A model generated the notes under the pieces. That model was given only the letters and a program-made list of their open reading frames with translations, was not told where the DNA came from and searched no databases. From an uncultured Prochlorococcus sp. (lineage in GTDB: Bacteria; Cyanobacteriota; Cyanobacteriia; PCC-6307; Cyanobiaceae): 64,000 bases of DNA. Where the stretch lies: positions 124,001-188,000 of the forward strand of contig CACFCB010000001.1 of assembly GCA_902564695.1 (NCBI GenBank), written 5' to 3'. The translations under genes and the position numbers were made by a program. Positions 1 to 64,000 of this stretch are shown here, in pieces. Within the stretch, counting starts at the first letter, position 1. Every line of letters begins with the position of its first letter.

Positions 1-792
1 TACACTTTTGCCTGTCCTCCAGCTAAGAATTTCTTCTTCAGTGCTTAATTGAAAAGATGGAAGATGTTTTAAAAAAAATTTAGGATTAAGGATTCTAGGT
101 TTCTTATTATCCGGATAAAATTCTGCTTTTTCTGGAAGTTGAACTGAGTCATTTTCTTGGAAACTATATGCTTTTATTCGGCGTAATTTTTTTAAATAAG
201 CACCACATCCAACTTTGTTTCCAATATCTCTAGCCATTGATCTAATATATGTTCCTGAAGAACAATCGATATGAATTTCTAATTCACCTTGAGTTTGCGA
301 CCAGCTTATTAAATTTAATTTATTTATTGTAATTTTTTTTGGAGCTAAATCAAACTTCTCACCTCTTCTTGCTTTCTTATATGCTCTTTCTCCTTTAACA
401 TGAACACTTGAAAAAATAGGAGGCTTCTGTAATATTTCACCTCTAAAATTATCTAATAAATTATTTAACTTATGTATACTAATATTTGGCCAACTCATGG
501 ACTTTGTTATTTCTCCTTGCATATCATCTGTATTTGTAGAGATGCCTAACTTAATGATTCCTTTATAAGCTTTAGAGCCTTTTAAGTATGAAATTAATCT
601 TGTCGCATTACCTACTGCTATTGGAAGAACACCCGTGACTGAAGGGTCAAGAGTACCTCCATGCCCAATTTTTTTTATACCGTATACTTTCCTTAGCCTA
701 TTTACACAATCATGGGATGTAAGCCCCATAGGCTTATCAATGACAACAAATCCAAAAGGTTTTTTCAAAATTAATTTTGTAGGTTTAATCAC
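1..792 (-). CDS. truB: tRNA pseudouridine synthase B (3' end beyond window edge)
   Basis: Reverse strand reads VIKPTKLILKKPFGFVVIDKPMGLTSHDCVNRLRKVYGIKKIGHGGTLDPSVTGVLPIAVGNATRLISYLKG, with TruB motifs (DKPxGxTSHD, GHGGTLDPxxTGVLP). GTG start near 792; runs off the window start. Confidence 0.93.
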   Translation of the reverse strand, partial: MIKPTKLILKKPFGFVVIDKPMGLTSHDCVNRLRKVYGIKKIGHGGTLDPSVTGVLPIAVGNATRLISYLKGSKAYKGIIKLGISTNTDDMQGEITKSMSWPNISIHKLNNLLDNFRGEILQKPPIFSSVHVKGERAYKKARRGEKFDLAPKKITINKLNLISWSQTQGELEIHIDCSSGTYIRSMARDIGNKVGCGAYLKKLRRIKAYSFQENDSVQLPEKAEFYPDNKKPRILNPKFFLKHLPSFQLSTEEEILSWRTGKSV

Positions 793-843
793 ACATAAAA
801 AGATTGTTCAAGTAACCCTGAACATATAAAGTTATAACTCAGT

Positions 844-1611
844 GTGTTCACTGGGCCAAATAATATGAACAATATAGATCTAAGTATTTCTGACTTCCTT
901 CAAGATGGCTTTAATTTAAGAAATCATCTAATTAATTTTCTCGGTATTAATAATGATCAATTAGATCAGAGGTTAATTAAAGGTATTGATGATTTAGCAG
1001 GTCTGCATCCAGGTTCATTTACTAAAGATGATGCTGGAGATTTTTATGAAGAAAAAGTAGGAGATGCTCATTTAATAGATCTAGCATCTTGGCATTTAAA
1101 TAGCTCGAATTACATTGCCGACACACTTCGTCTGCAGCAGAAATTTGCTTATGGAAAAGTTTTAGACTTTGGTGGAGGTATTGGGACTCATGCTTTAGCT
1201 GCAACTGCTATGTCTTGTGTTGAACATGTTTGGTTTGTGGATCTCAACCCTCAAAATAGAAATTTTGTACAGCAACGGGCTAAGCAATTAGGAGTAGAAG
1301 ATCAAATCTCATTTTATAGAGACTTAGACAGTACATCTAACGAGAAATTTGACTCTATTATTTGTCTTGATGTTCTTGAGCATCTTCCTGATCCATCAAA
1401 TCAAATTGAGATTTTCCTGGAAAAATTAAATCCTGATGGAGTAGCTCTGATGAATTGGTATTTTTATAAAGGTAAAAATGGAGAATATCCTTTTCATTTT
1501 GATGATCCTGATATGATCGCGAAATTTTTTTCTACCTTGCAGTTAAACTTTTTAGAAGTTTTTCACCCTTTTTTAATTACAACTCGAGCTTATAAGCCTT
1601 TAAAAAAATAA
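844..1611 (+). CDS. class I SAM-dependent methyltransferase
   Basis: ORF with VLDFGGGIGTHALAA (motif I) and ICLDVLEHLPDP. Start may be the ATG near 867. Confidence 0.8.
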   Translation: MFTGPNNMNNIDLSISDFLQDGFNLRNHLINFLGINNDQLDQRLIKGIDDLAGLHPGSFTKDDAGDFYEEKVGDAHLIDLASWHLNSSNYIADTLRLQQKFAYGKVLDFGGGIGTHALAATAMSCVEHVWFVDLNPQNRNFVQQRAKQLGVEDQISFYRDLDSTSNEKFDSIICLDVLEHLPDPSNQIEIFLEKLNPDGVALMNWYFYKGKNGEYPFHFDDPDMIAKFFSTLQLNFLEVFHPFLITTRAYKPLKK

Positions 1612-1618
1612 TTTTTAA

Positions 1619-1891
1619 TTATAAAGATTGAGCGCTGGATATATTTATTCTTTTTCTATTCCTTAGGCCTCTACGAATACTTTCAAAATGCACTAAACCA
1701 TCAGTTAGGGCAAAAAGAGTATCATCTTTGCCTCTGCCAACATTAATTCCTGGAAGGATAGATGTCCCTCTCTGCCTAATTAAAATAGATCCAGCTGTGA
1801 CTTTCTCACCACCGTAGGCTTTTACACCAAGCCTTTTGGAGTTTGAATCCCGACCATTTCTAGTTGATCCGGTTCCTTTTTTATGAGCCAT
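1619..1891 (-). CDS. rpmA: 50S ribosomal protein L27
   Basis: [31 protein letters not shown]. Confidence 0.98.
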
Positions 1892-1915
1892 GGATTATTT
1901 ATTTTGAAAATTTAT

Positions 1916-2344
1916 TTATTTTGATTCTACTTTACTAGAAGATGTATTGGGATCTTTTGATTCTTTTGTTTTTTTACTTTTTGTTCCAACTGAGATTGAT
2001 TGAACTAAAACCCTAGTTAGCTCTTGACGATGTCCATTTTTTCTTCGTGTCTTTTTCTTTGGACGCATCTTATATACAATGATCTTTGGACCTCTTCTAT
2101 GTTCTAGAACTTTTACTTCTACTTTTGCATCTTTAATATAAGGTTTTCCAAGTTTTAAATCTTTACCGTCGTTAATTAGAAGAACTTTGTCAATAGTCAA
2201 AACATCATTAACTTCTGCATTACATCTATCAATATCGTAATAGCGGTTGGGCTCAAGCCAAAATTGTTGACCTGAGGCTTCAACTATTGCATAAGTATCA
2301 GCTTTGAGAGTCTCCTTTTTTGGAGATGATGTCTTATCAGCCAT
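1916..2344 (-). CDS. rplU: 50S ribosomal protein L21
   Basis: YAIVEASGQQFWLEPNRYYDIDR...VYKMRPKKKTRRKNGHRQELTRV. Confidence 0.97.
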   Translation of the reverse strand: MADKTSSPKKETLKADTYAIVEASGQQFWLEPNRYYDIDRCNAEVNDVLTIDKVLLINDGKDLKLGKPYIKDAKVEVKVLEHRRGPKIIVYKMRPKKKTRRKNGHRQELTRVLVQSISVGTKSKKTKESKDPNTSSSKVESK

Positions 2345-2529
2345 GATGAATATGACACGTTAAGGCTCGATATTATTGGTAATAGGAGTTTTTACTTCCT
2401 TGTTACTAATAAAAAATCGATTAAGCCCTAAAACGTAATCGAAAAACAAACTAACATCTTCGCCTTTTGGTGGTTATTTAGTCAAGATTAAATAAGGTCA
2501 CATTTACTTTCGTTTTTTGGAGGTTTTAA

Positions 2530-2850
2530 ATGAATGCTAGGAAAACATATATTCTAAAGCTTTATGTTGCTGGGAACACACCAAACTCAATGAGGGCCTT
2601 GAAAACTTTGAGGGAAATCTTAGAAAGTGAATTTAAAGGGGTCTATGCACTTAAAGTTATTGATGTTTTAAAAAACCCTCAATTAGCTGAGGAAGATAAA
2701 ATACTTGCCACTCCAACTTTGGCTAAAATTTTACCTCCCCCTGTTAGAAGAATAATTGGCGATCTGTCTGACAGAGAAAAGGTTTTGATTGGCTTGGACC
2801 TTTTATATGATGAATTGTCTGATCAAGAAATGTTTTATTCTTCTGATTAA
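2530..2850 (+). CDS. kaiB: circadian clock protein KaiB
   Basis: [26 protein letters not shown]...[22 protein letters not shown]. Confidence 0.98.
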
Positions 2851-2985
2851 TAATGAGAGTATGAGGACAAGAAGTAAATGAATTCTTAAATCCAACCGAT
2901 AACTAAGCTATTTGCACTGATTTTTCATTATGTTTTATCTATAAGAACTTTAAGCGTTCTTTTAATTAAAAAGATTCGAGTAAAA

Positions 2986-4485
2986 ATGCAGGTTCAAAAA
3001 CTCCCCACTGGCATTGAGGGTTTTGATGATATTTGTCATGGTGGATTACCAAATGCTCGGAGCACTCTAGTCAGCGGTACATCTGGGACAGGTAAAACAG
3101 TATTTTCTCTACAATATCTTCATCATGGAATATGTAATTATGATGAACCAGGCGTTTTTGTAACTTTTGAAGAATCGCCTTTAGATATTATTAGAAATGC
3201 TGCAAGTTTTGGATGGGACTTGCAAGGATTAATTGATCAAAATAAACTTTTTATTTTAGATGCCTCTCCAGATCCTGATGGGCAAGATGTTGCTGGAAGT
3301 TTTGATTTATCAGGTTTAATTGAGAGGATTAGTTATGCGATTAGGAAGTTCAAAGCTAGAAGAGTTGCTATAGATTCCATGACAGCAGTTTTCCAACAAT
3401 ATGATGCTATTTATGTTGTTAGAAGAGAGATATTCCGATTGATAGCAAGACTCAAAGAAATAGGGGTTACTACTGTTATGACAACTGAAAGAATAGATGA
3501 ATATGGTCCAATTGCTAGATATGGAGTTGAAGAATTTGTGTCTGATAACGTAGTTATTTTGAGGAATGTTTTAGAGGCTGAAAAAAGGAGAAGAACCGTT
3601 GAAATTTTAAAATTAAGAGGAACTACTCATATGAAAGGAGAATTTCCATTTACTATGGGATCTCAGGGGATAATTGCGTTTCCTTTGGGCGCAATGAGGT
3701 TAACTCAGAGATCTTCCAATATTCGCATAAGTTCTGGGGTCCCAGATCTCGATGAAATGTGTGGAGGGGGATTTTTTCAAGATTCAATTATTCTTGCTAC
3801 TGGTGCAACTGGAACCGGAAAAACAATGTTAGTTTCTAAGTTTGTTGAGGATGCCTATTTACACAAAGAAAGAGCAATCCTTTTTGCTTACGAAGAATCA
3901 CGTGCACAATTGCTTCGTAATGCAACTAGTTGGGGGATTGATTTTGAAAAGATGGAAGCCGAGGGGTTATTGAAAATTATTTGTGCTTATCCAGAATCAA
4001 CTGGATTGGAAGATCACTTGCAAATTATTAAGTCAGAGATTGTAGAATATAAACCTTCAAGAATGGCAATAGATTCTTTGTCGGCATTAGCTAGAGGTGT
4101 AAGTTTGAATGCATTTAGACAGTTTGTTATTGGAGTAACGGGTTATGCAAAACAGGAAGAAATAGCAGGATTTTTTACTAATACTGCAGAAGAATTTATG
4201 GGAAGTCACTCAATTACTGATTCTCATATATCTACAATCACTGATACTATTTTGCTTTTACAATATGTAGAAATTAGAGGCGAAATGGCAAGAGCAATAA
4301 ATGTATTTAAGATGCGTGGATCCTGGCATGACAAGAGGATACGTGAGTATATTATTACAAATGAAGGTCCACAAATAAAAGATTCATTCTCTAATTTTGA
4401 GCAGATATTTAGTGGTGCTCCTCATCGTATAAATCCTGAAGAGCAGATGCCTGGAGTATTTAAAAGTATTCAAAAAAATGAATAA
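2986..4485 (+). CDS. kaiC: circadian clock ATPase/kinase KaiC
   Basis: Duplicated RecA-like domains with two Walker A motifs (GTSGTGKT, GATGTGKT) and SITDSHISTITDTILLLQYVEIRGEM around the CII autophosphorylation sites. Confidence 0.98.
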   Translation: MQVQKLPTGIEGFDDICHGGLPNARSTLVSGTSGTGKTVFSLQYLHHGICNYDEPGVFVTFEESPLDIIRNAASFGWDLQGLIDQNKLFILDASPDPDGQDVAGSFDLSGLIERISYAIRKFKARRVAIDSMTAVFQQYDAIYVVRREIFRLIARLKEIGVTTVMTTERIDEYGPIARYGVEEFVSDNVVILRNVLEAEKRRRTVEILKLRGTTHMKGEFPFTMGSQGIIAFPLGAMRLTQRSSNIRISSGVPDLDEMCGGGFFQDSIILATGATGTGKTMLVSKFVEDAYLHKERAILFAYEESRAQLLRNATSWGIDFEKMEAEGLLKIICAYPESTGLEDHLQIIKSEIVEYKPSRMAIDSLSALARGVSLNAFRQFVIGVTGYAKQEEIAGFFTNTAEEFMGSHSITDSHISTITDTILLLQYVEIRGEMARAINVFKMRGSWHDKRIREYIITNEGPQIKDSFSNFEQIFSGAPHRINPEEQMPGVFKSIQKNE

Positions 4486-4490
4486 AGTTT

Positions 4491-6560
4491 TTATTTAACT
4501 AACGATTTATCATTCTCCATTTCCCAGTTTTTTCTGGCAGATTTTAGTAATAATTGATCTGCATCTGAGTCTTCAAGAGGAAGCTCAAACCAGAAAGTTG
4601 TACCAATATTTGGCTCGCTGGCCATTCTGATTTCACTTCCGTGTTTTTCAACAATACCTTTAACAATAGACAGACCTAATCCAGTACCAACTTCAGTATG
4701 CACAGCATCTTCTACCCTATAAAAACGTTCAAATATTCTTTGTTGATCTATTTCAGATATTCCACATCCTGTGTCTGAAACCTCCAGTCTTAATTTAGGC
4801 ATAGGAGATAGTATCTCGCAATGAGGGGCCTTGTTGTCCTGATCAACAGGAGAAGCAACGCATATGTCTGGCCATGTATAAGCCTTTAAATTTATCGTTC
4901 CCCCTTCCTGACTAAATTTAAGTGCATTTCCAACCAGGTTGTCCAAAACCTGAAGTAGCATATCCCAGTTGCCTAAAACAAAAGGCAGATTGTTTTCTAG
5001 GCTTAAGGTTAGCTTAACTTTTCTATCTTCAGCATTTAGTTTATAGTTTCTCAGTGTTTGTTCTATTGCTTCTTTTATACTTAGAGCTTCTAATTGTATT
5101 GTTCTACCAGATTCGAGCTTGGATAGATCAAGAACATCATTTACCAACCTAGTGAGCCTATCTGTTTCTGAATTAGCAACACCTAGAAATTCTTTTTGCT
5201 CATCTTTTGTAAGTTGTTCGCCCAAATCATATAATGTTTCTACGTAGCTTTTTATATTAAATAATGGTGTTCTTAACTCATGAGAAACATTACTAATAAA
5301 TCTTTTTTGTGCTGCATTTAATTGCACTTCTCTAGTTAGATCCTGGACCGTAACAGCAATGCCTTTGATGTTTTCTCCAGTTGTGTCCCTAACGGATTTT
5401 AGAACTATTCGAAGTGTTCTTGGAGGCTCTTCAAGATTACATTGCAGGTCCTCACTATCACCAAAATTATTCAACAGGGAAGTTATGGGTGTTTCTAATT
5501 CTTTTATAAGTAAATCAGGAAGTTGATTTAAAAGATTTTGGCCTTCAAGATTTCTCCCTTCCCAGCGAAAAAGTCTTCTAGCAGTGGGATTAACAAGTAC
5601 GATGTTTCCTTGTTCATCAATAAGAAGAGCACCATCTGCCATAGTCGCTATTAGGGACTCCTGCTTAACTTGAGCAGCTTTTAATTCTTCAATATTTGCG
5701 GCATCGTAATCTTCTAATTTTGATGCCATTGCGTTAAATCCATTTAATAGTTCTCCAAGTTCTCCACTCATGGGGAGATCAACTCTTGATTTGAAATTTC
5801 CTTTAGCAATTTCTCTGACTCCATTAACTAACTCTCTTATGGGACGAGTAATTGTTAAAGCATTAAAAACAGCACCAATTATTACTAAAACCCAAATAGA
5901 AATAAATACAGCCACAGTAATTTCTCTTGTTAATGCTGCTGTTGCAAGTGCTTTTTTATTAGGTGTTACTCCTAAGGCTAATGCCCCTAAATATTCTCCC
6001 TTCCAAAGCATGGGGACAAAAACATCAGTTACTTGACCTTGTGGTGTTGAATGCTGCCTTACTAATGGGAATTGGGGTTGTTTTTTTAGTTCAACAGGTA
6101 ATTGAAGTTTTCTTTTTAGTTGTAATGCACCTTCATTATCAGGCTCAGAAGTTGTTGCACTTACAGGTATGCCTAGTTTTACAAAACCATCTGGATCGGT
6201 GAAGAAAATGTATCTTAAATTCCTACTTGAACGCCAGAATTTCTCCGCAACATTAAAAAGTTCTCTTGTTTGATTATTTGCAACTAATTCTGTAACGTTT
6301 CCTGATAATAATAATCCTAAATCTCTTGCATATCTTGTATCGTTCATTCCCGCATCTCTTTGTATGCTACTTAAAGAGAAAAATGTTATTAGTGTCATGA
6401 TAAAACTTACCACTAACGTTCCTATAGCAAGCAGCTTGGATCTTAAATTGAATCTTGACCACCATGAATTTATTTTTTCTGACAAGATTGAATTCCTTGT
6501 GAAAACCTCTTCCGATTGCTGTGAAGGAGTTTTATTTAAATTTGAATTTGAATTGTTCAT
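4491..6560 (-). CDS. nblS: two-component sensor histidine kinase, NblS/Hik33 type
   Basis: TM regions, HAMP, PAS, FISNVSHELRTPL H-box, N/G boxes (DNLVGNALKFS, DTGCGI, GTGLGLSIVKGIVEKHG). Confidence 0.9.
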   Translation of the reverse strand: MNNSNSNLNKTPSQQSEEVFTRNSILSEKINSWWSRFNLRSKLLAIGTLVVSFIMTLITFFSLSSIQRDAGMNDTRYARDLGLLLSGNVTELVANNQTRELFNVAEKFWRSSRNLRYIFFTDPDGFVKLGIPVSATTSEPDNEGALQLKRKLQLPVELKKQPQFPLVRQHSTPQGQVTDVFVPMLWKGEYLGALALGVTPNKKALATAALTREITVAVFISIWVLVIIGAVFNALTITRPIRELVNGVREIAKGNFKSRVDLPMSGELGELLNGFNAMASKLEDYDAANIEELKAAQVKQESLIATMADGALLIDEQGNIVLVNPTARRLFRWEGRNLEGQNLLNQLPDLLIKELETPITSLLNNFGDSEDLQCNLEEPPRTLRIVLKSVRDTTGENIKGIAVTVQDLTREVQLNAAQKRFISNVSHELRTPLFNIKSYVETLYDLGEQLTKDEQKEFLGVANSETDRLTRLVNDVLDLSKLESGRTIQLEALSIKEAIEQTLRNYKLNAEDRKVKLTLSLENNLPFVLGNWDMLLQVLDNLVGNALKFSQEGGTINLKAYTWPDICVASPVDQDNKAPHCEILSPMPKLRLEVSDTGCGISEIDQQRIFERFYRVEDAVHTEVGTGLGLSIVKGIVEKHGSEIRMASEPNIGTTFWFELPLEDSDADQLLLKSARKNWEMENDKSLVK

Positions 6561-6571
6561 TAATAGTCTAG

Positions 6572-7891
6572 CTAGTCAATTATTTCCCTGACCTGGTAAC
6601 CAATATCTTTTCGAAATTGCATGCCTTCAAAATTGATTTTTTCTAGACTTTTGTAGGCTAAGTTAAAAGCATCCTCGAAGCTTTCTCCTTGAGTAACTAC
6701 AGAAAGAACCCTTCCGCCAGATGTAATTATATTGTCAAATTTATCTCTCGCGGTCCCAGCATGAAATACTTGAAGTAAAGAATTAGATTCAATATTGATG
6801 TTGATTTTGTCTCCTGTTTGAAGGGTCTTCGGATATCCCTTGGATGCTACAACAATGCAGGCACTGCAATGATTTTTAAAAGAAAGTTTTGGAGCCTTTT
6901 CTAGCTCTCCACGAGCGCATGCAAAAATTACAGATGCTAATTCATCACCCATTAATGGCATTAAGGCTTGACATTCTGGATCACCAAAGCGGCAATTAAA
7001 TTCAATAACTTTTGGTCCTGACGATGTGAGCATTAAGCCCGCATAAATAACCCCAATATATTTTATGCCCTTTTTCTTTAAACCTTTTAAAGTTGGTAAA
7101 AGGATTAGCTCAGTTAAGTCTTGAAGATCTTTTTGGTTGATTAGCGGTGCTGGGGCATAGGCTCCCATCCCTCCAGTATTGGGCCCATTATCTCCATCAA
7201 GCAATCTTTTGTGATCCTGTGCTGGAGGGAGGACAATTAATTTTTCTCCGTCACAAAGTGCAAAAATTGAAACCTCTGGTCCTTCAATTTTTTCTTCAAG
7301 GATGACTTTATTGCTTGCAGAACCAAATTTTCCAGAAAAAGCTTCTTTGATTGCATCCTTTGATTGTTCAATTGTTTCGCAAACAGTTACACCTTTCCCT
7401 GCTGCAAGACCGTCTGCTTTTACTACAAGAGGCTGACCAACACTGTTAAGAATATTTAGAGCTTCTTCTTGCGAATTGCTAGCCCAGTAATTAGCAGTTG
7501 GAATGTTGTTTTCAAGCATTAGAGTTTTTGCCCAGTCTTTACTTGCTTCAAGTTGCGCTCCTTCTTTACCTGGACCAAAAACAGTGAATCCTTTTTCCCG
7601 CAATCGATTTGCTAAGCCTTGGGCTAAAGGATCTTCAGGGCCGATGATTACTAAATCAATCTTTAGTCTTTGACACTCAAAAATAATTGAATCTTGATTG
7701 GCTGATTTAGGTTTTATACGAAAACATTTTGAGTAGCTATTGGTACCTCCATTTCCTGGGCAAACATATATTTGTTCAATCGATTTGTTTTTTGACAGAG
7801 CCCAAGCGATAGAGTTTTCTCTACCACCACCTCCAATTATTAATATTCTTTTTAACTCTGATAGTTCTTTAAGTTGTTGATTCTTTGTCAT
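6572..7891 (-). CDS. purD: phosphoribosylamine--glycine ligase
   Basis: ILIIGGGGRENSIAWAL, VVKADGLAAGKGVTVC, GMGAYAPAP, EFNCRFGDPECQ. Confidence 0.97.
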   Translation of the reverse strand: MTKNQQLKELSELKRILIIGGGGRENSIAWALSKNKSIEQIYVCPGNGGTNSYSKCFRIKPKSANQDSIIFECQRLKIDLVIIGPEDPLAQGLANRLREKGFTVFGPGKEGAQLEASKDWAKTLMLENNIPTANYWASNSQEEALNILNSVGQPLVVKADGLAAGKGVTVCETIEQSKDAIKEAFSGKFGSASNKVILEEKIEGPEVSIFALCDGEKLIVLPPAQDHKRLLDGDNGPNTGGMGAYAPAPLINQKDLQDLTELILLPTLKGLKKKGIKYIGVIYAGLMLTSSGPKVIEFNCRFGDPECQALMPLMGDELASVIFACARGELEKAPKLSFKNHCSACIVVASKGYPKTLQTGDKININIESNSLLQVFHAGTARDKFDNIITSGGRVLSVVTQGESFEDAFNLAYKSLEKINFEGMQFRKDIGYQVREIID

Positions 7892-8078
7892 AGATTTTGA
7901 TTCTTAAATTAAAAAAAATTGTTTTAGCTGATCTTTAAGTACCTTTTACTTATAGTTAATAAATTGTGTTTGGTAAAAAGAGTTAAGTTGTTTAAATTAT
8001 TTTTAAAATAAATTTGTTTTGTTTCAGGTGATTTTTTTAGCATTGTGTATTTATACTAATTCAATATGAGAGGCATTT

Positions 8079-8813
8079 ATGAATCATATCCAAGGATCGC
8101 TCATTTATGAAGGCAAAGCAAAAAGAATTTTTGCATGTGAAAATCCAGATCTGGTTTTAATAGAGTTCAAAAATGATGCAACAGCTTTTAATGCGAAAAA
8201 GCGCTCAGAGATAGAGGGGAAAGGAAGTTTGAATTGCAAAATATCTGCTTCTCTTTTTAAATTGCTTGAATCTAATGGAATCCCTACACACTTTTTAGAA
8301 CTACACTCAGAAACTTTTATGATTGCGGATAAAATCAACGTGATCCCATTGGAAGTTGTTATTCGAAATATTGCTACAGGCTCATTATGTAGAGAGACTC
8401 CAATTAATCAAGGAACAATATTAAATCCTCCACTTCTTGATTTGTATTACAAAGATGATGAATTGGGAGATCCTATACTCACAGAAGGAAGATTAAAATT
8501 ACTCAATATTGTAGATAATATTCAGATGGATGAGATTGAGATGATGACTAGAAGTGTAAATAATATTTTAAAAGAATATTTTGACTCACTAGATCTGTTA
8601 TTGGTTGACTTCAAGTTAGAATTTGGCACTAACTCTTCAGGGACAATAGTGGTAGCTGATGAAATAAGTCCTGATAATTGTAGGTTTTGGGATAAAAAAA
8701 ATTCCGATCCTAAACAGCGAATCCTTGACAAAGATCGTTTTCGGCAAGATCTTGGAGGGGTGTTAGATGCCTATGAGGAGATTTTGAAACGTATAGAAAA
8801 AGGCCCTTCATAA
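8079..8813 (+). CDS. purC: phosphoribosylaminoimidazole-succinocarboxamide synthase
   Basis: [48 protein letters not shown]. Confidence 0.97.
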
Positions 8814-8868
8814 TTCTATGTAAGAAAATTATTCTCAGCGAAGAACTCCATTATTTAACTGATCAACT

Positions 8869-11175
8869 TTGAAAACTATGTTTAAAAGACACTTCAAATC
8901 TCATATGAAATTAGATAGTAAATCATTTTATGCTATTGGATTAGCGATTCCTTTGATTAGTTTTTGTGGAGATACAAAAGCATCAAAATTATATAATAAT
9001 GTAGACCAATCCTTTTTTAGTCATAGAAAAATAGAAAGTTTTGAAAATAGATATAAATTAAAGAATAACCAGTTAGATATTTATAAGACTTTAATAGCGG
9101 AGGAAAGTAAAGAAGAAGTTGAAAATAATACAATTCAAGAAAAAAGGGTGTTAATTTCAGAGATAATTATTGAGGGGCTTGAAGATCATCCTGAGAAAGA
9201 ACGATTGGAGGTGGTTGCTTATGATGCAATGGTTATTAGACCGGGTAGTAAAGTTACAAGTGAAGAAGTTAAAAAAGATTTAGATCGAATTTATTCAACA
9301 GGCTGGTTCTCTGGTGCAAGAGTTGAATCTTTGCAGACTGATCTTGGTGTTGAACTTTTGATTAAGATTGAACCCAATCCGGTATTAAATAAAATTAATA
9401 TTTTACCAACAGAAAAGAAACTATCAAATGCAAAGATAGATCAGATTTTTAACAAAGATTATGGTAAAACATTGAATTTGAATATTCTGCAATTGAGAAT
9501 AAAAGAAATTAAAGAATGGTATAACTCAAAAGGCTATTCCTTGGCAAGGATATCAGGCCCAAGTAGGGTTAGTAATGATGGAATTGTTCAACTGAATATT
9601 CAAGAGGGTTTAATTTCTGGGATTGAGATTAATTTTATTGATGAAGAAGGTAATTCAGAAGATGAAAAGGGAGAAATGATAAAAGGGAAAACAAAAAAAT
9701 GGGTAATTGAAAGAGAATTAATTACAAAGGTAGGAGATATTTTTAACAGGGATAACTTAGAATCTGATATAAAAAGATTATATTCAACTTCACTTTTTAA
9801 TGATGTAAAAGTTACTTTGAAACCAGTTTCTTCTCAACCTGGAAAGATTATAATTGCCTTAGGAATCACTGAGCAAAGAACAGGCTCTTTGACTGGAGGT
9901 CTAGGCTATAGCGGAGGACAAGGTGTATTTGGCCAAATTGGATTACAAGAATCTAATCTTATGGGAAGATCATGGTCATCAAATATGAATTTGACTTATG
10001 GTGAGTATGGTGCTCTTTTGAATTTATCTTTATATGATCCATGGATTAAAAATGATAAACATAGAACTTCTTTTAGGACATCATTGTATTTAAGTAGAGA
10101 GGTGCCACAGGAATTTAGAAGTCAGGAGGGTGGAAGTATTCGTGGTGTTACAGATAGATATCAAGCTCACAATTCATCAATAAGTTATGACACAAATCAA
10201 TCTCATCAATTAGATATTAATAACGATAATACTTTAATTGAAACTGGACCATTCTCTGATGTTTTGTCTGCTAAGTCATCAGCTCCAGAGTTCAGTTGGT
10301 TTGATTATGAAGGTGATTCAATAGTTTTAGAACGTACTGGGGGAGGTTTCTCTTTTGCTAGACCTTTTAATGGAGGTCAGCCTCTTAAAAAGGTTCCTTG
10401 GAGTGTACTAATAGGTGCAAATTTCCAAAAAGTTAAGCCAATTGACTATGCAGGAGATAAGAGACCATATGGGGTGGCATCTACCAATTTTAAAGAAGGT
10501 CAAGTCCCAGAAAATGAAGTGATTTGTGTGGCTTTTAATTGTGCTGAAGAAAATACACTTGTAAGCTTTAAAAGCGCAGTTACTTACAATAATTTAAATA
10601 ACTCAAGAAATCCAACTTCTGGAGATTATTTAAATATTGGGTCAGAACAATTTATTAGTTTAGGAGAGAATTCACCTACATTTAATAGAACTAGAGTTGG
10701 TTATTCACGTTTTTATCCTGTTAACTGGTTGAAGTTTCATAAAGGTTGTCGCCCCAAGCCTGGCGAAAAATTAAATTGCTCCCAATCGATCGGCTTTCAA
10801 GCAAAGGTGGGAACTATTATTGGTGAATTACCCCCTTATGAAGCCTTTTGTTTGGGTGGTTCAAGTTCTGTAAGAGGTTGGAATACTTGTGATCTTGGAG
10901 TCGCAAGGAGCTACGGAGAAGCGACAGCAGAGTATAGGTTTCCTGTTTGGAGATTAGTTTCAGGCGCTCTATTTGTTGATGCGGGATCTGCTTTAGGTTC
11001 TCAAGCAAATGTCCCAGGGAAGCCTGGAGAAATTCTTGAAAAACCAGGATCTGGATTTTCTGCTGGGCCTGGAGTAGTTATAAATACTCCTGTAGGACCA
11101 ATCCGTATAGAGGCTGCGAGTCAAGATCTCAGCGGTAATTGGCGATATAACATTGGGATTGGCTGGAAATTCTAG
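8869..11175 (+). CDS. bamA: outer membrane protein assembly factor, BamA/Omp85 family
   Basis: POTRA-like repeats, C-terminal Omp85 barrel (GGSSSVRGW, GPGVVINTPVGPIRIE), precedes lpxC. Confidence 0.9.
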   Translation: MKTMFKRHFKSHMKLDSKSFYAIGLAIPLISFCGDTKASKLYNNVDQSFFSHRKIESFENRYKLKNNQLDIYKTLIAEESKEEVENNTIQEKRVLISEIIIEGLEDHPEKERLEVVAYDAMVIRPGSKVTSEEVKKDLDRIYSTGWFSGARVESLQTDLGVELLIKIEPNPVLNKINILPTEKKLSNAKIDQIFNKDYGKTLNLNILQLRIKEIKEWYNSKGYSLARISGPSRVSNDGIVQLNIQEGLISGIEINFIDEEGNSEDEKGEMIKGKTKKWVIERELITKVGDIFNRDNLESDIKRLYSTSLFNDVKVTLKPVSSQPGKIIIALGITEQRTGSLTGGLGYSGGQGVFGQIGLQESNLMGRSWSSNMNLTYGEYGALLNLSLYDPWIKNDKHRTSFRTSLYLSREVPQEFRSQEGGSIRGVTDRYQAHNSSISYDTNQSHQLDINNDNTLIETGPFSDVLSAKSSAPEFSWFDYEGDSIVLERTGGGFSFARPFNGGQPLKKVPWSVLIGANFQKVKPIDYAGDKRPYGVASTNFKEGQVPENEVICVAFNCAEENTLVSFKSAVTYNNLNNSRNPTSGDYLNIGSEQFISLGENSPTFNRTRVGYSRFYPVNWLKFHKGCRPKPGEKLNCSQSIGFQAKVGTIIGELPPYEAFCLGGSSSVRGWNTCDLGVARSYGEATAEYRFPVWRLVSGALFVDAGSALGSQANVPGKPGEILEKPGSGFSAGPGVVINTPVGPIRIEAASQDLSGNWRYNIGIGWKF

Positions 11176-12020
11176 TGTTTACTTTTCCTGAAAATTATGA
11201 GCAAGGTTGGACATTACGCAATGAGATAATAAAAGAAGGTATTGGATTGCATACAGGTCTTCAATGCAGAGTAATAATTAAGCCAACAGAATTACCTGGA
11301 TATCATTTTTCTATCTCAGAGGACTCCAATGAGGTAATTACCCTAGATATTTCAAAAGTAAGGAACACTCCTTTATGCACAACAATTGATCTGAATGGTA
11401 AACAAATAGCTACGGTTGAACATTTACTTGCTGCGTTAATTGGTTCTGGCTTAACTCATGTGCATCTGGAAATAAAAGGTAGAGAGATACCTTTGCTTGA
11501 TGGCTCTTCAATAGGCTGGATAGAAGAGATAGAGAAATCAGGAATGATTAATGCCACAACTTCTCCCAAGCCAAGACCTGAATTGAAATCCCCAATTTTC
11601 ATTAACAAAGGAGAAAGTGTGATCTTTGGAATACCAGCCAAAAAATTGAAATTAATAGGTTTGATTGATTTCCCATATAAGGCAATTGGGCAGCAAATGT
11701 ATTCAATTGAGCTATCTCCGGATAATTTTGTTAAAGAAATTGCTCCAGCAAGAACTTTTGGCTTTCTTGATCAGTTAGAAGAATTAAAGAAAGCTGGTCT
11801 TATTAAAGGAGGAGCTCTTGAAAATGCATTGGTTTGTGATGGAGATTCCTGGGTTAATCCACCCTTGAGATTTTCAAACGAACCAGTACGTCATAAATTG
11901 CTCGATTTGATAGGAGATCTAGCTCTTGTTGGCTTACCTAGAGCGCAAATTTTCGTTTATAAAGGTTCTCATTCACTTCATGCTGAATTTGCTGCATCTC
12001 TTCAAAAGGTATTAACTTAA
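11175..12020 (+). CDS. lpxC: UDP-3-O-acyl-N-acetylglucosamine deacetylase
   Basis: IGLHTGLQCRVIIKP, TVEHLLAALIGSGLTHVHLEI, GSSIGWIE; GTG start overlaps the bamA stop. Confidence 0.95.
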   Translation: MFTFPENYEQGWTLRNEIIKEGIGLHTGLQCRVIIKPTELPGYHFSISEDSNEVITLDISKVRNTPLCTTIDLNGKQIATVEHLLAALIGSGLTHVHLEIKGREIPLLDGSSIGWIEEIEKSGMINATTSPKPRPELKSPIFINKGESVIFGIPAKKLKLIGLIDFPYKAIGQQMYSIELSPDNFVKEIAPARTFGFLDQLEELKKAGLIKGGALENALVCDGDSWVNPPLRFSNEPVRHKLLDLIGDLALVGLPRAQIFVYKGSHSLHAEFAASLQKVLT

Positions 12021-12032
12021 TTAAATCTGATT

Positions 12033-12491
12033 TTGACTGACATCTCTTCTTCCCAATCTCTCGTTTTAAATAGCGAGCAAATAATGGGGCTTTTGCCACA
12101 CAGGTATCCCTTTGCCCTTGTAGACAGAGTGATAAAACATGACCCAGGAAAAAAAGTGGTGGCCATAAAGAATGTCACTCTTAATGAACCTCAGTTTCAA
12201 GGTCATTTCCCTGATAGACCCTTAATGCCAGGTGTTTTAATAGTTGAAGCGATGGCTCAAGTGGGTGGCTTGATTGTCTCTCAAATGCCTGATCTTCCTA
12301 AAGGACTTTTTGTTTTTGCTGGGATTGATTCAGTTCGTTTTAGACGACCAGTTGTGCCCGGTGATCAATTGGAAATATCTTGTGAGTTGATAAGTATTAA
12401 GCGGAAGAGATTTGGGAAGGTTAGGGGGGAGGCAAAGGTCAATGACTTAATGGTTTGTTCTGGAGACTTAATGTTTTCTCTTGTGGATTGA
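12033..12491 (+). CDS. fabZ: 3-hydroxyacyl-ACP dehydratase
   Basis: [39 protein letters not shown] start. Confidence 0.97.
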
Positions 12492-12495
12492 AGTT

Positions 12496-13350
12496 ATGAG
12501 AGAATTTGAAACTTCTAAAAACTCTATTGGAGAAAATGAAATTAATATTCATAGATTGGCAAGTGTTTCTCCAAAGGCTGAACTTGGGAAAGGTGTATTT
12601 GTAGGATCTGGAGCAGTAATTGGACCAGATGTAATTGTTGGTCCCAATACTTGGATAGGGCCAAATGTGATTATTGATGGGAGAGTGAAAATAGGATCAA
12701 ATAATAAGATATTTCCTGGTGCTTGTATTGGTTTAGAACCTCAGGATTTAAAGTATAAAGGAGCTATTACTGATGTCTTAATTGGAAATGATAATACTTT
12801 CAGAGAGTGTGTAACTATTAACAGGGCTACTTTTGAAGGTGAGAAAACTATAGTTGGGAATCAAAATTTATTAATGGCCTATTCACATCTTGGGCACAAT
12901 TGTGAAATAGGAAACAATGTCGTCATATCTAATTCAGTGCAGGTCGCAGGTCATGTTGTTGTTGAAGATAGAGCTGTTATTGGAGGTTGCTTAGGGATCC
13001 ATCAATTTGTTCATATTGGCTATTTAGCCATGGTCGGAGGGATGACAAGAGTAGATAGAGATGTCCCTCCTTATTGTCTTGCTGAAGGACATCCGGGGAG
13101 AATGCGGGGACTCAATAAAGTTGGAATTAAAAGAAAAAATTTAGATAAAGACAATAAAGAAGAATATCTTCAATTGAAAAGAATTTGGAATTTATTATTT
13201 AAATCCGAATATGTAATTTCTGATGGTTTAAAAGTGGCAAGTCAAGAGAATTTACAACAATCTTCTGAAAGATTGTGTCAATTTATCGCTCAATCTATTT
13301 GTAAAGGAAGAAGAGGTCCAATGCCTACTTCAATGTCAATTAATAAATAA
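12496..13350 (+). CDS. lpxA: UDP-N-acetylglucosamine acyltransferase
   Basis: Left-handed beta-helix hexapeptide repeats, IGLEPQDLKYKG, NCEIGNNVVISNSVQVAGHV; likely ATG 12496. Confidence 0.95.
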   Translation: MREFETSKNSIGENEINIHRLASVSPKAELGKGVFVGSGAVIGPDVIVGPNTWIGPNVIIDGRVKIGSNNKIFPGACIGLEPQDLKYKGAITDVLIGNDNTFRECVTINRATFEGEKTIVGNQNLLMAYSHLGHNCEIGNNVVISNSVQVAGHVVVEDRAVIGGCLGIHQFVHIGYLAMVGGMTRVDRDVPPYCLAEGHPGRMRGLNKVGIKRKNLDKDNKEEYLQLKRIWNLLFKSEYVISDGLKVASQENLQQSSERLCQFIAQSICKGRRGPMPTSMSINK

Positions 13351-14525
13351 TGAAATTATTAATAAGTACTGGTGAAGTCTCAGGCGACTTGCAGGGGAGT
13401 TTATTAATCAAGGCTTTAAAAGACAATGCAGAAAAAAGAAAAATTAAACTAGAGATAATTGCTTTAGGTGGTGAAAGGATGAGAGAAGCGGGGGCAGAAT
13501 TAATTTGCAATACTTCCTCTATCGGTGCTATTGGTTTTTTAGAAGCACTTCCTTATGTTCTCCCAACTTTAAATGCACAATCAAAAATTGAAAATTATTT
13601 AATTTGTTCGCCTCCTGATGCAGTAGTTTTAATTGACTATATGGGTCCCAATATTCGATTAGGTTTGAAAATTAAAAAAAAGTTTCCTAATATTCCAATA
13701 ATCTATTACATCGCTCCTCAGGAATGGGCCTGGAGATTGGGTGATGCAGGCACAACAGATTTAATTAGCTTTACGGATAAAATCCTCGCTATCTTTGAAA
13801 AAGAAGCTAAGTTTTATTCAAATAAAGGTGGAAATGTAAGATTTGTAGGTCATCCAATGCTTGATTTCTATTGTAATATTCCTAATAAAGAAGAATCATT
13901 TAAAAAATTAGGATTAACTAGTGATAAAAAACTTTTACTTATAATACCAGCCTCTAGAAAACAAGAACTTAAATATATTTTACCTATATTACTTAAAGCT
14001 GCTAAATTACTTCAAAAAAATGATCCTTCTATAGTTATTTATATACCATCTGGATTAAAAGAATTTGATTCAATATTAAATAAAGCTTTGCAAGAATATG
14101 ATTTAGTGGGAAAAGTTATTGCATCGAGTGAAGTTGATACCTTAAAGCCATTTTTATTCTCTGCCGCTCATCTCGCTTTGTCTAAGTCTGGAACAATTAA
14201 CATGGAATTGGCTATAAACTTAGTTCCACAAATCGTAGGATATAAAGTAAGTAGAGTTACAGCTTTTTTCGCAAGATATTTGCTACGCTTCAATGTTAAA
14301 TATATTTCTCCAGTTAATCTTCTTTTAAACCAAAAGTTAATACCAGAGTTTGTTCAAGAGGAATTCCAATCTGAACAGATTTATAATTCAGCATTAAAAA
14401 TTCTGGAAGATAGTTCGACAAAACAATATATTATCTATGGCTATAAAAAATTAAAGGAGAAATTAGGGAAGCCTGGAGTTACAGATCGCGCATCTAAGGA
14501 TATTCTAGATTTGGTAGTTCAATGA
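13350..14525 (+). CDS. lpxB: lipid-A-disaccharide synthase
   Basis: LLISTGEVSGDLQGSLL, IYYIAPQEWAWR, RFVGHPMLD. Confidence 0.96.
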   Translation: MKLLISTGEVSGDLQGSLLIKALKDNAEKRKIKLEIIALGGERMREAGAELICNTSSIGAIGFLEALPYVLPTLNAQSKIENYLICSPPDAVVLIDYMGPNIRLGLKIKKKFPNIPIIYYIAPQEWAWRLGDAGTTDLISFTDKILAIFEKEAKFYSNKGGNVRFVGHPMLDFYCNIPNKEESFKKLGLTSDKKLLLIIPASRKQELKYILPILLKAAKLLQKNDPSIVIYIPSGLKEFDSILNKALQEYDLVGKVIASSEVDTLKPFLFSAAHLALSKSGTINMELAINLVPQIVGYKVSRVTAFFARYLLRFNVKYISPVNLLLNQKLIPEFVQEEFQSEQIYNSALKILEDSSTKQYIIYGYKKLKEKLGKPGVTDRASKDILDLVVQ

Positions 14526-15124
14526 TTAAGATGTTTAGACGATTAATTCTGAGTTGTATTCTTTTACAGTTTCTAATCATTTGGCCAGCGGAAGTATTTG
14601 CTCAATCACAAGAGGCAATTTTTGCTGGAGGTTGTTTTTGGTGTCTTGAGCATGATCTTGAGAAACTTGACGGGGTTCTTTCTGCAGACAGTGGATATTC
14701 TGGTGGGGATTTAGCAAACCCTTCATATGAAAATCATTTTGGTCACCAGGAGGCTGTAAGAGTTAGTTTTGATTCTAATGTGATTAGCTATAAAGAATTA
14801 CTTGATAACTATTGGGTTAACATTGACCCTTTTGATGATGATGGTCAGTTTTGTGATAGAGGTGATTCATATAAGCCTGTTATTTTCACATCTAATGAAG
14901 AACAAAAGAATGAAGCGAAAGAAAGTAAAAAAGCTATTTCTTTGGCTTTAAATATACCTATAGATCAGTTAAAGGTGAATATAGTTGATTCTAAAACCTT
15001 TTGGATTGCAGAGGAATACCATCAAGATTATGCAGTAAAAAATCCACTTAAGTATAAATTTTATAGAACTAGTTGCGGAAGAGATAATAGACTGAAAAAG
15101 GTGTGGGGAGAATATAAAAAATAA
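14522..15124 (+). CDS. msrA: peptide methionine sulfoxide reductase A, with N-terminal signal-like segment
   Basis: AIFAGGCFWCLEHDLEKLDGVLSADSGYSGG, EEYHQDYAVKNP. Confidence 0.95.
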   Translation: MIKMFRRLILSCILLQFLIIWPAEVFAQSQEAIFAGGCFWCLEHDLEKLDGVLSADSGYSGGDLANPSYENHFGHQEAVRVSFDSNVISYKELLDNYWVNIDPFDDDGQFCDRGDSYKPVIFTSNEEQKNEAKESKKAISLALNIPIDQLKVNIVDSKTFWIAEEYHQDYAVKNPLKYKFYRTSCGRDNRLKKVWGEYKK

Positions 15125-15214
15125 AACCTATATTAAATTAATATTTTTAATTTTAATTAGTAGCTTTTTAATTTATTTTAGAACTTCTTTTATTAAAAAA
15201 TATATATATTCGGG

Positions 15215-16699
15215 TTAATTATCTAATTCTTTTATCCAATTAACCAATGTTCTAACTCCATATCCGGTAGCTCCCTTTGGAGTTATGTCTCTGTCCTTTT
15301 CAGTCCAACAAGTCCCTGCTATATCAATATGGGCCCATGGAATATTTGTTTGTACAAATTCTTTAAGAAATAGGGCTGCAGTTATTGAACCACCTGGTCT
15401 AGGGCCTGTATTTTGCAAATCAGCAATAGATGACTTAAGTCCTGATTTGTATGAATCTTTCATAGGCATTCTCCAAATACCCTCTCCAGCTTTATCGGCA
15501 GCTATTGTTATTTGTTCAGAGAGTCGATCATTATCAGTCCATAAACCTGCCATCTCGTCACCTAATGCAATAACACATGCTCCTGTTAGTGTAGCCAGAT
15601 CTACGATGGCATTTGGTTGCAGTTTGCATGCATAAACCAATGCATCTGCAAGAGTTAATCGGCCTTCTGCATCAGTATTATTGACTTCTATTGTTTTTCC
15701 ATTTGATGCCTTGATTACATCTCCGGGGTGTAAAGCTGAACCATTAATCATGTTTTCACAAGCTGCAACTATAAAATGAACTTCAGTATTCTTTGGTTTG
15801 ATTTCTGAAATTGTTCTTGCTGCTCCAAGAACGGAGGCACTGCCACCCATGTCGTATTTCATTTTTTCAATTTGAGAAGCACCAACTTTTAGGTTGTAAC
15901 CACCAGAGTCAAAAGTTAAACCCTTGCCAATTAAAACCACTTTATTTTTAATTTTCGCATTCCCAGGTGTATAACTTAAGTGAATAAAATAAGGTTCTAA
16001 ATCTGACCCTTTAGCAACTGCAAGATAGGCTCCCATACCTCTATTCTCGCATTCTTTTTTATCAAGAATTTTTAACTTTAAATTATAATCATTAGCTAAT
16101 TTTTTTGCTTCTTTGGCTAATTGAGACGGTGTGAGGAAATTTGGTGGAGCTGAAACAAGTTGTCTTGCAAATTCAACTCCTGAGCAAATTGGATTTATTT
16201 CAGCTAAAGCTAAATTTATTGTGTTTTCATCCAATCCTATTAACTCAACTTCATTTATTTGATTAGATTCTTTTACTTCTGATTTAAATCTTTGATCTTT
16301 AAAGGATGTCAACCTAATGGCTTCCCCAACTGCAACGGAAGCTGCAGAAGGATCAAATGCATCCCATGGGAGCAAGATTCCTAACTTGCTTCCATGACTA
16401 AGAACTTGTCTAGTCCCAATTGAGGCGGCTATTCGAAGGTCTTGTATTAGAAGATTTTCGGCCGTGCCTAATCCTACAAAAACTATTTTTTTTACATTTT
16501 TATCTATTAAATCAATTGATAATTTTTGATTCTTCTTACCTTCAAACTTTGCATAATTAAACCTTTCGAGTAAATATGTTTCTTTTACAAGAGATTTAAA
16601 TAAATTTAGCTGGCTCTTTGTTGTTCCTTCTAAAACCCCAGCAATAAGAACTGAGCCTGACCATTCACTAATTTCTTTGGAGACTGCTGAAATTTTCAT
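15215..16699 (-). CDS. pepA: leucyl aminopeptidase (M17)
   Basis: GKGLTFDSGGYNLK, NTDAEGRLTLADAL, LATLTGACVIALG. Confidence 0.97.
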   Translation of the reverse strand: MKISAVSKEISEWSGSVLIAGVLEGTTKSQLNLFKSLVKETYLLERFNYAKFEGKKNQKLSIDLIDKNVKKIVFVGLGTAENLLIQDLRIAASIGTRQVLSHGSKLGILLPWDAFDPSAASVAVGEAIRLTSFKDQRFKSEVKESNQINEVELIGLDENTINLALAEINPICSGVEFARQLVSAPPNFLTPSQLAKEAKKLANDYNLKLKILDKKECENRGMGAYLAVAKGSDLEPYFIHLSYTPGNAKIKNKVVLIGKGLTFDSGGYNLKVGASQIEKMKYDMGGSASVLGAARTISEIKPKNTEVHFIVAACENMINGSALHPGDVIKASNGKTIEVNNTDAEGRLTLADALVYACKLQPNAIVDLATLTGACVIALGDEMAGLWTDNDRLSEQITIAADKAGEGIWRMPMKDSYKSGLKSSIADLQNTGPRPGGSITAALFLKEFVQTNIPWAHIDIAGTCWTEKDRDITPKGATGYGVRTLVNWIKELDN

Positions 16700-16737
16700 T
16701 TTACTTTAATACTTATCAGAATGATAACAACTTTTTT

Positions 16738-17337
16738 TTAATTAATTTGAGATGTAAATGGTGTTGACCAGATCCCCCGTGTTTCTTTATTAAAAGGTGG
16801 TAGCCAAGTCTGGATGAGGTCTTGTTCTAATTTCCTTCTGTCTTTTGTCTCAGAAGGCACATCAAGCCAAAAACGAATATTCAATTGAGATGTTAAACCT
16901 TCTTTTTGAAGAGCTTCTGAATAATTTGAAAGGTAATTTTTGCAATCATGATCACCTTTCCATCTCTTTTCTGCAGAGAGTGTTTCACCTATATATAAAA
17001 TAATATTTTTGTCGAAATTAATTGTTTTATCTATTACAAAATATATTGCTGCGCCTTCATGTATTGATTTTTGCCTTCTCCAAAAGCTTAGAGAAAGAGG
17101 GGTAAGTTCTAATGGGTTAAATATTTGAGTTGGTTCTTCTGACGCGGTCTCAAACAATGAGGATTGGTTGGAATTTTTGTATCCATTCTCTAGCATTAAA
17201 GATTGATGATTAATTATTTTACTTTGCCATTCCTCTATAACTTTTTTATTTATATGTATATTTTTAAATGTATTGTTGGTTGAGTGATTTATATCATTTT
17301 TATTGAATAAATCATGTTGGCGTTCATAGGCTACCAT
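16738..17337 (-). CDS. GIY-YIG nuclease-like domain protein
   Basis: AAIYFVID...ILYIGETLSAEKRWKGDHDCKNYL...RRKLEQDLIQTWLPPFNKE resembles a GIY-YIG core (GIY/YIG, Arg, Glu, Asn). Confidence 0.65.
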   Translation of the reverse strand: MVAYERQHDLFNKNDINHSTNNTFKNIHINKKVIEEWQSKIINHQSLMLENGYKNSNQSSLFETASEEPTQIFNPLELTPLSLSFWRRQKSIHEGAAIYFVIDKTINFDKNIILYIGETLSAEKRWKGDHDCKNYLSNYSEALQKEGLTSQLNIRFWLDVPSETKDRRKLEQDLIQTWLPPFNKETRGIWSTPFTSQIN

Positions 17338-17761
17338 TTTTTTTAATGCTAATATTAAAAAAAGATAATCTTTAATACTTTTATAATAACATACTTTATG
17401 AAATATTATTCATTAAAGTGCTTGAGTTAATATACAGATAACGAAAAAATAAAGACATTTTTCGGCAGTTAATTTTTTTGATTTGTGAAAGAATTTTCAG
17501 TTTTTTCGTGTCTTGGCTATTTAATTCTTTAATTAGTATCGTTGTTTGAAAAAAATAAGGACAATTTTTAATAATTAATTACCTTTAGGGCAATTTCTAC
17601 TTCCTTAGAACTGTTTTGTAGGTGATAATGGTATTAAAGCTAAAACAAAGTTACAACTTCACCTCAAGAAGCCAGTGTTTATGTTGCTAAAAGCAGGACT
17701 TACAACAAAAAATATCATAACTGATTCTTTGAGGTCCATTGCTATGAAAGGAGTTTGAAAA

Positions 17762-18079
17762 ATGTCTTTCTTTGAGTCTGAGATAGTTCAGGAAGAGGCT
17801 AAAAAACTTTTCACTGATTATCAAAATCTGATGCAATTAGGCTCAGATTATGGAAAATTTGATAGAGAAGGGAAGGTGATGTTTATCGATACTATGGAAA
17901 ACTTAATGGAAAGGTATAAAGTTTTTATGAAACGATTTGAATTATCAGAAGATTTTCAAGCAAAAATGACAGTAGAACAATTGAAGACTCAGTTGGGTCA
18001 ATTTGGAATAACTCCTGATCAGATGTTTGATCAAATGAACAGAACATTGGAAAGAATGAAAACAGAATTGGAAAAATGA
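17762..18079 (+). CDS. DUF1825 family cyanobacterial protein
   Basis: MSFFESEIVQEEAKKLFTDYQNLMQLGSDYGKFDREGK. Confidence 0.8.
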   Translation: MSFFESEIVQEEAKKLFTDYQNLMQLGSDYGKFDREGKVMFIDTMENLMERYKVFMKRFELSEDFQAKMTVEQLKTQLGQFGITPDQMFDQMNRTLERMKTELEK

Positions 18080-18105
18080 TTTCTAATTTATTAAATACTT
18101 AAATT

Positions 18106-19353
18106 ATGTTAGATAAATTTAATGATTTACCTGATTGGATCTCTAGAGGTTTAGATGATTTATTTCCTTGCAATGATTCTGAAGACTCAGATCAATGCTT
18201 TGCAAAAAGACTAGAACTTTCATCCATAGAAAAAAAACCTTTAAGGGTAAAACTTGGAATTGATCCAACAGGAACAGATATTCACATTGGACACAGTATT
18301 CTTTTCAGGAAATTAAGAGCTTTTCAGGATGCGGGTCATACTGCTGTACTTATAATTGGAGATTTTACTGCAAGGATTGGAGATCCAACTGGTAAAAGCA
18401 AAACTAGAATTCAACTCTCAAAAAATGAAGTTGAAGCAAATTCTTTGAGCTACCTTGAACAATTAGGTCTTGGTAAAGATCCCAAAAATTCATTGTTGGA
18501 TTTTTCAACTCCAGGACGTTTGGAAATCAGGAGAAATAGTGAATGGCTTGAAAAACTTAATCTTTCTGAAACCATAAAGCTATTATCAAATGCAACAGTT
18601 GGACAAATGCTTGCTAAGGAAGATTTTGGTAATCGATATAAATCTGGTACTTCTATCTCATTACATGAATTTCTATATCCTCTTCTTCAAGGATATGATT
18701 CTGTAATAGTTAAGTCTGACTTGGAATTAGGTGGGACAGATCAAAAGTTTAATGTAGCAATTGGGAGGGATTTGCAAAAAGCTTTCGGACAAAAACCTCA
18801 ATTTGGGATGTTATTACCTATTTTAATTGGTTTGGATGGTACTCAGAAAATGAGTAAAAGTTTAAACAATACAGTTGGTATAAATGATGATTCGTTATCT
18901 ATGTATTCTAAATTAGAAAAGGTTCCAGATGATCTTGTTTATAGCTATTTAAATTTATTAACTAATGAAAATTTAAAAGATTTAAATACTGATCCAAGAG
19001 AGCTTCAGAAATTTATGGCTTTAAAAGTAACTTCTAATTTTAAAGGAATTCAAGCAGCAAAACAAGCACAAATTAATGCTGAGAAATTAATTTTAGGATC
19101 TAATGAATCCCTTGATCAAATTCCCGAAGCTTCAATTTCCAAAGTTAATTTTCCTGCTAAGGTTTTTTATGTTTTTAGTCAAATGCAATTGTGTTCAAGT
19201 AGTAGCGAGGCTAGAAGGCAAATTCTTGGTGGAGGAGTAAGAATAGATGGAGAAAAGGTTGAAGACCCAAACTTGGTTTTTGATAAACCAGATGATCTTA
19301 TTGGGAAAATATTGCAGGTAGGAAAGAAAAAATTTCTTCGTGTTTCAAATTAA
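18106..19353 (+). CDS. tyrS: tyrosyl-tRNA synthetase
   Basis: [37 protein letters not shown]-terminal S4 domain. Confidence 0.97.
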
Positions 19354-19362
19354 TTTAAAATT

Positions 19363-20088
19363 ATGAATATTAAAAATAATCCAAGTGAAAAGCTAATTAT
19401 AGCTTTAGATGGGATGGATAGAAATAATGTATTTAATTTGCTCGAAGTAATTCCTGAAATTGTCTGGGTAAAAGTTGGCCTTGAATTATTTGTTAATGAA
19501 GGCCCAAGTATAATATCTATTCTGAAAAATAAAGGAAAAAAAGTATTTTTAGATCTTAAGTTTCATGATATTCCAACAACTATTGCTAGAGCATGTTTTG
19601 AGGCTGCAAAAACTGGTGCTGAATTTATTTCTATACATACTTGCTCAGGTAAAAAAGCTCTCAAGATGGCCAAAGAAGCTGCAAATGAAGGAGCATCCAC
19701 AGTTAATTTGACGCCACCAAAACTTTTGGGAATAACAATTTTGACTAGTTGGAATCAAGAAAGTTTGTTAGAGGATTTATTAATCAATCATTCCATAAAT
19801 GAACGAGTAAAGCATTTAGCAGAAATTGCATCAAGTTCAGGGCTAGATGGATGTGTATGCAGCCCTAGAGAAGTTCAATTCTTACGTAAAATTTATCCTA
19901 AGACTTTTGAGTTGGTAACCCCAGGAATTAGAGCAATAGGATCAGATGTGAATGATCAATCTAGAGTTTCTGATGCATCTCATGCACTTAAGATGGGAGC
20001 ATCAAAATTAGTTATAGGAAGAGTGATTACCCAATCAAATGATCCTGCATCTATGTTCAAAAGTTTTTGTGATAAAGCTTTAATTTGA
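19363..20088 (+). CDS. pyrF: orotidine 5'-phosphate decarboxylase
   Basis: LIIALDGMD, KVFLDLKFHDIPTTIARA, VTPGIRAIG, ASKLVIGRVIT. Confidence 0.97.
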   Translation: MNIKNNPSEKLIIALDGMDRNNVFNLLEVIPEIVWVKVGLELFVNEGPSIISILKNKGKKVFLDLKFHDIPTTIARACFEAAKTGAEFISIHTCSGKKALKMAKEAANEGASTVNLTPPKLLGITILTSWNQESLLEDLLINHSINERVKHLAEIASSSGLDGCVCSPREVQFLRKIYPKTFELVTPGIRAIGSDVNDQSRVSDASHALKMGASKLVIGRVITQSNDPASMFKSFCDKALI

Positions 20089-20090
20089 AT

Positions 20091-20690
20091 TTACTTTGAT
20101 TGCCCGATTCTGGGCTCTTTACCATTAATCAGTCTAATTATATTTTCTCTATGTCTCCAAATTACTAAAGTCATTGCTAATATGGAAATTATTAGATAGG
20201 GCAGAGAAAGAGTAGAATTTTCAAAACTTAAAAACATTATTAAAGGAAGAGATAATGCTGCAATTACACTGGCAAGTGAAACTATTTTGAAGAATGTAAT
20301 TATTAATATAAATACACCTAAAGTTGCAATACCTACTTGCCAAGAAAGACCGAGAAATATTCCTAAACCTGTTGCTACTGCTTTACCACCTTTCCAGTTG
20401 AGCCAAATAGGCCAAATGTGACCAATTAAAGTTGATAGTCCTATGGCAACTTGCCATGAATCATTTAGTTGGAAGTGTTTTGCTAAAAGAATAGATAGAG
20501 TACCTTTTAAAACATCTATTAAAAATACTGAAATAGCTGCGCGTTTTCCAATATGTCTTAGTACATTTGTTGCACCAGTAGAACCTGAACCTAATGATCG
20601 AATATCAATTCCTTTTATAATTTTTCCAGCTAAATAACCACTAGGAAAAGATCCAAATAAATATCCTAAAAATAATAAAAATAGATTCAA
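20091..20690 (-). CDS. plsY: glycerol-3-phosphate acyltransferase
   Basis: LFGSFPSGYLAGK, GSGSTGATNVLRHIGK, GHIWPIWLNWKGGKAVATGLG. Confidence 0.96.
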   Translation of the reverse strand: MNLFLLFLGYLFGSFPSGYLAGKIIKGIDIRSLGSGSTGATNVLRHIGKRAAISVFLIDVLKGTLSILLAKHFQLNDSWQVAIGLSTLIGHIWPIWLNWKGGKAVATGLGIFLGLSWQVGIATLGVFILIITFFKIVSLASVIAALSLPLIMFLSFENSTLSLPYLIISILAMTLVIWRHRENIIRLINGKEPRIGQSK

Positions 20691-20710
20691 AATAAATTAA
20701 ATAGCAAATT

Positions 20711-21742
20711 TTATATTAATTCATCTTCTCCAAAAACTTCATTTGGACTCCCTGAAAAAGCTAGCCAAATAGGAAACTGAAGAATTGGTATTTCTACATT
20801 TATCTCGGCAGCGTCAATGATTATTAAAGGTAGCTCGCCTCTTTCCTCTAATCGATCTGCGCATTCAATTAGTCCATCAGATCTCTCGAAAAGCACTATC
20901 CCGCTGTTAGGCCCGAAATCTTCTCGATTAAGACCTAATGCGTCTTGAAGGCCTCTTCGCCATTCGCCAAGACGCTCTGGTTGACTAGCTAGAACCAATG
21001 TCTGAAATTGGTCACCATATAACTCTCCTAGAATTGCAATTATTCCTGCTGTAACTAAAGCATTTTTTGATCTACTGCCTCGACTAGGTTGAGCTCCTCT
21101 TCCTCCCATGCTGAAAAACCAATCTTCAAGCATTTCAACTTCATTAGGTTCAAGACTCCTTCGAAGTTTCCATGGCTCAGCATAAAAATCTGGTTGTTCT
21201 AAGAATTGGTTGAGACAAGTCCTTATTAGATTCTCATCAGGTTTGAATGTGTCAGCAATAGCATGGATGACTTCTGGATCTTTAGCGGTGTCTATTTCCT
21301 TTTTAGCGTCTAGAGGAGAAGGCTTTACTATTACTGGAGGGACTACAAGATCTAGTTGCTCAGCTGATTGCGCTAAGTCTTGTAAAGCACCACTTAAATA
21401 TTCTTGAAAACCTTTAACTTTTCTTGCAATAGCATCAGATTGTCCTGAAAATGAGCTTTTGAGCTCAGCTTCAATTTGTACTTTCTTTTTTGCTAATTCT
21501 TCTAATTCTTTCTCTAATTTTTCACGAGAAAGCCTTAGATCTTTTAGAGCTAAGTTAATTAATTGTTGAGTATCGGATTTGGAGATCTTTGGTGGTGTAT
21601 TTCCCGGAATATTGAGATTAGATGCTTCGGGTTGTGTTTTAAGATGAGTTTTGGATGAATTCTCCTTAGGAGAAGAATTTTCATCGATAATATCCTTCTC
21701 AGAATTTTGTTTTTTTAGAGATAGTTTTTCTTCGGATTCCAT
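20711..21742 (-). CDS. DUF3086 domain protein
   Basis: Cyanobacterial conserved protein with N-terminal charged coiled coil; position between mlaE/DUF3119 and plsY. Confidence 0.65.
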   Translation of the reverse strand: MESEEKLSLKKQNSEKDIIDENSSPKENSSKTHLKTQPEASNLNIPGNTPPKISKSDTQQLINLALKDLRLSREKLEKELEELAKKKVQIEAELKSSFSGQSDAIARKVKGFQEYLSGALQDLAQSAEQLDLVVPPVIVKPSPLDAKKEIDTAKDPEVIHAIADTFKPDENLIRTCLNQFLEQPDFYAEPWKLRRSLEPNEVEMLEDWFFSMGGRGAQPSRGSRSKNALVTAGIIAILGELYGDQFQTLVLASQPERLGEWRRGLQDALGLNREDFGPNSGIVLFERSDGLIECADRLEERGELPLIIIDAAEINVEIPILQFPIWLAFSGSPNEVFGEDELI

Positions 21743-21758
21743 TTTTCAAAAACTTTAA

Positions 21759-22187
21759 CTAAGTTTTAGAGTTTGTTGATTCTACTGTCTTGTTTATTTC
21801 TAAATCCTTAACTCTTAGCCTTAACTGCTCTTTTAAAGACTTAACTTCAAAAAGTATTGGCAGCAGATGAGGGCTTGCTTCCTCTCTGAAGTAAAGAAAT
21901 CCCGGCAATTGAGGTAACAATATTCTCCATGCTATCCAATTCTTAAAAGGGAATCTACGCAATTCACGACCTAGTTGCATGACAATTAAATCATCTTTGG
22001 TAAATTGCAATCTTAAGGTGAAAGATTGTAATAAAAGAAAAAAACCAAAACTGCTGATTAGAATTGTTGGCCAAGGATGAAATGGTGTTATTAAAAATAC
22101 CAAGCCGATAAATATAATTAAAACTGGTAAACGAAAAGAAGGTGACAATTGGACAACATTTTTATTAGAAAGATTTTCAGGAGTCAT
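21759..22187 (-). CDS. DUF3119 family membrane protein
   Basis: MTPENLSNKNVVQLSPSFRLPVLIIFIGLVFLITPFHPWPTILISSFG...; likely ATG 22187 rather than the track's 22322 start. Confidence 0.6.
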   Translation of the reverse strand: MTPENLSNKNVVQLSPSFRLPVLIIFIGLVFLITPFHPWPTILISSFGFFLLLQSFTLRLQFTKDDLIVMQLGRELRRFPFKNWIAWRILLPQLPGFLYFREEASPHLLPILFEVKSLKEQLRLRVKDLEINKTVESTNSKT

Positions 22188-22192
22188 GGGTA

Positions 22193-22942
22193 TTAGCCAA
22201 AAAGAATTTGGGTTAGTAAAACATCCACCAATGAAACTGTTATTAGAGTCATTACTACTGCTCCAGTAGTACTTGATCCTACTTCTTTGGGTCCGCCTCT
22301 TGTAGTTAACCCCCACCCACAAGCAATGATTGCGATTAGCAGACCAAAAACCAATGCTTTTATGAGCATATAAGGCAAATCAGATGTAATCAGCCATTCC
22401 CTGACTGAATTCCAAAAAATGGTTGGAGGAATTTGGTAGAGGCTAGTACTGCTAACTTGACCGCTCAATAAAGCAATAGAAAAAAATAATAAACATTGAA
22501 TTGGTGCCATAACAACCATTGCACAAATCCTTGGAACAACTAAATATTCAACTGGATCAGTTTGTAACATCGTAATGGCATCAATTTGTTCAGTAACTTT
22601 CATTGTTCCAATTTGAGCGGCATAAGCAGTGGCAACTTTTCCTGTGAGAAGTGTTGCAGTAAGCAAAGGTGCTATTTCTCTGGCCATCCCAATTGCTAAA
22701 AGGCCACCAACTTCAGAACCTAATCCTTGTTTACTTAATTCTGCAGCGACTTGAATATTGAATACGGTTCCAGCAGCTATGCCAGTTATTAGAACGATAA
22801 GGAAGCTTCCAGGCCCTGCCTCCATTAATTGATCTATTAAATCTGATTTATTGATTTTCCCTGACGCTATGGATGCAATTGCTTGCCCACCAATTAAAAG
22901 GCTACTACTAAATCTTCTCAGCCAACGTGGTGAGTACTTCAT
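22193..22942 (-). CDS. mlaE: MlaE-type ABC transporter permease
   Basis: GPGSFLIVLITGIAAGTVFNIQVAAEL, REIAPLLTATLLTGKVATAYAAQIGTMKVTEQIDAI. Confidence 0.92.
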   Translation of the reverse strand: MKYSPRWLRRFSSSLLIGGQAIASIASGKINKSDLIDQLMEAGPGSFLIVLITGIAAGTVFNIQVAAELSKQGLGSEVGGLLAIGMAREIAPLLTATLLTGKVATAYAAQIGTMKVTEQIDAITMLQTDPVEYLVVPRICAMVVMAPIQCLLFFSIALLSGQVSSTSLYQIPPTIFWNSVREWLITSDLPYMLIKALVFGLLIAIIACGWGLTTRGGPKEVGSSTTGAVVMTLITVSLVDVLLTQILFG

Positions 22943-24342
22943 TGATTTACTCTTTTAGATTTAAAATCTAAGTTTTTCCATGGTTTCATAGTTATTAATC
23001 CGAATACTACAAGAAGAGATGGTATTAATCCCATACATAATCTAATGGTAATTATTGCTGATAAAGGTTGATCAAAATCACCTAACATTGATGAGCAATT
23101 AGTTGAAGATTTATATCCTGCTAGAGATAAAAGAACTCCAAGGAATTGAACACTTAAACCTATACCAATTTTTTGTATGAAAACCATCCAAGCTGTGTAT
23201 ATTCCTGAGGGCTTTTCGGGGTCTTGATCAATAGCATCAGGGAGTAATGACCATGGAATAAGATAAGCAGTAGAAGCACCAAATCCTACTAAAATTATAA
23301 TTAATAAAAGTATAACTATCTTTAAATACTCTATATTAGAAATAAAAAGTAAATTGTTAATATCTACTCCTTTAGTAAGAGGAGGCATAAACATAACTAA
23401 AAAGCATGAAAAAATCCATATTTTTCCTCCTTTAAAGAGTGCAGATATTCTTCCATATTTATTTGAATAAAAGCTCCAAAACTGTAGACCGAATAGAGTA
23501 CTAATTTGAAAAGGTATTGGAATCCATTTCGAAATCTCTATTGGAACTAGAATGACTTGCTCAAGATAGATTAATGAAACAGTTTGCATGAGTTGCAAAC
23601 CACACCAGAGAAGTAAATAAAGAGCAATAATTCGTGTGAAAAGTTTATTATTTAAAACTCTTTTTAATTGCTTCTGAAAAGGTTCGGATTGAGAAATGGG
23701 CTTTCTGGCTTTTTTAGCAAATGGGGCAAGTCCCCAGCAAGCAATTAAAGTTGTAAAAGTAGCAATAAAACCAGTTACTCTTCCCATTGAGGTGTAACCC
23801 TCAACTCCTTGTGATAAAAAGCCTGCAGCAACTATTAACCCAGTGGTTCCTGCTAAGATAGAACCAGTAAACCTGGCTGCATTAAGTCTTGTTCTAATTG
23901 CTATATTTTCAGTAAGCTCTGTAGATAATGCTGCGAAAGGAAGATTCACCGCTGTATAAGCAGTCATTAGTAAAATTGCTGCAAAGATGTAATAAGTAGT
24001 TTTAGTCTCTACACCTCCTGGAGGAACCCACCACATTGCGGCAAGGAATAGACCTAATGGAACTGCACCTCCAATCATCCAAGGAAGTCGTGGCCCCCAT
24101 CTGGATTTTGTTTGGTCGCTCATCCATCCAATTAATGGATCATTTAAAGCATCCCAAAGCTTTGACACCATAAGTAATGATCCTGCAATAAATGCAGGAA
24201 TTCCAGCAGCACAAGTAAAAAATAGAAAAAGATAAGTTCCTAACTGAATTGCAGCTAATCCAGTACCTGCATCTCCCATGGCATAGGAGATCATTAGTCT
24301 TGTTCGATTATTTACTTCGTTAAGCGATGTAGACTTCTTCAA
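22939..24342 (-). CDS. MFS/GPH-family (glycoside-pentoside-hexuronide type) transporter
   Basis: Polytopic membrane protein with SKLWDALNDPLIGWMSDQTKSRWGPRLPWM. Confidence 0.85.
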   Translation of the reverse strand: MKKSTSLNEVNNRTRLMISYAMGDAGTGLAAIQLGTYLFLFFTCAAGIPAFIAGSLLMVSKLWDALNDPLIGWMSDQTKSRWGPRLPWMIGGAVPLGLFLAAMWWVPPGGVETKTTYYIFAAILLMTAYTAVNLPFAALSTELTENIAIRTRLNAARFTGSILAGTTGLIVAAGFLSQGVEGYTSMGRVTGFIATFTTLIACWGLAPFAKKARKPISQSEPFQKQLKRVLNNKLFTRIIALYLLLWCGLQLMQTVSLIYLEQVILVPIEISKWIPIPFQISTLFGLQFWSFYSNKYGRISALFKGGKIWIFSCFLVMFMPPLTKGVDINNLLFISNIEYLKIVILLLIIILVGFGASTAYLIPWSLLPDAIDQDPEKPSGIYTAWMVFIQKIGIGLSVQFLGVLLSLAGYKSSTNCSSMLGDFDQPLSAIITIRLCMGLIPSLLVVFGLITMKPWKNLDFKSKRVNQ

Positions 24343-24429
24343 TCTTTTTTGGATAATGGGACTCGCAAGGTAATAATGGAGAAAGCTAAATTAATTTCAC
24401 TCCTAAAGGGAGTAAATTTTAGTTCTAGC

Positions 24430-24500
24430 GCGGGCGTAGTTTAGTGGTAAAACCTCAGCCTTCCAAGTTGATGATGCGGGTTCGATTCCCGCCGCCCGCT
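24430..24500 (+). tRNA. tRNA-Gly(TCC)
   Basis: GCGGGCGTAGTTTAGTGGTAAAACCTCAGCCTTCCAAGTTGATGATGCGGGTTCGATTCCCGCCGCCCGCT; cloverleaf, anticodon TCC. Confidence 0.96.
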
Positions 24501-24512
24501 TTAGTTTAATTT

Positions 24513-26573
24513 TCATAGCTTAATTTTTTTTGAATATTCATTAGCGACCATAAGAACAAGACTGTAACTTTCAATACGAATACTGGTTTGATTAGCTAAA
24601 GGTTTTTTTGTAATATTTTTATTTTTTAAAAAAGAGGTGTCAATACATTTTTTCCAAGGAGAAATAGGTTTTGGTAATTCAAATACCATTGCCTCTTTAT
24701 AAGCATTTAAGCCAAGCCATATTGCAGCGCCTTCATCTTTTTTATTAATGCTATATCCAAGAGTATGGGACCATTCACTCCAGTCAGGCTTATTTAATTC
24801 AACACCATGCCATTGAATCCAAAATTTTGAAGATTTAACCTTTGTATGATCTTGAAAAGAATCAAACACCACATCAGGGCTAAAAAATTCTGGTAGTTGT
24901 TTTCGAAGCGATATGAGCTTCATGACAAACTCTTTTAAGTCTTGATCCCAATTAGTTGGATTCCAAGTCATCCATCCAAGTGGGTTGTTTTGACACCAAG
25001 TGTTGTTATTGCCTCCTTGGCTTCTACCTAATTCGTCTCCCATTAATAACATGGGTATTCCAGGCGATAAAAGAAGAGAAGAAATAAGATTTCTTTGCTG
25101 TCTTTTCCTTAAATTATTTATGTTTTTATTAGTTGTTGGTCCTTCAACTCCGTAATTGTAGCTATTGTTATGATTCTCTCCGTCTCTATTGCTTTCTCCA
25201 TTTGCAAGATTATGTTTTTTATTGAAACTTACTAGATCATTTAATGTAAACCCATCATGTGAAGTTATAAAGTTAATACTAAATATATTTGCTAAATTTG
25301 AATTTTTATATAGCAATTTGTTTCCAATTAATCTATCTTTCAGCTTCCATATAGTGTCTCTTTCACCCTTCCAGAATCTTCGAATATCATCCCTAAAATG
25401 ACCATTCCAAGTCCTGAACTTTCTTGCTGGAAAATCTCCAAGTTTATAGAGCCCTCCACAATCCCATGGCTCACTAATTAATTTCACATCACTAAGCTTA
25501 GGATCTGATTCAATTTCTTCAAATAATGGGGGAGAATCTAAAGGTATTAGATTTTCTCCTCTGCTCAAGGCAATACCTAAATCAAAACGAAATCCGTCAA
25601 CCCCTAATTCAATTGCCCAACATCTCATGGATTCTAGTATTAATTTTCTAACTAAAGGACGATTAGCCGCAATGCTATTGCCGCATCCACTTACATCTTG
25701 GTAGCTTCCATTTTTATCTTGGTGGTAGTAAGTCTTTGGTCCAAAATATTTCCAACTTATACTTGGACCATCTTGGTTCCCTTCTGTTGTGTGATTATAA
25801 ACAACGTCAATTAAAACTTCTAGATCATTGTCATGGCAGACTTCTACAAACTTTTGAAATTGTTTTCGGGCTTCTAATGGATCGTATCCATCTACATATT
25901 CGTGATGAGGAGTGAACCAGTTTATTGGGCTATAACCCCAATAATTTTCTAGTCCATTTGGGGCATCTTTAGAATCAAAAGTAAATACAGGAAGTAGCTC
26001 AATAGTTGTAATTCCAATATCTTTAAGATAAGGGATCTTTTCAATTAAACCAATAAAAGTTCCTTTCTTAGAATCAAAAACATTTGAGTCTGGGTTTTTA
26101 GTAAATCCGCCAACATGCAATTCATAAATAATTGTTTTATTCCATGCATGTTTAGGTCTTGGATGAGATTTAAAATCAAAAGAATCTCTTTTAGTTACTA
26201 CTCCTTTTAGATAATGAGAATAACCTTTAAAAAATTTATTTTTTGGGTTTCTTATATATTTATTCCAGCCTGTAATTGCCCTTGCACAAGGATCTAAAAC
26301 AAGATGACCTGTTTTAGGTTTGTTATTGTCAATTGATACTTTATATCCATATAAAGTTCCTTCGCCTAGCCCCTCTATTTCAACGTGCCAGTAATCTCCA
26401 GATCGGTTCTTTTGATCTAATGATATTATTTCTTTTGGATAGTCATCATTTTCTTTTTGGAAGATTAGTAATTCAACATTTGTTGCATTTGGTGCTGCTA
26501 CGGAAAAATTAACCCCATCAGGAGTGATTGAGCTGCCTAATGGCCAAGCTGAACCAACTTTTACTTTGCCCAA
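24513..26573 (-). CDS. glgX: glycogen debranching enzyme (isoamylase type)
   Basis: GVNFSVAAPNATNVELLIF, DVVYNHTTEGNQDGP, GVDGFRFDLGIAL, NFITSHDGFTLNDLVSFNKKHN. Confidence 0.94.
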   Translation of the reverse strand: MGKVKVGSAWPLGSSITPDGVNFSVAAPNATNVELLIFQKENDDYPKEIISLDQKNRSGDYWHVEIEGLGEGTLYGYKVSIDNNKPKTGHLVLDPCARAITGWNKYIRNPKNKFFKGYSHYLKGVVTKRDSFDFKSHPRPKHAWNKTIIYELHVGGFTKNPDSNVFDSKKGTFIGLIEKIPYLKDIGITTIELLPVFTFDSKDAPNGLENYWGYSPINWFTPHHEYVDGYDPLEARKQFQKFVEVCHDNDLEVLIDVVYNHTTEGNQDGPSISWKYFGPKTYYHQDKNGSYQDVSGCGNSIAANRPLVRKLILESMRCWAIELGVDGFRFDLGIALSRGENLIPLDSPPLFEEIESDPKLSDVKLISEPWDCGGLYKLGDFPARKFRTWNGHFRDDIRRFWKGERDTIWKLKDRLIGNKLLYKNSNLANIFSINFITSHDGFTLNDLVSFNKKHNLANGESNRDGENHNNSYNYGVEGPTTNKNINNLRKRQQRNLISSLLLSPGIPMLLMGDELGRSQGGNNNTWCQNNPLGWMTWNPTNWDQDLKEFVMKLISLRKQLPEFFSPDVVFDSFQDHTKVKSSKFWIQWHGVELNKPDWSEWSHTLGYSINKKDEGAAIWLGLNAYKEAMVFELPKPISPWKKCIDTSFLKNKNITKKPLANQTSIRIESYSLVLMVANEYSKKIKL

Positions 26574-27321
26574 TTTTTTTTGTCCATCAAATCGGTAAGT
26601 AGATAACCTTTATCCCAACTTAGTTGTTTAGTTTATTTTAACAAGTTATAAAAAACAAAATCCAACTTAAAATAACTTGGATAGGAATTTTGGGGTTGAG
26701 TTGAGTAAATTAAATTTTTAATTTTATATGCACCTTATTTTTTCTGCCTAAGAGGAGACTCTACTTTAGATAAATAAAAAGCATTACCACTAGTTAATCT
26801 AAAATTTTTTGAAGTAATATTCCTTGAGAATTCCCTAGTTATTTAGCGTCAATAGGAATTCTTTAGGTGTGAAAAGGTCCGATTTTGATCTTTTTGCTCT
26901 TCTTTAAGGACTCATTATTATTTTGTAATAACAATAAATGTGCTGTTCTGCAGACCTTTATTAATTGAGGTGAACTTAATTAACTGTCTTGTTTTTACTC
27001 CAAAAAATAATAAATTTTACAAGTCAAGAATTGCTGTGATGAATAATTCAATCAGTTAATTCTCTAAACAGCTTGGAATAACTGGCTTCTCAGAATAACG
27101 AGGTTTTTTGTATTTGGCTTTGGTGAGTAGTTAGAAATCTTTAAAGAACTTTGAGATTGAAAAAAAGATTCTTACATATTTTTTATAAAGCTCACTGCCA
27201 CAGGCCCTTTGGGTTGCAGGCAAGTGGTTTGCTCCATACGATTAGCAAGATTGAGTTTTTGGGAAACTAATTCCAAAATTGGTTCTCTTCCTCTTACTCC
27301 CTGCTACATACAATCTTTCCA

Positions 27322-27597
27322 ATGAACAAAGCAGATTTAGTCAACCTTGTTGCAGCTCGTACAGAGCTAACTAAAACAGACGTTTCTCTGGTAGTTGATG
27401 CTGCCATAGACACAATTATTGACTCTGTAGTGGAGGGTAAGAAAGTCTCCATTCTGGGTTTTGGTTCTTTTGAACCTCGTGATCGTTCAGCTCGTCAAGG
27501 ATTAAATCCAAAAACCGGAGAGAAGATTGCAATACCAGCAAAGCGTGTTCCAGCATTTACGGCTGGGAAATTGTTTAAGGACCGTGTTCAGGGATGA
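27322..27597 (+). CDS. hup: HU-family DNA-binding protein
   Basis: MNKADLVNLVAARTELTKTDVSLVVDA...GFGSFEPRDRSARQGLNPKTGEKIAIPAKRVPAFTAGKLFKD. Confidence 0.97.
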   Translation: MNKADLVNLVAARTELTKTDVSLVVDAAIDTIIDSVVEGKKVSILGFGSFEPRDRSARQGLNPKTGEKIAIPAKRVPAFTAGKLFKDRVQG

Positions 27598-27643
27598 TTT
27601 TTTGAGAAGTTACGTTTATTTATTGGCTTTTTAGTCATTCATA

Positions 27644-27675
27644 GGGACTCTGATTGATTTTGAGTCCCTTTTTTT
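27644..27675 (+). terminator. Rho-independent terminator after HU gene
   Basis: GGGACTC-TGATTGATTTT-GAGTCCC followed by T7. Confidence 0.85.
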
Positions 27676-27704
27676 GTAAAAATAGAGTTATTTTTTAAAA
27701 AATA

Positions 27705-27734
27705 AGAGTTTTTAGTGAAATAACTAAAAACTCT
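27705..27734. repeat. 12-bp perfect inverted repeat / second hairpin downstream of HU gene
   Basis: AGAGTTTTTAGT-gaaata-ACTAAAAACTCT followed by ATTTT. Confidence 0.75.
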
Positions 27735-27768
27735 ATTTTAACAAATATAAATTGCAGAGCTTATTTAA

Positions 27769-28110
27769 TTGGAGAATTTATTTTTGGAAAATTATTTGTT
27801 TAGGAAAAACAGATATTTAATTATATTTTTTATGTATCTGTGTTTTTTTGTAACTCCAAAATTACCTAGCTATTCAAAAGTTTATGAGGATATTAATAAG
27901 CTAGTAAAAAGTTGTTATGAGGATGTTAATTCTTGTGAGGATGTATTGTTTAAGATAAATCAATATCAAAAAAATGCTGTGAAATATAAAAAATTCTCTT
28001 GTCAAACTAGATTGCTTGGTTTGGAAGCAAACATTATAATGGCTATGAATTCTAATTTTAAAAAAAAAGAAGCTAAAAGTCTTATTGATGACGTGAAGAG
28101 ATATTGCTAG
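27769..28110 (+). CDS. small secreted/exported hypothetical protein
   Basis: 113-aa ORF with N-terminal hydrophobic segment (YLIIFFMYLCFFVTP) and five Cys; no family recognised. Confidence 0.55.
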   Translation: MENLFLENYLFRKNRYLIIFFMYLCFFVTPKLPSYSKVYEDINKLVKSCYEDVNSCEDVLFKINQYQKNAVKYKKFSCQTRLLGLEANIIMAMNSNFKKKEAKSLIDDVKRYC

Positions 28111-28264
28111 TTAAAAAAAATCATTCATTTAATATTGTTATTATTTATTACTTAGTAAATTTTAATAAGTTTAATGTTAAATACTAGGACAAATTAGGCT
28201 TTTATCTGATTTATATAAGTAAGATTAGACATATAAAAATTTAGAGTTTCTTCTAATTAAGAAA

Positions 28265-28540
28265 ATGGGCTCAAAAGCTTCTAATCCCAAAAAGACCAAC
28301 GATAAGTCAAGCAAAACCGTTAAGGTAAAAAATAGCAAATTTAAGAAATCAAGTCCTAAAGATCCAGATATATTAGTTAATCTTCCAGCTGGCTTGAAAT
28401 ATAAAGTCCCTGGTAAACGTCAAAGAGTCATTATTGGTTCAATAGTTATTGGATTGAATGTTTTATTAGTGATTAGTGTACTTGTATACTTTTATAGCCC
28501 ATCGTTTCAAGACTTTATTTACAATTTTGGGCGAAGCTAG
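28265..28540 (+). CDS. small basic single-TM hypothetical protein
   Basis: Lys-rich N-terminus, NLPAGLKYKVPGKRQRVIIGSIVIGLNVLLVISVLVYFYSPSFQDF. Confidence 0.7.
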   Translation: MGSKASNPKKTNDKSSKTVKVKNSKFKKSSPKDPDILVNLPAGLKYKVPGKRQRVIIGSIVIGLNVLLVISVLVYFYSPSFQDFIYNFGRS

Positions 28541-28711
28541 TTTTCAAATGCTTGGTAAATTTAATTAAATAAGTGACAAGAGCGATTTTCTTTAAATAGG
28601 AGAATATTACTATAAGAAAAAATAAAAGTGAAGTTTGGCTAAGAATATTTTTGGAATTTCTAAAAATAAATAGCTATATTCTAATCTTTTATTAGAAGCT
28701 TGTTAATAGTA

Positions 28712-28900
28712 ATGGCATACAAAAGAAGCCAAGAGCAAAAATCAATAAAGATTCCACAACAAAGAAAGACAACTCTTAAATGGGGAACTGATGGAGAGTT
28801 ATCATCTATTGACATGGCACGTATATTAGATCGTTTAAATAATCCAGATTTAACTGAATGCGAAATCACTATAAAAAAAGATAAAGGAAAAAAATTATAA
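28712..28900 (+). CDS. small hypothetical protein
   Basis: MAYKRSQEQKSIKIPQQRKTTLKWGTDGELSSIDMARILDRLNNPDLTECEITIKKDKGKKL; likely ATG 28712. Confidence 0.55.
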   Translation: MAYKRSQEQKSIKIPQQRKTTLKWGTDGELSSIDMARILDRLNNPDLTECEITIKKDKGKKL

Positions 28901-28945
28901 ATCTTTATTTTCTCTTCTATAATTGATAGGATCAGTAATATTTTT

Positions 28946-29191
28946 TTGAAAATGAAAATCACTATTGTGTTGATATCTTTATTAGCAATAAGCCTTAGTT
29001 TCTTATACTTTTCTACTGGCTACAAGTCAGCTTTTGAGGCTGACCAGCAATGCCATTATGATATGAGACTGAAATCTGTTGAATTTGATGGTTTAGGCTG
29101 TGACCATGATCTGGAAACGAATCAGTGGCTACTCTATAAAAATGGAATCAATGGTCAACCCTCTGAAGTTCTTGAAAGGTATCGATATTAA
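28946..29191 (+). CDS. small hypothetical protein with N-terminal hydrophobic helix
   Basis: MKMKITIVLISLLAISLSFLYFSTGYKSAFEADQQCHYDMRLKSVEFDGLGCDHD. Confidence 0.55.
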   Translation: MKMKITIVLISLLAISLSFLYFSTGYKSAFEADQQCHYDMRLKSVEFDGLGCDHDLETNQWLLYKNGINGQPSEVLERYRY

Positions 29192-29400
29192 GTTATAAAA
29201 TTTTTATTTATTATTGGAAATAAATATACTGCAGCTATTGATGAGATGAAACCTATAATTATAAATGTTAGAAATTGACCTATTGAACCAGGAAGGTATG
29301 TATTTTGAAGGAAATAAAAATCAATTAATGATCCAACTGTTCCCCAAATAATTATCCAGGCAGATACATATGAAATACCTACTAATGTCTTTTTATCCAT
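29188..29400 (-). CDS. small two-TM hypothetical membrane protein
   Basis: MDKKTLVGISYVSAWIIIWGTVGSLIDFYFLQNTYLPGSIGQFLTFIIIGFISSIAAVYLF. Confidence 0.6.
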   Translation of the reverse strand: MDKKTLVGISYVSAWIIIWGTVGSLIDFYFLQNTYLPGSIGQFLTFIIIGFISSIAAVYLFPIINKNFIT

Positions 29401-29454
29401 GATCTTGAAATGGTTAAAGAATTTATATTATAAATATAAGATAAAGATTTGGTT

Positions 29455-29742
29455 TTAGTTGATTCCAAAAATTTTTTGAGTTGCTGGCTCTCCTGCAAAA
29501 GCTAATTCAGTAAGTATTAGCATTAAAAAACCTATCATCGCAACTCTGGCATTAACGAGTTCAGCATTTTCATTAAAGCCAAAGACTTGTTTTACCTCTT
29601 CGCCTCTATTGTTGATCCATTTTGAAGAAGAACTTACCGTTTGATTAATTGAATCTAATTTATTTTTAGATTCCGTCGTTTTTGTATTATTTGGCTCTAA
29701 TTTATTATTATGATTGTTTGACTTAGAATCATTATCAGACAT
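29455..29742 (-). CDS. hli: high-light-inducible (Hli/chlorophyll a/b-binding-like) protein with Asn/Ser/Lys-rich N-terminal extension
   Basis: C-terminal NAELVNARVAMIGFLMLILTELAFAGEPATQKIFG matches the ExxNxRxAMxGF Hli signature. Confidence 0.9.
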   Translation of the reverse strand: MSDNDSKSNNHNNKLEPNNTKTTESKNKLDSINQTVSSSSKWINNRGEEVKQVFGFNENAELVNARVAMIGFLMLILTELAFAGEPATQKIFGIN

Positions 29743-29777
29743 TTGAACTTAATATATATATATCTTTAGATTATAAG

Positions 29778-29933
29778 CTATTTTTTTAGAATTTTGTGCG
29801 AATGTCTTTTTTTTCGAGACTTAACCATACGTTTAGATTTTTTTGAAAGTGAGTAAATTTCAACTTTATTTAAAATAAAACCTAGAATTGAAAACAAAAT
29901 AATCAATAAAAAAAATATTAGAAAGGCTTTCAT
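29778..29933 (-). CDS. 51-aa membrane sORF (below ORF track cutoff)
   Basis: MKAFLIFFLLIILFSILGFILNKVEIYSLSKKSKRMVKSRKKRHSHKILKK read from the reverse strand; TM plus very basic tail. Confidence 0.45.
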   Translation of the reverse strand: MKAFLIFFLLIILFSILGFILNKVEIYSLSKKSKRMVKSRKKRHSHKILKK

Positions 29934-30114
29934 GTTGAAATAAGATTATTAATATATAATAATGATTTTAATAGTATATGTTTAAAGAAAGAAAGGAATT
30001 TATATATTCTAAGGATTACTTTTATCTATAACTTATTAAGTTTTGTTTGACTATTGATTAATGACTTGTTTTTAGTTGATTTTCTTGCTAAAAAATAATA
30101 TATGTTTCAAAATA

Positions 30115-30213
30115 ATGGATAGTACTATTCTGTCCATTGTTGTTTTAGTTTTTGTTGCCATGGTTGTAGTTGGTTGGCTAGAACTAATCCAAGAATTTTT
30201 TGTTCACATATAA
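30115..30213 (+). CDS. 32-aa single-TM sORF (below ORF track cutoff)
   Basis: MDSTILSIVVLVFVAMVVVGWLELIQEFFVHI, directly upstream of the NdhF-like ORF. Confidence 0.45.
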   Translation: MDSTILSIVVLVFVAMVVVGWLELIQEFFVHI

Positions 30214-30234
30214 AAGAAAGCTTATTTTGTAGCT

Positions 30235-30687
30235 ATGTTATTAAATCTTACTTGGTTGATTCCTGGCCTTCCAATTAGTCTATCTGTCTTGATTGCAGTA
30301 CTTCTGTTAAGTTTTAGAAAGACGATGAATAGGTTGACAAAACCAGTATCATATTTAATTATTATTAGCCTTATTATTGCGGAAATAATTAATTTTGTTT
30401 TATTTAAGCAACATATAACTGGGAATATTTTACTTTTTGGAAATAATTTTAAGTTAACTGTTGATAACTCAGCTTTGCTATTTTCTCAGTCTATAGGGCT
30501 AATTTTTTTATTGATTATGCTTTTTTCATTTTTTAAATTAAAAAGACAAAATGGCTATGTTAGATACTTTACTTTTCTTGGATTACTGAGTGGACTTGTT
30601 TTTATGTTCTCTTTTAGTGGGAGTCCATTTCACAATATTTATGATCCTTTATTATCATTTTTAAATAGAACAGGTATATCTCTTTAA
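30235..30687 (+). CDS. NdhF N-terminal-domain-like hydrophobic protein (no antiporter core)
   Basis: MLLNLTWLIPGLPISLSVLIAVLLLSFRKTMNRLTKP...NNFKLTVDNSALLFSQSIGLIFLLIMLFS...GYVRYFTFLGLLSGLVFMFSFS resembles the first ~130 residues of NdhF; ends at 150 aa. Confidence 0.5.
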   Translation: MLLNLTWLIPGLPISLSVLIAVLLLSFRKTMNRLTKPVSYLIIISLIIAEIINFVLFKQHITGNILLFGNNFKLTVDNSALLFSQSIGLIFLLIMLFSFFKLKRQNGYVRYFTFLGLLSGLVFMFSFSGSPFHNIYDPLLSFLNRTGISL

Positions 30688-30803
30688 AATAGATTATTCT
30701 CTGATTTTATTAGGTATATGAGAATTAATTTAAGTTCAGATAAGTTCTAATATTATTTGAAGTTGTCATAAAATCTAAATTGTAATAAGCTTAATATAAT
30801 TTT

Positions 30804-32039
30804 TTGGATTTGGCTTTTGCTTTGAATGTTAATTCATCTTTAGATTTTCCTAAGAATATTGCATTAGTTCATGAATGGTTCTCTCCAAGATCTACTGGTG
30901 GTGCAGAGAAAGTTGTTCAAGTAATAGATGATTTATTAACTCAAATAGCATATAGACCAGAAATTTTTTCTTTAGTTAATTGTGAAAATTTGAAGAAAGG
31001 TAGTTGGTTATTCAACAGAAAAGTAAAGACTAGCTTTATCCAAGGATTACCATTTGGCATCTCACATGTTCAAAAATACCTACCCCTTTTGCCTTTTGCT
31101 ATTGAACAACTCGATTTAGAGGGATATCCATTGGTTATAAGCAGTAGTCATCTAGTAGCTAAAGGTGTTTTGACATCACCCGATCAGCTTCATATTAGTT
31201 ATGTTCATACACCTGTGAGATATGCCTGGGATCAAATGAATATATATTTGAAGCGTTCTTTTCTAAGTAAAATTGGGTTGGGCCCTTTAATTAGGTTTCA
31301 GCTGCATAATTTAAGGCAATGGGATCAATTAAGTAGCTCAAGAGTAGATTACTTGATAGCAAATTCAAATTTCACGGCAAAAAGGATTTGGAAATATTGG
31401 AGAAGGCCTTCTGAGGTCGTACATCCGCCGGTAAGTGTCAAGCGTTTTGAATGGAATAAGCCTAGAGAAGATTTCTTTCTGAGTGTCTGCAGATTAGTTC
31501 CTAATAAAAGAGTGGATTTACTAGTTAGAGCTTTTAATAAATTGAAATTGCCATTAATTGTGGTTGGAGATGGGGTCGAGAAAAGATATTTAGAAAATTT
31601 AGCAGGACCAACTGTTCAAATTCTTGGGTATCAAAGTATGGAGAAGGTCGAAGATTTAATGAGTCATTGCAGAGCTTTTGTTTATGCAGGGATTGAGGAC
31701 TTTGGAATCGCTCCAGTCGAGGCAATGGCCTCAGGAGCGCCTGTAATTGCTTTTGGAAAGGGAGGGGTTTTGGACACAGTTAAGTGTTTCAATATTAATC
31801 CTAGTAATGACTCAACTGGACTTTTGTTTTTTGATCAGACAGTTAAATCTTTGGTTGAAGCAATCGAATTTTTTGAATCAAAACAACTATGGAGAGATTT
31901 AAATCCTGAATTAATTCGGTATTGGGCTAATTCATTTTCTGAAGATTCATTCAAATTGAAATTCAGAAAAATTTTAAATAATGTATGGAATGATCATTTA
32001 AAATCTTGTGACATTGGATCTAGTGACCTTGGAGCTTGA
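30804..32039 (+). CDS. glycosyltransferase family 4 (GT-B)
   Basis: ALVHEWFSPRSTGGAEKVVQ, FFLSVCRLVPNKRVDLLVRAF, FGIAPVEAMASGAPVIAFGKGGVLDTV. Confidence 0.88.
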   Translation: MDLAFALNVNSSLDFPKNIALVHEWFSPRSTGGAEKVVQVIDDLLTQIAYRPEIFSLVNCENLKKGSWLFNRKVKTSFIQGLPFGISHVQKYLPLLPFAIEQLDLEGYPLVISSSHLVAKGVLTSPDQLHISYVHTPVRYAWDQMNIYLKRSFLSKIGLGPLIRFQLHNLRQWDQLSSSRVDYLIANSNFTAKRIWKYWRRPSEVVHPPVSVKRFEWNKPREDFFLSVCRLVPNKRVDLLVRAFNKLKLPLIVVGDGVEKRYLENLAGPTVQILGYQSMEKVEDLMSHCRAFVYAGIEDFGIAPVEAMASGAPVIAFGKGGVLDTVKCFNINPSNDSTGLLFFDQTVKSLVEAIEFFESKQLWRDLNPELIRYWANSFSEDSFKLKFRKILNNVWNDHLKSCDIGSSDLGA

Positions 32040-32107
32040 TCAAAAATTTTCTAATTAAGTAAGGTGTTAAAAGGTTGAAGTCATGAGCTTAACTAACTCA
32101 ATAATTT

Positions 32108-32860
32108 GTGCAAAATAATCCTGGAAAGTCATTATTACGATGGTCAGAGTTTCGAAAGGGCTCTCCTAGAATTCCATTTGAAGTAATTTCGAAAGAACCA
32201 TCTTTATTACCTGCTTCTGAACTAATAAGAAATCAGAGTAGATACGGACGCTCTATAAAAAGAACAGGCGATGTTATTTTCTCTTTAATGGTAATAACTC
32301 TTGGCTCTCCTGTATTTATCTTAATTGCAATTTTAGTAAAGTTAAGTTCTCCTGGATCTATCTTTTATGTGCAAAAAAGAGTAGGAAGAAATTATAGAGA
32401 ATTTGGATGTATTAAATTTAGAACAATGTATAAAGATGCTGATGAGTTGCTTCCCAATTTACTCGAGAAATATCCTCTTATGAGAAAGGAATTTGAGAAG
32501 GATTTTAAATTAAGACATGACCCTAGAATAACAAAATTAGGGAGATTTCTAAGACGCTCAAGTCTTGATGAACTACCACAATTTTTTAATGTTTTGAAAG
32601 GTGAAATGAGCGTTGTGGGCCCTAGACCAATTGTTAATAACGAAATTAATAAATATGGTGTTTTTATGGAAGAAGTTATATCTGTTAGACCAGGCCTAAC
32701 AGGATTGTGGCAAGTTAGTGGACGAAATAATCTTAGTTATAAAAAAAGGGTTCAATTGGATTTAGTTTACGCAAGAAAAAGAAGTTTTATACTTGATTTA
32801 GAAATAATTATTCTTACACTTGGTGTTTTATTGTTCCCTATGGATCGAGGGGCTTTTTGA
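32108..32860 (+). CDS. polyprenyl-phosphate sugar transferase (WcaJ/WbaP type)
   Basis: KRTGDVIFSLMVITLGSPVFILIAILVKLSSPGSIFYVQKRVGRN...FKFRTM-like...RRSSLDELPQFFNVLKGEMSVVGPRP...RPGLTGLWQVSGRN. Confidence 0.93.
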   Translation: MQNNPGKSLLRWSEFRKGSPRIPFEVISKEPSLLPASELIRNQSRYGRSIKRTGDVIFSLMVITLGSPVFILIAILVKLSSPGSIFYVQKRVGRNYREFGCIKFRTMYKDADELLPNLLEKYPLMRKEFEKDFKLRHDPRITKLGRFLRRSSLDELPQFFNVLKGEMSVVGPRPIVNNEINKYGVFMEEVISVRPGLTGLWQVSGRNNLSYKKRVQLDLVYARKRSFILDLEIIILTLGVLLFPMDRGAF

Positions 32861-32862
32861 AT

Positions 32863-33870
32863 TTAGTAATTTATAAACCTTATTACTAAAAAAATAAATA
32901 TAATCCAAATTAATTCTAGTCTAATGCTTAGGTCTAGTATCTTTTTAATTGATTCCTCATTTGCTATTGGATAAGACTTTGCAATAAATGGTTTTATCTT
33001 TTTCTTTCCCTTGTAAAAATTTATCCCTCCCATTCTTACACCAGCACAATAAGCGAAAATTGCCTCAGATATTCCCGAGTTTGGAGAAGAATCCATTAAA
33101 CCATCTTTCCATGCATTTCTAATTGTGCTTGCGATAGATTGTTTAGGTCTACAGCAAAAAGGGAGAGTTATTAAAACAATTCTTGATGGAATAAAGGTAA
33201 GGAAGTCGTCTAGTTTTGCACCAATAAAACCAAGCCATCTTAGATTTCCTTCTTTGTATCCAAGCATTGAATCAATAGTGCTAGAAGCTTTAAAGATCCA
33301 AACCATTGTTAATGGCCCTGGCATTAATTTGTTGAATTGCCAGACAATTATTCCAAGAAACATCCAAAACAAAGGAGCAAATATACCATCAACTGAATTT
33401 TCACTTGCTGTTTCAGCAGTTGCCCTAAGAATCTCATCTTTATCTAAATGTTCAACATCTCTACCAACAATTAAACTTAATTTTTCTCTTGCAGATTGAA
33501 TATTATCTGGTTTTATTTCTTTAGAAATTATATTAATAATCTCCATAACACTTTTATTAAGACTTCCTGATGCGAGTCCGCTGCTCAAAATAAAAATAAA
33601 AATAATTGTGCTAAAAAAAGGAATATGGATTTCAAATTTTAGAAATAATCTTTCTATAAACCATCCAGAAATACCGCTTAAAAATACAATAATAAAAGTG
33701 ATTATTCCCCCTCCAATATAAAGTTTTAATTTATTTCCATTAGCAATATCTTCCGTCAATCTCTTTAAGAAGTTAATACCCGCACCCATCAATTCAACTG
33801 GATGTGGCAAGTTTTCCGGATCGCCTAATAAAAGATCTAAAAGTATTGCTCCGAATATGAGGTATGAGAT
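32863..33870 (-). CDS. cobD: adenosylcobinamide-phosphate synthase (cobalamin biosynthesis)
   Basis: ATAETASENSVDGIFAPLFWMFLG, TIDSMLGYKEGNLRWLGFIGAKLDD. The conserved LLLGDPENLPHPVELMG lies partly upstream of the track's TTG start, so the true start is unclear (see findings). Confidence 0.85.
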   Translation of the reverse strand: MSYLIFGAILLDLLLGDPENLPHPVELMGAGINFLKRLTEDIANGNKLKLYIGGGIITFIIVFLSGISGWFIERLFLKFEIHIPFFSTIIFIFILSSGLASGSLNKSVMEIINIISKEIKPDNIQSAREKLSLIVGRDVEHLDKDEILRATAETASENSVDGIFAPLFWMFLGIIVWQFNKLMPGPLTMVWIFKASSTIDSMLGYKEGNLRWLGFIGAKLDDFLTFIPSRIVLITLPFCCRPKQSIASTIRNAWKDGLMDSSPNSGISEAIFAYCAGVRMGGINFYKGKKKIKPFIAKSYPIANEESIKKILDLSIRLELIWIIFIFLVIRFINY

Positions 33871-33875
33871 GGCTC

Positions 33876-34895
<1,020 letters not shown>

Positions 34896-34998
34896 TTAAG
34901 GCTGAGCTTACGAAATAGAGTGCTATTGAAACCACTTTCTTTGATATATTTTTTTGACTATCAAGACAATTAAGCCAATAAGTCTAGTGAATGAATCG

Positions 34999-35601
34999 TC
35001 AACTTTCACTTGGATGAGTTATTACTCTGTCTATTAGGCCATAGTTTTTTGCTTCTTCTGCGCTTAAAAAATAATCACGATCAGTATCTTTTTCTATTTT
35101 TTCAAATGTTTGTCCTGTCATCTCTGCCATTGATTTATTAAGCATTTCTTTTATTCGGAGAATTTCTCGTGCTTCAATTTCTATATCGCTTGCTTGCCTT
35201 TGAGCAGTTCCACCGAGTGGTTGGTGAATCATGATTCGGCTATGAGGAAGGGCAAGCCTTTTCCCTTTTGTACCTGCAGATAATAAAAATGCACCCATAG
35301 AGGCGGCCAATCCAACGCAAATAGTTACAAGGTCACTTTTGACGTATTTCATGGTGTCATATATTGCTAAACCAGCGGTTACTGAGCCTCCAGGACTATT
35401 GATATAAAGATAAATAGGTTTGCTACTGTCTTCAGAATCAAGATAAAGCATTTGTGCAACTAGACTGTTAGCAATGCCATCATTGACTTCTTGTCCAAGA
35501 AATAAAATTCTCTCTGCACCAAGTCGTGTATATATATCTACCCATCTTTCGTATTGACTTCCTGGAAGTCGGTATGGAACGCTTGGAGTACCTATTGGCA
35601 T
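34999..35601 (-). CDS. clpP3: ATP-dependent Clp protease subunit ClpP (ClpP3-like, catalytic Ser present)
   Basis: [35 protein letters not shown]. Confidence 0.93.
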
Positions 35602-35666
35602 GGCTGATTAATGTGGAATGTTTAGTAATTGAAATTTAAAAAAAATTTATTAAAAAAATAGATAAA

Positions 35667-36341
35667 TTAACTGGGTAAAACTTTTTCGCCTGGCAAGTCT
35701 TTTCTACTTGTCAGAACGCGATCAATTACACCATATTTTACTGCTTCCTGAGGGTTGAGGTAGCTCATTCGATCTGAGTCTTTTGATAATTGCTCTACTG
35801 ACCTTCCCGTGTTTTGACTAAGGATTTCTAGCATTGCTTTTTTGTTATGAATAACTTCTTTCGCTCTGATTTGAATATCAGTTGCTTGGCCTTGTGCTCC
35901 ACTCCTGGGCTGATGAAGAACAATGGAGGCGTGAGGTAATGCTGCTCTATGTCCTTTCGTACCTGCTGAGAGGATTACTGCTGCTGTCCCCATTGCTTGA
36001 CCAATACAAATTGTGTGAACAGGCGGTTTTACGTATTTCAACGTATCACAAATTGCAAAAGCTTCTGTTTCGAATCCAATTGCATCACCTGTGTACCAAC
36101 TTGTTCCAGTTGAATTTATGTAGAAATAGATAGGTTTTTCTGAATTATCAAATTCTAGAAAAAGAAGTTGAGCAATTATTAGCTCAGTGACATCCATCCC
36201 AAGCTGTCTTTTGGCGTCGTCATCAGAGAATAATGGCAAGCCTAAATAAACTATCCTCTCTTTTAGAAGAAGTGATGGTAAATCAGGCGGTGGAGTTCTC
36301 ATTACGGCAGAATCGCCATAATACGGAGCAGATGTAGTCAT
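35667..36341 (-). CDS. clpR: ClpP-like subunit ClpR (catalytic Ser position is Gly)
   Basis: GQAMGTAAVILSAGTKGHRAALPHASIVLHQPRSG, aligned to [14 protein letters not shown] of the adjacent ClpP. Confidence 0.88.
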   Translation of the reverse strand: MTTSAPYYGDSAVMRTPPPDLPSLLLKERIVYLGLPLFSDDDAKRQLGMDVTELIIAQLLFLEFDNSEKPIYFYINSTGTSWYTGDAIGFETEAFAICDTLKYVKPPVHTICIGQAMGTAAVILSAGTKGHRAALPHASIVLHQPRSGAQGQATDIQIRAKEVIHNKKAMLEILSQNTGRSVEQLSKDSDRMSYLNPQEAVKYGVIDRVLTSRKDLPGEKVLPS

Positions 36342-36380
36342 ATGAAGTTTAAGTTTTCTTGGATTGGAGCCTAGCTAGAT

Positions 36381-37490
36381 CTAGCCTTGAGAGGCTTTTC
36401 TTGATTCAAATTTGTTTGGGGGCTGATCATTGGAAGCTTTACTAAACACCATCCGGCCAGTTGGTGTTTGTAATGCCCCAGTTACAACTACTTCTATTCT
36501 TTTACCGATCCATTGGAGCCCCTCCTCGATAACAACCATTGTTCCATCCTCAAGATAGGCAATACCTTGAGAATTTTCCTTACCTTCTCTAACTACTTTT
36601 AAATTTAGCTTTTCACCAGGTTGAACTTCAGGCCTTACTGCAAGAACTAAATCACTTAGATTCAAAACTTTTATCTCTTGCACTTGTGCAACCTGAGACA
36701 AGTTGTAATCAACGGTTATTAGTATTCCTGATATGTCTGAAGTTAATTTTAAAAGAACTTCATCTGTTCCTTCTCCTTCGTATTTTGTACTATTTATTAC
36801 TAATCTTCTTCCATAACTTTCTCTTAGTTGGTTTAACAATTTTAGTCCTCTTCTTCCTTTTCCTCTCTTTTCGCTATTGCTTGAATCAGCTAGTTTTTGC
36901 AGTTCATCCATTACAGATTGGGCAACAATTAGTTGACCTTCTATTAATCCCAAACTAAGCAGAGCCTTTATTCGACCATCAATTATTATACTTGTGTCTA
37001 AAATTTTTGCGCTGGCTGGAGTTAGTATTCCATCTGCCATTAATAAAGATTCAGTGCTATTTGGATTGAAAAGACGAATAACAGTTCGACCATGAACATC
37101 AGCAAGGTTGTATCCAAGAACCCCAAAGAAAATATTGCTAAGAACAGCAAATATAGGTTTTACAAAAAATAATTCAGTTGGTAAAGGTAATAATAGTACA
37201 GGTACTAATAATAAGGTTGCTATTAACAGACCAAGAACAATGCCAACTGATCTACTTATTAGTAAATCAGTTGGCATTGTTCTTATTCTTGTTGTTAATT
37301 TATTTTTAAATTGCTGAAAAAGAAAAGCTATTAAAAGACCTACTAAAGCTGTTAATCCTGATAAAGCAATTTTTAAATTTTTTAGATTAGTAATTTGATC
37401 TAAAGTTTCTTGAGGTAACCAATTGACCCCAATCCATCCGGTGATTGCACCTGAAATGAGAAATAAAACCAGGATAACTAGATCTGCCAT
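36381..37490 (-). CDS. membrane-anchored PIN/TRAM domain protein
   Basis: N-terminal TM helices, ILDTSIIIDGRIKALLSLGLIEG (PIN), ITVDYNLSQVAQVQ, C-terminal TRAM-like VVREGKENSQGIAYLEDGTMVVIE. Confidence 0.9.
   Translation of the reverse strand: MADLVILVLFLISGAITGWIGVNWLPQETLDQITNLKNLKIALSGLTALVGLLIAFLFQQFKNKLTTRIRTMPTDLLISRSVGIVLGLLIATLLLVPVLLLPLPTELFFVKPIFAVLSNIFFGVLGYNLADVHGRTVIRLFNPNSTESLLMADGILTPASAKILDTSIIIDGRIKALLSLGLIEGQLIVAQSVMDELQKLADSSNSEKRGKGRRGLKLLNQLRESYGRRLVINSTKYEGEGTDEVLLKLTSDISGILITVDYNLSQVAQVQEIKVLNLSDLVLAVRPEVQPGEKLNLKVVREGKENSQGIAYLEDGTMVVIEEGLQWIGKRIEVVVTGALQTPTGRMVFSKASNDQPPNKFESRKASQG
37233..37284. repeat. 19-bp perfect inverted repeat within the PIN/TRAM CDS
   Basis: AAGAACAATGCCAACTGAT (37233-37251) and ATCAGTTGGCATTGTTCTT (37266-37284) are exact reverse complements; a further TACT/AGTA pairing sits inside the spacer. 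Confidence 0.97.
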
Positions 37491-37598
37491 ATGTTCAGGT
37501 TATGCTTGCTTCCCGTTTTTTTCTAAAGCTTTATTTATTTTCAAAGATTTGGGTTGTAAAAATGACGATTTTTTTGGGTTTATATATACGGGGAACCG

Positions 37599-38822
37599 AT
37601 GGTAAGACCCCCAAGAAGTGCATATGTGCACATACCTTTTTGCCATAAAAGATGTTTTTACTGTGATTTTTCCATTATCCCTTTAGGTGATAGCGCCGGA
37701 GCTCCAAGCAGTCCAGGGATAACTTCCATAAACTCATATTTGGATTTATTGCATAGAGAGATATCACTTTCCCCAAAAGGTCCTCCTTTATCAACTATTT
37801 ATTTTGGCGGTGGAACGCCTTCGTTGTTGAAAAAAGATGAGATTGCAAGTTTGTTAGAAAACCTTCAGAGGAAATTTGGATTTCAAGATGGAGCAGAGAT
37901 CACTTTGGAGGTTGATCCCGCGACATTTTTAGAAAATGATCTTGAAGAATATTTAACAATAGGAGTTAATAGATTGAGCTTGGGTGGACAGGCTTTTGAA
38001 GACACTACATTAGCTTTGATAGGGAGAAAGCATAATCGCTCCCAATTAATAGAGGCATGTCATTGGGTTAATAACTTATTTAAAAGAAGAATGTTAAGAA
38101 CCTGGAGCCTTGATTTGATTCAAAATCTACCAGGAATGAATTTAAATAGTTGGACTAAAGAGCTAGAACAAGCTGTTCATACTGAAGCCCCACATTTATC
38201 AATTTATGATTTATCTATTGAACCAGACACAGTTTTTGGACGCAGGCATAAAAAGGGTAATTTGAATATCCCAAATGAAGCTGTAGCGCAAGAAATTGAT
38301 TTAAAAACTAATCAATTTTTAAAAAGTAGGGGTTTTTCTAGGTATGAGATATCTAGTTATTCTTTACCTGGACATGCATCTCGTCATAATCGAATGTATT
38401 GGAGTGGCTCAGGATGGTGGGGTTTCGGGATGGGAGCAACAAGTGCTCCATGGGGGGAGAGATTTTCTAGGCCTAGAACAATTGCTGGATACAAAAAATG
38501 GATTGATCAGCAAGAAAATCAATTACTTGAAAAAACTTTATTTGCTAAGGACTCAAGCCCTATGCCATTGGATGAATTATTGATGGTTGGACTTCGAAGA
38601 AGGGAAGGTGTTCATATCCTGGAACTTGCCAAACAGTCTGGTTGGACTCAACAAGAATGTGATGAAAACTTTAAATTATTGGATAAATATTGGCTAAAAT
38701 TTTTAAAAGATGGTTATTTAATTAAAAAAAATGGAAGGTATTTTTTGAGTAATCCTAAAGGGATGCAAATTAGTAATCAGATTTTGATTGAGATGTATTT
38801 GTGGTGGGACTCTCTTGATTGA
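37599..38822 (+). CDS. hemW: radical SAM HemW-like (coproporphyrinogen III oxidase-like) protein
   Basis: [55 protein letters not shown]. Confidence 0.92.
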
Positions 38823-39588
38823 GATTTGTAGATTCAATCCATTTTTTTAGCGCATTTATACAAAGTTCTCGTCCTGGCAAAAAAGGTTTTGCAAAAGGAG
38901 GTTGATCGCTTGATAGGCCAAGAATATCTGCTGTGACTCTTACTTGTCCATCACAATCTTTTCCTGCTCCTATTCCAATAACAGGGATTGTTAAACTCTT
39001 TTTTAATTTGCTGGCAATTTCTCCAGGAATATGTTCAAGCACAATTGCAAAACATCCAGATTCTTGCAGCATTTTTGAATCCTTAATAATTTTATCTTGA
39101 CCACTTTTATCTCTTGCTTGTGCCTTGTATCCAAGTTGATGAACTGATTGAGGAGTTAATCCAAGATGTCCCATTACTGGTATACCCATTCTTACAAGTC
39201 TTTTGATAACTAATACAGTCTCAGGCTCAGCTCCTTCTAGCTTCACTGCTGAAGCACAGGAGTTTTTTAAGAGTGTTCCTGCTGCTTCAACTGCCTTGTC
39301 TTCACCACATTGATAGCTTAGGAAAGGTAGATCACAGATAACTAATGGTTGCTTCGACGGTGGTTTGGAAAAACCTCTACAAACAGCTTGAGTATGATGA
39401 AGCATCTGGTCAAGGGTTACGGGGAGAGTGGTCGTGTGTCCTAAAACAACCATTCCAAGAGAATCCCCCACTAAAACTACATCAGCACCTGAAGCTTCAA
39501 CAATTGAGGATGATATTGCATCCCAAGCAGTTAATACAGTTATCTGTTTCCCTAACTCTTTAAAACGAACCAATTCTGTCGTTAGCAT
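38770..39588 (-). CDS. panB: 3-methyl-2-oxobutanoate hydroxymethyltransferase
   Basis: [50 protein letters not shown]-like, [16 protein letters not shown]. Confidence 0.95.
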
Positions 39589-39628
39589 TTAATTTTCAAT
39601 AACGGGATTAACTATTGCTAGAATATTA

Positions 39629-39726
39629 GTGACTCGGCCCCATGCGGCTGTGACGCCTAAATCTGGTCAGGACCGGAAGGTAGCAGCCATATGGGATGCT
39701 CAAAGCAGGCGTGGATTCCGGGTCAC
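39629..39726 (+). ncRNA. ffs: signal recognition particle RNA (4.5S type)
   Basis: GGTCAGGACCGGAAGGTAGCAGCC core with closing stem GTGACTCGG...CCGGGTCAC. Confidence 0.95.
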
Positions 39727-39751
39727 CTTAATCAAAGTAAATTTATAACTT

Positions 39752-40861
39752 TCAACGATTTTGTCTTAAACGTAAAAACTCGGGTATTGATGCACCAGAT
39801 TCCTTACTTTCTGATTGTTCATAAAGAGATTGAGGAGAGAGTCTTGCCCTTGTTCTTTCATTTGAATAAGTTGGATTACTGTCAAACCCCGTGGCAATCA
39901 CGGTAACCTGAATCTCACCCTCGAGTTTTTCATCAACAACTGTGCCGACAATAATATTAGCCTCAGGATCAACTACATCTGATATAACCTCAGAAGCAGA
40001 GGTCATATCTTCAAGAGTCATATCTTTCCCTCCAGTAATATTTATTACACATCCTTTTGCTCCATTAATTCGAGCAGCTTCTAATAAAGGACTATTTATT
40101 GCAGCTTGAGCAGCTTCTAGGGCTCTTGATCTACCTGAGCCTAAGCCAATACCTAAGAGAGCTGTACCAGCTTCTGTCATAACTGATCGGACATCCGCAA
40201 AATCTACATTTACTAAACCTGGACATGTGATTATGTCACTTATTCCTTGAACCCCCTTCATTAGAACGTCATCAGCACTTCTGAAAGCTTCTTGCAAAGG
40301 TGCTCCAGAAATTACGTCTTTGAGTCTGTCATTAGGAATAACAATTAATGTGTCAACGTTTTCAGCAAGCCTTGCAATACCTTCATCGGCTTGCCTTAAT
40401 CGACGTTTTCCTTCAAAACTAAATGGTTTTGTTACTATTCCTACGGTTAAAGCACCACTCTCTTTGGCTACTTGAGCAACAACTGGGGCTGCACCTGTTC
40501 CAGTTCCTCCTCCCATCCCAGCAGCAATGAAAACTAGGTCTACACCCTCTAAGGCTTGCTGAAGATCGGTTTTTGATTCTTCTGCGGCTTTTTGTCCAAT
40601 ACTTGGATTACCACCTGCACCAAGACCCCTGGTTAGAGTTTGACCTAACTGAACTCTATTAGTTGCAGATGATTGGATTAAAGCTTGAGCGTCTGTATTA
40701 AGTACTCGATAGGTGACTCCGTCAAGATCACTACTGATCATCCGGTTTACGGCATTACTGCCTCCTCCTCCAACACCAATAACCTCAATACGGGCAGATT
40801 GGCTGGGTAGGATTCCATTATCCATGTTGAAATTTGATTTGCTTCCAATTCCCATCACCAT
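39752..40861 (-). CDS. ftsZ: cell division protein FtsZ
   Basis: [35 protein letters not shown], tubulin-like GTPase. Confidence 0.98.
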
Positions 40862-41018
40862 ATTCAGTGTTAGAACTCTTTTTGGGCATTATGAACATCA
40901 TCCATGATTTCTGTTGGTTTGTTAGTACAAATTGATTAACAAATTAATTTACTTGATTTATCAAGATTGACTCTTGATTTTTGAAGAATGCATAAAAAAG
41001 CCAGTTATTGCAACCTCT

Positions 41019-41879
41019 CTAAATGCCTCTGTTCATTATTTTTTCAGTTTTTAATTCTGGTTTGCTTGGATCTTTAATGTCCACGACTTTTACTTTTGTG
41101 TTGATTAAAAGATTTGGTAATGATTCTTGAAGCTGATTTAGTTTATTGATTTGCTCTATTAAACGATTTGTATCAGAGCCCAAAAGAACTGAATTGAAGT
41201 GTTCGGTTTCGATAATGATTTCTTGAATTGGACTTATTTTGATTTTTTTTAAAGGGCTTTGAAGGCTAGATCTATTTTTTATTATTAGTCCGATTTCATT
41301 CTTTTTGTTTGAGTTCCAATTTTCTACAAAAATATTCATTTTATTTTTTTTTGATTCACTTACAAATTTAAGGGGAATCCAATTCCCGTCGACATCAATA
41401 GCTCCATTCTCGTTTTGATTCGATGAGACTCGATTCGCGAAAGCCACTGATTCTCTTTCTTTGACGATTAGGTGAATTTCAGGTGGAAAAAACTTACGAT
41501 TTACTGAAATACCTTTGATTGGAAGCTTGCTTAATAAAAATGATTCTATCTCTTTGGGATTTAGTTCAAGTAAATTATTAGGAAAAAAAATACTCGTTGC
41601 TTTTTCTATATCATTTTTTGTTATTCCCGAAAGACCTTTTATTTCAATTTGATTTGAACTTATAGGTTTCCAAGCTTGATTTAAAAATGTAAAAACTAGA
41701 AAAATTGATGAACTTAAAAAAAACAATAATTGCCATAGTTCAATTAATAACTTTTTTCTTTCAAAAAAATTCGAAACATTTTTAATTGATTGACTGCTTT
41801 TTCTAATTAATCTTTTAGGCGGGTTTAATTTTGATTTCAAAGGTCGCATCTTGCTCGTGACATAAGCTGATCCATCCAT
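41019..41879 (-). CDS. ftsQ: cell division protein FtsQ/DivIB (POTRA domain)
   Basis: Single TM then IEIKGLSGITKNDIEKA, VNRKFFPPEIHLIVKERESVAF; adjacent to ftsZ. Confidence 0.85.
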   Translation of the reverse strand: MDGSAYVTSKMRPLKSKLNPPKRLIRKSSQSIKNVSNFFERKKLLIELWQLLFFLSSSIFLVFTFLNQAWKPISSNQIEIKGLSGITKNDIEKATSIFFPNNLLELNPKEIESFLLSKLPIKGISVNRKFFPPEIHLIVKERESVAFANRVSSNQNENGAIDVDGNWIPLKFVSESKKNKMNIFVENWNSNKKNEIGLIIKNRSSLQSPLKKIKISPIQEIIIETEHFNSVLLGSDTNRLIEQINKLNQLQESLPNLLINTKVKVVDIKDPSKPELKTEKIMNRGI

Positions 41880-42247
41880 TGGCGTGCACGTTCAGCGTCT
41901 GAAAAAGGGATATCTATTTCTTGCCCTCCCCCAACAAGTCTTAGTCGACATCGCCCTTGTGATTCTTGTGTTAAAGGTGCTTCACCTGAGCTGAGAGCCA
42001 TTAATTCAAGCATTTCTAATTTCTTAACTTCGAAAGTTGCTTCCTCCTTGAAATTACCTGCTTCAAAACTGCTCCAACATAAAGAACCATTTTTTAATCG
42101 AGCGGCACCTGTCCCGTCTAGTTTGGCAAGTTCTGATCCTTTGGCCCAAATTAGATAAAGGTTCTGTCGCCTTCTCTCAAGCCATCCAAGGGCAGCGATA
42201 AGAATAAACGCCATAAGTAGAGGCAACCAAAGGAGACCGTGAATCAT
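41837..42247 (-). CDS. conserved membrane-anchored hypothetical protein
   Basis: N-terminal TM, 136 aa, between ddl and ftsQ. Confidence 0.65.
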   Translation of the reverse strand: MIHGLLWLPLLMAFILIAALGWLERRRQNLYLIWAKGSELAKLDGTGAARLKNGSLCWSSFEAGNFKEEATFEVKKLEMLELMALSSGEAPLTQESQGRCRLRLVGGGQEIDIPFSDAERARQWMDQLMSRARCDL

Positions 42248-42283
42248 TTTCTGAAGAAGAGATCTAAAATCTTCATAGTTAAT

Positions 42284-43336
42284 TTATTCATTTGCTATTT
42301 CTATGAGACTAGCAACAAGTTTTTCTAGTTTTAATCCAGAAGCTTCCCATAACATTGGATACATACTTGTTTTGGTAAAGCCTGGCAAGGTGTTGACTTC
42401 ATTTATATAAATTTGTTGTGTATTTTCTTTATAAAAAAAATCCACTCTTGCTAAACCAAAAGCATTTATAGCTTTACATGCTTTAATAGCCAATTCTTGT
42501 ATTTTAGTGACTACATCAATATTGATATCAGCTGGGATGATTATTTTGCTTAGATTCTCATTATATTTTGAATCATATGTATACCAATCTGTTTCAAATT
42601 TAACTTCGCCAATAACAGAAGACTTCATAATTGATTTCCCTAATATTCCGCATTCAAGCTCTCTCCCCTCTATGTGTTTTTCTATGATAATTCTCTCATC
42701 GAATTTTGTAGCGACTTGCAATCCATGAATAAATTCTTTGTTGGTATATGCTTTCGTTATACCAATAGATGAACCTAAATTAGCCGGTTTTATAAAACAA
42801 GGATAATTTATTATTTTTTCTACTTTTTCGTAAATAGAATTCATTAAAGATTCACTTTCTAGATCTTTTTTATCTAGATAAATATATGGTACCTGAGGGA
42901 GATTGAATGATTTAAAAATAGATTTCATTGCAATTTTATCCATTCCTAATGATGAACCAAGAATTCCAGAACCAACAAAAGGCTTTCCAGTTAATTTAAA
43001 TAATCCTTGAATAGATCCATCTTCTCCATTAGGACCATGTATTGCTGGAAACCATATATCAATTTTTTCACTTTCTTTTGAGAAATTAGTTAATCTCTCT
43101 TTATCTTTTTCTCGGTTGAAAGTAGACTTTTGCTCTCCTAGTAATATCGATTTGGAGTAGCTATGGCTTCTCCAAAAACCATACTTGTCTATGTAAATCG
43201 GACATACAATAAAACGTTCTTTATTGCTTGGATAAGATAAGGCGTCGAAAATAGTTTTGGCAGATTTTATAGAGATATCATGTTCACTGGATTTACCACC
43301 GAAAACAAGACCTATATTAAGTTTTTTAGTTTTCAT
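42284..43336 (-). CDS. ddl: D-alanine--D-alanine ligase
   Basis: VFGGKSSEHDISIKSA, FKPANLGSSIGITKAY-like (FIKPANLGSSIGITKAY), YINEVNTLPGFT. Confidence 0.96.
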   Translation of the reverse strand: MKTKKLNIGLVFGGKSSEHDISIKSAKTIFDALSYPSNKERFIVCPIYIDKYGFWRSHSYSKSILLGEQKSTFNREKDKERLTNFSKESEKIDIWFPAIHGPNGEDGSIQGLFKLTGKPFVGSGILGSSLGMDKIAMKSIFKSFNLPQVPYIYLDKKDLESESLMNSIYEKVEKIINYPCFIKPANLGSSIGITKAYTNKEFIHGLQVATKFDERIIIEKHIEGRELECGILGKSIMKSSVIGEVKFETDWYTYDSKYNENLSKIIIPADINIDVVTKIQELAIKACKAINAFGLARVDFFYKENTQQIYINEVNTLPGFTKTSMYPMLWEASGLKLEKLVASLIEIANE

Positions 43337-43384
43337 AATGATTCATTTTTTTATATTTGAAATTTAATTGAATCTAAAAGTTAT

Positions 43385-44776
43385 TTATTCCAAATTTCCA
43401 GTTAAAGAAAATGGACGAATGTCTTCAATTTTTACTTTTACGATATCACCAATCTGTTGAGATCTTCCATCCTTTGACAATCTTGGGAAAAATGTAAGAC
43501 GATTTGTTCTTGTCCTACCCATTAATTGAGAAGTGTTTTTGATATTTACATTCTCTATAAGTATTTCTTGATAAGTATTTTTATACCTTAAATTTCTTTC
43601 CTTTGCAGTCTTCTCAACTAAATTATTGATTTCCCTAAGCCTATCTATTTTGACTTCTTCTGGTAATTGATTAGGCCATTTTGCAGCTGGTGTGTTTGGC
43701 CTAGGAGAATAGGCAGCAGTGTTGACGAGATCAAATTTTAGGTCCTCGATGATTGATAGTGTCTCCTCAAATTGATTTAATGTTTCACCGGGAAAGGCCA
43801 CAATTGCATCAGCAGTTATAGAAGATTCGGGCATTAATTTTTTAATATAATTAATTATTTCTTTGTAACTTTCAATTGTATAGCCTCTGGCCATCTTTTT
43901 TAAAATATTATTACTTCCACTTTGAAATGGAATATGAAAGTGTTCGCATACTTTTGGAAGCTTTGCACAAACATCTATCAATTCTTTAGTGAAATATCTT
44001 GGATGACTCGTAGCAAATCTAATACGCTCAATACCTTCAATATCATGTATATATTCTAATAAGTATGAAAGTGTTATTTGACCAGAGAAATTATGCTCAC
44101 CAGAATTAAAGTCTCGACCATAAGCGTCTATATTTTGACCTAATAGAGTTATTTCTTTGTAACCGATTTTTGCTAATTGTTTGATCTCATTTTTTATAGC
44201 TTGTGGTGTTCTTGATTGCTCTTTTCCTCTAACTGAAGGTACTACGCAATAAGTACATCGTTCGTTGCATCCGTAAATTATGTTGATCCAACCGCAGATA
44301 GTGCTATCTCTTCTTGCTGTTGTTATGTCCTCAAATATGTGTTGCTCATCAGTGGCAAGTACTTGATGACCATTGTCAACTTGATTAAGAAGAGTCTCTA
44401 GACGATTGGCATGCTGAGGTCCCATTACAAGATCTATTTCTGGGACTCTTCTTAATATAGATTCTCCTTCTTGTTGAGCTAAGCAACCTGCGATTATTAT
44501 TTTTAAATTTGGATGTGACTGTTTCCTTCGAGCTTGTCTGCCTAAATAACTATAAACTTTTTGCTCAGCACTATCACGAATTGTACAAGTGTTATAGAGA
44601 ATTAAATCTGCTTTAAGTTCCTCATCTGCAAGTTTATAACCCATTTGTTGCAATATTCCTGACATCCTCTCTGAGTCAGCCTTATTCATTTGACATCCAA
44701 AGGTGGTAATCCAGTAACTTCCTCTATGATTGCGAATTGATTTATTTTGTTTGGTTGGGGTTATAGATGCTGTCAT
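43385..44776 (-). CDS. miaB: tRNA-2-methylthio-N6-dimethylallyladenosine synthase
   Basis: [45 protein letters not shown]-terminal TRAM; likely ATG 44776. Confidence 0.95.
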
Positions 44777-44840
44777 TACAGGTGTATTTTTCCCAAGGAA
44801 ATACAAGGATTTGGGATGGATTCATTAAATAGTTTTCAAG

Positions 44841-44914
44841 GGCGAGCGAGGGGATTCGAACCCCCGAATAGCGGCGCCACAAGCCGCTGCCTTAACCACT
44901 TGGCGACGCCCGCC
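44841..44914 (-). tRNA. tRNA-His(GTG)
   Basis: Reverse strand (G)GCGGGCGTCGCCAAGTGGTTAAGGCAGCGGCTTGTGGCGCCGC...GGGGGTTCGAACCCCCTCGCTCGCC; anticodon GTG, G-1:C73 feature. Confidence 0.93.
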
Positions 44915-45117
44915 TTGCTTTTTTAATCTACCAATGTTTTGTCATTTTGAGATTTCAAAATGATTTTGGTAAACAATTTTGTTTGTATTCATTCTAGTTG
45001 TGACTTATAGAAATTATCACTTTTTATATCTTGATCACAACGCAATTGAAAGCCAATGAAGTTACTCTGGGGTTATGAACCCGATTAAAACCCCTCGGGA
45101 TTGAAATTTATTAGAAA

Positions 45118-46425
45118 GTGAATTTTGCAAAAAATGTTGAATTGCTTGCAGGCTTTCCAAAGTCAGGTTGCATTGATGCCCTTGTTCCAAGATCTTTGAT
45201 TGGTGATGGACAAGATCTATTAGGAACGTCAATTAATAAAGAAGGCTTGTCTTCTGTTCAAGTTGAATGGAGGAATGGAACGATTATTTCTATAAAGGGT
45301 TTAAAACATACATCTACAGTTCATAGGGAGATTCTTCTCCCAAGATTTGCGGAACCTCATGCACATTTAGATAAAGCTTTTTCATGGTCACGTTCACCTA
45401 ACTGGAAAGGTGGTTATCACGAAGCTTTAGCAGCAAATCTAAGTGAATATAAATTGAGGTCCAAAGATGAACTTCTATTTAGTGTTGAGAAATCTTTGAA
45501 CTTAGCTCTTGTTAATGGTATTGGAGCAATTAGATCTCATATTGATAGCTTTGGAAAAAATGCAATGAGAGATTGGGATATATTAGAAAGTATTAGAAAA
45601 CAATGGCGCGAGAAAATTCTCTTGCAGTTTGTAGCTTTAACTCCACTAGATTTTTGGCAAACTTATGAAGGTGAACTCTTCGCTAAAAGAGTTGCTTTAA
45701 GTGGAGATCTCTTGGGAGGAGTGATAGCGCCTCCATTTAATAATAAGAATACTTTTAAGTCTTTATTGCACTTAGTGCAACTTGCAAATAGGCTTAACTG
45801 TGATATTGATCTTCATATTGATGAGTCTCAGTCTTGTCCGGCGGCAGGGTTGAGGTTGCTTCTTGAAGTATTAGGACACATTAAGAATGAGATATCAATA
45901 ACTTGTAGTCATTTGAGCAGTATGGGCTTATTGAAAGAAAAAGCGATTGCACATTTGGCCAAAAAAATGGCTGATAAAAAACTAAATGTTGTTGCTTTGC
46001 CACTGACTAATTCTTGGCTATTGGGAAGAAAAAATCGTTGTACTTTAATAAAAAGGCCCTTGGCTCCGATATTTCAACTCCAAAAGGCTGGGGTTGTTGT
46101 ATCTGTAGGAGGGGACAATGTAAATGATGCGTGGTTTCCCTTATCTAATTTTGATCCTATAAATTTAATGGCTTTTTCAATGCCAATTGCTCATTTGTCT
46201 CCTTGGGATAGATTGGGCCTTGCTCCATTTACTTCATCTGCAGCCCATGTACTCAGTCTGCAGTGGGATGGCATTTTGCAAAAAGGCAGTCCTGCTGATT
46301 TTATTTTGTTAGATTCGAATAGCTGGGTTAAAGCTTTGTCTGAAAGGCCCAAAAGAAGAGTGGTAATTAATGGTGAATTCTTAAACGAAATGCCTAAAAA
46401 CAAAAAATCAACATTAAGTAATTAA
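45118..46425 (+). CDS. amidohydrolase, cytosine deaminase/CodA-like
   Basis: LLPRFAEPHAHLDKAFSWSR, DIDLHIDESQS, VVSVGGDNVNDAWFP; GTG start. Confidence 0.82.
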   Translation: MNFAKNVELLAGFPKSGCIDALVPRSLIGDGQDLLGTSINKEGLSSVQVEWRNGTIISIKGLKHTSTVHREILLPRFAEPHAHLDKAFSWSRSPNWKGGYHEALAANLSEYKLRSKDELLFSVEKSLNLALVNGIGAIRSHIDSFGKNAMRDWDILESIRKQWREKILLQFVALTPLDFWQTYEGELFAKRVALSGDLLGGVIAPPFNNKNTFKSLLHLVQLANRLNCDIDLHIDESQSCPAAGLRLLLEVLGHIKNEISITCSHLSSMGLLKEKAIAHLAKKMADKKLNVVALPLTNSWLLGRKNRCTLIKRPLAPIFQLQKAGVVVSVGGDNVNDAWFPLSNFDPINLMAFSMPIAHLSPWDRLGLAPFTSSAAHVLSLQWDGILQKGSPADFILLDSNSWVKALSERPKRRVVINGEFLNEMPKNKKSTLSN

Positions 46426-46430
46426 GAACT

Positions 46431-47783
46431 ATGATCAGCAAAGAAAAACTAGCTTCGTTATTTGACGAGCTGAAATCAGTATCTGATTTAGAGATTTATC
46501 AAAAAACTAGTGATTTAAAAAGGTTCTCTAAAGATTTTTTTGATTATTCGCCGATATTGATGAATGAATTAAAAGATTGCATAGCTGACATAGTCGTTCG
46601 TCCACTTTCGTGTGATGCAATTTTTGTTGTGGCTCAAGTTTGTAATAAGTATTCAACTCCTTTGACTTTAAGAGGTTCTGGAACAGGAAATTATGGGCAG
46701 TGTGTTCCACTTAATGGTGGAGTTGTAATGGTTATGTCAGGTTTGAGGAAGATTAGAAAATTTGATCCTAAATCAGGTGAAATTACTGTTGAATCTGGTT
46801 GTCTACTGCGAGATATTAATGATGAATTGATTGAACATGGCCGTCAATTACGCTTGCTTCCAAGTACTTGGAGAAGTGCTTCGATTGGTGGTTTTATATC
46901 TGGCGGTTCAGGTGGAATAGGATCCGTCCGTTGGGGCTTTCTTAGAGATCATGGGCATTTGCAAGCATTAGAAATAATTACGACTGAGGATCCTCCTAGA
47001 AAACTTGAATTGAATGCAAACAATTCTGAGGCCTTGAATCATGCTTATGGAACAAATGGAATTATTACAGCATTGACTTTAACAACTGCTCCATATATTG
47101 AATGGCAACAGATAGTTGTCGATTGTATTGAGTGGGACCAGGCTATTGAGCTTTTAACTAAGTTTAACTGCGCTGCACTAGAGATTTATTTGGGAACTTT
47201 GTTAGAAAAAGAAATTGTTGATTGCCTTCCTCATTGGTCTGGTAAACCCAAACAGAAGCATAGAATTTTACTATTAGTTTCTCTTGATGGTGTAAGCACA
47301 ATTGAAAGACTAGCCAAATCAGCTGGTGCTGATTTTTATGACTTAGGACCTGAAAATCTCAAAGCAGGAAGAGGTCTAAGAGAGCTATCATGGAATCATA
47401 CAACTTTACATATGCGAGGTATTGATCCTGATTGGACATATTTGCAAATGCTTCTTCCTCAGCCAGAGTTAGAAATAATGACAAATATGAAAGCAGAGTG
47501 GGGACCTAATCTTTTATGGCATTTAGAATGTGTTCGACAAAATGGAGTTCAAAGATTAGCTTCTCTACCTCTTGTAAAATGGCAAGGAAAAGAAGAGATG
47601 AATCATATGATCAATCAATTTAAAGAACTTGGTGCAGTAATTTTTAACCCGCATACAATCACTGTTGAAGATGGAGGCCTTGGCGTAATTGATTCTGACC
47701 AAGTTCAAGCAAAAATTAATTATGACCCAAAAGGTATTCTTAATCCAGGTAAACTTAAAGGATGGAATATAAAAAATAATTAA
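46431..47783 (+). CDS. FAD-binding oxidoreductase (GlcD-like, FAD_binding_4)
   Basis: LTLRGSGTGNYGQCVPLNGGVVMVMSGLRKI, ASIGGFISGGSGGIGSVRWG, YDPKGILNPGKLKGW. Confidence 0.88.
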   Translation: MISKEKLASLFDELKSVSDLEIYQKTSDLKRFSKDFFDYSPILMNELKDCIADIVVRPLSCDAIFVVAQVCNKYSTPLTLRGSGTGNYGQCVPLNGGVVMVMSGLRKIRKFDPKSGEITVESGCLLRDINDELIEHGRQLRLLPSTWRSASIGGFISGGSGGIGSVRWGFLRDHGHLQALEIITTEDPPRKLELNANNSEALNHAYGTNGIITALTLTTAPYIEWQQIVVDCIEWDQAIELLTKFNCAALEIYLGTLLEKEIVDCLPHWSGKPKQKHRILLLVSLDGVSTIERLAKSAGADFYDLGPENLKAGRGLRELSWNHTTLHMRGIDPDWTYLQMLLPQPELEIMTNMKAEWGPNLLWHLECVRQNGVQRLASLPLVKWQGKEEMNHMINQFKELGAVIFNPHTITVEDGGLGVIDSDQVQAKINYDPKGILNPGKLKGWNIKNN

Positions 47784-47799
47784 TTTAAGTATTCCATTT

Positions 47800-49009
47800 T
47801 TAAACAGCTTGATTTGTTGAAATTTGTTTTTGAAAAAGATCACCTACTAAATATAGTGAACCTGTGATAACAGGTGGAGGAGATGGCCACTCTCTTTGTT
47901 CTTTTAGGGTTGATAAAACTTCTTCTACACTAAATGCTTCTTTGAGTTGGGTTCTGTATTCAGGGCAATAATTAAAAATTTGATTGATAGACCAGCTATT
48001 TTGTGTAGGGATAGGAACTATCCAAGCTAAATCTTTTTCTCTGATTAAATTTTGTAGGATATTCTTAATGTCTTTGTGTTTTTGAATCCCAAGTATCCAA
48101 ATAATTCCCCTTTCTTGACCATTCCATGTGCTTCTTTCAATTGATAATTGTTTAGCTGCATGAGGATTATGTGCACCATCAACAACTATTGGCATGCCTT
48201 TCCATTTTGTTTTTTTGAAGCCTTCCCGGCCATTTAGTAAGGGCTAATCCTTCTCGAATTTTTTCCTCAGAAATACTCCATCCAATATTTTTTAGAGATT
48301 CAATAACACCTTTAGCTACTGCTGCATTTTCTTTTTGTATTTCTCCAGATAGGCCAAGTTTCCAGTCTGATGTAAGTGGATCCACCCAATGAATTACTGC
48401 TTGTTGCCTTTTAGCAGTTTCTATTAAAACCTTTTTTACAGCATAGTGTTGTTTTGCAGTAATGATAGTACTCTTTGGAGTTATTACAGCTGCTTTCTCT
48501 ATGGCTATCTTTTCTAGACTATTACCCAAGTATTCGCAATGATCGAGACCAATAGATCCAAATCCAAAAATAGGTCTATATTTATGCGCGGTTGTTGCAT
48601 CAAGCCTACCTCCAAGCCCTACTTCAAGTATCAGAAGCTTAACTTCTTTTAAAGTGAAGAATTTTAGTGCTATTGCAATAATAGATTCAAAAGGAGTCAA
48701 ATTATATTTGTCTATAATTGGGCCAAGAGATACACGTAATGATTTAAATTCTTTTTTTGATATCTGTGTTTTATTGATACAAATTCTCTCAACCCAATCA
48801 ACTAAATGGGGAGAAGTTGTTATTCCAGTTCTTATGTCTACTTGGGTAAGAATACTGTTAATAAAAGCAGCAATAGAGCCTTTTCCATTCGTCCCAACTA
48901 CTTGAATAGCAGGTATGTTTTCACATGGATCACCCATGGCATGAATAGCTAATGACATGCGGTCTATGCCAAGCTTCATATCTCTATATTCTGTGCTCTT
49001 GTTTTTCAA
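47800..49009 (-). pseudogene. folC: folylpolyglutamate/dihydrofolate synthase, split into two frames (ORFs 48179..49009 and 47800..48195)
   Basis: N part VVGTNGKGSIAAFI...LLILEVGLGGRLDATTA...WPGRLQ; C part PIVVDGAHNPHAAKQL. Restoring one base in the T7/A7 run at 48210-48216 joins them. Confidence 0.9.
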
Positions 49010-49027
49010 AAGTGATGTTTGATTTTG

Positions 49028-50209
49028 CTATGAAAGTTTCATCAGACATTTGTCTAGTCTCGTTAAGAGCTCGTTGATTTCTTTTTTTGTAATAGTTAAA
49101 GGCGGGACGATTCTTAATACTTTTGAACCAGCTGAGACTAAAAGTAGTTTTTCTTTTAAGACATATTTGACAATATCAAGAGATGTTGTTTTGATATTGT
49201 CGTTAAGAACTAGACCTTGAATAAGACCAACCCCTCTTGTTGATATAAATATATCTGAATATTTAGCTGAAAGATTAATTAATCCTTCTTTTAATTGATG
49301 ACCTCTCTGCTTGATTTTGTTAAGGAGGTCTCTTTTTTGTAGCTCTCTGCCAACGGTTAGAGCGGCTCTACAAGCAAAAGGATTTCCTCCAAAAGTGCTG
49401 GCATGGTCACCAGGCTCAAAGACGTCAGCCAGTTCATTAACTAATAAGGCTCCAATTGCGTGACCACCCCCAAGACCTTTGGCTAATGTTATGACATCAG
49501 GTTCAATTCCAAGTTGTTCATACCCCCAGAGAGTACCTGTCCTCCCCATGCCTGTTTGGACTTCATCAAAGATCAATAAAACATTACTACTAGAACATTT
49601 TGATCTGACAAGTTGAAAAAATGATTTTTTCCCAACATTTACCCCTCCCTCTCCTTGGATTGGTTCTATTAATACAGCTGCGATTTGTGAACCTGTTTTT
49701 TCTAAATCATCAAATAGATTTTCAAAAGATACATCATCGTTGTATGAAAAGAACATAAATCCATTAACCATTGGCTCAAAGCCTTTGTGGTATTTGGGTT
49801 GTCCTGTAGCACTTATTGCTGCCAACGTTCTTCCGTGAAAGCTTTCCTTTGAACAAAGAATGATTGGATTTTCGATATTACGTTTAATATGGCCATATTT
49901 TCTTGCTAATTTAATAGCAGCTTCATTTGCTTCAGCACCGCTATTGCAGAAGAATGCACTTTTAGCAAAACTATTTGAAGTTAACCATTGGGCTAGTTCT
50001 TCTTGCTCTGGTATCCCGTAAAGATTAGAGACATGTTGAAGTGTCCTTAATTGTTTTGATAAGGCTTTTGTTAGTGCTTTATTACTATGGCCGAGTGAAC
50101 AAGTTGCAATGCCAGCTACGGCATCAAGATATTTTTCACCTTTTTCATCCCAAACCCAACAGCCTTTACCTTTAATAAGGTCTAGGGGAAAACGTTGGTA
50201 AGTTTTCAT
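49028..50209 (-). CDS. argD: acetylornithine aminotransferase
   Basis: RGKGCWVWDEKGEKYLDAVAGIATCSLGHSN-like, FHGRTLAAISATGQPKYH, LIFDEVQTGMGRTGTLWGYE; start at ATG 50209 (MKTYQRFPLDL). Confidence 0.96.
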   Translation of the reverse strand: MKTYQRFPLDLIKGKGCWVWDEKGEKYLDAVAGIATCSLGHSNKALTKALSKQLRTLQHVSNLYGIPEQEELAQWLTSNSFAKSAFFCNSGAEANEAAIKLARKYGHIKRNIENPIILCSKESFHGRTLAAISATGQPKYHKGFEPMVNGFMFFSYNDDVSFENLFDDLEKTGSQIAAVLIEPIQGEGGVNVGKKSFFQLVRSKCSSSNVLLIFDEVQTGMGRTGTLWGYEQLGIEPDVITLAKGLGGGHAIGALLVNELADVFEPGDHASTFGGNPFACRAALTVGRELQKRDLLNKIKQRGHQLKEGLINLSAKYSDIFISTRGVGLIQGLVLNDNIKTTSLDIVKYVLKEKLLLVSAGSKVLRIVPPLTITKKEINELLTRLDKCLMKLS

Positions 50210-50217
50210 CAATTTAG

Positions 50218-50299
50218 TGGGAGCGGTCGGACTTGAACCGACAAACCCGAAGGTGCCGCATTTTGAGTGCGGTGCGTCTACCAATTCCACCACGCTCCC
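50218..50299 (-). tRNA. tRNA-Leu(CAA)
   Basis: Reverse strand GGGAGCGTGGTGGAATTGGTAGACGCACCGCACTCAAAATGCGGCACCTTCGGGTTTGTCGGTTCAAGTCCGACCGCTCCCA. Confidence 0.96.
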
Positions 50300-50338
50300 A
50301 TTAATTTATTTTATGTCAAAACTAGCAAAAATTTTAAA

Positions 50339-51727
50339 CTAAGCAGCATTTTTTTGAGTATTAATATTGTCTTTATTAATTGCTTTACTTGAGAATGAGT
50401 GATGAGATGTTAATTGATCGTATTTTCTAGAAATACATGAACCTACATTAGTTAATTTTTCTTCTAATCTTTCATAGCCTCTGTCTAAGTGTTCGAGGCC
50501 GGTGATAATACTTTCACCTTTGGCCGAGAGACATGCAAGGACAATTGCAGCAGAAGAACGTAAATCTCCTCCTTCTACAGTTGAACCTATAAGTTTTTTA
50601 ACTCCTTTGATATACGCAGTATTTTTTTCGAGATAAATACATGCGCCCATTTTTTTTAGTTCAATAACATGTTGCATCCTTTTTTCGAAAACTTTTTCTT
50701 TAATTTTGCTTGAACCTTTTGCTGTGGTCATCAATGACATGAATGGAGCTTGAAGGTCTGTTGGGAAGCCAGGGAATGGACTTGTGGTTATATCAACTCC
50801 TGAGATTTCGGTTGGAATGATTTTTAAATAATGATTGCCATGATGTGATATTAAACAGCCACATTCTTGTAGTTTTGAAATAACAGCGCTCAGATGACTT
50901 GGGATTAATGGACCAACAAGTAACGACGAGCGGGTTATGGCTGCCGCAATAAGAAAAGTACCCGCTTCTATCCTATCGGGGATAACTGAATGAAAAGTTC
51001 CTTTTAATGCTTCGACACCAGTGATAGTAATTCTGCTCGTTCCAGCCCCAGAAACCTTTGCTCCCATTGAATTAAGCATTTTTGCAAGATCCTGTATCTC
51101 TGGTTCTCTTGCGGCATTTGATATTGTTGTTTTCCCCAAGGCTAAACAAGAAGCCATCAAGATTGTTTCTGTGGCTCCAACACTTGGGTATTTAAGATTG
51201 ATATTTGCTCCACGCAATCTTTTATTTTTGGCTGAGATTTGAGCTTTTACTAAATCATTATGTATTTCCACTTCTGCTCCTAAAGCTTTGAGCCCATTGA
51301 TGTGTTCATCAATCGGTCTTGCTCCAATATTGCAACCACCAGGTAAGGGTATTTTTGCTGCTCCAAGTCGTGCAAGTAATGGACCAATGCAAAAGAAACT
51401 GGCCCTTAAACTATGAACTAGTTGATAAGGCAACTCAGCATTATGAATACAATTTGAATTAATCTCTAAAGAATTAGAATTCTTAGTAATTTTTGCGCCC
51501 AAATTTCGTAAAATCTCTGACATGACCTCAATATCTGTAAGTTGAGGAACATTATTAATAAGGACCGTTTCTTTCGTAAGAAGTGCTGCAGCCATTAAAA
51601 CTAGGGATGAATTTTTAGCCCCACTAACTTTTAAAATCCCATTTAGAGAATGGCCTCCATTCACCTCAAGATGTGGCGGAAGAACTTTCCTTTTCATTGT
51701 CGCCACACTACTCATATTGGAACACAT
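50339..51727 (-). CDS. murA: UDP-N-acetylglucosamine 1-carboxyvinyltransferase
   Basis: [53 protein letters not shown]. Confidence 0.97.
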
Positions 51728-51932
51728 TGCTTACCCAGCCATAATGCCAAGTGGATTTAAAATAGTCCAGTCAACCTTATTGAAAATTGATGGGTTCAAA
51801 TTAAATATTGATAATGTTGAAAGTCTGAATAAAATTCATATATAGTTTTTTATTAAAGTAAAGGAAAATTTGCAGTGTTTTTTTAAGACAAGAAAACCTA
51901 TCTGCTTTATCAAAAATTTAATAATTTGAGGT

Positions 51933-52787
51933 TTGCAAATTAATAATTCATATTCGCCATTGATTTCAAGTAGAAGGAACCCTTTAGTTAGGAAATTAAG
52001 GTCTCTTTCTAAAAAAGAAGGACGTAAACAATATTCTTCTCTTTTGCTTGAGGGGACTCATTTATTAGAAGAAGCTTTAAAAACAAATTTTTTCCCAATG
52101 GAGGTTATTGCAACTGCTGATTGGTTTGATGGGCATCAAGAAGTTTTAAAAAAAATGGCTTCCAGTTCTTTATTAACTCCTGTTACTCAAAATGTTTTAG
52201 AAGCAGCCTTGTCAACAATTACTCCAGATGGGGTTGCAGCAATATTTCCATTATCAGGTTTACCAAAATTGGTTAAAGAACCTAAACACATTTTAGCTCT
52301 GGATAGGATCCAAGACCCTGGCAATTTGGGAAATTTATTTCGATCAGCACTTGCTGCTGAATATGAAGTTGTTTGGTTAGCTTCTGGAGCAGATCCGTTG
52401 AATCAAAAGGTTTTAAGATCCTCAGCAGGCTCAGTCCTTCACTTGCCTTTTGAACGGATAGGAGATTCATCTTCTTCAAGTATTGAAATGCTTGTTTCAA
52501 AACTAAATATTGCAATAGATAATAATTATCAAGTAGTTGGCACAAAATTACCTAATAAAAAAACGAAAAATGAAGTCAAACCTTATTGGGATTTAGATTG
52601 GAATCTCCCTACTGTATTGGTTCTTGGCAATGAAGGCTCAGGAGTTCATTCATCTATAGAAGCTTGTTGCACAGACTTTGTTACGTTGCCACATAGCTCA
52701 TTAGTTGATTCACTAAATGTGGCATCTGCATCAGTTCCGCTGTTGTTGGAGCGACAAAGAGTAAAAATGGTTAAGGGTATCCAATGA
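51933..52787 (+). CDS. SpoU/TrmH-family RNA 2'-O-methyltransferase
   Basis: LALDRIQDPGNLGNLFRSALA, VLVLGNEGSGVHSSI, LPHSSLVDSLNVASASVPLLLE. Confidence 0.93.
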   Translation: MQINNSYSPLISSRRNPLVRKLRSLSKKEGRKQYSSLLLEGTHLLEEALKTNFFPMEVIATADWFDGHQEVLKKMASSSLLTPVTQNVLEAALSTITPDGVAAIFPLSGLPKLVKEPKHILALDRIQDPGNLGNLFRSALAAEYEVVWLASGADPLNQKVLRSSAGSVLHLPFERIGDSSSSSIEMLVSKLNIAIDNNYQVVGTKLPNKKTKNEVKPYWDLDWNLPTVLVLGNEGSGVHSSIEACCTDFVTLPHSSLVDSLNVASASVPLLLERQRVKMVKGIQ

Positions 52788-54235
52788 AAACCGTGAATGA
52801 AATTTCTTTTGATTTCGATTTAATCGTTATCGGAGCTGGATATGGAGGCTTTGATGCCGCGAAACATGCAGCTGAAGGAGGGTTGAAAGTCGCGATTATT
52901 GAATCAAGGGATATGGGCGGAACTTGTGTGAATAGGGGATGTGTTCCCTCAAAAGCACTTTTAGCTGCAAGTGGTAAGGTTCGTGAACTTGCTAACGCTC
53001 CTCATCTTGCTGAATTTGGTATCCATTCCGCTCCGGTTAGATTTGAACGAAAGAAAATTGCTGAGCATGCAAGAAATTTGGTTGAGACAATACGAAAAAA
53101 TCTTACAAAAACCCTTGAAAGATCTGGAGTTGAGATACTCAAGGGAGAAGGACGTTTAGAGGGCAAACAAAAGGTGGGTTTAAGACAAAATAATGGAGTT
53201 GATAGAATTTTTTCTGCCAGAGATATTATCTTGGCTACCGGATCAGACCCATTTGTCCCCCCTGGGATTGAAATTGATGGGCGAACAGTTTTTACAAGTG
53301 ATGAGGCTATAAATTTAGAATGGCTGCCAAGGTGGATCGCAATTATTGGTAGTGGCTATATAGGTTTGGAATTTGCTGATATTTATACAGCTTTAGGTTG
53401 TGAGGTAACAATGATTGAAGCTCTTGAAAAAATAATGCCTACTTTTGATCCTGATATTACAAAAATCGCCTCAAGAAACTTAATTGATAAAAGAGATATT
53501 GAAACTCGTGCTGGAGTCTTCGCTACTAAAATCAAGCCAGGTTGTCCTGTCGAAATTGAACTCACAGATGCAAAGAGTCGAGAAGTTATTGAGGAACTTC
53601 AGGTTGATGCTGTTTTGGTTGCGACAGGTCGAGTCCCCTCAACTAAAAATTTAAATCTACAATCTGTTGGTGTTGAAACAACTAGGGGTTTTATTCCAAT
53701 TGATGATCAGATGAGAGTATTGGTTAATGAAAAACCTGTTTCTAATCTATGGGCTGTGGGGGACGTTACTGGTAAGCTGATGTTAGCTCATACTGCAGCT
53801 GCGCAGGGCAGTATTGCGGTAGAAAATATTTTAGGAAAATCGATAAAAATTGACTATAGAAGTATCCCTGCTGCAACTTTTACACATCCGGAGATAAGTT
53901 CTGTTGGATTATCAGAAGAAGAAGCAAAAGATTTAGCGAAGAATGAAGATTTTGAGCTTGGAATAGTCAGAAGCTATTTCAAAGCAAACTCAAAGGCTTT
54001 AGCTGAATTAGAGAGTGATGGCATTATGAAGTTGATTTTTAGTAAAGATACAGGAGAAGTTCTTGGGGCTCATATTTATGGATTACATGCGGCTGATTTG
54101 ATACAAGAGGTCTCTAATGCCATTTCTAGAAGACAACGAGTAAATGATTTAGCAAAAGAGGTTCATACTCATCCAACATTAAGTGAAGTTGTAGAGGTTG
54201 CATATAAACAAGCTTCTCTACAATTAAAGAATTAG
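52784..54235 (+). CDS. lpdA: dihydrolipoyl dehydrogenase
   Basis: LIVIGAGYGGFDAAKHAAEGGLKVAIIESRDMGGTCVNRGCVPSKALLA. Confidence 0.96.
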   Translation: MKTVNEISFDFDLIVIGAGYGGFDAAKHAAEGGLKVAIIESRDMGGTCVNRGCVPSKALLAASGKVRELANAPHLAEFGIHSAPVRFERKKIAEHARNLVETIRKNLTKTLERSGVEILKGEGRLEGKQKVGLRQNNGVDRIFSARDIILATGSDPFVPPGIEIDGRTVFTSDEAINLEWLPRWIAIIGSGYIGLEFADIYTALGCEVTMIEALEKIMPTFDPDITKIASRNLIDKRDIETRAGVFATKIKPGCPVEIELTDAKSREVIEELQVDAVLVATGRVPSTKNLNLQSVGVETTRGFIPIDDQMRVLVNEKPVSNLWAVGDVTGKLMLAHTAAAQGSIAVENILGKSIKIDYRSIPAATFTHPEISSVGLSEEEAKDLAKNEDFELGIVRSYFKANSKALAELESDGIMKLIFSKDTGEVLGAHIYGLHAADLIQEVSNAISRRQRVNDLAKEVHTHPTLSEVVEVAYKQASLQLKN

Positions 54236-54275
54236 TTAAATCGATTTCTTATAGAGATCATTAATCATTTTAATT

Positions 54276-55163
54276 ATGGAAATCAGAAGGCGACCACCCA
54301 ATCCAAGTATAAAAGTAGCTAATTTAGAGTATGCAATCCCTCATCCAGATTCAAAACCTAAAAATATTTTGGAGGAAATTGTCTGGGAGAAAGAAATAGA
54401 AGTTGAAATTGCGCGTAAAAAAGTATCCCTTGAGGATTTTAAAAAAAAGATTAAGGAATTGCCAAAAACAAAAGATTTTCTAGAAGCCTTGAAAAATAGT
54501 AAAAATAAACCTGCTCTTATATCAGAAATAAAAAAAGCTAGTCCAAGTAAAGGAACTATTAGAGAGGATTTTGATGCAAAAATAATAGGGAAATTATATC
54601 AAGATGGAGGAGCTAATTGTATATCAGTTTTAACAGATAAAAAATTTTTTCAAGGTGGCTTTGATGTCTTAGTTGAAGTTCGAAAGGCAGTCACAATTCC
54701 AATCCTATGTAAGGACTTTATTCTTTATCCATATCAGCTTTACCAAGCAAGAGCTTCGGGGGCTGATGCCGTGCTTTTAATTGCAGCAATCCTTTCAGAT
54801 TCTGATTTAAAATATTTATCCAAGGTTGCTAAAAATTTGGGGCTTACAACATTAGTAGAAGTCCATGACGCAGAAGAACTTGAAAGAGTGCTAAATATTT
54901 CTTCATTTAAGTTAATAGGAATTAATAATAGAGATTTGAAGAGTTTCAATACTAATCTTGAAGTTACAAAGAAATTGGCAGAAAATTTTTCCAGTCAAAT
55001 TAAAGAAAAATCTATTACTTTAGTAAGTGAGTCAGGTTTATTTACTCGAAAAGATTTGACTTTAGTAAATAGTTACGGTGCTGATGCTGTCTTGGTAGGT
55101 GAATCTCTTATGTCAAAGGAAGATATATTAGGTGCAGTCAAAAAGTTAACTGATAACTTATAA
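54276..55163 (+). CDS. trpC: indole-3-glycerol phosphate synthase
   Basis: [64 protein letters not shown]. Confidence 0.97.
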
Positions 55164-55195
55164 ATCAATTACAAAATTTGGGCAATATTTTAAAG

Positions 55196-55573
55196 CTAGT
55201 CTCTAAAAATTTTAACTACTTTTCCAACGATTAAATTAAAATTAATTAAACCCCATTCACGACTATCAGTACTAGATAGTGGATTGTCTCCTCTTAAATC
55301 AAATTTCTTTTGATCAATTTTATATATTCGTTTTATTATTAGATGGCTTTTCAATTTTGGGTGCGATGCTATAACTAAATCACCAACTTTTAGGTCATAT
55401 TTTTTTGAATTAATTTTCTTATATATTAATAAATCTCCTTCTAAAATAAACGGCAACATTGATTTACCGACAACACGTAAATGATGCCGGTAACCCACCA
55501 ATAAGCTTAATAAAGTAAATAAATCAGGCTTTTGTAAAAGATTTTTATCAGCTTGCAGTAACCCATTTGTCAT
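55196..55573 (-). CDS. sodX: nickel-type superoxide dismutase maturation protease (S26-like)
   Basis: VVGKSMLPFILEGDLLIYKK...VGDLVIASHP...LRGDNPLSSTDSREWG; overlaps the sodN 3' end; likely ATG 55573. Confidence 0.85.
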   Translation of the reverse strand: MTNGLLQADKNLLQKPDLFTLLSLLVGYRHHLRVVGKSMLPFILEGDLLIYKKINSKKYDLKVGDLVIASHPKLKSHLIIKRIYKIDQKKFDLRGDNPLSSTDSREWGLINFNLIVGKVVKIFRD

Positions 55574-56018
55574 CTCTACCTTTAGATGACCAAAACATCG
55601 AGTGAATCTTTTCAACTGCTGTTATTAATTCCTCTGCCTTGCTTTGATCAATGCTTACCTTGCATGCGCTACAAAGCTTCGCTGCTTTCCAAAAAGTGTC
55701 GTGAAGATCTGGATATGTAGATAGGTGCTCAGGTTTGAAATAATCTGTCCAGAGTATTAGAAGTTCTTTTTTAGTCTTTTGTGATTCTTCCTCTTTAATT
55801 GCTACAAAGCGAGAAAAGGTGTTGTTATAAGCTGACATGGAAGCTTGGTCGTTTCCAGCTGGAGATAAAGCAATAAGTTTTTTTGTCATAGACAAAACAG
55901 CTTCAGCCGCAACTCTTGCAGAAGCAGGATCGTATACACCGCAAGGACCATCACAGTGAGCATGTACAGATTTTGCTGGGAGTTTTCTTAAGATGGATGT
56001 AAGTGAGTCGCTCAACAT
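55548..56018 (-). CDS. sodN: nickel superoxide dismutase
   Basis: Propeptide followed by HCDGPCGVYDPASARVAAEAV (Ni-hook motif). Confidence 0.97.
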   Translation of the reverse strand: MLSDSLTSILRKLPAKSVHAHCDGPCGVYDPASARVAAEAVLSMTKKLIALSPAGNDQASMSAYNNTFSRFVAIKEEESQKTKKELLILWTDYFKPEHLSTYPDLHDTFWKAAKLCSACKVSIDQSKAEELITAVEKIHSMFWSSKGRDDKWVTAS

Positions 56019-56053
56019 CTGAAAATAATTTGAGAAATTTTTTTTTTACAATA

Positions 56054-56077
56054 ATGGCGTTTGTGTACAAACGCCAT
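56054..56077. promoter_or_regulatory. 24-bp near-palindrome upstream of sodN
   Basis: ATGGCGTTTG-TGTA-CAAACGCCAT, 36-59 bp upstream of the sodN start, between fkp and sodN. Confidence 0.5.
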
Positions 56078-56113
56078 AAGTTCTTTTAGAGCCTTCTGAA
56101 TAATTTAAGAAAT

Positions 56114-56713
56114 TCATTTAACACTCAACAATTCTACTTCAAAAGTTAAAACAGAATTAGGTGGTATTGGGCCTATTCCTCTCTTGCCATAGCCCAACTC
56201 TGGGGGGATAACTAATTTTCTTTTGCCTCCTACTTTCATACCTGCTACACCTTCATCCCAACCCTTGATTACCATTCCTGCACCTAAAGAAAATTCAAAA
56301 GGACCTCTTCCATAACTGCTATCAAATTCTTTTCCATCATCTAGGGTACCCTTGTAATTTACAGAAACATTTGATCCTGGTGTGGCTTCTTGACCATCAC
56401 CTAAAACTAATTCAGTAATTTTTAGTCCACTTGAAGTTACTTGAGACGCTCCTATCTCGGATGAGCCAAGAGGAGAGCTGTTTGAACTAGCTTTTTCTGA
56501 AGCCATAGTAAAAAGTGATGGATTAGGGTCTTCTGGATCTAATTCAAATGGATTTTTTACAGCTTCGCTGATTTTTGTGGATTGCCTTACATCTGCTTGG
56601 ATAGTTTGTTTAAATTCTATAGCAGTTGTTGGAGTTGGTGAGATGATTTGACTGATCACTGCAATCATCAAGCAGCTAAGGCAAACAGAAAAGCTAATTA
56701 AGATTTCTCTCAC
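56114..56713 (-). CDS. FKBP-type peptidyl-prolyl cis-trans isomerase
   Basis: [61 protein letters not shown]. Confidence 0.96.
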
Positions 56714-56833
56714 AGAAATATTTAGTAGTCAGAAAATATTCTTACAGATTAATACCCAAATTTCATCGATTTGAACAATAACTAACCAGAAAGTAGGAAT
56801 TTCAACGGTGTATATTTTATTTAAATTAGATTT

Positions 56834-58300
56834 ATGAATAATACTTATTCTATTTTTTTTAAAGCTTTAGTTGGGGGAGGCCTTTCAGGCATCTCTCTTG
56901 GAGAAGGAAATTTTATCTTTATGCTTTTAGGAATAGGTTTGTTATGGCCTGTTAGTCGCAATCCATGGGCAGGTTTTTGCTGGGGTGCAATGGCTATCTT
57001 GTGGAGTCATAAATGGTTGCTAGCACTGCATCCAATTAGTTGGGTTGGGATAAACTCAAATTTAAGTTTACCTATTACTATTTTTATATGGCTTTTTTGT
57101 GGAGCCTTTGGTGGTTGTCTGGTTTCTATTTGGTCAGCTTTGAGGAGTTTCTTGATTTCTGAACCACACAAATTATCTAGATTAGAAAATAAAATTATTT
57201 ATGCAATTTTATTATCAACAATATGGGGTTTAGCTGAAGAAATACTATCAAGAGGCCCTTTGTTTTGGGTTGGAATAGGATCAAGTTTATTGCCTGAAGA
57301 TAGATATTTGGCTGGATTAGCAAGATGGATAGGTTCAGGAGGTTTGGCCTCTATTCAACTTTTGATTGGATGGTGGATTTGGCAAATTTCAGTTGCTTTT
57401 GAAACTAGAAAAAAACTTAAGAAATTAATAGCTCTTGGTCTTACTTTTTTGTCAATAACTCATTTAATTGGATTCATATTGTTGGTTGATTTCCAAAGTT
57501 ATAAGGGAGTAAAGGTTGCAATGTGGCAAACAAATATTCCAATAAGACAAAAATTTAGTCAGGAGGAAATAAAAGCTTTGCCTTTAAAAGTAAATAGAGC
57601 CTTAAATAAGGCCAGTGAATTGAAAGCATCTTTTTTAATTGCTCCAGAGGGAACATTGCCTCTTCAAAGATCAAAAATTAGGGATTTTCCTATTAAATTT
57701 ATCTCTGGTGGTTTTAGGAAAATAAATGGTTCTCAAAGAAGTTCATTATTAGTGTTTCATCCAGGTGAGGAGACCTTTTCAGAGGTATTAGATAAATCTA
57801 GATTAGTTCCTTTGGGTGAGTGGTTTCCTTCATTACCAGACTTTTTAAAAAATGGACTATCTGCAGTAGGTGGTCTTGAGAGTGGAAATCCCTCAAGATT
57901 TCTTGATTGGGAGGGACCATCATTTGCAGGTGTTATTTGTTATGAATTAAGTAATGGAAAAGCTATAGCTAAAGCAGTTAACCTTGGGGCTCAATGGATT
58001 TTGGTAATTGCTAATTTAGATCCCTACCCTATTGCTTTACAGAGACAATTTATGTCTATTGCTCAATTAAGGAGCATAGAAACATCAAAAAATTTAATAT
58101 CTGTTTCAAACACTGGTCCAACAGCATTAATTAGAAATAATGGACAAATTGATACTCTTCTTTCTCCTAATAAAGAACTGGTTAAACTTGTTGATTTAGA
58201 GTTAAATAGTAGGAAAACAGTTTATACATCAATTTCTGATTTCCCTATGGTTTTTCTTACTTTGATTAGCCTAATAAGCGTTTTAAGGTTACGTAATTAA
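56834..58300 (+). CDS. lnt: apolipoprotein N-acyltransferase
   Basis: Polytopic N-terminus plus nitrilase-like domain; catalytic-type motifs APEGTLP, LDKSRLVPLGEWFP, GVICYE. Confidence 0.88.
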   Translation: MNNTYSIFFKALVGGGLSGISLGEGNFIFMLLGIGLLWPVSRNPWAGFCWGAMAILWSHKWLLALHPISWVGINSNLSLPITIFIWLFCGAFGGCLVSIWSALRSFLISEPHKLSRLENKIIYAILLSTIWGLAEEILSRGPLFWVGIGSSLLPEDRYLAGLARWIGSGGLASIQLLIGWWIWQISVAFETRKKLKKLIALGLTFLSITHLIGFILLVDFQSYKGVKVAMWQTNIPIRQKFSQEEIKALPLKVNRALNKASELKASFLIAPEGTLPLQRSKIRDFPIKFISGGFRKINGSQRSSLLVFHPGEETFSEVLDKSRLVPLGEWFPSLPDFLKNGLSAVGGLESGNPSRFLDWEGPSFAGVICYELSNGKAIAKAVNLGAQWILVIANLDPYPIALQRQFMSIAQLRSIETSKNLISVSNTGPTALIRNNGQIDTLLSPNKELVKLVDLELNSRKTVYTSISDFPMVFLTLISLISVLRLRN

Positions 58301-58314
58301 AGTTCAAAAAATGA

Positions 58315-59526
58315 CTAAATTTTTGAAATAATGCCTCCACCTAGTACAAAGTCTCCTTTATAAAATACTGCTGCTTGCCCAGGAGTAACAGAAAATTGAT
58401 CTTCATCAAAATATATTAGACATTGAGAACATGAACTTTCTTTTAAAATCTTATGGATTGGTACTAATTTCGCTTTTACAGCTTTACTTCTATATCTAAT
58501 CTGAACTTCAACATCTATTGGTTGTTTAGGTGCTTCAATTGAAACCCAATTTATCTCTTTTACAAGACAATTTGAATTACCTGAATCATCTCTGGGAGCA
58601 ACGACTATGCGGTTTAATGGAGCATTAATTTCAACAACATGTAGAGGAACTTTCCAAGAAATTCCTAATCCTTTTCGTTGTCCAATAGTAAAATGTTGAA
58701 TTCCATCATGGGAACCAACGATTTGTCCGTCTCTGAGAACAATATCTCCTTTTTTAGGTGGAAGATACGTATCAATAAACGCATTCATAGATCCATAATG
58801 TTCGGCTAGACAAAGATCTTGGCTTTCGGCCTTTTCTGCTGTTTTTAAAGAATGTTTAAAAGCTTCAATTCGTGTGATTTCTTTAGTTAGTTCTCCGAGA
58901 GGGAAAATTGTTTTTCCTAGTATTTCTTGAGATAAATCATATAAAAAATAGCTTTGATCTTTTCTGGGATCTTTGCCTCTTAAAAGTTTGTGTCTATGAA
59001 CGCCATCGCCTGGAAGATTAGCTTCTTTAAAAGATTCATTTGAGTATCTAATCCTTGCGTAATGCCCTGTAGCGATCTTGTCGATATTTTTATTATTTTT
59101 AACCCATTTCAGCATTTCTGAAAATTTAACTGATTTATTGCAGCGAGAACAGGGCAAAGGTGTAATTCCTGCTTCATATCCTTGTATAACATTATTGATA
59201 ATTTCTTTTTGAAAAATTTCTTTTGAATCAACTACATGATGCTTGATTCCAAGTTGATCACATACACCTGCAGCATCAATTAGTCCGTCTGAGCAGCAAG
59301 AACCTTTACCTTTCATTAACCACAAAGTTAAACCCGACACATCCCAACCTGCTTCACAAAAAAGAGCAGCAGTTAATGAGCTGTCGACCCCTCCAGATAG
59401 TCCCACTACCACTGAATGTTTGCCAGAAAAACTGTGAAGTTTTTTTAATGTCTTTGCAACTGTTTTCTCTGAAGTCAAATGGTTTAAAACTTTTTTTGTT
59501 TCTCTTGTTTCCACATTCATGAGCAA
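58315..59526 (-). CDS. mnmA: tRNA-specific 2-thiouridylase
   Basis: [49 protein letters not shown]. Confidence 0.96.
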
Positions 59527-59564
59527 TACTCGCGGCTTTTATTCATAGTGGGTTTGTTTGCTTT

Positions 59565-61118
59565 TTGATCTTGTATTGGCCTGAATCTGACTCAGAACAT
59601 TTAATCGTTTCTTCTAAGCAGATGCAAAACATAGAAAAAGAAATGTTTTCTATGGGCATGCCTGTGGAAGCTTTAATGGAAAAAGTAGGGATTAGTATCT
59701 CTTCATGGATATTAAACAGGCAAGGGTTGTTTGAAAATGGTGCGATCGTTCTTGTAGGTCCAGGTCACAATGGAGGAGATGGACTAGTTATTGCAAGAGA
59801 ACTTTATCTGGCAGGCGTTGATATCTCAATTTGGTGTCCATTTCTATTGAAAAAAGAATTAACACAAAAACATTTTGATTATGCAATGCAGATTGGCATT
59901 AAAAACTTAGGAAGAAAACCCAATCCAAATTCAGATTTATTATGGATTGAGGCACTATTTGGATTGGGGCAATCTAAAAGTATTTCTGAAGAAATACTTG
60001 ATTTATTAAATTTGAAGAAGAAATCTAGTCCTGATAAATTAATTAGTGTTGATCTACCTATTGGATTAAATTCAGACAATGGGAATGTAGTATCAAAAAC
60101 ATCTTATAAGGCTACTTCAACACTCACTATTGGTCTTTTTAAGTCTGGTTTAATACAAGATTCAGCTATTGATTTTGTAGGTGATTTAGAGAGAGTCGAT
60201 ATCGGTATTCCTAAAAAGATTTTGGATGATTTACCTGGAAAACAGCCTCTTCGCATTTCTTTTTCAGATTTAGCTACTTTCGATTGGCCTCAACCTGGAA
60301 AAAATAAAAATAAATACCAAAGAGGAAGAGTTCTAGTTATAGCAGGAAGTGAAAAATATAGAGGTGCAGCATATCTTGCATTGAGAGGCGCTTTAGCGAG
60401 TGGAGCTGGAAGCGTTAGTGCCTTTTTGCCTCAATCAGTTGCATCGTCTCTTTGGAGCACTCACCCTGAAATATTATTGGTTGGTGATTTAAATACTTTT
60501 CCTGATGGGTCTTCAGATTGTTCTGGGGTTTTAAACGAAGTAGATTTAAATAAGTATGACTCGATTTTGATTGGACCTGGATTAGGTGTATCAAAAAAAA
60601 ATGATTGTTTTGGTACTTTGCTACAAAATTTCAAAGGTTTACTTGTTCTTGATGCTGATGCAATAAACCGTTTGTCATTGACAGTTAAAGGCTGGGAATG
60701 GTTAATCAATAGAAATGGTCCTACCTGGCTTACCCCTCATATTGAAGAGTTTAAGAGACTTTTTCCTTCTATTAATTGTTCTAATCCATTGAAAGCTGGA
60801 ATTGAGGCTGCAAAACTTTGTGGCTCTTCTGTTCTTTTGAAATGTGCTCATAGTGTTATTTCTGACCCGAAAGGGGAAACCTGGCAAATAGGCCAAGTAA
60901 ATTCCAGTGTCGCAAGAATTGGCTTTGGTGATGTTTTGGCTGGTTTTGTTACAGGGATGGGTGCCCGTGGACTTGTTTCTGATGAAAGATTGGATACTAA
61001 TTTGCTTGCCGCCTCGGCTTTAATGCATGCATATGCAGGTGCCTTTTGCTTAAGAGGAAGCGAAGCAAGCAGTATTTGCATTTTTCTTAGTGAACTAATC
61101 AAAAAAGAGAGTACTTGA
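59565..61118 (+). CDS. nnr: bifunctional NAD(P)H-hydrate epimerase / ADP-dependent dehydratase
   Basis: IVLVGPGHNGGDGLVIAREL, LVIAGSEKYRGAAYLALRGALASGAGSV, WLTPHIEEFKRLFP, GFGDVLAGFVTGM. Confidence 0.94.
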   Translation: MILYWPESDSEHLIVSSKQMQNIEKEMFSMGMPVEALMEKVGISISSWILNRQGLFENGAIVLVGPGHNGGDGLVIARELYLAGVDISIWCPFLLKKELTQKHFDYAMQIGIKNLGRKPNPNSDLLWIEALFGLGQSKSISEEILDLLNLKKKSSPDKLISVDLPIGLNSDNGNVVSKTSYKATSTLTIGLFKSGLIQDSAIDFVGDLERVDIGIPKKILDDLPGKQPLRISFSDLATFDWPQPGKNKNKYQRGRVLVIAGSEKYRGAAYLALRGALASGAGSVSAFLPQSVASSLWSTHPEILLVGDLNTFPDGSSDCSGVLNEVDLNKYDSILIGPGLGVSKKNDCFGTLLQNFKGLLVLDADAINRLSLTVKGWEWLINRNGPTWLTPHIEEFKRLFPSINCSNPLKAGIEAAKLCGSSVLLKCAHSVISDPKGETWQIGQVNSSVARIGFGDVLAGFVTGMGARGLVSDERLDTNLLAASALMHAYAGAFCLRGSEASSICIFLSELIKKEST

Positions 61119-61275
61119 AATGTTTTGAAACAAACATTTACGAGGGGGAAATGGCCGATTTGGTGTCATTTGTTAACTAATAATCAACAGAATCTGAAGC
61201 CTTCTTGAAACCTGAGCATGTTTGGCAATTTCTGTAGGAAAGTTTTACCACTTTGAAGTACGGGGTCAAGAAACA

Positions 61276-62217
61276 ATGGTTTCATCTGCACCCAAGCCTG
61301 CTGAATCTCAAAAACGACGCAGCAGTGATCCTATTAGTTGGTATCTTTCCTCAATTGGAAGAGTCCCACTATTAACTCCTGCTGAAGAAATTGAACTTGG
61401 TAATCAGGTTCAAACAATGATGACTCTGACTGAAGATGGTCAAATAAAAGATGAGAGTAAGGAATTTAATTCTCATCAACGAAGATTAATTCGAATAGGG
61501 AGAAGAGCTAAAGAAAGAATGATGAAAGCGAATCTTCGTTTAGTTGTAAGCGTTGCAAAAAAATATCAGGGAAAAGGTCTTGAACTTTTAGATTTGGTGC
61601 AAGAAGGATCTCTAGGCTTGGAAAGGGCTGTAGAAAAATTTGATCCTACTCGTGGGTATAAATTTTCCACTTATGCTTTTTGGTGGATTAGACAAAGCAT
61701 GACTAGAGCAATTGCTTGCCAGTCTAGAACTATTCGATTACCTGTTCATTTGAGTGAAAGGTTGGCAACTATTAGAAAAGTGAGCCTAGACTTGGCTCAC
61801 AAACTTGGAGCTATGCCTAGTCGTCTTGAAATAGCCGAGGCAATGGAAATTGAGGTTGAAGAACTTGATTCTATTTTGAGACAAGCTTTAACCACTAGTA
61901 GTCTTGATGCTCCTGTTAATGGCGATGAAGGACGTAGCTTTTTAGGTGATTTAATAGCTGATGGTTCTGGAGAAGAACCATTGGACAAAGTTGAACAAAG
62001 AATTCATCAAGAGCAGCTTGGAAGGTGGTTAAGTCATTTAAGTGAACAGGAACAGCATGTTATTAGGCTTAGATTTGGATTAGAAGGTAATGAAAGGCAC
62101 ACCCTTGCTGAAATTGGAAGACTTTTACAGGTTTCTCGTGAGAGGGTTCGACAAGTTGAGTTAAAGGCATTAAGAAAATTGAGAAACCTAACAAGGAAGC
62201 TTCCAAGCGGTATTTGA
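61276..62217 (+). CDS. sigma-70 family RNA polymerase sigma factor (group 2 cyanobacterial type)
   Basis: DPISWYLSSIGRVPLLTPAEEIELG, KGLELLDLVQEGSLGLERAVEKFDPTRGYKFSTYAFWWIRQSMTRA, RERVRQVELKALRKLR; likely ATG 61276. Confidence 0.93.
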   Translation: MVSSAPKPAESQKRRSSDPISWYLSSIGRVPLLTPAEEIELGNQVQTMMTLTEDGQIKDESKEFNSHQRRLIRIGRRAKERMMKANLRLVVSVAKKYQGKGLELLDLVQEGSLGLERAVEKFDPTRGYKFSTYAFWWIRQSMTRAIACQSRTIRLPVHLSERLATIRKVSLDLAHKLGAMPSRLEIAEAMEIEVEELDSILRQALTTSSLDAPVNGDEGRSFLGDLIADGSGEEPLDKVEQRIHQEQLGRWLSHLSEQEQHVIRLRFGLEGNERHTLAEIGRLLQVSRERVRQVELKALRKLRNLTRKLPSGI

Positions 62218-62230
62218 CTAATATCCAAAT

Positions 62231-63325
62231 TTAATTTTCCGCCCAAATATATTTAGTTAGCTCTCTTGGATCAGGTTCAGGTGCATTTAGGGCAAACTCA
62301 ACAGCTTCGTTAACTTGTAGATCAATTTCTTTTTCGATATTTCTTAATTCTTCATCAGAAACTAACTCAGCATGTGTTAGATCATTTTTTAATTTTTTAA
62401 TCGGATCCCTTTTTGCCCAGAATTCTTTTTCTTTTTCTGATCTAAGTTCATCTGGATCAGCCAAAGAATGACCTCTGAACCTATAAGTCAGACACTCTAT
62501 TAAAGTTGGCCCCTCTCCAGCTCTAGCTCGCTCAAGGGCTCTTTGAGTCGCCCCTCTTACCGCTAAAACATCCATTCCGTCTATCTCTTCACCAGGCATA
62601 CCAAAGGCAGAGGCTTTTCTCCATATTTCAGTTTCACTAGTTGCTCGGTCGTGAGCCATCCCAATTGCCCATTTATTATTTTCGACTACAAAAATGATTG
62701 GTAATTTCCATAATTGAGCCATATTTAAACATTCATAAAATTGACCAATATTGCAAGTCCCGTCTCCAAAAAAGGCTGCAGTGACTGAATCGCTATTTTC
62801 TTTTAATGCTTCTCTCTTGTATTTGCTACTGAAAGCTGCACCAAGTGCAACTGGAATGCCTTCACCAATAAATGCATAACCACCAAGTAAATGATGTTCC
62901 TTTGAGAAAAGATGCATAGATCCTCCTCTCCCTTTGCTGCAACCCGTCTCTTTACCAAAGAGCTCACTCATAACTTCTTTTGCAGGAACTCCTGCGCTCA
63001 AGGCATGTACGTGGTCTCTATAAGTGCTGCAAAACCAATCATGTTTTTGTTTCATTGCACCAATAACGCCAGTGCTTATTGCTTCTTGTCCGTTGTAAAG
63101 ATGAACAAATCCAAACATCTTCCCTCTGTAATACATTTCTGCGCATTTATCTTCAAAACGTCTTCCCAAAGTCATATCTTTGAAAAGATTTAAACCAATT
63201 TCTCTATTGATTTTAGCTGGTTTAGGATCACCAAGATTGCTTAGCCTATCGGCGTGTTCCCTGTGCTGATTAGGGTCTTGGCTGTTTTGGTCAGGGGTTG
63301 GCGACATGACTTCGTTCATATTCAC
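62231..63325 (-). CDS. pdhA: pyruvate dehydrogenase E1 component alpha subunit
   Basis: [78 protein letters not shown]. Confidence 0.96.
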
Positions 63326-63420
63326 GTATCAATCCTTTTTAGACTTTAAGCGTCAATGGATGCAAAATGGTTAAAAACCCTTACGATGCCTAGAGCTTTT
63401 TTCTAATTACCTAGTAGCGA

Positions 63421-64000
63421 TTGGAATTACCTATTGATCATTTTCGCTTATTGGGGGTTAGCCCTTCTGCAAATGCTGAAGAAGTACTTCGGGCTTTTCA
63501 GTTAAGGCTAGATCGTCCTCCCAAGCAAGGATTCACTTATGAAGTTTTAGCTCAGAGATCTGAGCTGCTCAGGCTATCTGCTGATCTTCTATCTAATCCC
63601 TCACAGCGTAAAAATTACGAACTTGCACTTCTTGAGGGATCCTCAGGTCTTGATTTGTCATCAAATCGAGAAGTTGCTGGATTACTTCTTCTTTGGGAAG
63701 CAAATGCTTCTTTTCAAGCTTTTAAGCTTGCTAAGAAAGCCTTGCAACCCCCGCAAGCCCCAGCCCTTGGTAGTGGTAGAGAATCTGACTTGACATTGAT
63801 TGCAGCTCTTTCTTGTAGAGATGCCTCTATTGATGAACAAGCCTCCAGGAGATATGCCTCAGGTGCTGATTTACTTCAGGAAGGTATACATTTGTTACAG
63901 AGGATGGGCAAACTTATTGAGGAAAGAAAAACCCTTGAATCAGATTTAGAAAACTTACTTCCATACAGAATTCTTGATTTATTAAGTAGAGAGAAAGAAG
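63421..64000 (+). CDS. ftn2: Ftn2/ARC6-like (ZipN) cell division protein, J-like domain N-terminus, truncated by window edge
   Basis: Open frame from TTG 63421: MELPIDHFRLLGVSPSANAEEVLRAFQLRLDRPPKQGFTYEVLAQRSELLRLSADLLSNPSQRKNYELALL... to the window end. Confidence 0.8.
   Translation, partial: MELPIDHFRLLGVSPSANAEEVLRAFQLRLDRPPKQGFTYEVLAQRSELLRLSADLLSNPSQRKNYELALLEGSSGLDLSSNREVAGLLLLWEANASFQAFKLAKKALQPPQAPALGSGRESDLTLIAALSCRDASIDEQASRRYASGADLLQEGIHLLQRMGKLIEERKTLESDLENLLPYRILDLLSREKE

Follow-up and report, generated by a model that had tools for sequence, protein, structure and literature searches.

A coding palindrome in a Prochlorococcus PIN/TRAM gene whose arms probably evolve in concert through template switching

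A near-perfect 24-bp palindrome lies inside the gene for a membrane-anchored PIN/TRAM protein of an uncultured Prochlorococcus sp., and we interpret it as a coding palindrome under concerted evolution that is kept perfect by recurrent template switching, i.e. by quasipalindrome correction. We give this interpretation a probability of roughly two in three. It builds on the pairing of the arms, their covariation, a near-neutral silent rate, the single copy of the hairpin, its presence without insertion and the absence of SbcD.

The window, i.e. the whole stretch of 64,000 nucleotides that was analyzed, carries the host gene on the minus strand at 36381-37490. The open reading frame encodes 369 amino acids with Pfam matches to TRAM (E=2.5e-6) and, at the cut-off, to PIN_4, and orthologues were found in 91/99 related genomes searched. 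Downstream on the same strand are two ORFs that were assigned to the ClpP family from the sequence by eye. An earlier note on this DNA had described two exact 19-nt arms, which are present at 37233-37251 and 37266-37284, and had extended the stem inward past a bulged base. The inward extension is correct, but there is no bulge, as the C/A mismatch of the plus strand corresponds to a U-G wobble when the coding (minus) strand is read. In the mRNA the stem is therefore formed by 24 continuous pairs, including one G-U, with a 4-nt AAUA loop. In mRNA orientation the stem has as its 5' arm AAGAACAATGCCAACTGATTTACT (minus strand, 37261-37284), which begins at the third base of codon 69 and extends to codon 77; the 3' arm (AGTAGATCAGTTGGCATTGTTCTT, minus strand, 37233-37256) ends with codon 86 and covaries with the 5' arm. 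The loop between them (AATA, 4 nt, minus strand, 37257-37260) differs among relatives.

This near-perfect inverted repeat is contained wholly within a protein gene and is the strongest in the 64-kb window by a wide margin, no other entry in the list of inverted repeats for the window coming close. For a 121-nt stretch of the mRNA the folding energy is -44 kcal/mol; compared with dinucleotide shuffles this gives z = -8.5, and none of 200 shuffles was as stable. The earlier note regarded a stem of this length in a membrane-helix coding region as unusual. In the complete relative G032, 24 bp makes it the longest in-ORF inverted repeat in 1.6 Mb; the next is 18 bp and the others are mostly 13-17 bp. 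It is the only repeat of at least 20 bp in coding sequence of these 1.6 Mb, i.e. the genome does not hold many long repeats, and the hairpin is single-copy there. Elsewhere in the window, two imperfect inverted repeats (I2 and I8; 27673-27745) overlap, have one arm in common and could form alternative hairpins.

The arms pair in a register that places codon position 3 opposite position 3 (phase 3 in the terms of PMC6649704). The leading dinucleotide of every codon is then paired with that of a partner codon, and the peptide must therefore be symmetric. The conserved peptide RTMPTDLLxSRSVGIVL shows the corresponding partners (R-L, T-V, M-I, P-G, T-V, D-S, L-R and L-S), and RTMPTDLLISRSVGIVL has in full the symmetry that the third-third register requires. 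The plus-strand ORF at 37108-37317 in the ORF list, and the near-identity of its peptide to that of the sense strand, were as described in the earlier note, and antisense matches of a similar kind occur in many members of the genus. The likeness of the two peptides follows from the register and the symmetric peptide, and is a by-product of the palindrome. We saw no evidence of a second gene and rejected an antisense gene at this position.

A symmetric peptide could by itself bring about much of the pairing. To this extent the hairpin might be a chance product of a palindromic peptide and codon bias, inherited by descent, in particular as the peptide and AT-rich codons alone yield about 17/24 pairs and no other register is as common as third-third in the short coding hairpins that were checked. 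Redrawing the codons of the window sequence from the same genes with the amino acids fixed gave 17.1 +/- 2.2 pairing positions of 24, and the observed 24 was reached in 0/400 draws. The 52-nt hairpin fold likewise deviated from the codon redraws (z = -3.9). The stem is thus far stronger than codon-shuffled controls, a comparison that the earlier note had named as part of its refutation. Inheritance alone is in addition excluded by repeated matched changes on the gene tree (see below), and we consider chance very unlikely.

Upkeep of the hairpin was analyzed across the Prochlorococcus genus of the window (LLI/NATL-like), with 31 distinct stem-bearing genes from about 30 related species. Orthologues were gathered by protein searches; a 70-nt DNA search of the genus recovered few of them, because the arms vary. 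Despite varying third positions the 31 genes retain 19-24 of 24 pairs, mostly 23-24, although several members have 2-5 broken pairs and a weaker stem is seen in, for example, L023, L026 and L030. Substitutions have occurred in complementary pairs that preserve the repeat. The pair T74-S81 is found as A-U, U-A, G-C and C-G, and the pair T71-I84 as U-A, A-U and G-C. At the codon level, one pair reads ACA..ATT, ACT..ATA or ACG..ATC in the genus, a second ACA..TCT, ACT..TCA, ACG..TCC or ACC..TCG, a third CCA..GTT or CCC..GTG and a fourth GAT..AGA or GAC..AGG. In the codon alignment (A2) 95.7% of the cells are paired and six pairs have changes on both sides, and 18 cells changed on both sides as compared to 4.0 +/- 1.6 after shuffling (0/500). 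All five covariation measures from this alignment exceeded the shuffles, four of them at 0/500 and the number of pairs at 2/500, whereas slid registers gave only 32-45% pairing.

Co-changes were then counted on a gene tree built without the hairpin columns. The pairs 71-84, 73-82 and 74-81 showed five co-changes each, the maximum possible, with pair 74-81 being Watson-Crick in only 77%. This co-change ratio is matched by 0.47% of the other site pairs of the gene at similar distance, a gene-wide null that retains relatedness and local recombination. The earlier note had proposed an alignment of orthologues as a refutation, in which the peptide is kept and the complementarity is not. Within the genus this fails, as covarying synonymous changes keep the complementarity; outside the genus the peptide is retained and the outer stem is lost.

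The same alignment bears on two further explanations. A palindrome within an open reading frame could be an inserted mobile element of the Rickettsia palindromic element type, but the 52-nt region aligns in the genus without gaps, the peptide is conserved across the family and the hairpin is single-copy in 1.6 Mb, and we give an insertion next to no weight. Dyad symmetry is also what would be expected of a long operator bound by a sequence-specific protein. In this case the arm sequence changes freely while complementarity stays, which is the opposite of a sequence-specific duplex site and makes such an operator extremely improbable. A chimera from single-cell amplification was rejected, since the hairpin is present in six single-contig relatives (G002, G011, G019, G025, G032 and G033). 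A 20-nt match to the inner part elsewhere in G008 (L111) does not represent this hairpin and looks like chance.

The earlier note had suggested an mRNA hairpin affecting expression. As a functional structure under purifying selection it could slow ribosomes between transmembrane helices, or provide a site for a double-strand-specific RNase that sets the message level of PIN/TRAM and of the downstream Clp genes. This is in line with a very stable stem well beyond codon-shuffled controls, with covariation of the sort normally taken to prove RNA structure, and with a stem early in the gene that is followed by two ClpP-family ORFs on the same strand. Among the features expected of a functional RNA, covarying pairs were indeed found, but neither a reduced silent rate nor an excess of G-U over A-C. 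Slowing of silent substitution at paired sites was looked for on the gene tree and none was found: the silent sites of the hairpin had 43 changes overall as compared to 41 expected, and the 4-fold sites in the arms had 6, 5 and 9 changes as compared to a mean of 4.79 at 91 other sites. The arms have thus been homogenised without slowing of neutral sites, as in quasipalindrome correction. Intermediates on the mRNA strand were 5 G-U and 10 A-C, and this lack of preference for G-U is expected if the process acts on DNA.

To compare selection and copying we simulated both on the gene tree with a simple model (4-state sites, one selection coefficient). Selection that holds pairing at about 96% left the sites almost frozen (about 1.3 changes per pair). 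Conversion at about 30x the mutation rate gave about 10.4 changes, 4.5 of them shared. The observed pairs 71-84 and 73-82 have 11 changes, 5 shared, and are 97% paired, which simple selection models fail to reproduce. With so simple a model, the evidence from the simulation is strong but not final. The silent rate, the simulation and the unbiased intermediates all favor arm-to-arm copying over selection. In addition, outgroups have a degraded outer stem or none, some members of the genus have a weaker one, and a search of Rfam gave no family at threshold; its two sub-threshold matches scored 23 and 22 bits, where the gathering scores are 100 and 142, respectively. An RNA function is not needed for the data, and we consider a selected mRNA hairpin unlikely.

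Copying and selection may also act together, if template switching gives the matched double changes and weak selection on the stem prevents decay of the palindrome. Such a combination corresponds to the model for RNA genes in PMC8794818, and of the coding hairpins the longest has been preserved much better than any other. On the other hand, no evidence requires the selective part and several members of the genus tolerate 2-5 broken pairs, and we regard the combination as less probable still than the selected mRNA hairpin. Recurrent template switching, with no need for selection on the stem, is the explanation we prefer. The earlier note had as its other suggestion a template-switch scar, and template switching was the better half of its guess; the matched changes recur on the tree, which points to recurrent correction and not to one scar.

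The preferred mechanism can be outlined as follows. With a peptide that is symmetric at the first two bases of its codons, the arms could become perfect complements in which third positions face third positions. When the stem is long enough, a stalled polymerase could, inside the hairpin, move to the nascent or the opposite strand and use one arm as template for the other, and each silent mutation in one arm would then be erased or copied to the partner arm. In this way the palindrome would stay perfect while its sequence drifts, and no function would be needed. That the copying takes place by template switching during replication is our interpretation of the pattern of changes. Inversion of the loop, by which some template switches are recognized, was not seen.

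The genetic background of the genus may contribute. A model search for SbcD, which provides the nuclease activity of SbcCD, a complex that cleaves hairpins, gave no match in 41/41 genus genomes, while the same model matched 13/14 control genomes and scored above the cut-off in three other cyanobacteria tested. Loss of SbcCD may thus let the palindrome persist, and might favor the copying. Absence of Exonuclease I (PF08411) is uninformative, as it is absent in 12/12 cyanobacteria tested but also in 13/14 control genomes.

The outer stem appears to be younger than the inner part. RTMPTDLL and SR(S/A)VG are conserved across the family, so both arms encode conserved protein sequence. Outside the genus the outer stem is absent or degraded while the inner peptide is conserved, and residues 84-85 are almost always L-I there and I-V in the 31-gene clade. 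I-V is what arm 1 would template at these residues, which fits a template switch that extended an inner palindrome of 14-17 bp. L050 and L051 read GGA-TTA-AT(A/T) where the clade has GGC-AT(T/A)-GTT, the form matching arm 1; yet L068 already has GGC-ATT. The palindrome was probably extended in the ancestor of the genus, with LI changed to IV in the protein, a timing that rests on the tree built without the hairpin columns. Given GGC-ATT in L068, the outer stem may possibly have formed in several steps. Third positions in the inner stem of outgroups matched in 24/36 for continuous stems and in 24/45 for others, which is not significantly higher (p = 0.26). A bolder interpretation, for which we have more doubt than confidence, is that of a self-perpetuating DNA palindrome in SbcCD-less bacteria that copies itself from arm to arm, has stayed perfect genus-wide and made its symmetry complete by rewriting two residues of a conserved protein (LI to IV). 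It would be a selfish element of sorts, one step short of a mobile one, and would give rise to RNA-like covariation without RNA function.

Other coding palindromes were examined in G032. The second longest in-ORF hairpin (G032:C1:1256566-1256603, L228; 18 bp, 2-nt loop, third-third register) lies in an unrelated gene, for an HlyD-type membrane-fusion protein (adaptor). It keeps 17.5/18 pairs across 26 genus genomes with matched synonymous changes (e.g. AAT..ATT, AAC..GTT, AGC..GCT), and its tree statistics are moderate, the best pair sharing 4/6 changes (95th percentile). A palindrome in atpB, for ATP synthase beta (G032:C1:1463609-1463644, L285; third-third register), is perfect with different sequences in L288, L300 and L302 and decayed in others. 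Like the atpB case, two further hairpins, of 17 bp (14-nt loop) and 13 bp (8-nt loop), are not clearly maintained. Strong statistics thus come from one hairpin only, the 24-bp PIN/TRAM case. Among short palindromes in coding sequence, with stems of 9-13 bp and loops of at most 20, there were 0 matched double changes as compared to 37 single ones in a comparison of two genomes (G032, 1.6 Mb; G033, 0.4 Mb) that included few long hairpins. Any copying must therefore depend strongly on length, and a long stem with a short loop seems to be required for maintenance. The longest palindromes in the 1.6 Mb are intergenic and perfect, 30 and 28 bp with 2-nt loops (G032:C1:358169-358230 and 685630-685687); the former resembles a bidirectional terminator and the latter has no obvious role.

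A close parallel is found in the mitochondria of Nematomorpha (PMC6649704), where perfect inverted repeats lie in protein genes, both arms code for conserved protein and the arms evolve in concert, and where the authors also weigh conversion against function. Here the palindrome is on a bacterial chromosome, with one main case of 24 bp as compared to dozens of up to 284 bp, and its phase 3 register is depleted among their long repeats; moreover, about 30 species permit event counts on a tree and a test of the silent rate. In E. coli, quasipalindromes are known to be made perfect by template switching (PMC7202029), one arm of an imperfect inverted repeat being copied from the other during replication (PMC7202029; van Noort et al. 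2003, as cited in PMC6649704). There the process is known from reporters and genome statistics, whereas here one conserved gene would preserve a long history of recurrent correction in nature. Template switching has also been argued to maintain hairpins, and under that model compensatory changes span several bases and stems become perfect without passing through slow intermediates (PMC8794818); it concerns RNA genes with functional pairing, while the present stem is in a protein gene and there is no sign that it matters as RNA. In yeast coding genes template switching homogenises the arms of inverted repeats and can swap neighboring amino acids in one event (PMC8604942), there between strains of one species and here recurrently over a genus. 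Rickettsia palindromic elements, as cited in PMC6649704, are also palindromes inside bacterial open reading frames; by that account they are inserted and repeated and lose arm identity over time, in contrast to the single-copy, non-inserted palindrome with retained identity described here. A review of false covariation (PMC11234323) treats non-structural covariation in coding exons, and neither template switching nor gene conversion nor inverted repeats came up in a term search of it. An earlier report of such a bacterial case may exist, our search having covered open papers.

Covariation in a stem is widely taken as proof of selected RNA structure. Here a textbook covarying stem in a protein gene evolves at a neutral silent rate, and arm-to-arm copying of DNA fits it better than selection. 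The silent rate together with the symmetry of G-U and A-C offers a simple test separating copying from selection. The hairpin would document quasipalindrome correction as it occurs naturally on a bacterial chromosome, with a testable link to the loss of SbcCD in streamlined marine cyanobacteria.
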